DNA of 45,412 bases from a virus. The notes beneath the pieces are model-generated. The model was given only the letters and a program-made list of their open reading frames with translations, did not search any database and was not told the origin of the DNA. Location: positions 1-45,412 of IMG/VR virus record IMGVR_UViG_3300025164_000480, one strand, 5' to 3'. The position numbers and the translations under genes are program-made. Position 1 is the first letter of the stretch; each line of letters begins with the position of its first letter. Shown one piece after another: positions 1 through 45,412 of this stretch.

Positions 1-2
1 GT

Positions 3-770
3 ATTAAAGCAGAAGAGACTATAGCCTCCAATATAAGTTTGAACATGGGAGCTAGTTTAACAGATCCTGCGCAAAGAGTAATACCTACTATACTAACAAG
101 TACGGATGGAATTACTATATACTATCCAGGTACTACGCATGAAATAACTCCATCTAGTCTAGCTATAAGTGGAGGAAATTTAACTGTAATAATTCCAAAG
201 TGTAGATTGCCCAAGTATTCTTTGATTGAGAATACTGCCAGCGGTATTTCTTGGGATGCAGCTAATATACAGTCAAGTATAGATGTAAAAAGGGTATATA
301 ATGACCCTACAGTACATGCTTCGCTAATTTGGAATCATATTTGTAATGTACGATGTGCTTCTACTTTATGCTCTGAATATACTGTCTCTGCTTGCGGTAT
401 GGTTAGGGATAATATTCTTGGAACGGTTGAATTTTTTCCTGCTGAATATGTTTCTGGTGCTTGGAAATCAACAAATGGATCTAAAACGTGTGTTGGAACG
501 CCAGAATGGATAAAAATAAACTATGTTTCTGGATTACAGGGTATAGACTTGCATGTGGAATCTACTCTGCTAAGATTAGCTCATTCTAAACTCCCTAATG
601 AGCCTTGTGGCTGCGATATTTCACAGAGAATGTGGGCTAGAGACAGAAATATTCCTAAGTTATTGACTAGGGATAGGTTGGAATGCCCCTTTGGAATGTC
701 TGACGGTGCTTGGACTGCATGGAAATTTGCAGAAACAATTAAGCTCTATAGGGCTTCGGTAATAGCATGA
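3..770 (+). CDS. Head-tail connector-like protein, 5'-truncated
   Basis: This reading frame is open from the first bases of the window, so the gene begins outside it and its N-terminus is missing. A TTG at 39 could be mistaken for the start, but the codons before it are all open. The visible 250 or so residues have no membrane segment or signal peptide and carry nine cysteines, including a CGC cluster near the end. The end also has many Arg, Asp and Trp residues. It overlaps the next gene by 4 bases (ATGA). Its place just before a gp10-like tail-completion protein and the tail tube suggests a neck protein such as a head-tail adaptor. That role comes from gene order rather than from a recognised motif. 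A minor capsid or connector protein of another kind is possible. Confidence 0.55.
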   Translation: MKAEETIASNISLNMGASLTDPAQRVIPTILTSTDGITIYYPGTTHEITPSSLAISGGNLTVIIPKCRLPKYSLIENTASGISWDAANIQSSIDVKRVYNDPTVHASLIWNHICNVRCASTLCSEYTVSACGMVRDNILGTVEFFPAEYVSGAWKSTNGSKTCVGTPEWIKINYVSGLQGIDLHVESTLLRLAHSKLPNEPCGCDISQRMWARDRNIPKLLTRDRLECPFGMSDGAWTAWKFAETIKLYRASVIA

Positions 771-1282
771 CTGTAAATTTGACTGCTATAGTTCCAAAAC
801 CATTTAATCAAGGAGCATTTAGGCTTCATTTACTTAATGTTGCCAGAAAAGTAAGAACTGGTGTAAAAAGAGATTTTGAGCGAACCGTAGAAACATTTGA
901 AAGTAAGCCTAAATTCGAAACAGCATTGAAATTTTCTGTCGACGAACTTAGGATTGATGTATTTACTAATGATGAAAATTATCGAAGCATAGTTGAGGGC
1001 ACAGAATCTCACGAAATAACCTTAAGCCCAGAAAAACGAGCCTTTTTCTTCCATAGTGATTTTGTGTCTAAAACTATGCCTGGAGTTATTGGCTCAAGAG
1101 AAGGATCAGAAGGTGTAAATGAAGTATTTGTAAATCCTGGTCAAGACAGAACTATGGAAATTACCGGAATAACACCTAGAGAATTCGACAAAGTTATTGC
1201 AGAGAAATGGCAACCAGTTTTTGAGGAGATCGTTCAGGAAGAATTAGATTTAGCAGTCGAAAATTCCGGTCATTCTATATGA
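767..1282 (+). CDS. HK97 gp10-like tail-completion / neck protein
   Basis: A 171-residue soluble protein, within the usual size of the HK97 gp10 family, which joins the head-tail connector to the tail tube. The pattern fits that family: an N-terminal helix rich in Lys and Arg (residues 20-45), a strand region with a Tyr-x-x-x-Val-Glu-Gly-Thr segment near residue 75, a KTMPG segment near 105, and a C-terminal helix after PREF (about 138) ending in acidic residues. The start overlaps the upstream stop as ATGA, which implies translational coupling. The 131-residue gene follows after 12 bases. The assignment rests on the segment pattern and gene order; no single catalytic motif exists in this family. 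Confidence 0.6.
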   Translation: MTVNLTAIVPKPFNQGAFRLHLLNVARKVRTGVKRDFERTVETFESKPKFETALKFSVDELRIDVFTNDENYRSIVEGTESHEITLSPEKRAFFFHSDFVSKTMPGVIGSREGSEGVNEVFVNPGQDRTMEITGITPREFDKVIAEKWQPVFEEIVQEELDLAVENSGHSI

Positions 1283-1294
1283 TAGGAGATACTT

Positions 1295-1690
1295 ATGGAT
1301 GACGAGGACAAAATTGTTGGTCAACTAATTACAAGAAAAAAAGGTCAAGTTATTTTCCAAATTTATGATGAAAGCGTGGAGGCTTTCAAAAGATATTCAC
1401 TACCTGAGCATGTTTTGGAGGTAAATGGATCAGAGGTTATAATGCTACCTGAAATTTTCAATATGGCAATGACTTTTGGAATAGAGTGGGAAAACATCCT
1501 AAATGATGTAGTAATAACAAAAGACGCTATTGCTCAAGCATTATATCAATCAGGGGTTTTTGAATTCAAAGATCTAGTCGAAAATCCCAGCAGACTTCAG
1601 GGCGTAGCTTTAATAGCAGCTTCTCCAGTTATGAAGTCAATTGTTACGTTACAAAAAAGATTTAAACAGGAGGTAACATCAAATGGCTGA
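1295..1690 (+). CDS. Hypothetical neck or tail-terminator-position protein
   Basis: A 131-residue acidic, soluble protein with mixed strand and helix character, no cysteine and no membrane segment. I do not recognise a family. It sits between a gp10-like neck protein and the tail tube gene, the place where long-tailed phages usually encode the tail terminator or a second completion protein, so a role in tail assembly is likely by position only. It has a clear ribosome binding site (aggag, 7 bases before ATG). It overlaps the tail tube gene by 8 bases, and its end carries that gene's own ribosome binding site (caggaggt). Confidence 0.5.
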   Translation: MDDEDKIVGQLITRKKGQVIFQIYDESVEAFKRYSLPEHVLEVNGSEVIMLPEIFNMAMTFGIEWENILNDVVITKDAIAQALYQSGVFEFKDLVENPSRLQGVALIAASPVMKSIVTLQKRFKQEVTSNG

Positions 1691-3140
1691 TAATTATTTA
1701 GGAAGTCAATCATCTTTGTGGATTCAACTTAACGGTCCGAATACAGCTCCGGCATATCTAGGCTGTCATTCGGTCGGAGATGTGGACGAACCCCAAGGAG
1801 ACAAGACTTTACTGTACTGTCCAGATCCAGCAGCGGCAGGAAAGTTCAAAGTGAAGAATAGTTTCCGTGGAGAACCTGGTGCTATAACGACCTCCATTGA
1901 GACAGATCTTCGCAAGACCGCTGACTATTTGGAAGATTTAGGTCTTTGTGGAGTTCCAATCTATGTCCACAAAATGTTTGGTGGAAGACGGGATACCTTT
2001 ACAAATTTCGACAGATCTTTCGTTTTCTATCCAGCATCAATAACTTCTAGAAGTTTAAGTAATCTATCTGTAAGGTCAGGTGCTGACGAAGCTGAGACGT
2101 TACAAGGTTTCGAGATTTCCTCGGACGCTTTTTACCGTATGTTCAATCTAGAAGCCTCTCGTGTCTCTATTGTTGAGACCGAAAATGTTAATAATCTAGC
2201 TGTGTGTGGAGAAGAGCGTTGCGAAGGTGATACCGGACCTGCACAGAAAATTGAAGACTATATCTTTGCAGTTTGTGATGCTGATGGCGGATATTCTGCG
2301 AATGTACTGGCTTCTATCGAGGGTGCAGCTTTTACGGCGACAGCTTCTGACCCATTTGGTTCTAATGAGCATATCCATGGAGTTGTTTGTTTCAGGGTAG
2401 GTCGTGATACGATCCGTGTTCTGGTAGCCAGGGGATCTACAGATGCAGGAAATCCTGCCGAGGTTGCTTATTCTGACGATCTTGGTGTTACTTGGACTAC
2501 TGTAAATGTTGGAGCAGTTAATGGAGAATTTGTTTCGAATGGTCATGCTTTAGTTGCTCTCGATCGTTACCATATTTGGTTAGGAACAAATGGTGGTAGG
2601 ATTTATTTCTCCAATGATGGCGGAGCTACCTGGACTTTACAAGAAGCCGCTGTTATTTCTGCTACTGCGATTGCTGCTCTTAGCTTTGTTGATCCTAATG
2701 TGGGTTTTGCACTTTGGGCTAGTGGAATTGTTGCAAGATCAACGGATGCTTCTTCTGCAAGTGCTACATGGTCTGCAAGAACTAGCGTAGGGGTTGCAGG
2801 TCAGATGGATTTGCAGGCAAATTCAGCTTTCTTTTTGTACGCTGTTGGAACAAATGGTCGATATTATTCGCATGATGGTGCTGATTCCTGGTCTCTACGA
2901 GATGCTGTGGCTACGGCTGCGATTGACTTCTGGGGAGATTTGCTTACGGTATCAGTTGGCTCTGCTGTGTCAGGAGCTATTAAAGAATCCATCGATGGCG
3001 GATACGACTGGACAGATGCACCAGCAGTTACCAATCAAGGTCTTTTGGATGTCCTGTTAGTTTCTGCAAAACTTGGCTATATCGCCGGTAAAACTGATTC
3101 TGGTACGGGATTTATAGCCAAGCTTCTTCCGGCTATTTAG
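1683..3140 (+). CDS. Tail tube-like protein with Asp-box beta-propeller
   Basis: A 485-residue protein placed where the major tail protein is expected, directly before the tail assembly chaperone and tape measure. Residues 1-165 look like a tail-tube domain (SLWIQL start, many short strands). Residues about 195-485 carry repeated Asp-box motifs of the sialidase/YCF48 propeller type, S-x-D-x-G-x-x-W, at residues 264-271, 310-317, 396-403 and 436-443, with a degenerate copy near 353. Asp boxes mark turns in beta-propellers that often bind glycans. C-terminal Ig-like decorations on tail tubes are common, and a propeller is unusual. If this is the tube subunit, it would stud the tail surface in many copies. 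It could instead be a minor decoration protein, but no other tube candidate is present. Confidence 0.65.
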   Translation: MADNYLGSQSSLWIQLNGPNTAPAYLGCHSVGDVDEPQGDKTLLYCPDPAAAGKFKVKNSFRGEPGAITTSIETDLRKTADYLEDLGLCGVPIYVHKMFGGRRDTFTNFDRSFVFYPASITSRSLSNLSVRSGADEAETLQGFEISSDAFYRMFNLEASRVSIVETENVNNLAVCGEERCEGDTGPAQKIEDYIFAVCDADGGYSANVLASIEGAAFTATASDPFGSNEHIHGVVCFRVGRDTIRVLVARGSTDAGNPAEVAYSDDLGVTWTTVNVGAVNGEFVSNGHALVALDRYHIWLGTNGGRIYFSNDGGATWTLQEAAVISATAIAALSFVDPNVGFALWASGIVARSTDASSASATWSARTSVGVAGQMDLQANSAFFLYAVGTNGRYYSHDGADSWSLRDAVATAAIDFWGDLLTVSVGSAVSGAIKESIDGGYDWTDAPAVTNQGLLDVLLVSAKLGYIAGKTDSGTGFIAKLLPAI

Positions 3141-3146
3141 TATTTC

Positions 3147-3220
3147 GGGGAGAGTAAAATCTTAGATTATTCAGGTTGGCAGAGGGACTTTCTCCCCAGT
3201 CATTTCTCTGCCAATCTGAA
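3147..3220 (+). promoter_or_regulatory. Pseudoknot-like mRNA structure between tail genes
   Basis: In the 99-base gap after the tail tube gene, TTCAGGTTGGCAGAG (3170-3184) pairs with CTCTGCCAATCTGAA (3206-3220), 15 base pairs with one G-U. The stem continues with GACT (3186-3189) and AGTC (3198-3201), leaving the loop TTCTCCCC (3190-3197). The loop bases 3191-3197 are exactly complementary to GGGGAGA at 3147-3153, so the loop can pair back upstream as a pseudoknot. It ends just before the ribosome binding site of the chaperone gene (aaggaga, 3224-3230). The strand downstream is A-rich, not U-rich, so this is not an intrinsic terminator for the + strand. It may tune chaperone expression or protect the tube mRNA 3' end. 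Confidence 0.6.
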
Positions 3221-3239
3221 AAAAAGGAGATAAAATTTA

Positions 3240-3854
3240 ATGGCAAAGAGAAGCAAACCTAGTGAAAAAAGTATCCAAGCCAAAATTGGCAGAAACAAAA
3301 AAGAAGAATGGACAAGTTCAACAGGCGTAAAAGTAATACTCAAATCTATACCCCCACTTTTGATAACAAGTTTAAGCGATAGATTTGTTTTGCCAAAACC
3401 TCCGCAATATTCAGTAACGACCGTAGCTGGGGATGTTGAAGTTTATGATCATGATGAAACAACTTTACAGACTCCAGAGGAAAAAAAGGCTTGGGCTGAA
3501 TATCAGAAAAAACTCTCTGATATCGAGACTGAGATTACCTCACTTACAATAAAGATGTGTTTAGTGGAGGGAATGGAAGTAGTAGATAGAGACAATCATT
3601 GGCAAGATTGGATCGAGAGAATGGAGCTAATTGGAATAGATCTTCCAGCCTCGGATAGAGCAAGAGATTTATTGTTCAAAGAAACCGATGTAGCCAGGGA
3701 AGCCACCGACATAGCTCACATTCTTGACAGAGTCATGGCGTTAACTGGAGTGGACGAGGCAACTCTGGCGACAGCCAGAGCTTCCTTTCCGGATCAAGTG
3801 GAATCCGACGAAGGATCCAAGGACGGCGATACCGCTACAAGAACTGAAGATTGA
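3240..3854 (+). CDS. Tail assembly chaperone (short form)
   Basis: A 204-residue, charged, soluble protein with helical N- and C-terminal parts, starting 9 bases after a strong aaggaga site. It stands between the tail tube and tape measure genes, the fixed place of lambda gpG-like tail assembly chaperones, which coat the tape measure before tube polymerisation. Such genes usually make a second, longer product by programmed frameshift. An open frame without an ATG overlaps this gene's 3' end and runs almost to the tape measure (see 3745-4059), matching that design. The C-terminal tail is acidic and Thr/Arg-rich. Assigned by position and the overlapping frame rather than by sequence motif. Confidence 0.7.
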   Translation: MAKRSKPSEKSIQAKIGRNKKEEWTSSTGVKVILKSIPPLLITSLSDRFVLPKPPQYSVTTVAGDVEVYDHDETTLQTPEEKKAWAEYQKKLSDIETEITSLTIKMCLVEGMEVVDRDNHWQDWIERMELIGIDLPASDRARDLLFKETDVAREATDIAHILDRVMALTGVDEATLATARASFPDQVESDEGSKDGDTATRTED

Positions 3855-4059
3855 AGAAAGTAAATGGGAATATGCTTTATTATTCAGAGATCTAACAGTT
3901 GCTTTTGAATGGGGTGTTGTTCCATCCGTATATTTTTCACTTTCTGACGAGGATCAAGCATTGATGACTGCATACGTCGAGTCTATGCGTACAATGCAAT
4001 CTTATGAGGAAGAAAAATTTAGTAAAGAACAGGAGAGTAGATTAAGCAGACATAGGTAA
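3745..4059 (+). CDS. Chaperone frameshift extension (GT-like)
   Basis: A frame open from 3745 (just after a stop at 3742-3744) to the TAA at 4057-4059, in the +1 (equivalent to -2) phase relative to the upstream chaperone. No in-frame ATG precedes the conserved-looking part, which begins near 3841 and reads as a normal acidic helical protein of about 72 residues ending in Arg-rich residues. The overlap with the upstream gene covers 3745-3851. A ribosome shifting forward by one base in this overlap would make a G-GT type fusion of about 270 residues. TTT followed by C at about 3786-3789 is one possible slip site, but I see no strong heptamer. Initiation at a CTG (3844) or ATT codon is the alternative. 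The tape measure ATG follows 5 bases after the stop. Confidence 0.6.
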   Translation: MEWTRQLWRQPELPFRIKWNPTKDPRTAIPLQELKIEESKWEYALLFRDLTVAFEWGVVPSVYFSLSDEDQALMTAYVESMRTMQSYEEEKFSKEQESRLSRHR

Positions 4060-4064
4060 TTCTA

Positions 4065-7000
4065 ATGGCTGACATAGGACTTAGAGCTAGACTCGACCTT
4101 TCCCAATTTAATTCACAGGTCAAGCAATATGTAGCCGGTGTTGAGGCTATCAATAAAGCTAATGCGGATATGTCGGGAAAGACAGTTGTATATATGTCAC
4201 GAGCCAGAAACTCATTGGATCGTTTCGGTTTTTCGTGGAGACGAGTTCAAGAAATAGTTACTGGTGTATTTGTTATTGATGTTTTCAGAAAGATTTCAAA
4301 TGCCTTGCAAGATGTAGTTAAAGAAGCTGTAGGAGCTGTCGGAGAATTTCAACAATTACAAATACGATTTGAAGCCTTAGCAGCAAGAGATTTTGCACGT
4401 CAATTTGGGGGAAGTGTAGCAGATGCTTTCGGTAAAGTTACCGAACAATCTAAACAGTTATTGCTATGGATTAGGCAAATTGCGGTCACAACTCCATTTA
4501 GTGTTGAGACTATTTCTAATGCTATTGCTTACGGTCAAGCGTTCGGATTTAATGTTGAGCAATCAAAACGTCTTGCATTAGCCACGGGTAACTTCGCGGC
4601 TGGCATGGGTTTGACCAATGAGCACATGGAACGAATTATTTATAACATGGGTCAAATGTTAGCGTCTGGTAGAATTCTTGGACGAGAATTACGAGACTTG
4701 GCTAACAACTTCGTTCCTGTTAATGACGTTATACAAGTTATGGCGGATAGGGCTGGTGTTTCATTTGGTGAGATGCGGCAGAGAATGAAAGAGGCGAAAG
4801 TAAGTGCCGGAGAGTTTATTACGGTATTTGTAGAAATGGCTGAGAAAGACTTTCCAGATGCTATGGAAAGAATGAGTAGAACTCTCCGGGGAGTTATGCA
4901 AAATATTCAGGACTTTATTCATACCTTTATTGGTCTAGAACTATTAGGTCCAATAGGAGCTAAAGTTGCGGCTACTCTAGCAGATGCTTTAACTAGAGCA
5001 TTTCAACCAGATGTTGTTAGATTTTTTGCTGCTGCTGGAATAGCTTTAGCAAAAGCATTCGACATTATAGCAAATGTTCTAAATACATCTTTAATACCGG
5101 CAATAAAAACATTTTTCTCCAGTTTAGGAATTGGTGCTCCTACCGCATTGGACGTTGCTAGTGCTATCTTGCATTTAGCAATAGCTTTCAAATTTCTAGT
5201 CAAGGGAATATCAGTAGCTATTCAAGGAGTTTCGAAAGTTCTACAGTTTATCTTAAAAGCATTTAGAGATGCTTTTGCACCCTTGATTCCACAAATGGGT
5301 CAATTTGGATTTAATGCGATCAGGGCATTTGCTGAAGGAATGGCAAAAGCTGTCATTCTTATCTTTCAAGTTCTAGCTGCTGTAGCCAGAGCTATAACCA
5401 GACTTTTGAAAGCAGCAAGTCCTCCAAGATTATTACCTGATTTAGATTGGTGGGGTCAGCGTACCATGCAATCATGGTTGAATGGTTGGCTTGCGGCAGA
5501 TTTTTCTATTTTTAATGATATTGCAGGAATAGTTTCTAGCTTTATTCGATCTTTATCCGGAAGAATACCTGAAACTGATATTATCCCTAGAATTCTAGGA
5601 ACCAGAGCTGCTATTGCTCAAGCTGTCAATGAAATTAGATCAACCGGAGAAATAACTTCTCAAGCTCTAAATAGAATATGGCGAGCAGCAGGATTAACGT
5701 CAAGATCTATACGTGCATTTATTAGAGCCTTGCTGGAATCAAAAAGAGCTGCGATTGTTTTTGATAATGTCAAGAAAATATTGCAATTTGATCCGCACTC
5801 TCTAATAACTTTTGAGATATTCGGAGAACGCATTAGAAATATCAATGATTTGATGCGTGTAGCCCAACGATTGACCGGAGAACTCGGAGTTGCTATAAGA
5901 GCTTATGTGCAAAATCTAGCTGAAGTTCAAACCATACAGGCTAGATTAGTTATTTTACAGTCTAGACTAAATGAGCGAACTGAATTTTATGACGATCTTT
6001 TGCGCTCTTTACGGTCACAACTTGAAGAGGTAACAGAAGTTGAGGACGAGGAAATACGTATACGGGAAATACAAGAAGCTCTAGCTACTGGATTATTAAC
6101 AGCAGAAGAAGAAAGACGCTTGCAAATGGAGTTGCAGGCTATTCAAATACAGCGAAATATTCGTCAAACAGAGAGACAGAGGGATGAAGAAATTAATGGC
6201 TTGGAAGATACCATCGATGCTGAACAAGAAAGATTAAGAATCGTTGAAGAGTCAATGGAACGTCAGGGAGAATTAGCTGAGCATCTTGCTGAACTGCAAA
6301 GGCAAGCTGCGGAGGATCAATTAGAGGCTGCAAGAGCATTAGTAGAAATTCAAATTGAAAATAATCAATTAATGTCGCAACAATTAGCTTTGTTGGACAA
6401 AATAGCCAAAGCCGTCGGAGGTTTAGCAGATGAGTGGGAAAACTTAGATGTTGAAGCTTTTGAAGGTCTAGAAACTAATATTGACGACATTATTTCTGAT
6501 ATGCAGGATGACTTGCAAACTGCTATTGACACCCTAACAAAAGATATAGCTGCTCAAATGCAAACGGTTATTGATGAATTTTTAAAGCCGTTTAGGGAAT
6601 TATCAGGTAAATTAGAACCTTACATTACTGACATTCAGACTGTTATAACTACTGGATTTAATTGGATTGCCGGTATAATTGATAGATTTATAAACTCTCC
6701 ACTTGTATCTGATGTTTCTATCTTTATAACCGGAATAATAGCATCAATATCAGAAAAATGGGCTGAAAAGTCTCCTGAGATTGAAAGTGCTGTAAACGGA
6801 TTTTTGGATAAATTCGTTGGATTTATAAGTACCTTCAAGGAGTTTATTCTAACAGAAGGTCCATTAATCTTGACGGAGATTGGAAAATTCATAACTGGTG
6901 TATTGGAGGCTTTGGGTATAGATCCTAGTAAAATAGCTGATTTAGGATTTTCTTTATTGACGACTGTAATTGAAGAAATAGGAAAGGCTTTTACCGGATT

Positions 7001-8675
7001 TTCTAATCTAATTAAAGACCATGGACCTGCTATAAAGGAAGCAATAGCGAGCATTTCGGATTTTGTAATTAATGAAGCTTTACCTAAATTAAACGAATTT
7101 GTGACCTGGCTTAGATCAGATGCTGCAGAGGATATTAAGTCCTTTGTAGCCGACCTTGTTGCCAATGCTGCTAAGATAGCTGTAGCTGTCGGAGGATTTT
7201 TAGTTGTAGTCGGGGTCATAAAAACAATAATAGGAGCTTTTTCCTTATTGTCTAAGATTAGCACAGGATTAAAAGCATTTCAAGGAGCATTAGCTTTAAT
7301 CGGGCAAATTCCAGCAATTATCGGAGCTTTATCTAGTTTTGGTCCAATATTGCTAGGCATAATTGGAATTATTACAACGGTTGCTACTGTCGTTGCAGCC
7401 GTTGTCGCAGGAGTAATTATTGGAATAACTTTATTTAGAACAAATTTTATGGGTTTTAGAGATTTATTACTTGGTGTCTTTGGAGCTATAAAGGATACAT
7501 TAGCCCCTGTGTTTGGAGAACTTAAAGTAGCTTTTTCTAATTTAGTCGAAAGTGTGAAAGTTTTATTAATCCAATTAGAGCCGCTAAAACCTGTCTTGGC
7601 TTTATTGGCTGGAATTATAGTCGGTATAGTTATGGTAGCAATAACTCTATTAGGTGCAGTAATATCTGGTATTGCATCGGCTATTGTCACATTTGTCACT
7701 ACATTAATTGACAATATTACGAGAATTTTACAGGCTTTCTCTATTTTTGTAGACGGTATAAAAAACTTTTTCTCTGGCATTTGGGATATAATTGTTGGAA
7801 TCTTTACGGGAAATTTGGATTTAATTACGCAAGGTTGGGAGAAATTTAAACTTGGAGTTGTTAGAATTGTCCAAGGTTTATTTGCAAGTCTGATAGCATT
7901 CATTCGCGGAGGATTAGAAATTGTACTGAAAACTGTAGGAAGCTTTATTGAAGGTGTTATAACTTTCTTTGTTAATTTATGGAATAGATTGGTCAAAAAA
8001 TCAATAGTTCCAGATATGATGCGAGACATTTTAACAGCTATCAGTACGGGCTTAACAAATGTTTTGACCGCTATTGGAACTTGGATTGTTGAGACATTGA
8101 CTCAATTTGGTCAATTTGTTCTGGACACTATTGCAAAATTTGTGGAGCTCGGAACTTTGCTTGTTGGTAAGATTATAGAAATCAAAGATGATATAATAAC
8201 AGAAGTAAAGAAGTGGTGGGAAGTTGGTCAGGAAATGATCGCAGGGATCATAAAAGGTCTTAATAATAATTTACAGAAGTTATTGAACTTTATGATTGAG
8301 CTTGCCAAAAAAGCTCTGCAAAAAGTATTGGATTTTTTTGGCATTAGCTCAGAATCCAAAGTTTTTACAAGCGTTGGAGAAAACATAACATTAGGAATTA
8401 TTAAAGGATTGCAAAAACAAGAGAAAAATTTATTGGACACAATAGATAATATGTCCGACAAAATAGTGCGGTCATTCGTGGGAACTATTACTCCAAGATT
8501 AGAAGCCCAATTTGGATCTACTGGATTAGCTCCAGGATCCAGAGGAATTGTGGATAATTCAAGTGTTACAAAAAGCGTTATGGTGACCGTAAATCCAACT
8601 TACACACAAGTCGCCTCTCCAGCATCTATTAAGTTTGATGTGTCGGCTGCTTTAGCTGCGGCAGGAATAACATGA
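4065..8675 (+). CDS. Tape measure protein
   Basis: The longest gene in the window, 1536 residues. Tape measure proteins set tail length and are ejected with the DNA. Features fit the family: a soluble N-terminal domain with many aromatic and helical segments, repeated long hydrophobic helices (for example residues about 1045-1120 and 1185-1225), a charged Glu/Arg-rich coiled-coil stretch at about 620-790, and a weakly repetitive Ile/Phe-Ile-Gly-rich C-terminal half. At about 0.15 nm per residue it predicts a tail near 230 nm. No lytic domain such as a peptidase or lysozyme motif is obvious. The start follows the chaperone frame by 5 bases, and the stop overlaps the distal tail gene as ATGA. 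Confidence 0.9.
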   Translation: MADIGLRARLDLSQFNSQVKQYVAGVEAINKANADMSGKTVVYMSRARNSLDRFGFSWRRVQEIVTGVFVIDVFRKISNALQDVVKEAVGAVGEFQQLQIRFEALAARDFARQFGGSVADAFGKVTEQSKQLLLWIRQIAVTTPFSVETISNAIAYGQAFGFNVEQSKRLALATGNFAAGMGLTNEHMERIIYNMGQMLASGRILGRELRDLANNFVPVNDVIQVMADRAGVSFGEMRQRMKEAKVSAGEFITVFVEMAEKDFPDAMERMSRTLRGVMQNIQDFIHTFIGLELLGPIGAKVAATLADALTRAFQPDVVRFFAAAGIALAKAFDIIANVLNTSLIPAIKTFFSSLGIGAPTALDVASAILHLAIAFKFLVKGISVAIQGVSKVLQFILKAFRDAFAPLIPQMGQFGFNAIRAFAEGMAKAVILIFQVLAAVARAITRLLKAASPPRLLPDLDWWGQRTMQSWLNGWLAADFSIFNDIAGIVSSFIRSLSGRIPETDIIPRILGTRAAIAQAVNEIRSTGEITSQALNRIWRAAGLTSRSIRAFIRALLESKRAAIVFDNVKKILQFDPHSLITFEIFGERIRNINDLMRVAQRLTGELGVAIRAYVQNLAEVQTIQARLVILQSRLNERTEFYDDLLRSLRSQLEEVTEVEDEEIRIREIQEALATGLLTAEEERRLQMELQAIQIQRNIRQTERQRDEEINGLEDTIDAEQERLRIVEESMERQGELAEHLAELQRQAAEDQLEAARALVEIQIENNQLMSQQLALLDKIAKAVGGLADEWENLDVEAFEGLETNIDDIISDMQDDLQTAIDTLTKDIAAQMQTVIDEFLKPFRELSGKLEPYITDIQTVITTGFNWIAGIIDRFINSPLVSDVSIFITGIIASISEKWAEKSPEIESAVNGFLDKFVGFISTFKEFILTEGPLILTEIGKFITGVLEALGIDPSKIADLGFSLLTTVIEEIGKAFTGFSNLIKDHGPAIKEAIASISDFVINEALPKLNEFVTWLRSDAAEDIKSFVADLVANAAKIAVAVGGFLVVVGVIKTIIGAFSLLSKISTGLKAFQGALALIGQIPAIIGALSSFGPILLGIIGIITTVATVVAAVVAGVIIGITLFRTNFMGFRDLLLGVFGAIKDTLAPVFGELKVAFSNLVESVKVLLIQLEPLKPVLALLAGIIVGIVMVAITLLGAVISGIASAIVTFVTTLIDNITRILQAFSIFVDGIKNFFSGIWDIIVGIFTGNLDLITQGWEKFKLGVVRIVQGLFASLIAFIRGGLEIVLKTVGSFIEGVITFFVNLWNRLVKKSIVPDMMRDILTAISTGLTNVLTAIGTWIVETLTQFGQFVLDTIAKFVELGTLLVGKIIEIKDDIITEVKKWWEVGQEMIAGIIKGLNNNLQKLLNFMIELAKKALQKVLDFFGISSESKVFTSVGENITLGIIKGLQKQEKNLLDTIDNMSDKIVRSFVGTITPRLEAQFGSTGLAPGSRGIVDNSSVTKSVMVTVNPTYTQVASPASIKFDVSAALAAAGIT

Positions 8676-9589
8676 GCGAAGCTAGATTTCCCGAGTATTT
8701 AGAATATAGAACTCCCGCAGGAGAAGTTTTTTCTTTCGAAGGTTATGCAAAATTCTTGATGACCGAAGAGGGCTTTGGAATGCCCGAAATTGAGTACATT
8801 ACTCAACGTGGTCCTTTTCAACATGGCGATTCAATTTTAGATTATCGACTAGCTCCGAGAATATTGCAATTGACCTATTCCGAAAAATCTTACAGCAGAC
8901 ATGATTATTGGGATGTTCGAGCTGGCTTATTAGATATATTTAGACCTAATAATCATACTCTTGGAGATTTCGGTCCTGGTACATTAACAAAATTTTTGCC
9001 TAACGGTCAAAAAAGAGCAATTGACGTATTTCCGATACAGGGTCCTACATTTACCATATCACGACAAGGTGACTGGAGAGAAACTACAGTCATGGATACC
9101 CTGCGATTTAAAGCTCCAGATCCTGTATTTTATGACCCTAATCAGCAAAATACCCTCTGGGTTTTAGCTACACAAGAACATTTAGTTTTTCCTATAACCT
9201 TTCCTATTAGATTTGGAACGTTAGTTATTGATGATACAATAACTGTTAATTATCAGGGTAATTGGAAAGATTATCCTATAATAACCATTATAGGTCCTTT
9301 AGAGGGAGCAATTATTCAAAATCAATCTACAGGAGAAGAAATAAGACTTCTTTACACTATTTCAGCAGGAGAAACAATAAATATCATATTGCAGTACGGT
9401 AGGAAAACTGTTACTAGCGATATAGCTGGAAACTTAATCGGAACTGTGGTTGGAGATTTGGCTACTTTCCATATAGCCCCTTCTCCAGAAGTAGCCAATG
9501 GAAATAATGTTATCCGTGTTACCGGAGGATCTGCTACTCCAGCCACACAGATTTCTATATGCTGGTATAATAGATACATAGGAATTTAA
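8672..9589 (+). CDS. Distal tail protein (Dit-like)
   Basis: A 305-residue protein directly after the tape measure, with a 4-base ATGA overlap. This is the position of distal tail (Dit) proteins, which form the hexameric ring joining tube and tip. The N-terminal 140 residues show the family style: short strands with a GPFQHGDSILDYRL segment followed by a strand rich in Tyr and Arg and a basic loop. The second half is a beta-rich galectin-like or carbohydrate-binding-like region ending in ICWYNRYIGI. There is no catalytic motif. The next gene begins 1 base after its stop. Confidence 0.75.
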   Translation: MSEARFPEYLEYRTPAGEVFSFEGYAKFLMTEEGFGMPEIEYITQRGPFQHGDSILDYRLAPRILQLTYSEKSYSRHDYWDVRAGLLDIFRPNNHTLGDFGPGTLTKFLPNGQKRAIDVFPIQGPTFTISRQGDWRETTVMDTLRFKAPDPVFYDPNQQNTLWVLATQEHLVFPITFPIRFGTLVIDDTITVNYQGNWKDYPIITIIGPLEGAIIQNQSTGEEIRLLYTISAGETINIILQYGRKTVTSDIAGNLIGTVVGDLATFHIAPSPEVANGNNVIRVTGGSATPATQISICWYNRYIGI

Positions 9590-9590
9590 A

Positions 9591-10550
9591 ATGACAGAAA
9601 CTTCTTACTTTTGGGGTGGAACAGCGACCGGAGATGCATCATTAGCTCCTTATGATGATGATGAGTATAGCGATTTTTGGTCTTTAATATTTAATAGCAA
9701 CAGAGATATTCAAGGTGTAATTCCGACCAGTCGAACTCCATACGATAATAAACTTGAGGTAACTAATCCTGCTGGTGCTACAGCAAGAGTAAATGAGGGG
9801 GCAGCATTAGTAGATGGTAAGCTATACAAGAACGATGCTGTCGTTGACTTTACTGTCTCAGGTAATGCAGTATGGTGGGTCATTGGGCTACGGAAATCTT
9901 GGTCAGCACAGACTGTTAGAGCATTCTCTAGGGGTACTTATGCCGCAGAATCATTAGCCTTAGCTTCGCTAATACAAAATGATGGAACTACTTGGGAAAT
10001 TCCTTTAGCCACTATTCAGACTGATGTTTCCGGTAATGTCGATACAATTAATGATCAAAGAGCTTATATTCATAGTGCAGGTACAAAACGAATAATTGTC
10101 CCAGTAATTCATGCTTATAATCAGACCGATGCAGTAGAAATTGAATCTGGTGTTAATATTGCCAAATCATTTCCAGATAATAAATTGTGTAGAGCCAGAG
10201 GATATTTTCTAATACCCGCTGATTATATCTCTGATATGACCGTAAAAGCTATTGTTACTCCTGCAATAGGAGCATCTGGAGATGTTTATTCTGATATTCA
10301 ATATACTGGTGGTCAATGTGGAGAGCTAATAACCTCTATTGGTGATTTTACTGGATTTCAAGCTATAACCGTAGCTTCTGATATTGTAGTGCAAACTTTA
10401 AATTGTATTCAACAGTTATCTTTAAATGATATTTCTGTCGGGGATATAATTACTTTTACTTGGATACGAGATGGAGTTCATGGAAGCGATACTTTGGGGG
10501 ATTCTTGCTCTATTTGGGGATTCCAAATAGAATACGAGGGAGCATTCTAA
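9591..10550 (+). CDS. Tail tip / receptor-binding paralogue 1
   Basis: A 319-residue beta-rich protein. Its first 95 or so residues closely resemble the next gene's product: both open with MTETS, an FWGG, then TGDA, LAPYDDDEY, and later a DGKLY(K/R)ND segment near residue 80. The C-terminal 130 residues (after about 190) diverge and look like a separate beta-sandwich. A conserved attachment domain with a swapped distal domain is the usual build of baseplate upper proteins and short fibres. The location between Dit and the hub gene supports a tail tip role. Its stop and the next start overlap by one base (TAATG). The exact family is not recognised. Confidence 0.6.
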   Translation: MTETSYFWGGTATGDASLAPYDDDEYSDFWSLIFNSNRDIQGVIPTSRTPYDNKLEVTNPAGATARVNEGAALVDGKLYKNDAVVDFTVSGNAVWWVIGLRKSWSAQTVRAFSRGTYAAESLALASLIQNDGTTWEIPLATIQTDVSGNVDTINDQRAYIHSAGTKRIIVPVIHAYNQTDAVEIESGVNIAKSFPDNKLCRARGYFLIPADYISDMTVKAIVTPAIGASGDVYSDIQYTGGQCGELITSIGDFTGFQAITVASDIVVQTLNCIQQLSLNDISVGDIITFTWIRDGVHGSDTLGDSCSIWGFQIEYEGAF

Positions 10551-11554
10551 TGACTGAAACCAGTTGGTTCTGGGGCGGAATAGTAACAGGAGACGCCGTC
10601 CTAGCTCCGTATGACGACGACGAATACACGGATGTTTTAGCCCAATTTCATTTATGGGATAGGTCTAAATCTGGTGTTATAGGAACTGATCATCCATCAT
10701 TTTCTGGTAATTTAGAGGTGCTGAATCCAGCAGGTATTGTTCTGAGAGTACCTACCGGAATTGCTATGGTTGATGGCAAGTTATATAGAAATGATGCGAA
10801 TATTGATTTCGCTATGAGTGTACCTGGAGCTGGATATAATTATTACTCAGTCGTACTTAGAAAAACTTTTGCCACACAGCTCGTTAGAGCTGCTATGCTA
10901 GGACCGAGCTCGGTAACTTATCCCTCAGTTACTCAAGTTGACGGAGCTACTTGGGAAATATTATTAGCCCATGCTAGGATTGATAATGTTTCTGTAATTG
11001 ATGTTTATGATCGTAGAGCATGGGCTATAAAGCCTCCTATAAGAACAGAGTTTATACCTGTGATGACAGGATGGAATTTTACTTTAGGATCTGAGCTAAA
11101 AGATTATGGTACAGGAGGCGTTGGAATTAGTTTTATTGCACTATCAGATACAAATATTACAGAGGCTTATGGAGGATTTATAATTCCGCACGATTGGACT
11201 AGAGGGACCAGTATTAAAGCGTATCCGTTGATGCTGTCTCAATCTGGTCCAGGAGCTAAAAACGTATATTTTAGAAATACAGCAGCTAGACAGGAATATG
11301 GTACTGGAATGTTTGTTCCTTCTATGACTAATACTTCTGGATATGCAACTTTTGCATTACTCTACGGCGGAATTATTCCAGGTCCAGCAATTTTTAAAAG
11401 CACAGCGCATTATGCAGAACTTCCTATTACTATTGATGCATGGTGCGGTGATTTTGTAAGTCTTATTTTTAGACGAGATGGAGACGATCCGTCTGATACT
11501 GCTGGTCCTGTAGAGTTTATAGGATGGCAATTAGAGTATTCGCCAGCTTTTTAG
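10550..11554 (+). CDS. Tail tip / receptor-binding paralogue 2
   Basis: A 334-residue paralogue of the preceding protein. The ATG at 10550 is chosen because it aligns with the paralogue's start and overlaps its stop by one base. A longer in-frame extension to 10460 would only re-read the upstream gene. The shared N-terminal domain (MTETS, FWGG, TGDA, LAPYDDDEY, DGKLYRND) indicates tandem duplication. The C-terminal domain is different in sequence, with a VPSMTNTSGYATF region, as expected if the two bind different partners or sugars. It ends in LEYSPAF, against IEYEGAF in paralogue 1, so the last strand is also conserved. The following gene starts after an aggagg site. Confidence 0.6.
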   Translation: MTETSWFWGGIVTGDAVLAPYDDDEYTDVLAQFHLWDRSKSGVIGTDHPSFSGNLEVLNPAGIVLRVPTGIAMVDGKLYRNDANIDFAMSVPGAGYNYYSVVLRKTFATQLVRAAMLGPSSVTYPSVTQVDGATWEILLAHARIDNVSVIDVYDRRAWAIKPPIRTEFIPVMTGWNFTLGSELKDYGTGGVGISFIALSDTNITEAYGGFIIPHDWTRGTSIKAYPLMLSQSGPGAKNVYFRNTAARQEYGTGMFVPSMTNTSGYATFALLYGGIIPGPAIFKSTAHYAELPITIDAWCGDFVSLIFRRDGDDPSDTAGPVEFIGWQLEYSPAF

Positions 11555-11563
11555 GAGGCTAAA

Positions 11564-12580
11564 ATGACCCTGCTATTTATTGACAGTTTTGATCATTATA
11601 CTACGGTAGCTCAAAAATATGAGGATGCCCAATTTGTTTCTATTGCTGCCGGTACAGGAAGAAATGGAACTAATGCTTTAGTGTTAACTTCAGGAACTGG
11701 AAGTGCTGTAGCTTTTAAGACTGTACCTACTTATGATACTTTTATTCTCGGATGCGGATTTTATGCCGTAAACGATTGTCGCAGAGGATTTGGTGTTGCA
11801 GATAGCGGTACACGTCAGATAACTATAGTACGAAATGCTGCCGGATTATTAGAAGCTAGGAGAGGAGTTATAGGGGGTGGAGCTATCGTTGCTACTGGTA
11901 CGACGCCATTACTAACTGGACAATACTATTACTTAGAAGCATATATCATAGTTCACAATTCTTTAGGTCAAATTATAACTCGTGTTAATGGTATAGAAGA
12001 CATTAATGCTTCTGGTCTAGATACCCAAGAGAGCGGAAATGCTTCAGCCAATCAAGTAGGGTTTTCATCAGCAGATGGTAGTGCTGGAACGATTTATTTC
12101 GATGATTTTTATGCATGTGATGATCAAGGCTCCCAGAATAATGCCTTTTTGGGTGATCATCGTGTAGAGGCAATTTATCCTTCAGGTATAGGTAATAGTG
12201 CTGACTGGACTCCTGTTGGGGCTGCTAATAATTGGGATTGTGCAGATGAAAATCCTCCTGATGGAGATACTACATATGTCTCAAAAGATGGGTCTGCTTT
12301 ACCGGCACTAGATACTTATGAAATGACCGATCTTATAACTGTTGTGGGAAATATTGCCGGAGTTCAAACTTTATTACTGGCTAGAAAAGATGATGCAGGA
12401 GTTGTTACTTGCGAACCTACATTTAGAATTGGTGGTGTTGATTATCCGCAATCTTCTGTAAATTTGCCAGATACTTATGGATTTTTACCTGAAATTGTAG
12501 AGGATTCACCGGCTACACTTTCCTCTTTTACAATTGCAGAGGTAAATGGTCTAGAATTTGGCGTTCAAAGAAGTGCATAA
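11564..12580 (+). CDS. Tail tip protein with jelly-roll-like N-terminus
   Basis: A 338-residue protein starting after a strong aggaggctaaa site. Residues 1-190 have the alternating-strand look of concanavalin/LamG jelly rolls found in phage minor tail proteins: a short FIDSFDHY opening, a central YYYLEAYI strand, a RVNG turn near 142 and a FDDFYACDD strand near 180. The second half has another beta domain with LADW-like repeats (SADWTPVGAANNWDCADE near 220). These modules usually bind carbohydrates or form fibre shafts. No enzyme motif is visible. The stop TAA abuts the next ATG, consistent with a single late transcript. Confidence 0.55.
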   Translation: MTLLFIDSFDHYTTVAQKYEDAQFVSIAAGTGRNGTNALVLTSGTGSAVAFKTVPTYDTFILGCGFYAVNDCRRGFGVADSGTRQITIVRNAAGLLEARRGVIGGGAIVATGTTPLLTGQYYYLEAYIIVHNSLGQIITRVNGIEDINASGLDTQESGNASANQVGFSSADGSAGTIYFDDFYACDDQGSQNNAFLGDHRVEAIYPSGIGNSADWTPVGAANNWDCADENPPDGDTTYVSKDGSALPALDTYEMTDLITVVGNIAGVQTLLLARKDDAGVVTCEPTFRIGGVDYPQSSVNLPDTYGFLPEIVEDSPATLSSFTIAEVNGLEFGVQRSA

Positions 12581-13996
12581 ATGTCTGGACGTATTTCGCA
12601 AGCTCCTGCCGAAATATTATTAACAGATTCTGAAAGGCTGGCAAGAGCAACCCAAGTAATCTTAGAAGTTCTTGTACAAGAACTTCCGCCAGTACAAGCT
12701 AGAATAACACAATCTCCAGTAGAGGTTTTACTTGATGCTGAAACTAGATTATCTAGAGCAACACAATTAGCAATAGAGGTTTTAGTCCAAGAAGTTATAC
12801 CTCCTCCTGCCGCATGTATAAATGTAGTAATAGAACCTTATGGCATACAGATAGCTTACTTTATCAAACTAAAAAATCAAGAAGGTCAAGTGGTAGCAAT
12901 ATTTGATAATTTTTTAAGTATGCATGTAAAGCATGAGCTTAATGGCGTTGGAACTTACGAATTGATATTTGCTGATGATGGTGACGAAAGATTTGAATTA
13001 TTTGAGCTTGATGGTCAAATAGAACTATATCGAATGGTCATTGGCAGATCTACTTGGACATTAGAATTTGAGGGATTGCATAGAAAGCCTGTTAGATCAA
13101 TAGCAGAAAATGGCGAGAAAATATTTTCAAGTATTGGTCTAGACTATAATGATTTATTGTCACGACCGTCTATACTATATAAAGAAGGAACTATTAGAGC
13201 AGATAAAAACGCACCTGCTGAAATAGTTATAAAAGAATATGTTGAAGAAAATTGCGGTCCAACTGGACTCCAATGGACAGTTGTAGGTAGATTGTTTAGC
13301 GGGAGTTATCCTGGTTTCATTGTAGAGGCTCCAAGCCCACAGGCTAATCTTACTGCTAATTGGGCTGGAAGTAGAGCATTTGAAAACTTATTAGATTCAT
13401 TGCAAGATATAGCTAACTATGCAGGAATTGATTTCAAGGTTATCGGAAATGGACCTGCTCAATTTATATTTATGACTAGAATTGGTCAACTAGGTTATGA
13501 TCTTACTACAATAGATTTAGATGCTACGACCGGACTTAATGGAGCGGGTAACAGACCAATAATCTTTGCTGTATCCCATGGAACGGTTCAAAATTTGGAG
13601 TATGTCGACGACCATTTAGCAGAAATAACTGTTGTTTCTATTCTTGGTAAGGGTGAGATGAGCACCAGACATACTATTACAGTTTATGAACCTAATAGAT
13701 TGATAGATTCTCCATGGAATAGGCGAGAAGTTACTAGATCTGCTGGTAACGATCAAGAGTTCGAGTATCAAATGGTTCAATTAGGAAATGAGGTCCTAAT
13801 AGAGGGATCACCAGATAATAGTTATATATTCAAGCCTATGCAGGTTCCAGTATTATTATACGGTATAGATTATAAGACTGGTGATAAGGTAACTCTTAGG
13901 AGTGATCAAGGAGAATTTCACAAAAAGATAGTAAGTGTTGATGTCACTATAGCAGAGACTAAAGAAGAAGTTTCTATTACTTTCGGTGAATTCTAA
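12581..13996 (+). CDS. Tail hub-like protein (Gp37-like / Tal-type)
   Basis: A 471-residue protein. Residues about 85-471 resemble the siphovirus Gp37-like / baseplate hub family. The segment opens with a strand naming the ligand-facing domain (about residues 100-170: GVGTYELIF, ELYR, then EFEGLHRKPVRS). It then has a helix-rich central part with ENLLDSLQDIANYAGIDFKV near 270, and a C-terminal beta domain ending in VSITFGEF. The first 78 residues are a tandem pair of 37-residue repeats (R-I-(S/T)-Q-(A/S)-P, LARATQ or LSRATQ, EVLVQE). No lytic motif is evident, so if it is the hub it lacks an obvious peptidoglycan hydrolase. The start is ATG directly after the upstream TAA, and it overlaps the fibre gene by 1 base. 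Confidence 0.6.
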   Translation: MSGRISQAPAEILLTDSERLARATQVILEVLVQELPPVQARITQSPVEVLLDAETRLSRATQLAIEVLVQEVIPPPAACINVVIEPYGIQIAYFIKLKNQEGQVVAIFDNFLSMHVKHELNGVGTYELIFADDGDERFELFELDGQIELYRMVIGRSTWTLEFEGLHRKPVRSIAENGEKIFSSIGLDYNDLLSRPSILYKEGTIRADKNAPAEIVIKEYVEENCGPTGLQWTVVGRLFSGSYPGFIVEAPSPQANLTANWAGSRAFENLLDSLQDIANYAGIDFKVIGNGPAQFIFMTRIGQLGYDLTTIDLDATTGLNGAGNRPIIFAVSHGTVQNLEYVDDHLAEITVVSILGKGEMSTRHTITVYEPNRLIDSPWNRREVTRSAGNDQEFEYQMVQLGNEVLIEGSPDNSYIFKPMQVPVLLYGIDYKTGDKVTLRSDQGEFHKKIVSVDVTIAETKEEVSITFGEF

Positions 13997-15918
13997 TGAG
14001 CGACTTATCAAAAATAATAGACGCATTAGGAAAATTATCTTCTAGACTTAAAAAGCTAGAAGTAAAGACAGTTTCCGGTCTCGACCCATTGAGGTTGTTA
14101 GATGGATCTAGTTTGACTATATCTTCTGACCAAATAACCATAACTAGATCTTTCCATATATTGATTGCTGAGACCGGAGCTGTGGATGATCTAAGTACCA
14201 TTCAGGGGGGTATAGAAGGTCAAGTATTAGCTGTCAAAGTTGATACTGGAATGACTATAACTGTAAAACATGGATTAGGAAATATTGAGCTGAATGGAGC
14301 TGCTGACCAAGCTATATCAGGCGAGCAAACATTAGTTTTATTTTATGATGGGGATACATGGACTGATATAGCTTTTGGCGGTGGCGGCGGAGCTTCTGCT
14401 CTAGACGACCTAACTGATGTCGTTATTACTGCACCTATAGCTGATGATGAAGTTTTGGCTTATGATTTTGGTAGCGGGGATTGGATTAATCAGACTGCTG
14501 TTGAGGCGGGCTTATCAGAACCAGGTCATACGCATTTGGAAGTCGATGTAACTGACTTAGATCATGATGCTGTGAAATTGCAAGGCAGGGATATTTCGGT
14601 AGCAGCTCCAAATGATGCAGATGTTTTAACATGGGATGATATAGCTTCGGAGTGGACTCCGGTTGCACCAACTGGCGGAACTGATCCCGACGCTATTCAT
14701 GTCAATGTGGCTGGAGAGATCGCTGCTATAGCCGAAAAAATCTCTCCTGTAAATGCTGATAAGATAGTCATTGAGGATAGTGAAGATTCGGATAATAAGA
14801 AAATGGTGCAGTTGGGCAATATTGCTATTGGATCATCTCCTCAATGGATAACTGCTAGTTTAACTTGGATGGTAGGTGCTTCTACAATAACTTTAGACGC
14901 CGCGAGTTGGGCACAATATATCCACATTGGTAAACTTGTTATTCTAAAAGTGCATTTAGTAGCAGACAGTAATGGAAGTGGAGTTTTTGAAGTTTCTGGA
15001 ATTCCACTATCCATAGTAAATTATGACACCCAGGCTCTAGGTTTTGGCAAATGGGTTAATCAAAACACAAACTTTTATAACATGCAAGTGAAAGGTGTGT
15101 CTTCATCTGTTATACGATTTACCAGATATGATACCTATCAAGAATTAAACGATACTGTTACAGGAGCAGAATCTGATAGTATTGATTTTACAATTATTTA
15201 TGAAACTAATACAGATGGTCCAATTGGTAGCGGCGATAGTACATATACAGATATATATGCTAATCGTCCAGCAGCCAGCAATGATGGTAATTTATTCTTT
15301 CCTAGTGATGGCTTTGTTGTTGAAAGAGATACTGGTGCAGCTTGGGTTCCTTGGGGTCCATTATTTCCACTAATAGCCCCGATAATCGGTGACTTTTCTT
15401 GGATAAATCAAGGCGGAGCTACTTTAGATACGTCAAAGGGTGGCATGATAATTGAGGCTCCAGCGAGTACAACTAATTTAAGGATCCAAAAGAAACCAGC
15501 TCCAGGTACACCTTACACGATTGATATGCTTTTTCAATTAAGGTTAATGGGAACTAATTACCCTCATGCTGGATTTTGCTGGCGGGAAAGTTCTAGTGGA
15601 AAACTTGTAAGTATAGATATTGTTATTGACACAAATATTCCAAAATTTCAATCCAATAAATGGAATTCTCCAACCAGTTATAACAGTACATACTCAAATG
15701 TAATAGATGCTATGGTTGGACAGATGCTATGGATACGAATAACAGACGATGGGGTTACACGAAAGGGATACACTTCATCTGATGGACAACATTGGATAGA
15801 AATATTTAGTCAGGGACATACTGACTTTATGACTCCCGACGAAGTAGGATTTTATATGGACACTAACAATAGTGGTTATGCACAATCTATAACTTTATTA
15901 CATTGGAAGGAATCTTAA
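13996..15918 (+). CDS. Long tail fibre with C-terminal jelly-roll-like domain
   Basis: A 640-residue protein ending the tail module. Residues 1-25 form a short Lys/Leu coiled coil (trimerisation). Residues 35-130 match a module common in phage fibres, with an IAETGAVDD strand, an EGQ-VL strand, VKHGLGNI, and FYDGDTW. A Gly5 hinge follows near residue 130, then Asp-rich linkers with DDV-W repeats (TWDDIASEW near 215). Residues about 270-420 and 465-640 look like two beta domains, the last resembling LamG/concanavalin sandwiches (GFCWRESSSGKL, YTSSDGQHW near 590). It probably recognises the host surface. Confidence 0.7.
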   Translation: MSDLSKIIDALGKLSSRLKKLEVKTVSGLDPLRLLDGSSLTISSDQITITRSFHILIAETGAVDDLSTIQGGIEGQVLAVKVDTGMTITVKHGLGNIELNGAADQAISGEQTLVLFYDGDTWTDIAFGGGGGASALDDLTDVVITAPIADDEVLAYDFGSGDWINQTAVEAGLSEPGHTHLEVDVTDLDHDAVKLQGRDISVAAPNDADVLTWDDIASEWTPVAPTGGTDPDAIHVNVAGEIAAIAEKISPVNADKIVIEDSEDSDNKKMVQLGNIAIGSSPQWITASLTWMVGASTITLDAASWAQYIHIGKLVILKVHLVADSNGSGVFEVSGIPLSIVNYDTQALGFGKWVNQNTNFYNMQVKGVSSSVIRFTRYDTYQELNDTVTGAESDSIDFTIIYETNTDGPIGSGDSTYTDIYANRPAASNDGNLFFPSDGFVVERDTGAAWVPWGPLFPLIAPIIGDFSWINQGGATLDTSKGGMIIEAPASTTNLRIQKKPAPGTPYTIDMLFQLRLMGTNYPHAGFCWRESSSGKLVSIDIVIDTNIPKFQSNKWNSPTSYNSTYSNVIDAMVGQMLWIRITDDGVTRKGYTSSDGQHWIEIFSQGHTDFMTPDEVGFYMDTNNSGYAQSITLLHWKES

Positions 15919-15980
15919 TGACAGTTGGTAAATGAACATTATAAAGCTGTTGTTTATAGACATTATTAACCTATTCAAGA

Positions 15981-15999
15981 TTGCAAAGTATGGTATAAT
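15981..15999 (+). promoter_or_regulatory. Extended -10 promoter before lysis module
   Basis: TGG followed by TATAAT at 15994-15999 is a near-perfect extended -10 box. No good -35 hexamer lies 17 bases upstream; a TTGCAA at 15981-15986 is too close to act as one. Predicted transcription would start near 16006, just 8 bases before the ATG at 16014. Transcripts from here would therefore lack the ggag at 16001-16004 and be nearly leaderless for the first lysis gene, while serving the later ones normally. Confidence 0.55.
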
Positions 16000-16013
16000 T
16001 GGAGTAATCAAAA

Positions 16014-16424
16014 ATGTTAAACAATATTCTTGAAATTGCAATTTTCACTAATTTTTTATTAGTCGCTATATCGTTGATATTAGTGACTTATGCCTTTGTT
16101 AAGAATGGCATTGATAAAGGTCATATTATCACTATATACTCTTATCTAGTCCATGCTTTTATTTTTTATTTCTGTAGATTATTTTTGTATTCTCAAATCA
16201 TAAAAAGTCCATATTTTTCTTCTAGCTTATTTACCCTATGGGGTTCGCTATTAAGAGTTCACGTGCATATTTTAGCCTTAATTGGAATAAGTTTATTTTT
16301 ACGTAGAGTTAGACTAAAGACAAGCATTGGAATTCCAGCGAAAAAGTCTATTTCAACAACAGAGAGATTGTCGATAAAGTTGCGAAATAGGGTGGAGGAA
16401 ATACTAGATGGAGTTAAACAATGA
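16014..16424 (+). CDS. Membrane protein of lysis region, three helices
   Basis: A 136-residue protein with three predicted membrane helices (about residues 4-29, 39-63 and 76-97) followed by a basic cytoplasmic tail. It opens the cassette that contains the holin candidate and endolysin, so it may be a holin, an antiholin or a superinfection-related membrane protein. Sequence alone does not decide. A promoter-like extended -10 lies 15 bases before its ATG. It overlaps the next gene by 17 bases, and its 3' end carries the next gene's ggagg site. Confidence 0.55.
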   Translation: MLNNILEIAIFTNFLLVAISLILVTYAFVKNGIDKGHIITIYSYLVHAFIFYFCRLFLYSQIIKSPYFSSSLFTLWGSLLRVHVHILALIGISLFLRRVRLKTSIGIPAKKSISTTERLSIKLRNRVEEILDGVKQ

Positions 16425-16662
16425 CCTTATACTCCCAATTTCTCTATCAATAATAGCTATAATTCCCGGAATTTGGGGTCTAATTTCGCAAGAAAGAAAG
16501 GAGAAGAAGAAATTAAGCGTAGATAGTGCAGATACTCTGTTCAATATTTTGCTAGATAGTATTGAGCCAATTGCAAAGAGATTGAAAGATTGCGAACTAG
16601 AGTGCTCGGAATGGCGTCAAAAATATAAAGAATGTTACGAAACTTCACTAAAGGAGAAATAA
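16408..16662 (+). CDS. Small membrane-anchored coiled-coil protein (XhlA-like?)
   Basis: An 84-residue protein with one N-terminal membrane helix (residues about 8-26) followed by a Lys-rich turn and a charged helix (40-84) with three Cys. The build of one helix plus a soluble coiled coil just before a holin resembles XhlA/hemolysin-type lysis partners in order, although XhlA has its helix at the C-terminus. The start is supported by ggaggaaatactag before ATG. It ends 1 base before the holin start. The function is inferred from place and topology. Confidence 0.5.
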   Translation: MELNNDLILPISLSIIAIIPGIWGLISQERKEKKKLSVDSADTLFNILLDSIEPIAKRLKDCELECSEWRQKYKECYETSLKEK

Positions 16663-16663
16663 A

Positions 16664-17035
16664 ATGTTAGAAGAATGGCTTGCCTCAAAAATAGGAATGA
16701 TTATATTCCTAATAATTATTGCAGTTTTAGATGTTGTTGGCGGTATTCTAGAAGCTTGGAAGACCGGAACCTTCAAATGGGAAGAATTGCCTGGATTTTT
16801 ACAAACCCTTGTTCTTTACTTTTGGGCATGGATGTCTGCCGAACTTCTTGGATTTCTCCCAAAATATTTTAATATTGATATTTCCGGTCTAGCAGAAATA
16901 TTATCACAATATTCTGGAACGACTGTTTATGTTCTCGTTATTGGAAAATATGTCTCCAGTATTATTACCCATATCAGCAAGTTTATTGGCGGAGAGTTAC
17001 TATCTCGACTAGGATTTGGTTCTTCGCAAGGATAG
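16664..17035 (+). CDS. Holin-like protein
   Basis: A 123-residue protein with an N-terminal membrane helix (residues about 9-28), a central Trp/Phe-rich hydrophobic stretch (45-66) and a third hydrophobic segment (88-110). It sits directly upstream of the endolysin, preceded by an aaaggaga site. Two- or three-helix proteins of this length next to an endolysin are usually holins, which form membrane lesions that time lysis. Its look (KTGTFKWEELPGF and a long TM) resembles the Gram-positive phage holin family of the toxin-secretion/lysis type. The endolysin ATG follows 8 bases after its stop. Confidence 0.7.
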   Translation: MLEEWLASKIGMIIFLIIIAVLDVVGGILEAWKTGTFKWEELPGFLQTLVLYFWAWMSAELLGFLPKYFNIDISGLAEILSQYSGTTVYVLVIGKYVSSIITHISKFIGGELLSRLGFGSSQG

Positions 17036-17043
17036 GACTAAAA

Positions 17044-18069
17044 ATGTTAGACGGATTAGGATTTCAGGTATGGCTTATTGATAAACTTCCCGATTTGACT
17101 AAAATAGTCAAATTCGTACAATATTACAATGTAAAATGGATAAGCTATAAATTAGCCCAAGATTCAGATCTTCATAATGACGAAAATGGGGCTTTTTTAA
17201 CTTTTGAAAAACATTTGCAAGTTCTGACCGAGCTTGGTGTTGATATTGGAATGTGGCAATTTTTATCTGGTAGATATCCTACAGAAAGTGCAATAACAGT
17301 CTTAAATATTTTTAGTGCGTTCAAAAATAAAGGGCTAAAATTTTTACAGGTTGATGCTGAAGATGGAATTTGGAATGAAGCTGGAGCTGTAAATTCTGCT
17401 AAGACATATCTAAATAAACTAACAGAATTACCTGCAAACATTATTATATCGTTAAATAGTTATAGATATATATCTTCATTTCCTAGCTTTCCGTTTGGAA
17501 CTTTCTTGGCTCACTCGCAAGTAAGCGAAATTCATTCACAATTATACTGGGAATTTTCGCACAATCCCGAATTTCAATTAGAGAAAAGTTTGCAAGAGTA
17601 TAGAAATTTATCCGCCAAAAAATTTGTGCCAATGTTTCCAGTATATTTTAGGGGAATTCCGGAAACACAAGGATCATGGGGTCCTACAGAAGAAGACATG
17701 CTGGAATTTATTCGTGCATGTAACAATAACAATCTAACCTGCTATGGCGGATTTAGATTAGAAAAAGTATTCGAGCACTACGATACATATGGATACAAAT
17801 GGATGCGTGGATTGACTGGAAAGGAAAATATGAATCTAGTACCAGAACCCTCACCTGTACCACAACCGACTATTCATGCTATAGTTACATCTTATGCTTT
17901 GAATGTACGGTCAAGCCCCTGGGGATCGATCGTGACTACTATTCCCAAGAATTTTGTTTTGCCCGTAGAAAAAGAAGTTTTAGACAGTAGCAACCGAAGC
18001 TGGTATAAACTTCATGGCGGTAATTTCTATGTAGCTGCATGGTACACAGATATTTATAAAATTGCATAA
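17044..18069 (+). CDS. Endolysin: muramidase-like barrel with SH3b domain
   Basis: A 341-residue protein after an aaggatagga site. Residues 1-265 have the strand-helix rhythm of a TIM-barrel glycoside hydrolase: GMWQFLSGRYP near 75, then FLQVDAEDG near 100 (a D-x-E pattern like the GH25 muramidase catalytic pair), PANIIISLNS near 130, KFVPMFPVYF near 195 and LTCYGGFRL near 235. A Pro-rich linker at about 270-280 leads to an SH3b-type wall-binding domain (ALNVRSS, WYKLHGG). It lacks a signal peptide, so it depends on the holin. Such lysins hydrolyse peptidoglycan glycan strands. The barrel family (GH25 or a relative) is inferred and the SH3b domain is clear. Confidence 0.7.
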   Translation: MLDGLGFQVWLIDKLPDLTKIVKFVQYYNVKWISYKLAQDSDLHNDENGAFLTFEKHLQVLTELGVDIGMWQFLSGRYPTESAITVLNIFSAFKNKGLKFLQVDAEDGIWNEAGAVNSAKTYLNKLTELPANIIISLNSYRYISSFPSFPFGTFLAHSQVSEIHSQLYWEFSHNPEFQLEKSLQEYRNLSAKKFVPMFPVYFRGIPETQGSWGPTEEDMLEFIRACNNNNLTCYGGFRLEKVFEHYDTYGYKWMRGLTGKENMNLVPEPSPVPQPTIHAIVTSYALNVRSSPWGSIVTTIPKNFVLPVEKEVLDSSNRSWYKLHGGNFYVAAWYTDIYKIA

Positions 18070-18076
18070 ATAATTC

Positions 18077-18093
18077 AGGCATAAAATATGCCT
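18077..18093. terminator. Short hairpin after endolysin gene
   Basis: AGGCATA pairs with TATGCCT around an AAA loop (7 bp), 8 bases after the endolysin stop. No T-run follows on either strand, so it is at best a weak or factor-dependent terminator or an mRNA-stabilising end. It separates the late genes from the next promoter. Confidence 0.3.
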
Positions 18094-18125
18094 TGAACTT
18101 GTAGAAAATTTATACCCTCTTATAC

Positions 18126-18154
18126 TTGCTTTTTTGGGGGTTTTACCTTATACT
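18126..18154 (+). promoter_or_regulatory. Promoter of DNA metabolism operon
   Basis: TTGCTT (18126-18131), a 17-base spacer rich in T and G, and TATACT (18149-18154) form a good sigma-70-type promoter. The start would be near 18161, with about 33 bases of leader before the helicase ATG (18194), containing an aaaagg site. It is the first promoter after the lysis genes, so it likely begins an early or middle transcript covering recombination and replication genes. Confidence 0.65.
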
Positions 18155-18193
18155 ATAGGTACAGCATAAAAATTATGAGCAAAAGGCTTCAAA

Positions 18194-20131
18194 ATGAACT
18201 GGGATGATCCAATTTTAGTATTCAAAGCTCTAGTTTTACTCCATAGCTTCCAAACTGTAACTGAACAGGTATCAGGAGAAACTATAGAGAGAAATTATGC
18301 TGGATTTAATGCAATAGATTCACCAGTTATGACATCCATTGTAGAATGGATAAACGGGGGAAAGCCTGTAACAGAAAAACAATTCAATTTCGTTGCAAAA
18401 ACAATAAAGAAATATCAAGGTCAATTCGACGTTATTGATTTAGATAGAATAAATTTACCAGAAACATTTAGGCTGGTAGAGGCGAAACAAAGTTCTAATA
18501 ATTATCAGGGAAGAGTTTATTTTTCTAACGAGACTCTTTATTTTGAGCCTTATATTTTTCCGACCGCAGTAGTAAAAGAAATAGGATTTAAATGGGAAAA
18601 ACCTGCATGGAAAAAATATCCGGCTTATCCCGAAGACCTGGAAAAACTTTTCAATTTATTTTCGCACGCACTTATCGATCCCTCTGTAGAAAACTTAACC
18701 AAAAAAGATATAGCCAAAGATGGCTTTATATATCCAACAAAAATAATGGCACATCAGATAGAAGCAACTGGTTTCTTAGTTTATAATCCTAAATCTTTGT
18801 TGGCATTATCCCCTGGACTTGGCAAATCAGCTTGTGCTTTATTTGCTGCAAAGAGATTAGGCGGGAAAACATTAATTGTATGTCCAGTAAGTTTAATGTA
18901 TAACTGGAAGCGTGAAATCAAAAAGTGGATTGGTGAGACCGAAAATATAGAAATTTGGCATGGAGTCGTACGATTATCAGTACCGTGGACTATAACAAAT
19001 TATGAAACTATAGTCGGTCAATGGACTGACTGGGATGAAATAATCGACGAGAATTCTACTGGAAAGCCCAAGAAAAAGCGTATCAATTGGCGTTGTATCG
19101 TCGAGCATGACTATGATAATTTAATTGTAGACGAATCTTTAATGATAAAGAATAGGAAAGCTATACGCTCAAACGCTATTTCTACGCTTGCAGGGTCCTT
19201 TAAAAGAGTATGGTTACTTAGTGGAGCTCCTACCAGCAGAACTTTAGACGATCTTTTTATGCAATTTAGAACTATCGATCCGAAAAGATTCTCTTCTTAT
19301 TGGAAATTTGCAAAAGAATATTGCCATGTAATCCAAAATCAATGGGGATGGCAAATACTTTCTAATAAACCTGAAGCATATAACCGTATCAAGAAAGAAT
19401 ATTCTAATATATTCTTTGCCAGAACTATGGAGCAAGTTCTTCCCGACATTCCTGATTGGATTATAGAAGCCATAGAAATACCTATGAATAAAATTCAATT
19501 CAAACATTACAGGGAAATTCAAGAAGAACTAAAAACAGAGCTTCCAAATGGCGATATAGTCTTGGCTCAAAATATTTTAGTCAAGATTTTACGCTGGCTT
19601 CAAGTGTCCAGCAATCCAGTTTTAATTGGGGGTGAGAATTCAAGCTCAAAATGGGATTCTGCAAAAGAGTTACTTCAATTTGTAGACTTTCCTATCATAA
19701 TATGGACTTCGTTTTTGAAAACTGCAAGTTTATTCACTAAAGAACTACGCTCGTTGAAATTAAAGGTAGCACCATTAACAGGTGAAACTCCACCGTCAGT
19801 TAGAGATAAAATTGTAACTGATTTTCAGAACGGTAATTTAGATGTTATTATTGCTCATCCTGGTGTTGGAAAGTACGGTCATACTTTGACAGCTTGCAGG
19901 ACAGCTATTTATTTAGAGCGAGATTACAATGGCGACAACTTTTATCAAAGTATGTATCGTATAAAAAGAATAGGGACAAATCATTCTCCGTATGTTGTAA
20001 AACTTTTGGCGACCAAGCCAGATGGAGACACAAATACTATAGATTGTTTAATTGACCAAGTTTTACATGCAAAATCATCAGCAGTCAAAAAATTAACAAC
20101 AGGTATGATAAGAGAATTATTGTATGACTAA
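18194..20131 (+). CDS. SNF2-type SF2 DNA helicase
   Basis: A 645-residue protein with superfamily 2 helicase motifs in order. Walker A is the variant PGLGKS (residues 207-212), motif Ia is LIVCPVSLMYNW (227-238), motif II is VDES (312-315), motif III is LLSGAPTS (341-348), and QSMYRIKRIG near 590 is motif VI. The leading Q-box region (MAHQIEA near 185) and spacing match SNF2-like phage helicases, which remodel forks or displace proteins rather than acting as replicative ring helicases. The N-terminal 160 residues are phage-specific. It starts the operon and its stop overlaps the next ATG by 8 bases. Motif II is DES rather than DEAH, as in several phage members. Confidence 0.85.
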   Translation: MNWDDPILVFKALVLLHSFQTVTEQVSGETIERNYAGFNAIDSPVMTSIVEWINGGKPVTEKQFNFVAKTIKKYQGQFDVIDLDRINLPETFRLVEAKQSSNNYQGRVYFSNETLYFEPYIFPTAVVKEIGFKWEKPAWKKYPAYPEDLEKLFNLFSHALIDPSVENLTKKDIAKDGFIYPTKIMAHQIEATGFLVYNPKSLLALSPGLGKSACALFAAKRLGGKTLIVCPVSLMYNWKREIKKWIGETENIEIWHGVVRLSVPWTITNYETIVGQWTDWDEIIDENSTGKPKKKRINWRCIVEHDYDNLIVDESLMIKNRKAIRSNAISTLAGSFKRVWLLSGAPTSRTLDDLFMQFRTIDPKRFSSYWKFAKEYCHVIQNQWGWQILSNKPEAYNRIKKEYSNIFFARTMEQVLPDIPDWIIEAIEIPMNKIQFKHYREIQEELKTELPNGDIVLAQNILVKILRWLQVSSNPVLIGGENSSSKWDSAKELLQFVDFPIIIWTSFLKTASLFTKELRSLKLKVAPLTGETPPSVRDKIVTDFQNGNLDVIIAHPGVGKYGHTLTACRTAIYLERDYNGDNFYQSMYRIKRIGTNHSPYVVKLLATKPDGDTNTIDCLIDQVLHAKSSAVKKLTTGMIRELLYD

Positions 20132-20423
20132 ATTTAAGCGTATATTCATAACGCAACCAACTAAATATGATTTGAGTGTTCTTAATAATTATGCAGATGA
20201 ACTTATCTATGTTACTTCTGGTCTTGAACCTCTGGAAAGAATAGAAGAGTCGGTAGAAATAAACATGCAAGAATTCAATCCGGCAATCGATGCTATCGTA
20301 CCAATAGGCAGGGCGACCGGAGTCTTGATAATGAGTTTTGTAATAGCAAGAAGGCTTAATGGTCAAAAAATAAACGTAGGAGTTCATAAGGGAAAGGGGT
20401 CGTATGAGTTCATTAAAGTTTGA
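20124..20423 (+). CDS. Hypothetical protein in recombination operon
   Basis: A 99-residue alpha/beta protein. The opening (KRIFITQPTKYDLSVL) looks like a Rossmann-type first strand, and an acidic middle is followed by PIGRATGVLIMSF and VGVHKGKGSYEF segments. I do not recognise the family. It overlaps the helicase by 8 bases and the Cas4-like nuclease by 20 bases, so it is translated with them and probably serves recombination or repair. There is no metal-binding cluster or membrane segment. Confidence 0.6.
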   Translation: MTKFKRIFITQPTKYDLSVLNNYADELIYVTSGLEPLERIEESVEINMQEFNPAIDAIVPIGRATGVLIMSFVIARRLNGQKINVGVHKGKGSYEFIKV

Positions 20424-21273
20424 GCGAGCATTGTCTCACACAAGTATAAGCTCGTTTAAATGGTGCAAATTTCAATATTATTTGAAATACATCCAAAATT
20501 ATGCTCCTCTTCCTAGTATAGGTCAAATTAGAGGTAACGTTGGGCACAAAGCATTGGGAGAATGGTATAGAACAAAAGATGGAAGTAGAGCTTATGCAGT
20601 AGCTTCTGAAGCTATAAGTCAGTATGAAGAATTAATTCGAGAATCCTTAGAAGAAGAGTGGGAATTATTATCAGTAATTATTCCAAGATATTTTAGTTGG
20701 GCGTTAGATAATGACAATTTTAAAGAAGTCCTAGCAATTGAGGAAAAATTTGAATTAGAATTGGGTGGATTTAGATTAATAGGATATATAGATGGTATCG
20801 TTCGCGATCAGCAAAATGTTTTGTGGTTATTAGAGCATAAATTTTTGAAGCGTGTAAGTACAGGTCATTTAGATCTTGACCCACAAGTCAGTTTATATAT
20901 TTATGCTGCAAGGAAAATGGGCTATGATGTCAGGGGGGTTTTATATAATATTATAAGAGTAGCAAAAGGCGGAAAGGCAGAAACAGAACCAGTTGTAAGA
21001 GTTCCCCTTTACAGGAATTACGAGGGACTGCAAGTAATCGAAGTTGAATTACAAAGAGTGCTTGAAGAAATTTATGCATTTCATCAAGATCCTGAACCCA
21101 AGCTATACAGAAATGAAACTGAGAAATGTGCCTGGGGCTGTGGATTTTTCCATGCTTGCTTATCTCTAAATGACTCGGGAGAGTGCGAGTCTGTTTTGAA
21201 ACTTCTGCCCAAAAGGATAGAAGAACTTGAAGTATATCCAGATATGAATTCAGGAGTTGAAGACAATGACTGA
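20404..21273 (+). CDS. Cas4/RecB-type PD-(D/E)XK exonuclease with Fe-S cysteines
   Basis: A 289-residue nuclease of the Cas4/RecB PD-(D/E)XK family. The active-site pattern is present: His48 (GNVGHKA), Asp130 (GYIDG) and Glu144-x-Lys146 (LLEHKFL), followed by a QVSLYIYA helix. Cys21 with Cys242, Cys246 and Cys252 matches the one-plus-three cysteine layout of the iron-sulfur cluster in Cas4 and AddB nucleases; a further Cys261 is close by. It begins with the SHTSISSFKWCKFQYYL motif typical of these enzymes. With the adjacent Sak4-like ATPase and SSB it would supply resected ends for phage recombination. No cas genes or arrays are nearby, so it is not a CRISPR adaptation gene. Confidence 0.85.
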   Translation: MSSLKFERALSHTSISSFKWCKFQYYLKYIQNYAPLPSIGQIRGNVGHKALGEWYRTKDGSRAYAVASEAISQYEELIRESLEEEWELLSVIIPRYFSWALDNDNFKEVLAIEEKFELELGGFRLIGYIDGIVRDQQNVLWLLEHKFLKRVSTGHLDLDPQVSLYIYAARKMGYDVRGVLYNIIRVAKGGKAETEPVVRVPLYRNYEGLQVIEVELQRVLEEIYAFHQDPEPKLYRNETEKCAWGCGFFHACLSLNDSGECESVLKLLPKRIEELEVYPDMNSGVEDND

Positions 21274-22084
21274 TATAGAAGTAGAGGTTGTTGGAACAGA
21301 GGGAGCAGAACTAAAAGCTCCGAAAGCTATTGCCTGGGCTAAAAATGCTCAAGATTTTGGCATTAACATTGAGATCGTTGAGGGAGTATTCAATCCGAAC
21401 GAGGTAAAATTTTTGGTTTACGGAGAAAGTGGTTGTGGAAAAACCGTTTTAGCATCCACATTTCCTGCTGCTATTTTTATTGATATAGATCACGGTATGG
21501 CTTCTATCAGAAACAGGGTAGCTAGAATAGATGTAAATACCGTAGATGCAGTAGAGGGTTGGGATCAAGTTACGCAAACTATAGATTATCTGGCAACCAC
21601 ATCACACCCATTTAAAACCTTAGTTATTGATTCCATTAATGAATTACAAGAACTTGCAAAAAGAGCAATTGTCCTAAAATATCCAAGCATACGAAGGGCA
21701 TACGAGAATTTGCCAAGTCAATCCGATTATGGTAAACTCTTAGATGATTATGACAAGGCTGTTCGGAAAGCTAAAGCTCTGTCAATGAACGTTGTTTATA
21801 TCGGAAATGTAGCACCCCAAGAATTTGAGACTGATATGGTTCAACCACAGCTCATAGGAAAGCATAGTGCAAAAACTATGACGAGAATGGTTGACGTTGT
21901 CGGATATTTGTATAGAATGGAGACCGGAGACCAAAAGAAAGGAAGGAATATAGTATTTGATGCATCAAACTATGTAACCAAAGATCGCAGCGGAGTTTTG
22001 CCTCCTGCTATAGCAGATCCAAGTTATACACAAATGTACGAATATTGGAAACTTAGGCTTCCAGAAAACTTAAAAGGAGAATAA
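21266..22084 (+). CDS. Sak4-like RecA-fold recombinase ATPase
   Basis: A 272-residue single-domain P-loop ATPase. Walker A is GESGCGKT (residues 53-60) and Walker B is LVIDS (119-123), preceded by the FIDIDHG strand. This is the AAA_24 / Sak4 group of phage single-strand annealing proteins related to RAD51/RecA. The ATG at 21266 is used because it lies 9 bases after a ggag site and overlaps the nuclease stop (ATGACTGA). A TTG at 21257 is unlikely. The next gene, an SSB-like protein, is a usual partner of Sak4, which works with SSB in annealing. Confidence 0.8.
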   Translation: MTDIEVEVVGTEGAELKAPKAIAWAKNAQDFGINIEIVEGVFNPNEVKFLVYGESGCGKTVLASTFPAAIFIDIDHGMASIRNRVARIDVNTVDAVEGWDQVTQTIDYLATTSHPFKTLVIDSINELQELAKRAIVLKYPSIRRAYENLPSQSDYGKLLDDYDKAVRKAKALSMNVVYIGNVAPQEFETDMVQPQLIGKHSAKTMTRMVDVVGYLYRMETGDQKKGRNIVFDASNYVTKDRSGVLPPAIADPSYTQMYEYWKLRLPENLKGE

Positions 22085-22087
22085 AAA

Positions 22088-22516
22088 ATGAACGACAGCT
22101 TTATTATTGATTTCAAAAGAGACTCAAATCTACCAGCATTAGGCACGCATACGTTCAAAATATCCGAGTATAAACCTAATGTCGGTCCTCAAGGACCTTA
22201 TTGGGGATATCGATGCACGATTACTGATAACTCTCCCGACCGTGGCAAGACCATTTTTTTGACCATTAGCCTCAGTGAGGCTGCTGCTTGGAAGAGGAAT
22301 GAATTTTTGGACGCTATAGGTGCTCCAAAAGGCGGTCGTGGAGACGGCTCAAAATTTTTGGGGAAGTATTTCCGTGGAACAGTTGCTCATGATAAAGAAA
22401 GGAATGCTGCCGTTATCAGTAATATGATGCCTCATGACGGAACTACTTTACATGTTGAAGTAGAGACCCCTACACAAACTCCGTTAGAAATTCCAGAGGA
22501 CGACATTCCGTTCTAA
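22088..22516 (+). CDS. Single-stranded DNA-binding protein-like (DUF669-type)
   Basis: A 142-residue protein with a beta-barrel-like body and a C-terminal acidic tip EIPEDDIPF, the hallmark through which SSB proteins recruit partner enzymes. The body has a YWGYRCTI strand and a FLGKYFRGTV strand, like DUF669/SSB-like proteins that follow phage recombinases. It probably coats single-stranded DNA in replication and recombination with the adjacent Sak4-like ATPase. It begins after aaggagaataaaaa and is followed by a terminator-like hairpin, so it may be made in excess over the RuvC-like gene. The OB-fold itself cannot be proved by reading. Confidence 0.75.
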   Translation: MNDSFIIDFKRDSNLPALGTHTFKISEYKPNVGPQGPYWGYRCTITDNSPDRGKTIFLTISLSEAAAWKRNEFLDAIGAPKGGRGDGSKFLGKYFRGTVAHDKERNAAVISNMMPHDGTTLHVEVETPTQTPLEIPEDDIPF

Positions 22517-22523
22517 TTATACC

Positions 22524-22548
22524 GAGGGGAATTTATTTTCCCCTCTTT
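22524..22548 (+). terminator. Intrinsic terminator after SSB gene
   Basis: GAGGGGAA (22524-22531) pairs with TTCCCCTC (22538-22545) across a TTTATT loop, followed by TTT. The stem is strong and the U-tract short, so termination is probably partial, letting some transcripts continue into the RuvC-like and nucleotide genes. Confidence 0.6.
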
Positions 22549-22558
22549 GCAATTATTT

Positions 22559-22942
22559 ATGATAATTGTTAGTGTTGATTTAGGTATTCATACCGGAATA
22601 TATTGCTCCGATTGGAATGAGCAAAAAATGTCGTTTGGTACTTCATTACAGGTTACGCTAGAAATTAAAGCGGTTGAAAAATTTTTGGTAAAATTGTCGC
22701 CAGAATTAATAATTTTAGAGCGAATGCCCCCTGCGCTATCTGGAGTTTTAGCCAGAACGTATCAAAATATATTGCGTGATTATCAGGTACAGCTAATTTC
22801 TCCTTCAGAGTGGAAACCGTATGCTGAAAGATATGGAGATAACTTACGTGGATCTACTAAACATGAACGGGATGCATTGGCTATCTTTCAATATTGGTTT
22901 TGGTTAAAGGAAAATAAAAAATGGACTTATCAAGAAAGATAG
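22559..22942 (+). CDS. RuvC-like Holliday junction nuclease
   Basis: A 127-residue RNase H-fold nuclease of the RuvC/phage resolvase type. The acidic residues are placed as expected: Asp7 in SVDLG, Glu54 in LIILERMPP, and Asp105 in KHERDALAI. It would resolve branched DNA made by the recombination genes upstream before packaging. ATG at 22559 is chosen over an upstream TTG (22547) that lies in the terminator tail. The ribosome binding site is weak. Its last 22 bases overlap the FAD oxidoreductase gene. Confidence 0.75.
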   Translation: MIIVSVDLGIHTGIYCSDWNEQKMSFGTSLQVTLEIKAVEKFLVKLSPELIILERMPPALSGVLARTYQNILRDYQVQLISPSEWKPYAERYGDNLRGSTKHERDALAIFQYWFWLKENKKWTYQER

Positions 22943-23763
22943 CTATAGTTGGTGGTGGCATTGCTGCTGCCTATACTTATCGTGCTGTTATTGACACGGG
23001 ATTTTCTGATATCACAGTTTTTGGTGGAGATTTCAAGAAACCTATTGGTGGGGCATTTTGGCTTAGATGGTTGCCAGAACAACTTTCGAAAAAAGTAAAA
23101 AGTTCTACAATTTTTATTCAGACTGTAGGTTCAGCAGAAGTTTACATGAGAAATCAATGGGGCGAAAAATTTCAACATTATCCGTCATCTTTTCCAAAAG
23201 GGCTAAGACAAGATATTAAAGATCCGGACTTCAAAACAGAGATTGGATACGATCCTGGACATTGTTGGGATTATTTGTGGGGTCAGGATTTAAATTTCGT
23301 ACGAAAGTTTTTCACTGAAAATGAGGATTTTATCGATTTGCTAGGAGAATTTGATGTAGTTTTATCAACGATTGCATTACCTATGGATAAGAGGTCATGG
23401 TTAGATAAAGTTTATGAAAGAACAATAGTCTCAGCATCAAAACTTAAGAATGCTGCGAATAATGTTGTATATGTAGGATTGGATGATTCAAGTATAATAA
23501 GATTTTCGTATGTATGGGGAAAGACTTTTTATGAAATAGGCTATAATAAAGTCGTAAACTTAGACGTTATATATAAAAAGTATAGCGAAGATTCCGTACA
23601 ATTGCATAAATTTCCGGACATTATGCCGGATGTTCCTGCTGTACCTATGATTTCCGATCTTTCGGATAGACTTTTTCTTATCGGGAGATATGCCCAATGG
23701 AACAGAACTCTACTGTCACACGAATGTTACAAGATTACGCAGGAGATATTGGCGAATCTTTAA
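22921..23763 (+). CDS. FAD-dependent oxidoreductase-like protein
   Basis: A 280-residue protein opening with a dinucleotide-binding Rossmann motif, IAIVGGGIAAAYTYRAV (Gly11-13), followed by an acidic-like turn at FGGDF. Near the C-terminus FLIGRYAQW (about 253-260) looks like the FAD-contacting GR-x-x-x-W end of UDP-galactopyranose mutase or amine-oxidase-type flavoproteins. Such enzymes are rare in phages. It precedes the MazG-HAD fusion, DUF1599-like and ThyX genes, so a role in nucleotide or DNA-base modification, or in supplying reduced flavin, is possible. The substrate is unknown. The family call relies on the two end motifs. It overlaps the next gene by 67 bases. Confidence 0.65.
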   Translation: MDLSRKIAIVGGGIAAAYTYRAVIDTGFSDITVFGGDFKKPIGGAFWLRWLPEQLSKKVKSSTIFIQTVGSAEVYMRNQWGEKFQHYPSSFPKGLRQDIKDPDFKTEIGYDPGHCWDYLWGQDLNFVRKFFTENEDFIDLLGEFDVVLSTIALPMDKRSWLDKVYERTIVSASKLKNAANNVVYVGLDDSSIIRFSYVWGKTFYEIGYNKVVNLDVIYKKYSEDSVQLHKFPDIMPDVPAVPMISDLSDRLFLIGRYAQWNRTLLSHECYKITQEILANL

Positions 23764-24710
23764 GACATTTATGGTTAAAGCAAGACGCTTATAATTCTTT
23801 AATTAAAGATATACAGTTAGAAAGAGACCCTATAGAGTGGACAAAAACTTATCTATTGGGCATGGTAAGTGAAGTTGACGAAATATTGCGCAATATTCAA
23901 TGGAAATTACACAAAAAAGATAATCCAAAACTTAGTCTAACAAATATCGGATTTGAATTCGCAGATTTAACCAAGTACATTTTTTCTTTATGGCAAGTCT
24001 GGGGATTTTCCCCAGAACAAATGTTAGCATTTATTGATTTGAAGTCTAAAATGTTACATTTGATGTTAGCCCAAGAATCAGTTATATTGAGTAAAAATAT
24101 TGTTATAAGTGATATTGACGGTGTATTGGCTGACTGGCGTTTAGAAATAAAACGGTGGTTTGAAAATAGTTCTAGTAAAAAATTATTCGATACAAGTAAT
24201 TCTCTGCTAATCGATGTTGATCTAGCCCTATCCTATCCTGAATACAACGCTATGAAAGAAGAATTTGAAAGTATTGGAGGATATGCTACATTGCCTGCAT
24301 ATATTGACGGAATTAAAACAATAAAGAAATTGAAATTATCAAATTATTCATTTGTTGCTTCAACAGCCAGACCATATAAACAATATGAACGTATATGGTT
24401 GGATACTTATTTCTGGCTTGAAGAGAATGAAATATTTCCACATATACTGCAAATGAGCTCTTTCGAAAGAGTCCTATTTGCTAACGAGCTCAGAAGGCTC
24501 GGTCATCATGTTATTTTACTTGAGGATAATCCTGAGATAGCCTTGCGAGCAGCTAATACAGGTATTCGTGTTTATGTTAAACGTCAAAAGTATAACGAGT
24601 ATTTAAATCATGAAAACATAGTTATACTAGATGACCTTTACAATTTAATCCAAAAAGAACAGGAGGAAGGTTATTTGCAAGATTTTGTAGAAAGCTATAT
24701 AAGTCCATAA
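23697..24710 (+). CDS. MazG/dUTPase-like plus HAD nucleotidase fusion
   Basis: A 337-residue two-domain enzyme. Residues about 30-130 are an all-alpha NTP pyrophosphatase of the MazG/dimeric dUTPase type, with metal-binding acids in SEVDEIL (Glu59, Glu62) and FEFADL (Glu87, Asp90). Residues 134-310 are a HAD phosphatase with DIDGVLAD (Asp139, Asp141), STARP (Thr223) and LLEDNPE (Glu276, Asp277), most like 5'(3')-deoxyribonucleotidases. Together they could turn an NTP into a monophosphate and then a nucleoside, sanitising or redirecting a nucleotide. The ATG at 23697 has a gggag 9 bases upstream; a second ATG lies at 23724. Its start lies inside the FAD gene and its stop is 20 bases before the next gene. 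Confidence 0.8.
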   Translation: MEQNSTVTRMLQDYAGDIGESLRHLWLKQDAYNSLIKDIQLERDPIEWTKTYLLGMVSEVDEILRNIQWKLHKKDNPKLSLTNIGFEFADLTKYIFSLWQVWGFSPEQMLAFIDLKSKMLHLMLAQESVILSKNIVISDIDGVLADWRLEIKRWFENSSSKKLFDTSNSLLIDVDLALSYPEYNAMKEEFESIGGYATLPAYIDGIKTIKKLKLSNYSFVASTARPYKQYERIWLDTYFWLEENEIFPHILQMSSFERVLFANELRRLGHHVILLEDNPEIALRAANTGIRVYVKRQKYNEYLNHENIVILDDLYNLIQKEQEEGYLQDFVESYISP

Positions 24711-24730
24711 AATTATTCAAGGAGACATAA

Positions 24731-25102
24731 ATGTTCAAAAAGCCAAATGATCCACAAGAAGTTAATGAAGTACCAGAAACTGCAAAAACAGAAGGAACAA
24801 AACAAGTCCCTGAATGGCACTTGAAAAGATTAGCTCAATTTGATAGAGCTTGTAGTGCCGGAAAAACTATATTTGACCATAAAAATCTTGTCTATAATGA
24901 TGCTTTTGCAGAGGGCGGTCTCCTCGGAGTTGTAATTGAACTTAGGGGACTAGCCAAACGATTGCATCACATGGTTGTCAAAGATAGTGGTCACGGGTCT
25001 AATACTGATCAAGCCCTTATTTTGGAGCTATTAAAAGATTTGCACAATTACTCTGCTATGGGGATGATGACCGTAGCGGATAAAAACTATGATGGGACTT
25101 AG
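24731..25102 (+). CDS. DUF1599-like (Nmad1-type) protein
   Basis: A 123-residue helical protein after an aaggagacataa site. The pattern FD-RAC near 37, YNDAFAEGGLLGVVIEL (about 54-70), KRLHHMV and LLKDLHNYSAM (about 97-107) resembles DUF1599, called nucleotide modification associated domain 1, which belongs to the MazG-like all-alpha group. These proteins often lie next to thymidylate synthases in phages with modified pyrimidines. Here it overlaps the ThyX gene by 14 bases. The first 25 residues are a flexible acidic extension. The assignment is moderate; another MazG-like protein is the alternative. Confidence 0.6.
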   Translation: MFKKPNDPQEVNEVPETAKTEGTKQVPEWHLKRLAQFDRACSAGKTIFDHKNLVYNDAFAEGGLLGVVIELRGLAKRLHHMVVKDSGHGSNTDQALILELLKDLHNYSAMGMMTVADKNYDGT

Positions 25103-26009
25103 TCCTGTAGAAACATCAAAAGACACAATACTGTTTCTACAAAAGTTAGCAGCCTATAACAAATCCAAGGGGTTTGACGAGTCGTCGAATCCCTTGGAAG
25201 GGTTCAATTTTGACGAGGTAAAAATGCCGATCTTAGAAGAACTAAAATTTCATTCCGAAAAATTCGGGGATTGGTCTATACAATTTTGCGCTCCCCCTAT
25301 TGCTAGAGCAAGTTTAGTATCTTTCACTGAAAGTCCTTTGACAGTTATGTGGTTTGCTACGAGAGCATATAAGGGAATTTATTCAACATCTGTAGAGAGA
25401 ATAGAGGATTATGGCTTTGAGGATTCTTTGGAAGATATAGTCAAGACTAAATTGCAGACACCCTTAGAGATGATTCATACTCTTTGGTTATTACAAGACG
25501 TTTCTAGAGCATTTACGCATCAATTAGTTAGGTATCGCATAGGAACTGCATTTGTTCAAGAAAGTATGCGCTTCTTAGGAATGAAAGGAACGTATAAGGT
25601 TTTAGTAACTAATGATATACATACAGATTTTGGTAAATTTTCTGCGTATAAAACGGGCATAGCAGCAGCTATTTCTGCATACGTTAATTTATTAGAATCT
25701 GATGTTCCCAGTGAAGATGCAAGAGGAACCCTTCCAACAAATATTCTAACAAATATATTTTTTGACTGCTCTCTACGAACTTTGCAGGGAATATTTCCGC
25801 AAAGATTGTGTTGTCAAGCTCAACCTGGAGAGTGGCAACTAATCCTAAAAACCATGCGTGATCAGATAAAAATGAAAATGGGCGATAAGATTGAAGGATT
25901 ATTACGGTCACCATACGAATTAGGTAAGGACTGTGGCTATCGAGCTTCTTTTGATAGACCGTGTGTTTGGACTAAAAGGGAGAAAACTAATGCCGAAGAT
26001 AAAACTTGA
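25089..26009 (+). CDS. thyX: Flavin-dependent thymidylate synthase (ThyX)
   Basis: A 306-residue ThyX. The signature R-H-R-x7/8-S appears as RYR (148-150), then IGTAFVQES (Ser159) and Arg161, with a LVRYR context as in known ThyX. A typical RLCCQAQPGEWQ stretch lies near residue 237. ThyX methylates dUMP with methylene-tetrahydrofolate, FAD and NADPH to give dTMP. The signature His is Tyr here, a departure from most members. The N-terminal 40 residues precede the fold. It follows a possible dUTPase, so dUTP to dUMP to dTMP could be made by neighbouring genes. Start codon choice (25089 or 25092) is uncertain. Confidence 0.85.
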   Translation: MMGLSPVETSKDTILFLQKLAAYNKSKGFDESSNPLEGFNFDEVKMPILEELKFHSEKFGDWSIQFCAPPIARASLVSFTESPLTVMWFATRAYKGIYSTSVERIEDYGFEDSLEDIVKTKLQTPLEMIHTLWLLQDVSRAFTHQLVRYRIGTAFVQESMRFLGMKGTYKVLVTNDIHTDFGKFSAYKTGIAAAISAYVNLLESDVPSEDARGTLPTNILTNIFFDCSLRTLQGIFPQRLCCQAQPGEWQLILKTMRDQIKMKMGDKIEGLLRSPYELGKDCGYRASFDRPCVWTKREKTNAEDKT

Positions 26010-26193
26010 TGTATTAATCAGTGATAGTGAGATAGTCATTACTCCACAAGATACTAAGATTACGCAACGAAGACCGAAAACGTCTAGATCAGAACAGGCT
26101 ATTTTGTCAATTAAAGGAATTAATATGTGGAAGCCTTTCCAGCAGGTGGAAATAGAAGAGAAAGACTGGGACAATTATAATAGGAGAAGCTGA
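25990..26193 (+). CDS. Small basic hypothetical protein
   Basis: A 67-residue protein with an N-terminal strand-rich part (KIKLDVLISDSEIVITPQD) and a basic patch of Arg and Lys near residues 23-33. ATG 25990 is preferred because a gggag lies 7 bases upstream, at the end of ThyX; a longer form from 25933 would lie within ThyX. It overlaps ThyX by 20 bases and the next gene by one base, so it belongs to the same operon. No family is recognised. Confidence 0.55.
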   Translation: MPKIKLDVLISDSEIVITPQDTKITQRRPKTSRSEQAILSIKGINMWKPFQQVEIEEKDWDNYNRRS

Positions 26194-26384
26194 TGCTCAT
26201 ATTAGCTTGTGCCAATTGCGGAAGTCTTAACCTTGTTAGTACAGGATTCTCTGCTGAATTTTATTGCAATGATTGCAAAGCTCTGTTACAATTATGGAGC
26301 ACTAAGCTCGTAACCGTTACAGAGACTATAATTAAATTAAAACAAGATAAATTGAATTTGGTAGATAAAAGTTTGCCTGCATAA
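26193..26384 (+). CDS. Small zinc-ribbon protein
   Basis: A 63-residue protein with CANCG near residue 6 and CNDCK near residue 25, a four-cysteine zinc ribbon of the kind found in small transcription or translation factors. The C-terminal half is a Lys-rich helix. It shares the TGATG overlap with the upstream gene and is the last gene before the regulatory element at 26.4 kb. Phage zinc ribbons often contact host RNA polymerase or nucleic acid, but nothing here shows which. Confidence 0.6.
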   Translation: MLILACANCGSLNLVSTGFSAEFYCNDCKALLQLWSTKLVTVTETIIKLKQDKLNLVDKSLPA

Positions 26385-26404
26385 GCGGGTAATAAACTAC
26401 CTTT

Positions 26405-26507
26405 AACTGTATTTTAGAAGCGTACAGAGGTTTGTGTGCTTCTATAAGTAGTGCTAAAATGGGGGTGTGGTAAAATTAGTACACAAATACTTAAAATGAA
26501 TACAGTT
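26405..26507 (+). promoter_or_regulatory. Dispersed hairpin element copy 1 with extended -10 promoter
   Basis: This intergenic element holds AGAAGCGTAC (26416-26425) pairing with GTGTGCTTCT (26434-26443), two G-U pairs, around loop AGAGGTTT. The outer arms AACTGTATT (26405-26413) and AATACAGTT (26499-26507) pair as well. Inside lies TGG then TAAAAT (26471-26476), an extended -10 within the word TGTGGTAAAATTAGT, which is repeated exactly at copy 2. No -35 box is evident. Predicted transcription starts near 26483 and serves the polymerase gene. The core GAAGCGTACAGAGGTTT (26417-26433) is identical to 33256-33272. Confidence 0.65.
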
Positions 26508-26541
26508 AGGGGCTATTTTGTTCTTATACTGAGGGAAAATC

Positions 26542-28494
26542 ATGCGGATAGATGAATTTACCGGAGATTGGGATCAAGCCGTAAAATATTTTCTTACAGA
26601 AGAACAAGTTTACCGTTGCAGGGGTAAACGTATAGCTATAGATACAGAGACTACGGGATTATTCTGGTATTGTAATGAACTTATAGGGATATCTTTAAGC
26701 TGTCCTGACGCTAATGTTCATGGATTTGTGCTTGTAACTAACGACAATTCTGTGTATGTAAAAAGGGAAATGTTAAAAATTCTAGACTCGCCTGAGACCA
26801 CCTTAATCTTCCATAATGCTAAATTTGATTTACATTTTTTAGGCTGGAATCCCCGAAATTTACGGAGTAAAATTTTTGACACTTCTGTAATGATTCATCT
26901 GTACGACTCAAGATTGAAAAAATCCTTAGAAAAAGTAGAAGAAGTAGTTTTAGGCGAAGCGTCTAAGCGAAAAATAATAGCGTCATTACCAGCTAGAACT
27001 CCTGTATGGAGATATCCAATCCAAACATTAGTAGCAAGAGCAATTAATGATGCTATAGTTACTTATCAATTGGCTGAGACCCTGATACCAAGATTGCGAG
27101 AATTAGCATTACTTCCTATACTTCAAAAAGAAATGGAGTATATGAAAGTAATTTGGAATGCTGAAAGACGCGGAATTCTAATAGACGACGATTTTTGCGA
27201 GCGAGCTATAGGAAAACTAAGCATAACCCTTGAAAAATTAGAGCAAGAACTATTTGACGCTACGGGTAAAATATTTAATTGGAGATCGCCCCAACAATTG
27301 AGCATAGCAATTTACGACGGTCTAGGTATTCCCAAACCCAAAAATCCATTTGCTGATGCAGATGGCGTTGACCGTAGTAGATTTGCTGACAAAGGTCTTT
27401 ATAAATCAACTTGTACTTCAACATTCTTGCTGACCGAAAAAGCAAAACACCCATTAGGACCTTTAATCTCTGCAGTCCGTGAAGCTGCAAGAATGATAAA
27501 GACTGCTCAAAAATATCAAGAACTAGCAGATGAAAATAGAGTAGTTCATCAGAATTATAATCAAACAGGTACTAGAACAGGTAGACTATCTTGTTCAAAA
27601 CCTAATATGCAGAATGTTCCCTCACAAGTAAGGGGAAGATTTACTCAGAGTGTTTATTCTGGTGAGTTTATTCGGGAAGAAGAGTATAACTTAAGAAATT
27701 GTTTTGTAGCTCGTCCAGGATGTGAATTACTGTCTGTAGACTGGAAACAGATGGAAATGCGTATGTTTGGGATATTAGCTCAAGATACGTTTATGCTTAA
27801 AGTTCTTACAGAGGGATTAGATGTCCATGCAGAAATAGCTCAAAGAGTTTGGGGAACTTCGGATAAGGTTCATCGAGAATGGAGTAAAACAATTGGATTT
27901 GGGCTTATTTATGGCATGACAATTGGTAGTCTTATGCATAAACTTAGTATGACTTCTGTTGAAGCAGCCAGGATCAGAGACCAATATCTTTCAGAGTTTC
28001 CTAGAATAATGCCGTGGATGAATGAGGTAATCGAAGAGTGCGGTCAAAATGGATTTATCCGATACTGGAATAACAGAATATGGCGTGAGAGTTACTATAA
28101 AGATTATTTTAAGGGGGCTAACGCAAAAATTCAGGGAGGTTGTGCGGAAATTTTGTCAATAGCTGTTATTAGAGTTGGCGACTTCTTTCAAAGTTATCCT
28201 GAGTACGACAGCCACATTGTAAATTTTGTTCATGACGAATTGAAGTCCGAAGTTCCTAAGGAGTATGTGGAAAAAATTGCTAAAGAGAAAATGCGAATAA
28301 TGGAAGTCCCGGATTTATTGGATCTACCTTTTTATAATTCTGCGAAATCCGGGGATAGTTACGGAGCTCAAGAAAAATTATTCAAAACAGCAGTTCAAGA
28401 ACATGAGAAAATGTTTATCGACTTATTTGCTAAAGATATAGAAGATAACACAGAAGAGTCCGAAGATATGGATCTTGAATTAATCGAAGAATAA
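26542..28494 (+). CDS. polA: Family A DNA polymerase with proofreading domain
   Basis: A 650-residue replicative polymerase. The N-terminal DnaQ-like 3'-5' exonuclease has Exo I IDTETTG (Asp34, Glu36), Exo II HNAKFD (Asn92, Asp96) and Exo III with Asp170 in AINDAIVTY. The polymerase domain has TGRLSCSKPNMQNVP (347-360), motif A SVDWKQMEMR (Asp400), motif B KTIGFGLIYG (Lys449, Phe453, Tyr457) and motif C FVHDE (His564, Asp565, Glu566). All catalytic residues are intact. There is no 5'-nuclease domain. The Phe at 453 fits polymerases that discriminate against dideoxynucleotides. It follows the promoter element by about 50 bases and precedes the primase-helicase by 4 bases, forming the core replisome. 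Confidence 0.95.
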   Translation: MRIDEFTGDWDQAVKYFLTEEQVYRCRGKRIAIDTETTGLFWYCNELIGISLSCPDANVHGFVLVTNDNSVYVKREMLKILDSPETTLIFHNAKFDLHFLGWNPRNLRSKIFDTSVMIHLYDSRLKKSLEKVEEVVLGEASKRKIIASLPARTPVWRYPIQTLVARAINDAIVTYQLAETLIPRLRELALLPILQKEMEYMKVIWNAERRGILIDDDFCERAIGKLSITLEKLEQELFDATGKIFNWRSPQQLSIAIYDGLGIPKPKNPFADADGVDRSRFADKGLYKSTCTSTFLLTEKAKHPLGPLISAVREAARMIKTAQKYQELADENRVVHQNYNQTGTRTGRLSCSKPNMQNVPSQVRGRFTQSVYSGEFIREEEYNLRNCFVARPGCELLSVDWKQMEMRMFGILAQDTFMLKVLTEGLDVHAEIAQRVWGTSDKVHREWSKTIGFGLIYGMTIGSLMHKLSMTSVEAARIRDQYLSEFPRIMPWMNEVIEECGQNGFIRYWNNRIWRESYYKDYFKGANAKIQGGCAEILSIAVIRVGDFFQSYPEYDSHIVNFVHDELKSEVPKEYVEKIAKEKMRIMEVPDLLDLPFYNSAKSGDSYGAQEKLFKTAVQEHEKMFIDLFAKDIEDNTEESEDMDLELIEE

Positions 28495-28498
28495 TTTT

Positions 28499-30997
28499 AT
28501 GGATACTAATATAACAGCGAAGTTATTACTCGATATATTTGGCGGTCATGACTACCATGCGAAATTGGTAGAAAATATGTCCGGAGCACACTATTTTCCA
28601 GTAGAAGAGCCTTTAGGGATAGAAAAGGTACGAGAACATTTAGACGGCGTTGAAACATTAGGAGCTTATCATTTAATACCTGATACGAATACTGTAAGAT
28701 GGCTAGGATGGGACGTAGACAGTAATGATTTAGATCAAGCTAAACAATTAGCTTTAAAGATTTTAAAATATCTTACCAATATACCCCATGCTGTCGAGTT
28801 CTCAGGTAGAAAAGGCTATCATATATTAATATTTTTAGAAGAAGAAATTACTGCCAAGGATGCCCAGAAAGTTGTAGAAGAAATTCGTAAGAAAGAAGAT
28901 CTAAACGCTACAGGTGAGACTCATGTTGAGTGTTATCCTAAGCAAGCACGTTTATCTAAAGATAAACCTAAAGGTAATCTCTTAAAATTGCCTTTGGGCG
29001 TACATTACAAATCAAAAAATAGAAGTAGATTTATAGACGTTAATAATGGGTGGGAAGGTGGACCAGATTTAAATCCATACGAGATTCTTAAGTACAGAGC
29101 ATCGGTTGAAGATGTTATGGGTTTGATTAACCAATCTCCAGACCCATTTTATTCTATTGTAGAATTAATAGCACCATATTGGACTGAAGGTAGTAGGCAT
29201 GATTTAGCTTTATATTTATCTGGATTTTTAGCTACTGACGGCTGGAGTTTAGATAATGCTAAAAAGCTAATGAAAGCAATCTGTGATAAAACTAATGATG
29301 CTGAAATTTTTAATCGCGATCAAACCGTATCTACAACTTTCAAAAGATTTCATGAAAACAAAACTGTACGAGGAAGACAAGGATTAGCTGAATATCTTCC
29401 CGTACCTGTAATGCAAAGACTCTCGGAGTTTTCTTCTTTTATGAAATCTCCGAACTCTTTACTGCAAGTAGACGAAATACGTTATTCTAAAGGAAGAACT
29501 AAGTTAGAAGCTGCCAGAATGGCAGCTCATTATATATGGCAAGTCTTTAACGATTCCGGTAGTTTATTATTTCAAACCAATGATAGCAGAGCATTTTGGT
29601 ACGATGATGAGACACATGAAACTTATCAAGAAGGTACAGAATGGTGGACTGCAATACTCAATGGAAAATTCGGATTAAATCCAGTCGAGTCGTTTAGTAG
29701 AATGGTAATGCAAGAAATAAGATTGCGAATATTACGAGACTCTCCTACAATTCCTATCCAAAAAAGATCATACTGGGATGCCGACACCAAGAATTTATTT
29801 GTAAACCTCGGTGGTCCTGAAGTATATATTGTGAAATCAGAAAATAATATCGAAAAAGCATACAACGGACAATGCGGTCATTTCTTTGCTACTGATGTCA
29901 TGCATGATTATACTGTGCCAGATTTTAGCGCAGACCCAAAAGATTCTTGGGATCATTTAATAAATGACCTGTCATTCGTAAAATCTGCCGATGCCCCTGC
30001 AACACCAGCAGAGCAACAAGAACTTTTAAAAGCATGGATTTTATCGTTCTTTTTCAAAGAAATAATGCCAACACGACCTATCTTGTCACTTATTGGAGCT
30101 CCTGGTTCTGGCAAAACAACCGCCATACGTAGAATTGTTAGGATTTTAGAAAATCCTCACGCAGATGTTCTAGGTATTCCAACCGACAAACAAGACGCTT
30201 TGCGATCAAGCATTGAGAGACATTCGCTATTAGTAATTGATAACTTAGAGAAATCAGGTGCATGGTGGATGGTAGATATCTTAAATAAACTTGCTACAGG
30301 ACACCATATAGAAATACGACAATTATATAAGACTAATGCTATCCATCTTATAATTCCGAAGTGTTATGTCGCATTAACAGCAGTAAACATTCCATTTAGT
30401 GACGAAACATTATTTACTAGATTGTTAGTTCTTGAAATGCAAAAGCTAGATAATCCTATACCTGAACATTCAATGCAAAAAACTATCACAAAAAATTTGC
30501 CCGCAATCTGGGCAGATTTGCTTAGGAAATTAAGCATCATAGTAGGAGAAATTGCGCAAGAAAAATTAGTTAAAGCTCCTACAAAAAGTAGGCTAGTAGA
30601 CTTTACAGTTTTTTGCGAGCGAATAAAAGAATGTTCAATTATTAACGGTCAAATCCTGTCTAGAGGTCTTCTTTCAATGACCGATAGTCAAATGAAGCAA
30701 CTACAAGAAAGCTCCCAAGCGGTCAACCTATTACGTGAATGGATATCCCTGCGACCGCAAGAAGCAAATGAGTGGATGACATTTGCACAATTGTTCAATA
30801 CATTGGTGGCTATGGCTGGAGCTCGTAGAGTGCAATTTAATTGGAAAACAGCCCAGGCTCTTTTTAGGCATTTTTCCACCATAAGTGAAATTTTACAACG
30901 AGAATATCAAGCAGAATTCAAAGGCATGACTAATGGCTCCGATCCAGCAACTACCTATGAAAATGTAAGAGTTAAATTCAATACAACTTTCTTGTAA
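28499..30997 (+). CDS. Archaeo-eukaryotic primase fused to helicase
   Basis: An 832-residue fusion. Residues about 20-180 are an AEP primase of the TOTE/phage type: WLGWDVDS (Asp72, Asp74), FSGRKGYHI (Ser102, His108) and LLKLPLG (161-167). A helical PriCT-like region follows (about 220-310). The C-terminal half is a P-loop helicase with GAPGSGKTT (533-541), a Walker B-like LLVIDN and a sensor-like CYVALTA near 625, of the D5/SF3 or AAA+ sort. One chain would prime and unwind, replacing separate DnaG and DnaB. It starts 4 bases after the polymerase stop and is followed by a 58-residue gene. The catalytic Asp pair and Walker motif are intact. Confidence 0.85.
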   Translation: MDTNITAKLLLDIFGGHDYHAKLVENMSGAHYFPVEEPLGIEKVREHLDGVETLGAYHLIPDTNTVRWLGWDVDSNDLDQAKQLALKILKYLTNIPHAVEFSGRKGYHILIFLEEEITAKDAQKVVEEIRKKEDLNATGETHVECYPKQARLSKDKPKGNLLKLPLGVHYKSKNRSRFIDVNNGWEGGPDLNPYEILKYRASVEDVMGLINQSPDPFYSIVELIAPYWTEGSRHDLALYLSGFLATDGWSLDNAKKLMKAICDKTNDAEIFNRDQTVSTTFKRFHENKTVRGRQGLAEYLPVPVMQRLSEFSSFMKSPNSLLQVDEIRYSKGRTKLEAARMAAHYIWQVFNDSGSLLFQTNDSRAFWYDDETHETYQEGTEWWTAILNGKFGLNPVESFSRMVMQEIRLRILRDSPTIPIQKRSYWDADTKNLFVNLGGPEVYIVKSENNIEKAYNGQCGHFFATDVMHDYTVPDFSADPKDSWDHLINDLSFVKSADAPATPAEQQELLKAWILSFFFKEIMPTRPILSLIGAPGSGKTTAIRRIVRILENPHADVLGIPTDKQDALRSSIERHSLLVIDNLEKSGAWWMVDILNKLATGHHIEIRQLYKTNAIHLIIPKCYVALTAVNIPFSDETLFTRLLVLEMQKLDNPIPEHSMQKTITKNLPAIWADLLRKLSIIVGEIAQEKLVKAPTKSRLVDFTVFCERIKECSIINGQILSRGLLSMTDSQMKQLQESSQAVNLLREWISLRPQEANEWMTFAQLFNTLVAMAGARRVQFNWKTAQALFRHFSTISEILQREYQAEFKGMTNGSDPATTYENVRVKFNTTFL

Positions 30998-31007
30998 GGG
31001 AGATAAA

Positions 31008-31184
31008 ATGCCTGAGAAAGTAAATGTTAATCTTACCGATGTGCTAAAAGAAGCCCGAATGGAAATAACCGTAACTTTAAAGAATACCTGGAGATTTTAT
31101 CTTGCCTTGAAGTTATTGCGAATGTCTTGCTATTTAGCGCAAAAGATTGGATCTTTCAAGATTATATCTGTAAAAGTAAAATAG
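31008..31184 (+). CDS. Small hypothetical protein (58 aa)
   Basis: A 58-residue reading frame, with aagggag 6 bases before its ATG and 10 bases after the primase-helicase stop. It has an amphipathic centre (NTWRFYLALKLLRM) and a basic C-terminus ending in SVKVK. The strong ribosome binding site and tight spacing suggest a real gene of the replication operon. It may be membrane-associated or bind the replisome. No family is recognised. Confidence 0.6.
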   Translation: MPEKVNVNLTDVLKEARMEITVTLKNTWRFYLALKLLRMSCYLAQKIGSFKIISVKVK

Positions 31185-31234
31185 AACTTATTAAATTTAT
31201 GTGCGAAATTTTATTTTTATTTAGACAATTTTGC

Positions 31235-31243
31235 TGTTATAAT
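31235..31243 (+). promoter_or_regulatory. Extended -10 promoter
   Basis: TGT then TATAAT (31238-31243) is a perfect extended -10 box in a 94-base gap. The -35 region is AT-rich without a good hexamer. Transcription would start near 31250, leaving about 29 bases of leader before the ATG at 31279. It begins a run of small genes ahead of the LPXTG protein. Confidence 0.6.
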
Positions 31244-31278
31244 GCTGGTGCAAAAATTAGTGCTTTAGAAATTATTCT

Positions 31279-31683
31279 ATGAAACTTTATTCAGATAGCG
31301 GCTTGGAATATTTCGTGCATACATTAGAAGCAAATGATCTATATAAGCATACGCATATTTATATACCCGAGAATTATATAGATATGACAGGGCTTAACCG
31401 TGACATAGCCAGAATGGTACGAGATAAACTTGTCATGATAGTTGTTATATGTGCTATCCAAACTGAAATGCATATTTCAGTAAGAGCTTTCCAGAATATT
31501 TCATGTGATGGAGAATTGCGGGAAGTAAATTGCGATGAAAGCTCAACTCTATTCCAATATAAATTGACCAAGAAATTACTGGGAAATGATATTTTAAACT
31601 TCATTAATCTAAATGATATCTTGGTCAAATTAAGCTCATTGAAACAACAAATGGTCGGCTTTAACAACATAAACCAAAATTGA
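31279..31683 (+). CDS. Hypothetical protein, 134 aa
   Basis: A 134-residue protein of mixed strand and helix content. It has a LYKHTHIYIP strand near 20, a hydrophobic MIVVICAIQ strand near 50, and a C-terminal helical region with LLGNDILNFINLND. The hydrophobic stretch is too short and flanked by charge to be a clear membrane helix. I do not recognise it. It is the first gene after the 31.24 kb promoter and is separated from MazG by 12 bases. Confidence 0.55.
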   Translation: MKLYSDSGLEYFVHTLEANDLYKHTHIYIPENYIDMTGLNRDIARMVRDKLVMIVVICAIQTEMHISVRAFQNISCDGELREVNCDESSTLFQYKLTKKLLGNDILNFINLNDILVKLSSLKQQMVGFNNINQN

Positions 31684-31695
31684 AAGATTTAGCTA

Positions 31696-32025
31696 ATGGA
31701 TGCATTTTTATATCAACTAGAAGCTAGAAAATACAAAATATATCCTAATGAGTCTAAAATTATTTATCCGGTTTTGGGACTTGTAGGGGAAGCCGGCGAG
31801 ACCGCAAATCTAATTAAGAAGGTCATTCGCGATAGCTCAGGAAATTTCAATAATCCAGAATTTATCAGTAAGTTAAAAGATGAGTTGGGAGATGTTTTAT
31901 GGTATCTAGCAGCAATCTGCGAAGACTTAAATCTAAATCTATCAGATATAGCAGCAAGAAACTTGAATAAATTAGAAGATAGGTACGTAAGAAAAACTCT
32001 TGGAGGTAGCGGAGATGACAGATGA
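31696..32025 (+). CDS. MazG-like NTP pyrophosphohydrolase
   Basis: A 109-residue MazG-type enzyme. GLVGEAGETANLIKK (Glu32, Glu35) and DELGDVLWYLA (Glu63, Asp66) are the E-x-x-E and E-x-x-D metal sites of the all-alpha NTP pyrophosphatases, which hydrolyse (d)NTPs or alarmones such as ppGpp to monophosphates. Phage MazG proteins have been linked to both nucleotide cleaning and stress alarmone removal. It is the third protein of this broad fold in the window. Its stop overlaps the following ATG by 4 bases. Confidence 0.85.
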   Translation: MDAFLYQLEARKYKIYPNESKIIYPVLGLVGEAGETANLIKKVIRDSSGNFNNPEFISKLKDELGDVLWYLAAICEDLNLNLSDIAARNLNKLEDRYVRKTLGGSGDDR

Positions 32026-32228
32026 AAACACCCCTAGAAAATAATGAGGACGAAGTTTCAGATATTGTATTGCAAATAGGAGAATATATGCTACAAGTTA
32101 ATTCTATAAAAGCAGACAGGAATAAAATTCAACGGTCACCCCCCGGAAACATGAATAAGTCGGATTCACAATACCCTCAACTTGATTTTTATGATGATGG
32201 TTGGGGAATTCAAATTTGTCCTAATTAG
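32022..32228 (+). CDS. Small acidic hypothetical protein (68 aa)
   Basis: A 68-residue acidic protein overlapping MazG by 4 bases (ATGA). The first 25 residues are a charged helix; the rest is polar and ends in an aromatic stretch with YDDGWGIQICPN. No family is recognised. Its stop is 10 bases before the next start and is followed by a good aggagaaa site. Being in the same transcript as MazG, it may be part of the same pathway. Confidence 0.5.
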   Translation: MKTPLENNEDEVSDIVLQIGEYMLQVNSIKADRNKIQRSPPGNMNKSDSQYPQLDFYDDGWGIQICPN

Positions 32229-32238
32229 GAGAAATAAA

Positions 32239-32475
32239 ATGTCAGATAAGCCACCTACAATAGTAGATTTATTTACACCTTCCGAAGATCGCAGGATTCC
32301 ATATGCTATAGTTATGGATAAAATAATCAGGTCATGGATATGTTTTGTAGCTTTTTTGGGATTAACAATCCATACCATAATTACAGATTCCTTTAGCGTT
32401 CAAAAATGGATTGCAATTATGATTTTATTTATCCTAACAGTAGGTATAGCTCCCAATTTACCTAGATCAAAATAA
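32239..32475 (+). CDS. Small membrane protein, two helices
   Basis: A 78-residue protein with two membrane helices (about residues 30-48 and 54-72) after a polar, Pro-rich N-terminus. The ATG at 32239 follows aggagaaataaa; a longer frame from 32182 lies inside the previous gene and is not used. It precedes the LPXTG surface protein by 29 bases, so it may be part of the same surface-modifying set. The function is unknown. Confidence 0.6.
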   Translation: MSDKPPTIVDLFTPSEDRRIPYAIVMDKIIRSWICFVAFLGLTIHTIITDSFSVQKWIAIMILFILTVGIAPNLPRSK

Positions 32476-32504
32476 ACCTTTAAGTCCTTTCAGGAGGGAC
32501 AATA

Positions 32505-33071
32505 ATGAACGGAAAATTATTCTTAGCATTTCTAGCTTCAGCATTATTACTTGCTGCACTTTTCGGTCTTGACCCTACATATAATTCTATGTTTACGGGC
32601 ACGCAAATTCCGACAACAAAAACTCCACAAACTACAGAGACAATTGTTCCGGCAAATACTTCTACACAAATTCCTACGAGTACTACTACACAAATTCCTA
32701 CTAGCACTCCTACAAAAATTTCTACGAGTACTCCGACAAATATTCCGGAAAATACTTCTACACAAGTTCCCATGAATACTCCGACGGAAATTTTTACAGC
32801 AAGTCCAACTGTAACCGAATTAGTTCAGCCGACTTTTACTTATACTCCTATTCCGACCGAACCAGTCGAGATAACAGAAACTGTGGTTTATTCCGGAACA
32901 ATAACTCCGCAATTCAACAATCCTATAAAAGATACAGAGCTACCGAATACTGGCTTATTCGACGGTCAGACCCTGAACTTAAACCAGATGGTTGGATTAA
33001 GTTTAATCTTAGTTATTATAATAATGGCTGTAAAATTCGTACGATTTGTATCTAGAAGGAGTATAGAATGA
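32505..33071 (+). CDS. LPXTG-anchored mucin-like surface protein
   Basis: A 188-residue predicted secreted protein. Residues 4-21 form a signal-peptide core. Residues 31-125 are Thr/Pro/Ser-rich with six 8-residue repeats (52-99). LPNTG lies at 146-150, a membrane helix at about 163-177, and RFVSRRS at the end. This is the complete sortase substrate layout: signal peptide, stalk, LPXTG, hydrophobic anchor and basic tail. Sortases of monoderm hosts would cut between Thr and Gly and link it to the wall. No head domain is present, so it appears to be a stalk. Phage genes for wall-anchored proteins are uncommon; a role in masking receptors or blocking superinfection is inferred. It starts after an aggaggg site and overlaps the next gene by ATGA. 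Confidence 0.75.
   Translation: MNGKLFLAFLASALLLAALFGLDPTYNSMFTGTQIPTTKTPQTTETIVPANTSTQIPTSTTTQIPTSTPTKISTSTPTNIPENTSTQVPMNTPTEIFTASPTVTELVQPTFTYTPIPTEPVEITETVVYSGTITPQFNNPIKDTELPNTGLFDGQTLNLNQMVGLSLILVIIIMAVKFVRFVSRRSIE
32658..32801 (+). repeat. 24-bp tandem repeats encoding Thr/Pro stalk
   Basis: Six diverged 24-base units encode the octapeptide pattern T-x-T-x-I-P-x-S (for example TSTQIPTS, TTTQIPTS, TPTKISTS). Third codon positions vary, so the repeat is old or selected at the protein level. Unit number may differ between related phages. Confidence 0.75.
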
Positions 33072-33205
33072 TATGTTTTAGCATTTCTAATATTCTAATC
33101 TATGCATTTTTAGCCTTGCTATTAGGTCTATTTATAGGCTTATGGATTGGATCAGGAACTAGATATCTTGCTGACAGCATTAATTCCGAAGATAGTGATC
33201 TTTGA
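33068..33205 (+). CDS. Small single-helix membrane protein (45 aa)
   Basis: A 45-residue protein whose ATG overlaps the stop of the LPXTG gene (ATGA). An aggagtatag site lies 7 bases before. It has one Leu/Gly-rich membrane helix (about residues 8-28) and a short acidic C-terminal tail (NSEDSDL). Translational coupling to the surface protein suggests that it assists secretion, anchoring or the same surface function. Confidence 0.6.
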   Translation: MICFSISNILIYAFLALLLGLFIGLWIGSGTRYLADSINSEDSDL

Positions 33206-33225
33206 ACAATTTAGGCAAATATTAC

Positions 33226-33315
33226 AAGGTATAATAACACCTAAACCATAAAATAGAAGCGTACAGAGGTTTCTGTGCATCCAAGAAAGGTGTTATTATA
33301 CCTTTGTGGTAAAAT
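33226..33315 (+). promoter_or_regulatory. Dispersed hairpin element copy 2 with extended -10 promoter
   Basis: AAGGTATAATAACACCT (33226-33242) and AGGTGTTATTATACCTT (33288-33304) form a perfect 17-base inverted repeat. Between them lies the core GAAGCGTACAGAGGTTT (33256-33272), with a smaller hairpin ACAG/CTGT. Directly after comes TGTGGTAAAATTAGT, containing the extended -10 TGG TAAAAT (33310-33315). No -35 is seen. The transcript starts near 33322 and leads the 65-residue gene at 33347, after an aaggagag site. The outer repeat is unlike an intrinsic terminator because T-runs are lacking. Confidence 0.7.
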
Positions 33316-33346
33316 TAGTTGCATGTAACTTTACAAGGAGAGAAAA

Positions 33347-33544
33347 ATGTCAAAAATCAAACCTTTTTCCAAAAATAAAAAGAAATATGTACACATTTCT
33401 GGAGATGGTAATACTTACGTCATTCGCGAAGATAAATCTAGTCTAGATCACATTGGAAAACCTGCTCCGATAAGCTCAGATCATGACATAGCGTCATTCG
33501 CTGAACTATTGCGAAGTTTAGGATATTCTGTTGACATTAGATAA
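33347..33544 (+). CDS. Small basic hypothetical protein (65 aa)
   Basis: A 65-residue protein after a strong caaggagagaaaa site. It has a Lys-rich N-terminus (residues 2-14), a strand-like KYVHISGDGNTYVIRED segment and a C-terminal helix. It is led by the 33.3 kb promoter element and overlaps the next gene by 14 bases. It contains two copies of the recurring word GTCATTCGC. No family is recognised. Confidence 0.55.
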   Translation: MSKIKPFSKNKKKYVHISGDGNTYVIREDKSSLDHIGKPAPISSDHDIASFAELLRSLGYSVDIR

Positions 33545-33776
33545 ATCTAACGACTTTTGGCTTTTCGAGTATTTTCCGGCAGAGAAACCAAGAATAGTTA
33601 GAATAAATTGGGCAAAAGAATTCTTATCCGCAATAGTATGGTTAATAAGATTTATAGGGCTAATTTTCTTTCTGACTCTTATGATCATAATAATTAGCAT
33701 ACTGATATTATTAGATTGGATATTCGATGATAATTACAGCTATAGACTTCGAGACTACTTCGTTAGATACAACTAA
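33531..33776 (+). CDS. Small membrane protein with TTG start
   Basis: An 81-residue protein with a soluble N-terminal part (1-32) and a long Ile/Leu-rich hydrophobic stretch (about 34-62) that can form one or two helices, ending in an acidic, aromatic tail. The TTG start is supported by agga 7 bases upstream. It overlaps both neighbours, 14 bases upstream and 50 bases with the DnaQ gene. The 3' overlap is long for a phage, so the end of this gene is doubly coding. Confidence 0.5.
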   Translation: MTLDKSNDFWLFEYFPAEKPRIVRINWAKEFLSAIVWLIRFIGLIFFLTLMIIIISILILLDWIFDDNYSYRLRDYFVRYN

Positions 33777-34461
33777 TTGCTCTATAATTGAAACAGGCAT
33801 AGTGTCGTATGATGTTGCCGAAGGACAAATACTGACCGTCAGAAGCTTTCTAACAAAACCTAATATTGGTTTTAGATTAGCCAAAGAAATAACGTATGCG
33901 ACTGGAATATCCGATACGATGCTTCATAAATACGGTATAGAATTTTCAAAAATATCCGCGAATATTATTGGGCTTTTAAAGAACAGCGATTTTTTGGTCG
34001 GTCATAATGCTCTACAATTTGACGCTGTAGTTCTAGCTAACGAATTTAAAAGACAGGGTTTGGAAATGAATACCCCTTGGATAGATACAATGATAGATCT
34101 TCCGGTCAACACCAAGGGATCTAGGGCTCTTACGTATATGTGCGCCGACCATGGATTTCTAAACCCATTTCCCCACCGAGCAGTCTTTGACGCTATGTCC
34201 TGTCTACAACTATTATTGAAGTATCCGTTGGACATGGTCATTCGCATAGCATCGACAGAAATGGTTTGGCTGAAAGCAAATGTGTCTATTGACACAAAGG
34301 ATCTTGCAAAAAATCTGGGATATCGATGGGACGATGTCAACAGATATTGGGTCAAACAATTGCGAAGATTTTGGCTACAAGATGAATTAGACGACGTACA
34401 AGACTCAGGATTTGAAGTTATCATTCTAAATGGATATTCGTACAAACAAAATCTAGTATAA
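33727..34461 (+). CDS. DnaQ-like 3'-5' exonuclease
   Basis: A 244-residue DEDDh exonuclease. Exo I is IDFET (Asp7, Glu9), Exo II is VGHNALQFD near residue 95, and Exo III has HRAVFDAMS near residue 150, with the catalytic His and Asp. The polymerase already has a proofreading domain, so this second exonuclease may act in repair, RNA primer removal or host DNA degradation. The last 80 residues, rich in Trp, Asp and Lys, are an extension beyond the nuclease core. The ribosome binding site is weak, and its start lies within the upstream membrane gene. Confidence 0.8.
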   Translation: MIITAIDFETTSLDTTNCSIIETGIVSYDVAEGQILTVRSFLTKPNIGFRLAKEITYATGISDTMLHKYGIEFSKISANIIGLLKNSDFLVGHNALQFDAVVLANEFKRQGLEMNTPWIDTMIDLPVNTKGSRALTYMCADHGFLNPFPHRAVFDAMSCLQLLLKYPLDMVIRIASTEMVWLKANVSIDTKDLAKNLGYRWDDVNRYWVKQLRRFWLQDELDDVQDSGFEVIILNGYSYKQNLV

Positions 34462-34462
34462 G

Positions 34463-35563
34463 ATGTTAAAATATCGACCGTCATACAAACCTGTAAGAAG
34501 AATATCAGATGGAAGAATTTTCTTTTGTGCTTTAAGCGCAGCTAAATTTTATCGTAAAGAAATAGCACATCAAATTGAAAATTGCTGTTCTGGATTTTTG
34601 GCAGTTGTGGAAGGAGAAAACTGGGAATGGTACGATGGAGAGATTGCTATTCCTGATCTCGGAGACATAGAAGAGTTAAGGTTTAGAATTGCAAGAAAAA
34701 AATCAAAATTAGAACGTGAGCATAGAGCGATTATAACTTCTCGAAGTAACCGCTCAAAAATCTATGTTCTTAATATGCGGCAGACAGTATTTGAAATTTC
34801 TAATTTTTTACGTAAGTTTTGCGAAATATTTGATCCTGTAAAATGGTACAGATACAATGATCTATTTAATCAATATAAATTATGGTGCAAACGTTATTCA
34901 TACGAGCAAAGATTCACAATAGCAAGGTCATTCGGAAGGCATCTATCCTCATGGGAAGATTTATACAATCAATCTTGTGGGGTAAAGATAAGAAAGACCA
35001 AAGGGAAATATTTCAATTACAAAGAAGTAACTTTTGTAGAGGCTAATATAAACCATGGATTTAATCCATTCTTGCCACTAAATGAAATCTTGCACGAAAA
35101 TTCGTCAAATATAGTCATACATAGAATTCCGGTACGAAATTCTCAAATACCCGTGTTCTGTCTTTCAGATCAGCATACCTATCCATCAATATTAGAGACT
35201 AGTAATCATACGGGATGTAATCCATTAGAAATAAGGTTTGCCCTTCATGGAGATATGGATCAAGTATTGGGATTTGGTCAACCATTCAAGTTCATCTTCG
35301 GAAAATTCGAAAATGTTCCTGAGGATTGGTTTTTGAATATTATCGAAGTTGAAAACCATAAACATGAGTCTATAAATATGCCGATAAGCATTATTGAGCT
35401 TATAAGCGGAGTTCCGTATTTATCAATAAGAGAAGCCAGCAGGCAAACAGGTATATCTGCGTATAAAATAAATAAATCATTACGAGATCCCAAAGAGAAA
35501 GCAGCAAGAGTCATTCGTTTTCTTGGTCAAGAACCAATAAGATATAAATTTGTAAAGCAATGA
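34463..35563 (+). CDS. Protein with NUMOD-like DNA-binding ends
   Basis: A 366-residue basic protein starting 1 base after the exonuclease stop. Residues about 12-55 (RRISDGRIFFCALSAAKFY, then IENCC, then ENWEWYD) and 322-350 (YLSIREASRQTGISAYKINK) resemble NUMOD1-type helix-turn-helix modules that position homing endonucleases on DNA. A Lys/Arg-rich coiled stretch lies at 70-100. I see no GIY-YIG, HNH or LAGLIDADG nuclease motif. It may be a derived homing enzyme or a DNA-binding regulator. It overlaps the next gene by 4 bases and is flanked by replication genes. Confidence 0.5.
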   Translation: MLKYRPSYKPVRRISDGRIFFCALSAAKFYRKEIAHQIENCCSGFLAVVEGENWEWYDGEIAIPDLGDIEELRFRIARKKSKLEREHRAIITSRSNRSKIYVLNMRQTVFEISNFLRKFCEIFDPVKWYRYNDLFNQYKLWCKRYSYEQRFTIARSFGRHLSSWEDLYNQSCGVKIRKTKGKYFNYKEVTFVEANINHGFNPFLPLNEILHENSSNIVIHRIPVRNSQIPVFCLSDQHTYPSILETSNHTGCNPLEIRFALHGDMDQVLGFGQPFKFIFGKFENVPEDWFLNIIEVENHKHESINMPISIIELISGVPYLSIREASRQTGISAYKINKSLRDPKEKAARVIRFLGQEPIRYKFVKQ

Positions 35564-35757
35564 AAACAACTGTCGTGTTTTACATTTGGGGTCAACGTTC
35601 TGAGACCGTATTTGACGAAACATCAGAATTAGATCCGCTAACTTGGATACAGACCTGTTATGCTAAAGGATTTATTTTACCAGACGAAGTTTACTTAGAA
35701 AATAATGTTCTTTTATATTCAAAGGAACAGCTAATGGAAATTTTACTAGAAGGATAA
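35560..35757 (+). CDS. Small acidic hypothetical protein (65 aa)
   Basis: A 65-residue acidic protein with an opening strand (TTVVFYIWGQRS), a helical middle (PLTWIQTCYAKGF) and a C-terminal helix (LYSKEQLMEILLEG). Its start overlaps the upstream stop (ATGA), and the toprim gene follows after 1 base, so it is tightly coupled to both. It has the compact look of small phage inhibitors or adaptors, but no family is recognised. Confidence 0.55.
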   Translation: MKTTVVFYIWGQRSETVFDETSELDPLTWIQTCYAKGFILPDEVYLENNVLLYSKEQLMEILLEG

Positions 35758-35758
35758 T

Positions 35759-36658
35759 ATGAAAGAAGAATTTATTGAAAAAAGTTTCAATTCCCGTAGC
35801 AGATATCAGATAAAAATAGCTGAGACTATTCTATCAGATTATGTAGCCCAAGGATTTAGACTATCGTTACGTCAATTATACTACCAATTCGTAGCTAGAG
35901 GTCATATTCCTAATACACAAAAAGATTACAAAAATTTAGGAAATTTAATTTCTAATGCTAGGCAAGCAGGACTTATAGATTGGGAAGTTATTGAAGACCG
36001 AAATCGTGAGACAGTTTCAACTCCACATTGGAACTCTCCGGCAGAAATAGTCATGACTGCCGCCAATGTTTTCAGGATTGATAAATGGAAAAATCAACCT
36101 TACCATATAGAAATTATGGTCGAAAAAGACGCACTTAGCGGAGTTTTGATTCCTGTAGTAAATGAGTTGGATATTTCTATAACGGCAAACAAGGGATATT
36201 CTTCTACATCCATTATGTATGATATAGGCAAAAGACTAGCAAGATTAAGTTCTACTGGAAAGTACATACGGATTTTATATCTTGGTGACCATGACCCTTC
36301 AGGTATAGATATGACCAGGGATATCGAAGATCGACTTAGATTATTTTCTCGTTTATGGGACGCTACCAGACTTCAGGTTACAAGGTTAGCATTAAATTGG
36401 GATCAAGTGGAGCGATGGAATCCACCAGAAAATCCCGCTAAACAAACTGATACTAGATATCAAAATTATGTTGAAGAGTTTGGAGATTCTTCTTGGGAAT
36501 TAGACGCTATAGAACCGATTGAATTAGCAAATCTAATACGCAACGAAGTTCTAAATTTACGAGCTGACGATCTATGGGAGAAAAATGTAGAATTAGAAAA
36601 TTCTATGCGGGAAGAGTTACGGTCATTCGCAGATAATTATGGAGTCAACAATGACTGA
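35759..36658 (+). CDS. Spo11/Topo VI-A-like toprim protein (Topo mini-A type)
   Basis: A 299-residue protein. The N-terminal half holds a winged-helix-like motif with LSLRQLYYQFVARG, where Tyr41-Tyr42 aligns by eye with the R-x-x-Y-Y motif carrying the catalytic tyrosine of Spo11 and Topo VI-A. A toprim domain follows: VEKDAL (Glu122) and LGDHDPSGIDM (Asp177, Asp179), the acids that bind magnesium. This matches the reduced Topo VI-A relatives (mini-A) described in mobile elements. It could cut or nick DNA for replication initiation or decatenation. No B subunit (GHKL ATPase) is visible. It starts after aaggata and overlaps the next gene by 8 bases. Confidence 0.7.
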   Translation: MKEEFIEKSFNSRSRYQIKIAETILSDYVAQGFRLSLRQLYYQFVARGHIPNTQKDYKNLGNLISNARQAGLIDWEVIEDRNRETVSTPHWNSPAEIVMTAANVFRIDKWKNQPYHIEIMVEKDALSGVLIPVVNELDISITANKGYSSTSIMYDIGKRLARLSSTGKYIRILYLGDHDPSGIDMTRDIEDRLRLFSRLWDATRLQVTRLALNWDQVERWNPPENPAKQTDTRYQNYVEEFGDSSWELDAIEPIELANLIRNEVLNLRADDLWEKNVELENSMREELRSFADNYGVNND

Positions 36659-37019
36659 TAAGATTGAGCAAGGTCTTGAGAAATATAAAGCAATTCAAAA
36701 AAGTCTAAAAAGTCAGGGTGCAGTAGAAATTGGCACAAAATCAGAGCCTGCGGTATTAGCTTTCAGGGTAATACCTGATATAAAGAAAAATTCTGTCGTT
36801 TTGGAATTCAATCAAGTTATTAAATTTGTTGGATTTACGGTCGCTCAAGCTAGGGTGCTGGCACAGGCTTTACGTCAAGCCTCAAATGTGCTCGAGAAAA
36901 ATATACAAAATGCTACTACTGAAGCCACAAGTGGAAATATTAAGCCTTCCGACAAGAGTACAGAAAAGACTTCAGGTCATTCGCGAAAGTCGCGAAAAAG
37001 ACACGCAAGAAATACTTGA
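36651..37019 (+). CDS. Hypothetical protein with basic tail
   Basis: A 122-residue protein. ATG 36651 is chosen because ggag lies 6 bases upstream and it overlaps the previous stop by 8 bases; an ATG at 36639 lacks a site. The first 80 residues have a helix-strand pattern (IEQGLEKYKAIQK; AVLAFRVI; VVLEFNQVIKFVGFT). The last 35 are Ser/Thr/Lys/Arg-rich and end in RKSRKRHARNT, a nucleic-acid-binding style tail. It may bind DNA with the upstream toprim protein. Confidence 0.55.
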   Translation: MTDKIEQGLEKYKAIQKSLKSQGAVEIGTKSEPAVLAFRVIPDIKKNSVVLEFNQVIKFVGFTVAQARVLAQALRQASNVLEKNIQNATTEATSGNIKPSDKSTEKTSGHSRKSRKRHARNT

Positions 37020-37398
37020 AATCTTGTATTCTAGGAAGTTAATATCAGCAAATTATTCGGAAACCTGCCTAAATGTAGATCGATGGTATTTATGTCGTCA
37101 TTCGCAAAGAAAACATAAGACTTATTCTTTGGGGGAAATTGTTCACGATCCGCATTCAAATATTTTGCTGCGAATAATCATTCAGGCTCTTATAGATTAT
37201 TCCAATAATCGTCCATGTGATCTTGGAAAATGGCGTGGAGATGATCCTCCAGGTGGGTTTAGAACAAAATGTATTTACTCTGAGCATATATGCAGAGAAC
37301 ACGCTACAAATTATCTTGAGGATATATCCTCTGAAGTTGAGCAATTTATAGGTCTAACCCCAGGTACTATTCAAAATTATATGCAAAAATTGTACTGA
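36886..37398 (+). CDS. Hypothetical protein, putative DNA-binding
   Basis: The frame is open from 36826 to 37398, with the first ATG at 36886 (170 residues), a GTG at 36931 and a TTG at 37024. None has a clear ribosome binding site, so the start is uncertain, and coupling to the upstream gene (which ends at 37019) is likely. After that overlap the protein reads as normal: WYLCRHSQRKHK near the middle, several Cys and His (CIYSEHICREH), and a C-terminal helix-turn-helix-like GLTPGTIQNYMQK. A small zinc or DNA-binding role is possible. It is the last + strand gene before the convergent terminators. Confidence 0.5.
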   Translation: MCSRKIYKMLLLKPQVEILSLPTRVQKRLQVIRESREKDTQEILEILYSRKLISANYSETCLNVDRWYLCRHSQRKHKTYSLGEIVHDPHSNILLRIIIQALIDYSNNRPCDLGKWRGDDPPGGFRTKCIYSEHICREHATNYLEDISSEVEQFIGLTPGTIQNYMQKLY

Positions 37399-37483
37399 GC
37401 TCTACAAACCTCTATAAGTATCTTAAAATAGTAACAGGTATAAAGGTATGCGTTACAATAAATAGAGGTTTATAGAGCTTTTT
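37398..37483 (+). terminator. Inverted repeat of the dispersed element, terminator-like
   Basis: AGCTCTACAAACCTCTAT (37398-37415) and ATAGAGGTTTATAGAGCT (37462-37479) form an 18-base inverted repeat with one mismatch, followed by TTTTT on the + strand. An inner pair GTAAC (37431-37435) / GTTAC (37452-37456) folds the loop. It contains CTACAAACCTCTATAAGT (37402-37419), identical to 42851-42868. It sits at the end of the + strand genes, so it may terminate them as well as act as a copy of the dispersed element. Confidence 0.6.
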
Positions 37484-37532
37484 GGAGATATTTAGAGATA
37501 TTTTTTAGCCTGGTATTGCGCCATAAAACAAA

Positions 37533-37558
37533 AAAAGATTACCTTTCGGTAATCTTTT
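37533..37558. terminator. Bidirectional intrinsic terminator
   Basis: AAAAGATTACC (37533-37543), loop TTTC, GGTAATCTTTT (37548-37558). An A-run precedes and a T-run follows the stem, so it can stop transcription from both strands. It lies exactly where the + strand genes meet the - strand genes and overlaps the stop codon of the - strand gene. Confidence 0.85.
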
Positions 37559-38033
37559 AATAAATTTTGTCCCGAAGGATTAGCAAATTTCGGTACGCAA
37601 TTTCCACCCTTTTTTGATCCATTAATGATATCGAGATTAGAAAATCCTTTCTAAGCCTGTCTAATTCTAATTGTAATTTTTCATCCTGTACTTTTCCTAT
37701 TAGCTCAAAAAATCTTACTTGTAAGTCTTTTTTGAATTTATAGTCGTTATACCTGGGACTTTCTGCTGCTTTCGCTGCAACCAGAATTAACTTATCTAAA
37801 TGTATTTTTACTTTTGCTGAGACTAAATACCTTTGCGTGTAAACCTCTGTAGGCTTCTGTAATTTAGGCAAGGTTACTAATGTAGCCGTAGGTAAGTTTA
37901 GAGGTTTATAGAGATTATTAGCAAGGTTTTTTGTCTCTGTGGTAATACTGGTTGTGGGGGCTGTAAGCAAAGATGTAAGCTGACATAAAAGTAAAAATCC
38001 CAGGATAATTATTATACCCGGAATTTTTCTCAA
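37557..38033 (-). CDS. Secreted or membrane-anchored helical protein
   Basis: A 158-residue protein with an N-terminal hydrophobic segment (residues 5-25) that can act as a signal peptide or anchor; a Cys at residue 17 is not in a good lipobox. A Thr-rich linker (25-65) leads to a charged helical domain (75-158). The start is TTG at 38033 with ggagg 8 bases upstream. The linker DNA contains two copies of the dispersed AGAGGTTT element (37835-37859 and 37896-37914). It is the last gene of the - strand arm and overlaps the next upstream gene by 4 bases. Confidence 0.6.
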   Translation of the reverse strand: MRKIPGIIIILGFLLLCQLTSLLTAPTTSITTETKNLANNLYKPLNLPTATLVTLPKLQKPTEVYTQRYLVSAKVKIHLDKLILVAAKAAESPRYNDYKFKKDLQVRFFELIGKVQDEKLQLELDRLRKDFLISISLMDQKRVEIAYRNLLILRDKIY

Positions 38034-38323
38034 TGCTTTTCCTCCAAAGTTTTGAAAGTTTTCTCTTTTTCATAGAGTTCTTTTTGGGTTTCGGCAGAAA
38101 TCTTAGCGATATAAGCAGCCAAATCATCCCTTACTTCGTCAATACAAGCTAAAAATGTTGATATTGAAACTTCCTTTCCTTTCCTTTGAATTTTATTATA
38201 TTCAAGACTTATCGAGCTGAGCAAATATCTTTTCATGGCGTCATAGTATTTAGGATAAAGTGCCTCGAACTCTTCAACGGTCAGCTCTTCCATGTTTGAA
38301 ATAACTTCTTCTTTCCTTGGCAT
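38030..38323 (-). CDS. Hypothetical helical acidic protein (97 aa)
   Basis: A 97-residue, mostly helical, acidic protein: NMEELTVEEFEALYPKYYDAMK near the start, then YLLSSISLEYNKIQ, an FLACIDEVRDDLAAYI helix and a charged C-terminus. No family is recognised. It lies 1 base after the SWIM protein and overlaps the secreted protein by 4 bases. The three genes therefore form one short operon behind the promoter at 38.66 kb. Confidence 0.55.
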   Translation of the reverse strand: MPRKEEVISNMEELTVEEFEALYPKYYDAMKRYLLSSISLEYNKIQRKGKEVSISTFLACIDEVRDDLAAYIAKISAETQKELYEKEKTFKTLEEKH

Positions 38324-38324
38324 A

Positions 38325-38630
38325 TTATTCTCCTTTTAAAGGTTTAAATAACTCATTGACCAGTATTTCTTGTAACTTTTCGTAAATTCTATTGATTATG
38401 ATAAATGCTATTCGATGTTTACAAAATTCTCCCCTATCTATCGAATCAGGACAATGACAGCCATACTTTGTAGTCCCGTACGCATAAAACTTTTCTGCAC
38501 TTTTACCACTCTGAATTATCTGCAAAGCCTTTCTTACACGAGCATTACTCAACTGACCTCGCTTTGCAGCTCCAAAAGCCTTATTCCATTCTCTGAATAG
38601 CAAGGACTTAAAAAGTTTAGCGTCATCCAT
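38325..38630 (-). CDS. Small SWIM zinc-finger protein
   Basis: A 101-residue protein with the SWIM pattern C-x-C-x(n)-C-x-H at Cys58, Cys60, Cys70 and His72 (GCHCPDS, EFCKHR). SWIM fingers bind DNA or mediate protein contacts; most occur in larger proteins, and here the finger is nearly alone, with an N-terminal basic helix (residues 8-45). It is the first gene downstream of the promoter TTGCCT-17-TAAACT, starting about 20 bases after the predicted transcript start. A role in binding host nucleic acid or protein is possible. Confidence 0.65.
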   Translation of the reverse strand: MDDAKLFKSLLFREWNKAFGAAKRGQLSNARVRKALQIIQSGKSAEKFYAYGTTKYGCHCPDSIDRGEFCKHRIAFIIINRIYEKLQEILVNELFKPLKGE

Positions 38631-38655
38631 TTTGGACTCCTGTGCTTACATATTT

Positions 38656-38684
38656 AGTTTACCACACCTGATCTCTTTAGGCAA
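38656..38684 (-). promoter_or_regulatory. Minus-strand promoter for the SWIM operon
   Basis: On the - strand, TTGCCT (38684-38679), a 17-base spacer ending TGG, and TAAACT (38661-38656). It lies just downstream of the terminator of the large RNA and drives the three-gene operon. The TTGC box plus extended -10 matches the promoters at 40.1 and 41.6 kb. Confidence 0.75.
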
Positions 38685-38694
38685 GGCTAGAGGG

Positions 38695-38739
38695 TATAAA
38701 AAATTCTGGGTGAGATAGTATTCGATACCATCTCACCCA
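38695..38739 (-). terminator. Intrinsic terminator of the large RNA
   Basis: On the - strand the arms TGGGTGAGAT (38739-38730) and ATCTCACCCA (38716-38707) pair fully, with four more pairs after one mismatch. The sequence GAATTTTTTATA follows, a proper U-tract. It closes the structured region 38740-39520 and fixes that region's sense as the - strand. Confidence 0.85.
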
Positions 38740-39520
38740 CATTACTAGCGACTGAGGTTAAGCTCGGCTTAACACGAGAAGATTAGATCTAACCAACTCT
38801 CCCAGACGCAGTTGCGAGAGTTAGGGTTGCAGGACTGGTACTCACCACCGCTAACATCATCATGTTATTAGCTCTCGCAGTAAATTAGAAGGTTCTACGC
38901 TGCTTCTTAAGCACTATGCACCAACAACAGTCCTGACGGGACCCTGGATTTCGACACTCTGTATCTATGCCTATTGGTTCTAACCGTTAGTATATAGCCG
39001 AGTCAATAGAAATCCTGCATTTTCATCATTTCATGCGGAACTACACTACTTTGAATGCCTTGCTTTCCGTCTAAATCGTTTAGGTGCATAACGGTCTAAC
39101 GTCCCGTTGCTAACCCGCTGGCGTAGGATTAGTTCCTTTACCGAGTGCCAGACTCTTGACCAAAGACAGGCGACGGTCTGTCCTCAATCCAGACTTTTAA
39201 ATAGACTGCAAATTAATTAATAACGTTTTCTTCTGGTTACGCCTGTACCTCTGCCCAGCACCAGAAAAGCTCTAGGAGGTTTGCTTATTATGTCAATTTG
39301 CAGTCCACTATTATAGTGGGAGCTACTTAGATTCACCGCGAAGGAAAAAGGCAAAGAAATGGTTACTTTCTTTTCGCTCTCCACTTGCCTGAAACTAAAT
39401 TGGTACTTTCCAGCTTATTACACACGGTCTGGGTTCTCAACTTAGTTTCAGGCAAGTGGGGCAGTCATTGATTTGCTAGACCTCTGACTGCCTCGTGTGT
39501 GCCCCGAACACGGGTGTTCG
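38695..39520 (-). ncRNA. Large structured noncoding RNA (GOLLD/ROOL-like candidate)
   Basis: An 826-base region without a convincing gene on either strand, richer in G+C than its surroundings, and ending in an intrinsic terminator. Strong pairings include an 18-base perfect stem (39381-39398 with 39442-39459); GGCAGTCA/TGACTGCC (39460-39467/39485-39492); GACTGCAAATT/AATTTGCAGTC (39204-39214/39295-39305) enclosing TTCTGGT/ACCAGAA; and CCACTA/TAGTGG (39305-39319). Further down are GCGAGAG/CTCTCGC (38814-38820/38872-38878) enclosing TAACAT/ATGTTA, and GTTAAGC/GCTTAAC (38757-38773). The promoter at 40.08 kb probably produces it together with the basic-protein gene just upstream. Size, setting and folding resemble the ornate phage RNAs GOLLD and ROOL. 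Membership in a known class is not shown. No tRNA, group I or group II intron signature was found. Confidence 0.7.
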
Positions 39521-39523
39521 AAG

Positions 39524-40015
39524 TTAATCGCTGGGAGCTTCCCAAACATTTGTCCGTGAAACTCCAGGTTGATTGCCGATCGGCGTGGCTTTTACGCTGA
39601 TAACTTTCTTTTCTTTCTTTGCACTTTTGACCGCTCCACCTTCACCCTCAGCTTTCTCTTTCTTAGCCCGAGGTTTGCGGGGAGTTTTGCCGAACTCTTC
39701 GCTCTGCAAAAGGTCAATGCCGGTCGTCATAACTTCACCGTGGAGATAACGTGTCCTGCCAACAAAAACGATCTGAAAAATGGGATGCAGCGGAGAATTC
39801 ATCCCACGATCGCCTCCGGTAGCACGAACCATCTTGGAAACCGGAATGCTGAGTTCCTGGCAACGTTTGGAAAGATCTGCTAACTTCACATATCCAGCAG
39901 GGACTTCTGCGACCGTGAGCTCTACTCTGCGTGCCGCAACCTGCTCTTCAGTCCAGGATTCGTCCCGGAACTGTCGGCGAGGCTTTTTGCCTTCTACAAC
40001 TTTTGTTTCTGACAT
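39524..40015 (-). CDS. Basic Lys-rich protein upstream of the large RNA
   Basis: A 163-residue protein. ATG 40015 is chosen because aaggag lies 9 bases upstream; a longer frame lacks a site. Residues 1-100 form a compact alpha/beta domain (YVKLADLSKRCQELSIPVSKMVRATGG is split across 45-70; then IFQIVFVGRTRYLHGE). Residues 110-140 are Lys/Pro/Arg-rich, a nucleic-acid-binding tail. Its codons are clearly richer in G+C than most genes here, suggesting high expression or separate origin. It shares a promoter with, and ends 4 bases before, the hairpins of the large RNA, so it may bind that RNA; histone-like DNA binding is the alternative. Confidence 0.6.
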   Translation of the reverse strand: MSETKVVEGKKPRRQFRDESWTEEQVAARRVELTVAEVPAGYVKLADLSKRCQELSIPVSKMVRATGGDRGMNSPLHPIFQIVFVGRTRYLHGEVMTTGIDLLQSEEFGKTPRKPRAKKEKAEGEGGAVKSAKKEKKVISVKATPIGNQPGVSRTNVWEAPSD

Positions 40016-40072
40016 AGAATTTTTCTCCTTTTTGAATATTTGGATAGCTGAACCGCAATCCATTCTGCACTA

Positions 40073-40101
40073 ATAATACCACAAATCACTTCATATTGCA
40101 A
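40073..40101 (-). promoter_or_regulatory. Strong minus-strand promoter
   Basis: On the - strand, TTGCAA (40101-40096), exactly 17 bases ending TTTGTGG, then TATTAT (40078-40073). Both the -35 and extended -10 (TGG TATTAT) are good. The start is near 40066. It drives the basic protein and, by read-through, the large RNA. Confidence 0.8.
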
Positions 40102-40122
40102 GGGTAAAACTGAAATTTAGGC

Positions 40123-40260
40123 TTATTCATTCTCTGCTTTATGGGCTATATAGACTGCAATAACGGCTACAACTAGACCCAATAAGATGAATAGACAATT
40201 TCCAAGCCATTGGGTTTGCGGTATCGTCATTGCCCTAGAAATTTGAATTAATTCTATCAT
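40123..40260 (-). CDS. Tiny membrane protein (45 aa)
   Basis: A 45-residue protein with one clear membrane helix (residues about 19-38, CLFILLGLVVAVIAVYIA) and a polar N-terminus. aagga lies 6 bases before its ATG (40260). It overlaps the preceding 33-residue frame by 26 bases and is the last of three tiny membrane genes that follow the 151-residue gene. The TAA is followed by a 21-base gap to the promoter at 40.1 kb. Confidence 0.6.
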   Translation of the reverse strand: MIELIQISRAMTIPQTQWLGNCLFILLGLVVAVIAVYIAHKAENE

Positions 40261-40336
40261 TTCCAATCCTTATTGAAAGAACTATATGGACTAAAGCTAG
40301 AAGTATCAAAATTGAACACCCGCAAAATTTCAACAT
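40235..40336 (-). CDS. Tiny membrane protein (33 aa)
   Basis: A 33-residue frame: hydrophobic centre ILILLALVHIVLSI with two Cys before it and a polar tail. Its ATG (40336) follows directly on the stop of the upstream gene (TAA ATG) and a ggga lies 6 bases before. The overlap with the next gene is 26 bases. A real gene is likely but not certain because of its small size. Confidence 0.4.
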   Translation of the reverse strand: MLKFCGCSILILLALVHIVLSIRIGNDRINSNF

Positions 40337-40483
40337 TTAATTTCCCAATATTTTTTGAATGTACTTGAGTATAGTCCAAAATATATTCGCAGCAAGAATA
40401 GCAATGACTATCTTGGCAATAAGCTCAAAAAATTTGGCTAATATGAACATGAGCTCAGTTAGCCAATCTTCTCTGTCATCCAT
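40337..40483 (-). CDS. Tiny membrane protein (48 aa)
   Basis: A 48-residue protein with a charged N-terminus (MDDREDWLTEL) and a long hydrophobic helix (about 12-38) ending in a basic tail. It starts 1 base after the stop of the 151-residue gene. It belongs to a run of very small membrane genes; each might insert in the host membrane during takeover, but their targets are unknown. Confidence 0.55.
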   Translation of the reverse strand: MDDREDWLTELMFILAKFFELIAKIVIAILAANIFWTILKYIQKILGN

Positions 40484-40484
40484 T

Positions 40485-40940
40485 TTAAGTATTGTCCAAT
40501 GTATCAACTATAAATTCTCGCAACAAATCTATCAGCTTTTCTTCAAGAGACTTCTCCATGGATCTATCTTGGCTGCACTCATGAAATGAGGGATTCGTAG
40601 AGTTGTTTATTATTTCTCCTAATCTTTCCAGAGAAGAAAATGATTGCCATATTTCTTTCGAACATTTAGGACAAAAAAATCGTATTTCGAACTCCCCACC
40701 CCCAGAATATCTAAATAGAAATTTTGTCGTCTCGTCGTCATATACAAAATAAACAATTCCATCTGCTGCTTTATAGAAAGATATTTCCTTATCTTCTTTA
40801 TATCCAAATCTGCGCTCTAAAAGTTGTATGGCATTAATCTTTTTACTTTCATATTGAGCTTTTAAATAATCTTGCTGTTCGAGAAATGCAGTTTCATGAG
40901 CAAGTATAGCTCTTTTTATTAAAGTTGAGGCTTCTTCCAT
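40485..40940 (-). CDS. Hypothetical protein with CPKC motif
   Basis: A 151-residue soluble protein. Residues 1-40 are a charged helix; the middle (55-85) is strand-rich with VYFVYDDETTKF; CPKC near residue 89 and a HEC near 118 could bind one metal ion. The C-terminal helix is acidic. No family is recognised. It begins 4 bases after the stop of the 98-residue gene, so both are in one transcript. Confidence 0.55.
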   Translation of the reverse strand: MEEASTLIKRAILAHETAFLEQQDYLKAQYESKKINAIQLLERRFGYKEDKEISFYKAADGIVYFVYDDETTKFLFRYSGGGEFEIRFFCPKCSKEIWQSFSSLERLGEIINNSTNPSFHECSQDRSMEKSLEEKLIDLLREFIVDTLDNT

Positions 40941-40944
40941 AGCA

Positions 40945-41241
40945 TTACTCCAAAATTATTCTAGGAATATCGTCCTCGACCAAATACCCTAGAATAATTG
41001 ATGAACTAAAGAATAAATCATTTGTTTTAGTATTTCTTATTAAAATAAGGTCAGTCCAATCCGCATAATCTTTATCCAGCAGATTTGCTTTCACCTTACC
41101 AATCACTTGATGCTCGTCAGCTAATTGATTATACGTTCTAATAGGAAATTGTCTGAGTAACTTTACCGTAAACGGTTTGGTCACTTCTCCTATAACTAAA
41201 CTGGCAGTTATTACCTTGAACTCGTATCTAGTTTCGGACAT
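40945..41241 (-). CDS. Hypothetical protein, 98 aa
   Basis: A 98-residue beta-rich protein. ATG 41241 is used because it follows the upstream stop at once and an aagg lies 9 bases before. It has no cysteine-based motif or membrane segment; strands such as YEFKVITASLVIG, PFTVKLLRQF and LIFFSSSIILGYL alternate with helices. Its start region (MSETRYEF) resembles the style of the basic protein at 39.5 kb, but no homology is claimed. The function is unknown. Confidence 0.55.
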   Translation of the reverse strand: MSETRYEFKVITASLVIGEVTKPFTVKLLRQFPIRTYNQLADEHQVIGKVKANLLDKDYADWTDLILIRNTKTNDLFFSSSIILGYLVEDDIPRIILE

Positions 41242-41242
41242 T

Positions 41243-41518
41243 TTATTCCGCCTTGAAAACCCTCTCGCCAGTAGCTTCATAATAGGTCTCAGCGAGAGCC
41301 TTGACCAATTCAGGGACTTGCTGGATCGAAACTACAATATTGTTGCGACCGTAAGCCAGGTCACCAGAGTTGTTATTGAAGTAAGGCTCATTGATCTGGA
41401 GCTGAAACACGTCTGGTTTGTATTTATTGAACCTGGTCTCAACCCAGAAAGTCTTGGTGCTGGGATCGTTAGGGTTCTCTGAAATTTGTTTTCTCTGCGT
41501 TATTTTTGGTGTTGACAT
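41243..41518 (-). CDS. Small beta-rich protein, well expressed (PC4-like?)
   Basis: A 91-residue protein with aaggag 7 bases before ATG (41518) and a strong promoter at 41.57-41.60 kb, so high expression is likely. The codons are G+C richer than its neighbours. FWVETRFNKYKPDVFQLQI, a YFNNNSGDL loop, NNIVVSIQQV and a C-terminal helix (VPELVKALAETYY) give a strand-strand-strand-helix order like small ssDNA-binding PC4 folds; this is a weak guess. The 98-residue gene follows after 1 base. Confidence 0.55.
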   Translation of the reverse strand: MSTPKITQRKQISENPNDPSTKTFWVETRFNKYKPDVFQLQINEPYFNNNSGDLAYGRNNIVVSIQQVPELVKALAETYYEATGERVFKAE

Positions 41519-41567
41519 TTTGTCTCTCCTTGTATAGATATAAGCGTGAAGCAATCAAGCTATATTT

Positions 41568-41596
41568 ATAATAGCACAAAATACGTCTAATTGCAA
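41568..41596 (-). promoter_or_regulatory. Strong minus-strand promoter
   Basis: On the - strand, TTGCAA (41596-41591), 17 bases ending TTTTGTGC, then TATTAT (41573-41568), with extended TGC. It starts transcription near 41561, 43 bases before the 91-residue gene. It is nearly identical in design to the promoter at 40.08 kb. Confidence 0.8.
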
Positions 41597-41606
41597 TAGG
41601 CAAAAA

Positions 41607-41834
41607 CTACTTTTGTTCTGTTAGAATATATCTTGTTACAACCTCTCTAACGGCAAGCAGATTTTTATCAACGGATATTTTTGTCAACTCAAATTCTTCT
41701 ACACCGATAACTTTAGGCAACAATCTTTCCAATTGCTTTGAGGCTTTTATCTTTGCAGATTTCTCATCATTAGCACTCAAAAACCTGGTAAAATTATCGT
41801 CATTGCCTTTTTCTAGGAAGAAGTAAGTTTTCAC
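41607..41834 (-). CDS. Hypothetical protein, 75 aa
   Basis: A 75-residue protein starting 3 bases after the stop of the Cys/Pro-rich membrane gene. It has a FFLEKGNDDNFTRFLSA opening, a basic helix (EKSAKIKASKQLERLL) and a strand with VEEFELTKISVDKN. No family is recognised. It lies just upstream of the 41.58 kb promoter and is the last gene of its own transcript. Confidence 0.5.
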   Translation of the reverse strand: MKTYFFLEKGNDDNFTRFLSANDEKSAKIKASKQLERLLPKVIGVEEFELTKISVDKNLLAVREVVTRYILTEQK

Positions 41835-41837
41835 AAG

Positions 41838-42263
41838 CTATCTCCAAGTATTCGAAATAGCTTTTAATAATCCATAATATTTCTGCCAAAAACCAGCTTT
41901 TGGAGGAATACAAGACTTTTCAGTACTAGATATTACGGTCACCAACTCAGAGCAAGGAGGGCAAGGCTCTTGAAAGCATGGGAATTTTGATTGGCATTCT
42001 TGTGTTAGCTTTGGTGTGACTGTTGTGATAGCATCGCAAGGAGGGCAGGGGGGATTAAGGCATTGAATCCTTGACTGGCATTCTGGAGTTGGTTTTACTA
42101 TTCCAGCAAAAGCTGAAACATTTTGTGGAATATACAGAACAGAGTAGATCATTAGAGCAATCATGATAATAAGTAAGATTATCAAAGCTCCTGTAACAAT
42201 CTGCCCAATAATCTGGTTCCTTCGATATTTCGTTCTAGCATTTCTTATTTCTGTGTCGTTCAT
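41838..42263 (-). CDS. Membrane-anchored Cys/Pro-rich repeat protein
   Basis: A 141-residue protein with aaggag before ATG. Basic residues 7-16, a membrane helix (18-46) and an outside part carrying two copies of a cysteine-rich motif: ECQSRIQCLNPPCPPC (61-76) and ECQSKFPCFQEPCPPC (89-104), 28 residues apart, each followed by a V-T-x-I/V strand. Four Cys per unit could form disulfides; the CPPC ends resemble redox CxxC sites. The positive-inside rule puts the Cys-rich part outside the cell. A surface role such as blocking superinfection is inferred; it is not a known family to me. Confidence 0.6.
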   Translation of the reverse strand: MNDTEIRNARTKYRRNQIIGQIVTGALIILLIIMIALMIYSVLYIPQNVSAFAGIVKPTPECQSRIQCLNPPCPPCDAITTVTPKLTQECQSKFPCFQEPCPPCSELVTVISSTEKSCIPPKAGFWQKYYGLLKAISNTWR

Positions 42264-42290
42264 TTTATTCTCCTTTTTTCTACAAAATTC

Positions 42291-42623
42291 TTAAGTATTT
42301 CGTTGAAAATATACCCCGTCACATATAGCTCCACCCAGACGGTGGAGACGAGGTTTTCCAGTTTTTGTTGGTTTATATCTTCCCTTGCATACGGGACAAG
42401 TTATGTACCCTTTGGGCATACTGAGCCACTTTTCGTCAACAGAGAGAATGCCATGTAATTTCCATTCGTGTTTGCAGTTACGGCATATACCTTTGACATA
42501 CGCTTTTGATGGCGGTAGTTCATGTCTAGAATTATCTGGCTCCCACACGATAATAACTTCGTATACCTCGTGCAGAACAACAACTCTATGACGACATTTT
42601 GGACAGCTATGCCATAAACTCAT
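42291..42623 (-). CDS. Multi zinc-ribbon protein
   Basis: A 110-residue protein with CPKC (residues 7-10) pairing with CRNC near 47-50, and a further CPVC near 76-79 followed by His and Cys. This makes at least one, possibly two, zinc sites. Between them are strands with VVVLHEVYEVIIVWEPD. Such rubredoxin- or TFIIS-like ribbons bind nucleic acid or RNA polymerase. The gene has no strong ribosome binding site before its ATG. It is followed by 27 bases and the CPPC-repeat gene. Confidence 0.6.
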   Translation of the reverse strand: MSLWHSCPKCRHRVVVLHEVYEVIIVWEPDNSRHELPPSKAYVKGICRNCKHEWKLHGILSVDEKWLSMPKGYITCPVCKGRYKPTKTGKPRLHRLGGAICDGVYFQRNT

Positions 42624-42647
42624 ACGCTTATCTCTATCTGTTTATTG

Positions 42648-42836
42648 TTACCACCAGTCTGGCATATCTCCTAACCAAGATTCTTGTTTTATGATTATTT
42701 TCTCCTCCAGGCAATGAATGCAAAAATAAATATCAATCCTTTTCCAGTCCTTTGAAGGAAATAATCCTATAGAACCTCTTTCAGCCTTTTGCTTTTTGGA
42801 TTCTTTTAGCTGATATTGATGGATACAATTTTCCAT
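42648..42836 (-). CDS. Small CxxC protein (62 aa)
   Basis: A 62-residue protein with aaggag before ATG (42836). It has Cys4-x-x-His, then CIHC near residue 40, which together could bind zinc, and ends in aromatic residues (SWLGDMPDWW). It is the first gene behind copy 3 of the dispersed element, which probably carries its promoter. No family is recognised. Confidence 0.55.
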   Translation of the reverse strand: MENCIHQYQLKESKKQKAERGSIGLFPSKDWKRIDIYFCIHCLEEKIIIKQESWLGDMPDWW

Positions 42837-42850
42837 TATTCTCCTTTTTG

Positions 42851-42975
42851 CTACAAACCTCTATAAGTGTCCCAAATTTTATAAAGGTATAAACACACCT
42901 AACCATTGTTTACGAGGCGTACAGAGATTTTTGCACGCATTAAAAGCTTCTAAAATAGGTATTTTGCTACCCCTA
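42851..42975 (-). promoter_or_regulatory. Dispersed hairpin element copy 3 (reverse sense)
   Basis: This region holds CTACAAACCTCTATAAGT (42851-42868), identical to 37402-37419, AGGTATAAACACACCT (42885-42900), and a variant core GCGTACAGAGATTT (42917-42930) followed by a GCACGC arm. Read on the - strand, AGGTGTGTTTATACCTTTATAAAAT resembles copy 2's AGGTGTTATTATACC plus -10, with the split at 42881-42900. It lies before the 62-residue gene, so it likely controls that operon. Confidence 0.55.
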
Positions 42976-43194
42976 ACTAAATATTGATGTAAGGATAACA
43001 ATACTTGACAGGACTAACAAGATTATACCGAATAAAACAAATAAATCTTGTTTGATTTTTCGATCTAATCTTATCATTGCCCTGTTCAAACGACTAAAGT
43101 TTAACTCTACATCCAATATATCTTTTGATAGCTGATTAAGCTCGAAGGTTAGCCAATTTATTCTTCTGCGTAATTTTTCCATATCGCTAGTCAT
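42973..43194 (-). CDS. Coiled-coil protein with C-terminal membrane helix
   Basis: A 73-residue protein. Residues 1-50 are a charged, Leu-rich coiled coil (MEKLRRRINWLTFELNQLSK, then an amphipathic helix); residues about 51-73 are a membrane helix rich in Ile, Leu and Val. ATG 43194 overlaps the upstream stop (TGATG). The tail-anchored layout suggests that it sits on the inner face of the membrane. The function is unknown. Confidence 0.6.
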   Translation of the reverse strand: MTSDMEKLRRRINWLTFELNQLSKDILDVELNFSRLNRAMIRLDRKIKQDLFVLFGIILLVLSSIVILTSIFS

Positions 43195-43469
43195 CACTTT
43201 TTGTCCAATATCTTAGCGTCGATCTTGTCAGAAATGTTTTTAGACCACAAAGCTCCCGATAATGTCCAAATAATTGCCAATGCCTCGTCGTCGGTAAGGA
43301 CAATGCTTATGTTGTCATCGAGCCTTGAAAGTTTAAGATAAATAGTCTCAGTCTCGTCATTAAGAACTATACCTGCACTGATACTACAATCGTCGTAATC
43401 TTGTTTAAGAACTTCCTCTACCTCAAATTCATGCGTAGATGAGAAATGGATAGTGAAAGTTTTACTCAT
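43194..43469 (-). CDS. Hypothetical acidic protein, 91 aa
   Basis: A 91-residue acidic, beta-rich protein with short strands (FTIHFSSTHEFEVEEVL, ETIYLKLSRLD, ISIVLTDDEALAIIWTL) and a C-terminal charged helix. The ATG overlaps the upstream stop by 4 bases and the stop overlaps the next ATG. It could be a DNA-mimic or inhibitor in style, but only the net charge supports that. Confidence 0.5.
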   Translation of the reverse strand: MSKTFTIHFSSTHEFEVEEVLKQDYDDCSISAGIVLNDETETIYLKLSRLDDNISIVLTDDEALAIIWTLSGALWSKNISDKIDAKILDKK

Positions 43470-43963
43470 AGTATTCGCTTTCCATTCCTGAAAACTCCAA
43501 CGTCATCGAAATTTTTAGCCGGAGTAATCTTAATTCCATTTCCTCGACCAGATAGCTGTAAATCTCTAATTTGATCGACTGTATCGGGATCAGTAGAACC
43601 TGGCTTACCATATCTTATCTCGTAATTGTCGGTTTGCAATCGACCAGTTTGCCTGGATCCTAGTAATTCGTGCGCTCGATTGACATGTCTTTGCGAGTGG
43701 CAATCTCTCGAATTAAGATTTTGAAATGGGTTAGATAAATCTGCACCATTTCTACCGAGATATGGATTGTATCTTTTAGCCGAGGTAGCTTGCAGGATAA
43801 TATAAATTAGTAAGACTGGCAGAGCAATAAGAAATCCAGCAATAGCATAATTTACGATAGTTACAATGAGCATTGTGACAGGAACCCAGGCAAATCCTAG
43901 CAGGATACCTGCTACAATTGAAATCATGATTAACGCAAATGCAAATTCTAGGCAGCCTTTCAT
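43466..43963 (-). CDS. Membrane protein with long cytoplasmic tail
   Basis: A 165-residue protein. Two membrane helices (about residues 4-27 and 32-60) are followed by a polar, Arg/Asn/Gly-rich tail of about 100 residues. ATG 43963 is used: aaagga lies 8 bases upstream and it overlaps the previous stop by 4 bases; the TTG at 43969 is less likely. The tail (LGRNGADLSNPFQNLNSRD and later) has no recognised domain. It is one of several membrane genes in this arm. Confidence 0.55.
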   Translation of the reverse strand: MKGCLEFAFALIMISIVAGILLGFAWVPVTMLIVTIVNYAIAGFLIALPVLLIYIILQATSAKRYNPYLGRNGADLSNPFQNLNSRDCHSQRHVNRAHELLGSRQTGRLQTDNYEIRYGKPGSTDPDTVDQIRDLQLSGRGNGIKITPAKNFDDVGVFRNGKRIL

Positions 43964-44157
43964 TTCCAAGTCCTTTCGTCGAATACATCAGGAATATCCC
44001 TTGTAGGATCTCGATAAAGCCTGGTTACGGTCTTTCCATAATCAGACCTGCGCCTGCCACCAAAAATTCCTCTAATCGCATAGATAAATATTGTGATTAT
44101 CCATGCAGCGCAGGCAAGCAAAGCGATAACTGATATTGTGATAATTATTACGTCCAT
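43960..44157 (-). CDS. Small membrane protein (65 aa)
   Basis: A 65-residue protein with one N-terminal membrane helix (residues about 4-30) and a basic patch IFGGRRRSD, then a polar, Asp/Arg-rich tail. It is preceded by ggagattaaa and coupled to the next gene by an ATGA overlap. The function is unknown. The Arg cluster just after the helix sets the tail on the inner side. Confidence 0.55.
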   Translation of the reverse strand: MDVIIITISVIALLACAAWIITIFIYAIRGIFGGRRRSDYGKTVTRLYRDPTRDIPDVFDERTWK

Positions 44158-44171
44158 TTTAATCTCCTATT

Positions 44172-44285
44172 TTAGAGTCTTTGCCGTAGAATTTTTATTA
44201 TTGTTCTAATAGATCGCTCGATCAAAATCAAGGATATCGTTATAGATATCAATAACAAAATTGATGATGTCTCGAATAATGTCAT
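44172..44285 (-). CDS. Tiny membrane protein (37 aa)
   Basis: A 37-residue frame whose ATG (44285) immediately follows the stop of the HicA-like gene (TAA ATG). It has a hydrophobic centre (SSILLLISITISLILI) and a basic C-terminus (RTIIKILRQRL). Coupled translation and the membrane-plus-basic pattern suggest a real gene. No separate ribosome binding site is clear. Confidence 0.45.
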   Translation of the reverse strand: MTLFETSSILLLISITISLILIERSIRTIIKILRQRL

Positions 44286-44564
44286 TTACGGAGCTCCTAG
44301 CAAAGGCTTAATCAATGTCAACACAATGCAGCCAGCAATAAATGATATGAGCCCTAGAATAGCAAACCATTTGACAATAGCACTCTCAGTCCCTTTGGCA
44401 AGCTCGTCGTGAACAGGAATTACCATAATAGGACGCATGTGCTCGGGGAGATCGTTGTTGGCGGGGGCATAGACTTTGCAGTGAGATCCCTTGCCCATCT
44501 CGACACGACAGCCACTTTTCTCAGCAATGCCGATGTAATAGCTCCCGCTATGCTTCTTGCTCAT
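44286..44564 (-). CDS. HicA-like domain fused to a membrane helix
   Basis: A 92-residue protein. Residues 8-68 match the HicA toxin fold by motif: AEKSGCRVEMGKGSH (catalytic-type His28), VIPVHDELAKGTE (48-60) and the IVKWF helix. HicA proteins cut mRNA and pair with HicB antitoxin. Here the last helix runs into a membrane segment (about 66-88), a build I do not recall for HicA. No HicB is adjacent. ATG 44564 is preferred since a ggggg is 6 bases before; 44567 is only 3 bases away. It overlaps the upstream gene by 17 bases. A non-toxic dsRNA-binding-like derivative is also possible. Confidence 0.6.
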   Translation of the reverse strand: MSKKHSGSYYIGIAEKSGCRVEMGKGSHCKVYAPANNDLPEHMRPIMVIPVHDELAKGTESAIVKWFAILGLISFIAGCIVLTLIKPLLGAP

Positions 44565-44715
44565 CATACACCCCCTCTTCCTCGGTCACAGGTTCCATCT
44601 TGGCGGCAGAGTTCGCAGGGAGAATCGTAATGAGCAGATTTAAAAAGTCTTGCGCTTTTTCAAATGAAATCTCGCCCAGAACAATTTCGATACGATAATT
44701 AATTAACGGATACAT
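44548..44715 (-). CDS. Small hypothetical protein (55 aa)
   Basis: A 55-residue acidic protein with aaggag 5-6 bases before its ATG (44715). It has a YRIEIVLGEISFEKAQDF amphipathic segment, a hydrophobic LLITILP and an acidic tail. It overlaps the HicA-like gene by 17 bases. If the latter is toxic this could be its partner, but it has no HicB pattern and that link is speculative. Confidence 0.6.
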   Translation of the reverse strand: MYPLINYRIEIVLGEISFEKAQDFLNLLITILPANSAAKMEPVTEEEGVYDEQEA

Positions 44716-44724
44716 TTTAGCTCC

Positions 44725-44919
44725 TTATGGGATAGAAAAAGCTTCTTTTGATTTTTCCGGAGTTGCGGTCACTTGAAATTCCTCGTACGCCTCCTTGTAT
44801 AGGGCATAGGCATCTTGGACCTCAGTTAGCGTTGCAAATCCATATCCAAATGCCCGTTGAAGACTTAGGTATTCTTGGTGCAGCTTCTTTATAGTTTCTT
44901 TTGATTTTTGCTTGTCCAT
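44725..44919 (-). CDS. Small helical hypothetical protein (64 aa)
   Basis: A 64-residue charged helical protein. ATG 44919 is preferred to an upstream one because an aagaga site lies nearby and the longer frame re-reads the previous gene. Pattern: Lys-rich start, LHQEYLSLQRAFGYGFATL, then EVQDAYALYKEAYEEF. It has no membrane segment. It lies 9 bases upstream of the 55-residue gene in the same transcript. No family is recognised. Confidence 0.5.
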   Translation of the reverse strand: MDKQKSKETIKKLHQEYLSLQRAFGYGFATLTEVQDAYALYKEAYEEFQVTATPEKSKEAFSIP

Positions 44920-44929
44920 TTTTAATCTC

Positions 44930-45142
44930 TTATTGTAAGAAAGAATTTTTCTTGCCCAGAATTTCCTCGTCGGCAATATCTTCGTGAATAACTATAATTT
45001 TACCATCTTTATTAATTTGCGGAATTTCCATAGATTGGGATATTACTCCATTCGTTTTGTCTTTTATCCTATTTGCTTTCGCAGCATCAGTAGTAATTTC
45101 GACGGTAGAGTTGTGCAGTATAAGATAAAACGGATTTTTCAT
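44930..45142 (-). CDS. Small hypothetical protein (70 aa)
   Basis: A 70-residue alpha/beta protein after an aaggactgaggc site. It begins with MKNPFYLILHN strands, has a basic middle (AAKANRIKDK) and an acidic strand with KIIVIHEDIADEEI. No family is recognised. It starts 11 bases after the stop of the edge gene, suggesting one operon running in from the right edge. Confidence 0.5.
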   Translation of the reverse strand: MKNPFYLILHNSTVEITTDAAKANRIKDKTNGVISQSMEIPQINKDGKIIVIHEDIADEEILGKKNSFLQ

Positions 45143-45153
45143 GCCTCAGTCCT

Positions 45154-45412
45154 TTATTTCCTTATGAATGGTAAATAAACTTTCTGACTTGGATAGCTTG
45201 ATCCTCGAGCACCTGCGATCAAGTGCCATGTCCCTGTAGGTCTAGCATAGATATATGCTGAGATAATAACACAACGATTTGCATTGTCGGGAGGAATCCA
45301 ATATTCAAAGTAATATACATAATTGATTGCTTGAACAACAGGGATCCCATACTCCCAAAGACCGCTATCACAATCAACCCAGATATCTGGGTTGATTGTG
45401 ATAGCGGTCTTT
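45154..45412 (-). CDS. Partial protein truncated by right edge
   Basis: The C-terminal 85 or so residues of a gene that enters from beyond the right edge. The readable part (FEYWIPPDNANRCVIISAYI, then ARPTGTWHLIAGARGS) is beta-rich with many Tyr. Its frame runs open through the terminal palindrome, but the part encoded by the outer half of the palindrome (KTAITINPD) may not be genuine. No family is recognised. It ends 11 bases before the ATG of the next gene. Confidence 0.55.
   Translation of the reverse strand, partial: KTAITINPDIWVDCDSGLWEYGIPVVQAINYVYYFEYWIPPDNANRCVIISAYIYARPTGTWHLIAGARGSSYPSQKVYLPFIRK
45357..45412. repeat. Perfect 56-base palindrome at window end
   Basis: Two 28-base arms, perfectly self-complementary with no spacer, centred between 45384 and 45385 and ending exactly at the last base. 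The centre is AGATATCT. It could be a fold-back at the end of an assembly or the tip of a hairpin telomere. It lies inside the partial - strand gene, whose frame remains open through it. Confidence 0.9.

Follow-up and report, generated by a model that had tools for sequence, protein, structure and literature searches.

Gene setting of the locus

The window, i.e. the whole stretch of 45,412 nucleotides analysed here, is a 45.4 kb virus fragment, and the virus record is fragmentary. Its genes include those for tape measure, tail, helicase, DNA polymerase and primase proteins, and neither ARAGORN nor the Rfam tRNA model found a tRNA or tmRNA in it. The part of interest lies between two minus-strand genes and contains the following features:

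38325..38630, minus strand: gene for a SWIM-like 101-aa protein with conserved CxCPD...CKHR, the other border of the slot described below
38707..38739, minus strand: intrinsic terminator with a 15-bp stem and a 3-nt loop, then the T tract GAATTTTTTA
38707..39523, minus strand: structured RNA region without genes, running from the basic-protein stop to the terminator, with no open reading frame above 55 aa and fold z-scores of -5.9 to -9.3
39204..39305, minus strand: second long hairpin, a 17-bp stem in the fold (arms 39204-39214 / 39295-39305, 11 nt, 100% complementary)
39381-39402 / 39438-39459, minus strand: long hairpin, 22-nt arms, 95% complementary, containing an 18-base perfect stem
39524..40063, minus strand: gene for a basic, lysine-rich protein of 179 aa, directly upstream of the RNA region

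The name SWIM was assigned by eye, and the 101-aa protein has no Pfam match. From the stop of the basic-protein gene (39524) to the start of the next minus-strand gene (38630) there are 893 gene-free bases. The longest open reading frame in this gap has 55 aa and no Pfam match, which is why a protein-coding reading was rejected, and the GC content of the gap is 0.447 compared with about 0.36 across most of the window. The original prediction of some 800 gene-free, GC-richer bases thus describes the locus well, and so do its long stems, including the 18-base perfect one, and its closing minus-strand terminator, found at 38739-38707.

Minus-strand transcription would pass through 38707..39523 behind the basic-protein gene and end at this terminator, and gene and RNA region probably form one transcript. 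The strong promoter that had been proposed ahead of them did not hold up: one promoter-like match (TTGCAA-17-TATTAT, with TG ahead, 40101-40073) agrees with the consensus at 9 of 12 positions, and the count of such matches in that region is not above chance (13 versus 9.8 expected, sd 3.5). No internal minus-strand promoter was found in the RNA region. Elsewhere in the window, a perfect 11-bp hairpin at 37533-37558, which scores as a terminator on both strands, lies between convergent plus- and minus-strand gene blocks, and the cumulative GC skew changes direction near it.

Folding and database searches of the RNA region

On the minus strand, 851 nt of the region fold with an energy of -277.3 kcal/mol (z -5.9; 0 of 20 shuffles as good), the exact 893-nt gap reaches z -9.3, and the best-folding 400-nt block in the whole window begins at 39201. 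The plus strand folds almost as well (z -6.0), so the strand is not given by fold energy alone, and the central 230 nt (38960-39190) are not better than shuffles (z +0.5). Taken together, the near-equal plus strand and the unremarkable centre leave fold energy alone as little proof.

Among phage and plasmid records, blastn found no whole-length homologues of the RNA, and no homologues of either long hairpin were found. The Rfam 15 covariance models gave nothing at gathering score across the window, and over 38400-40300 at E <= 10 just microRNA-like hairpin noise and one snoRNA-like match appeared. The microRNA-like matches on the long hairpin lie far under the gathering score and were dismissed. 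The models for GOLLD, ROOL, OLE, HEARO and raiA had no match to the window at gathering score or at E <= 10. None of the tests applied places the RNA region in GOLLD or ROOL; the original prediction, made without a match to either, had proposed a new member or a new class.

Identification of a conserved module

An exact 17-base word from the 3' part of the RNA, GGTGAGTACCAGTCCTG, served as search seed. It matched eight viral contigs, five of the matches extending to 23-27 nt, and the loci L118 and L155 were added by two looser words. A module is now known from six lineages, namely the window and at least five other phage lineages, all six found via one loop word. A second DNA word, AGCAACGGGACGTTAGA, gave three matches, none extending past 20 nt, and these were taken as chance. 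No other words of at least 10 bases are common to the window RNA and the other members; the module is all that they share. The stretch 38813..38879 is a conserved structured RNA module matching no catalogued family, and the remaining roughly 730 nt are unsupported by homologues. A literature search on the loop sequence found no paper. The parts of the module are as follows:

38813..38879, minus strand: conserved module of 62-67 nt, a three-way junction with an H-type pseudoknot as its third arm
38872..38879, minus strand: 5' strand of P1, UGCGAGAG, pairing with 38820-38813, CUCUCGCA, over 8 bp
38852..38867, minus strand: P2 hairpin UAACA-UGAUGA-UGUUA, from the model and the pair counts
38825..38851, minus strand: pseudoknot arm, made up of S1, S2 and the loop GAGUACCAGUC
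38851-38848 with 38832-38829, minus strand: S1, GCGG with CUGC; 87.5% of cells paired, one compensatory pair
38846-38844 with 38827-38825, minus strand: S2, GGU with ACC; 100% of cells paired, one compensatory pair
38843-38833, minus strand: the almost invariant loop GAGUACCAGUC of the pseudoknot arm

This architecture was derived by eye from the matched loci, and the third arm is assigned to the H type because S1 and S2 cross. In the consensus, the 5' half runs through P1, a short joint rich in A, P2 with about 5 bp, the 5' strand of S1, one base and S2 (RGU), and the 3' half through the loop GAGUACCAGUC, S1' (CUGY), an A, S2' (ACY), CUA or CA, and P1'. Four other lineages have GUGNUGA as their P2 loop, and in L118 this loop has 3 nt. 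The sequences of P1 and P2 differ between lineages yet still pair.

The family definition tested comprised P1, P2, the S1/S2 pseudoknot and the GAGUAYNAGUC loop. Over the six distinct lineages, 95.4% of 108 cells are paired in a manual alignment guided by the structure, with N letters as spacers that keep the columns in register. Covariation, which the original prediction had named as a check, was assessed on the 62-nt part at 38879-38813 and emerged clearly there: 13 of the 18 pairs carry compensatory changes on both sides (40 double-change cells), and in P1 both sides have changed at each of the six columns counted. None of 500 shuffles reached this pairing on any measure, and structures slid by 1-3 columns were 31-51% paired. 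Most of the covariation signal comes from P1 and P2, both of which lie outside the search words.

A covariance model built from the five non-window members found the window copy at 54.6 bits, with an E value of 3e-20 that is flattered, as the members were first chosen by a word from the window's loop. In a same-word control with 38 distinct contexts, a P1 of at least 6 bp together with a P2 of at least 4 bp was in place only in the true members (7 contexts, 6 lineages); the background for this geometry was 40 of 4000 random positions (1%). No further convincing match to the module was found in 1.35 Mb of other phage loci, and among the genomes of an 85k-species bacterial and archaeal collection five word matches occurred, none with the P1/P2 geometry. 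A blastn search of the INPHARED phages with three module copies gave short chance matches only; phage 16Q (H35) was inspected as a candidate from that set and rejected. The locus L165 in an archaeal MAG (22.6-24.4 bits) was judged a chance match to the loop.

Where the module occurs

In phage G007, which is related to the window phage across the genome (primase 54%, polymerase 53%), the module at L107 lies about 3 nt behind a tRNA-Arg, and in L155 it lies roughly a dozen bases behind what looks like the 3' end of a tRNA cut by the contig edge. In both it stands alone, as an element of about 65 nt beside the tRNA. In L109/L106/L113 it precedes a tRNA-like gene by about 130 nt, and in L118 it lies downstream of a tRNA-Glu that ARAGORN calls but Rfam fails to confirm. 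The module of L108 is found within a 686-nt gene-free stretch (z -5.6, MFE close to the centroid), and neither there nor in the window was a tRNA found. Three of the six lineages have the module within 200 nt of a tRNA, for which the probability is about 1e-5 given how densely tRNAs occur in 75 other phage loci. The nearby tRNA-type gene shares the strand of the module in three lineages, probably four.

Two of these loci show further details. The tRNA-like gene of L109 (L109:480-558, minus strand) scores 31.5 bits with Rfam, is not called by ARAGORN and has an odd anticodon arm with 6 bp and a 4-nt loop. In L118, a second, diverged tandem copy of the module (L118:3748-3797, 13-14 bits) has its own 7-bp P1 as judged by eye.

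These positions bear on two other explanations. An element acting at the DNA level, such as a cruciform, a recombination site or a packaging site, would account for inverted repeats that fold on both strands. The module, however, is on the strand of the tRNA wherever a tRNA is present, the terminator is on the strand of the module, and G-U pairs are present in P1 and S1, so that a DNA element is very hard to credit. The second explanation, a riboswitch or leader acting in cis on the following gene, could draw on L107 and L155, where an open reading frame begins about 20-30 nt behind the module. Yet the genes behind the module are unrelated from phage to phage, and what follows it is a terminator in the window and a tRNA-like gene in L109. 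As no downstream gene is constant, a cis-regulator is improbable.

An exchangeable slot

No close relatives of the window phage were found via the basic protein or by blastn. A search with the polymerase yielded five records (G001-G005, 53-57% identity), none with a copy of the RNA or of the module. The order of basic protein, slot, 89-aa gene and SWIM-like protein is kept in G002 and G004, and homologues of the SWIM-like protein occur with the same gene order in G004 and G007. The slot has 893 nt in the window, 461 nt in G004, where it holds a tRNA-like element, and 90 nt in G007, a phage that came to light through its module. Because the nearest relatives lack the module at this site and the slot content differs (461 and 90 nt), the site seems to be a slot whose RNA can be exchanged.

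Homologues of the basic protein were found in G002, G004 and G007, and it has no Pfam or PHROG family. Its place directly upstream of the RNA agrees with what had been proposed. As evidence of an RNA partner it fails, because the homologues in G004 and G007 keep the gene order without the RNA. The protein (39524-40063) belongs to an undescribed phage family. Several copies of this family are found per genome (L094:2568-3275, L094:10926-11498, L095:2477-2959 and L178:12981-13475), one of them with an apparent zinc-ribbon-like CxxC N-terminal part.

The varying slot content is in line with an island of several small RNAs (the hairpins, the module and the terminator), of which only the module matters. 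That the module is alone in L107 and L155 points the same way, whereas the single terminator and the lack of any detected internal minus-strand promoter speak against separate small RNAs. Such an island is a serious candidate, though held at somewhat less than an even chance, and it is compatible with the end-forming or end-protecting role discussed below rather than an alternative function.

Comparison with large phage RNAs and small ribozymes

To our knowledge, nobody knows the function of the large phage RNAs near tRNA genes, such as ROOL and GOLLD, the latter an RNA-only multimeric cage. In GOLLD, a phage RNA that exceeds 800 nt in many of its members and is often found close to tRNAs, the 3' part is conserved and the 5' part varies; ROOL, likewise a large RNA of phages, contains pseudoknots and often lies near tRNA islands (PMC12286853). 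The RNA of the window resembles GOLLD in being a phage RNA of similar size whose 3' part is conserved and whose 5' part varies. It differs in that neither the window nor the module loci match the GOLLD covariance model and in that the conserved part has only about 62 nt and also occurs free-standing. With ROOL there is likewise no covariance-model match for the window RNA; as for the ROOL-type phage setting near tRNAs, the window has no tRNA and the module lies near tRNAs in other phages.

The whole stretch of about 800 nt could nevertheless be one large ornate RNA of this kind, which would fold and oligomerise with the module as one of its domains. Its size, terminator, phage setting and z-scores of -5.9 to -9.3 are consistent with this, as is the embedded module of L108. 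On the other side, the covariation test covers the module only, no word of at least 10 bases is shared with L108 outside it, the central 230 nt are not special, and the module is free-standing in other phages. One large RNA of the GOLLD or ROOL kind is accordingly considered unlikely. From the large ornate RNA of the original prediction there remains a structured minus-strand RNA with a terminator, in a phage; a single functional unit made of the whole 800 nt stays conjectural. Since two lineages embed the module in structured stretches of 690-820 nt, the region could still function in the manner of a large ornate RNA, and since the module stands alone as an element of about 65 nt beside tRNAs elsewhere, the functional unit may be much smaller than had been thought.

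Theta ribozymes, which are HDV-like, are small pseudoknotted RNAs directly at phage tRNA genes (PMC10879173). The module shares with them its small size, its pseudoknot and its adjacency to phage tRNA genes. Compared by eye, theta and other HDV-like ribozymes form a nested double pseudoknot, whereas the order in the module is P1, P2 hairpin, S1/S2 knot and P1'. By the helix order of the modelled structure the module is not HDV-like, and a search of L107 in Rfam at E <= 5 gave the tRNA and chance matches only, with no HDV-like match. The hammerhead and other small self-cleaving ribozymes are similar in having 50-80 nt, a junction or pseudoknot and invariant unpaired bases. The CUGANGA/GAAA core of the hammerhead is absent, however, the GUGNUGA of the module sits as the P2 loop in a closed hairpin, and there is no Rfam match. 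Compact size, a junction plus a pseudoknot and fixed unpaired bases have been listed as traits of likely self-cleaving ribozymes (PMC10085705), and the module has these traits.

Possible roles of the module

The module would fold by itself, as a three-way junction with an H-type pseudoknot that holds the GAGUACCAGUC loop. Phages appear to place it in stable-RNA units, either beside or behind tRNA-type genes or inside multi-domain RNAs of about 700-800 nt. Stems that vary freely while unpaired bases stay fixed suggest a site that is recognised or reactive, and the tRNA and stable-RNA setting suggests formation or protection of RNA ends. The module is therefore tentatively regarded, at rather less than even confidence, as a self-contained RNA device for making or protecting RNA ends within the stable-RNA units of phages. 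One possibility is self-cleavage beside the attached RNA, which theta ribozymes achieve with another fold; the other is a block to host exonucleases that lets the attached RNA persist. Pure trimming of tRNAs would leave unexplained that the module precedes the tRNA in L109 and that the window and L108 have none.

The fixed bases of the loop would suit a site that binds a protein or a ligand just as well, and binding of a host factor would be nearly as likely as end formation or protection. In such a decoy RNA, the invariant loop would bind a protein of the host or the phage, or else the ribosome, and the RNA would act in trans, e.g. as a sponge or a counter-defence decoy, and P2, which has anticodon-arm geometry (5 bp, 7-nt loop, U second in the loop), could mimic a tRNA. 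Besides the free stems with fixed unpaired bases and the tRNA neighbourhood, the dimensions of P2 (5 bp and 7 nt in L107, L109 and L155, about so in L108 and the window) and the G004 slot, whose tRNA-like element has a shortened anticodon arm, are in favour. The P2 loop of 3 nt in L118, a G at loop position 32 and a varying anticodon position are not, and no tRNA D or T arm and no binding partner are known. A decoy is possible but, taken as the explanation in its own right, doubtful.

It seems an evenly balanced proposition that the module represents a class of structured RNA not described before, one that may cleave itself or block exonucleases and that tailed phages pass around within their units of tRNAs and stable RNAs and also incorporate into large ornate RNAs. 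A conserved core of 62 nt has thus been found both inside large structured RNAs and alone beside tRNAs. It is short enough to be synthesised, so the question of function is directly testable (self-cleavage, nuclease resistance, protein binding), and it gives a sequence and covariance signature for collecting more members.

Further observations in related genomes

The element in the G004 slot (L095:3222-3292) is a tRNA-like cloverleaf that scores 48.5 bits with the Rfam tRNA model and is not called by ARAGORN. Its anticodon arm is shortened to 4 bp and a 5-nt loop, and it is perhaps a non-decoding tRNA mimic. G005 has a gene-free, strongly folded stretch about 0.9 kb behind its primase gene (L099:6055-6490; z -6.7 on one strand over 6053-6670), with no Rfam match and no module. 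In G007, the DNA polymerase matches as two overlapping pieces in different frames (L178:1084-2962), and this break is a frameshift, an intron-like break or a sequencing error.
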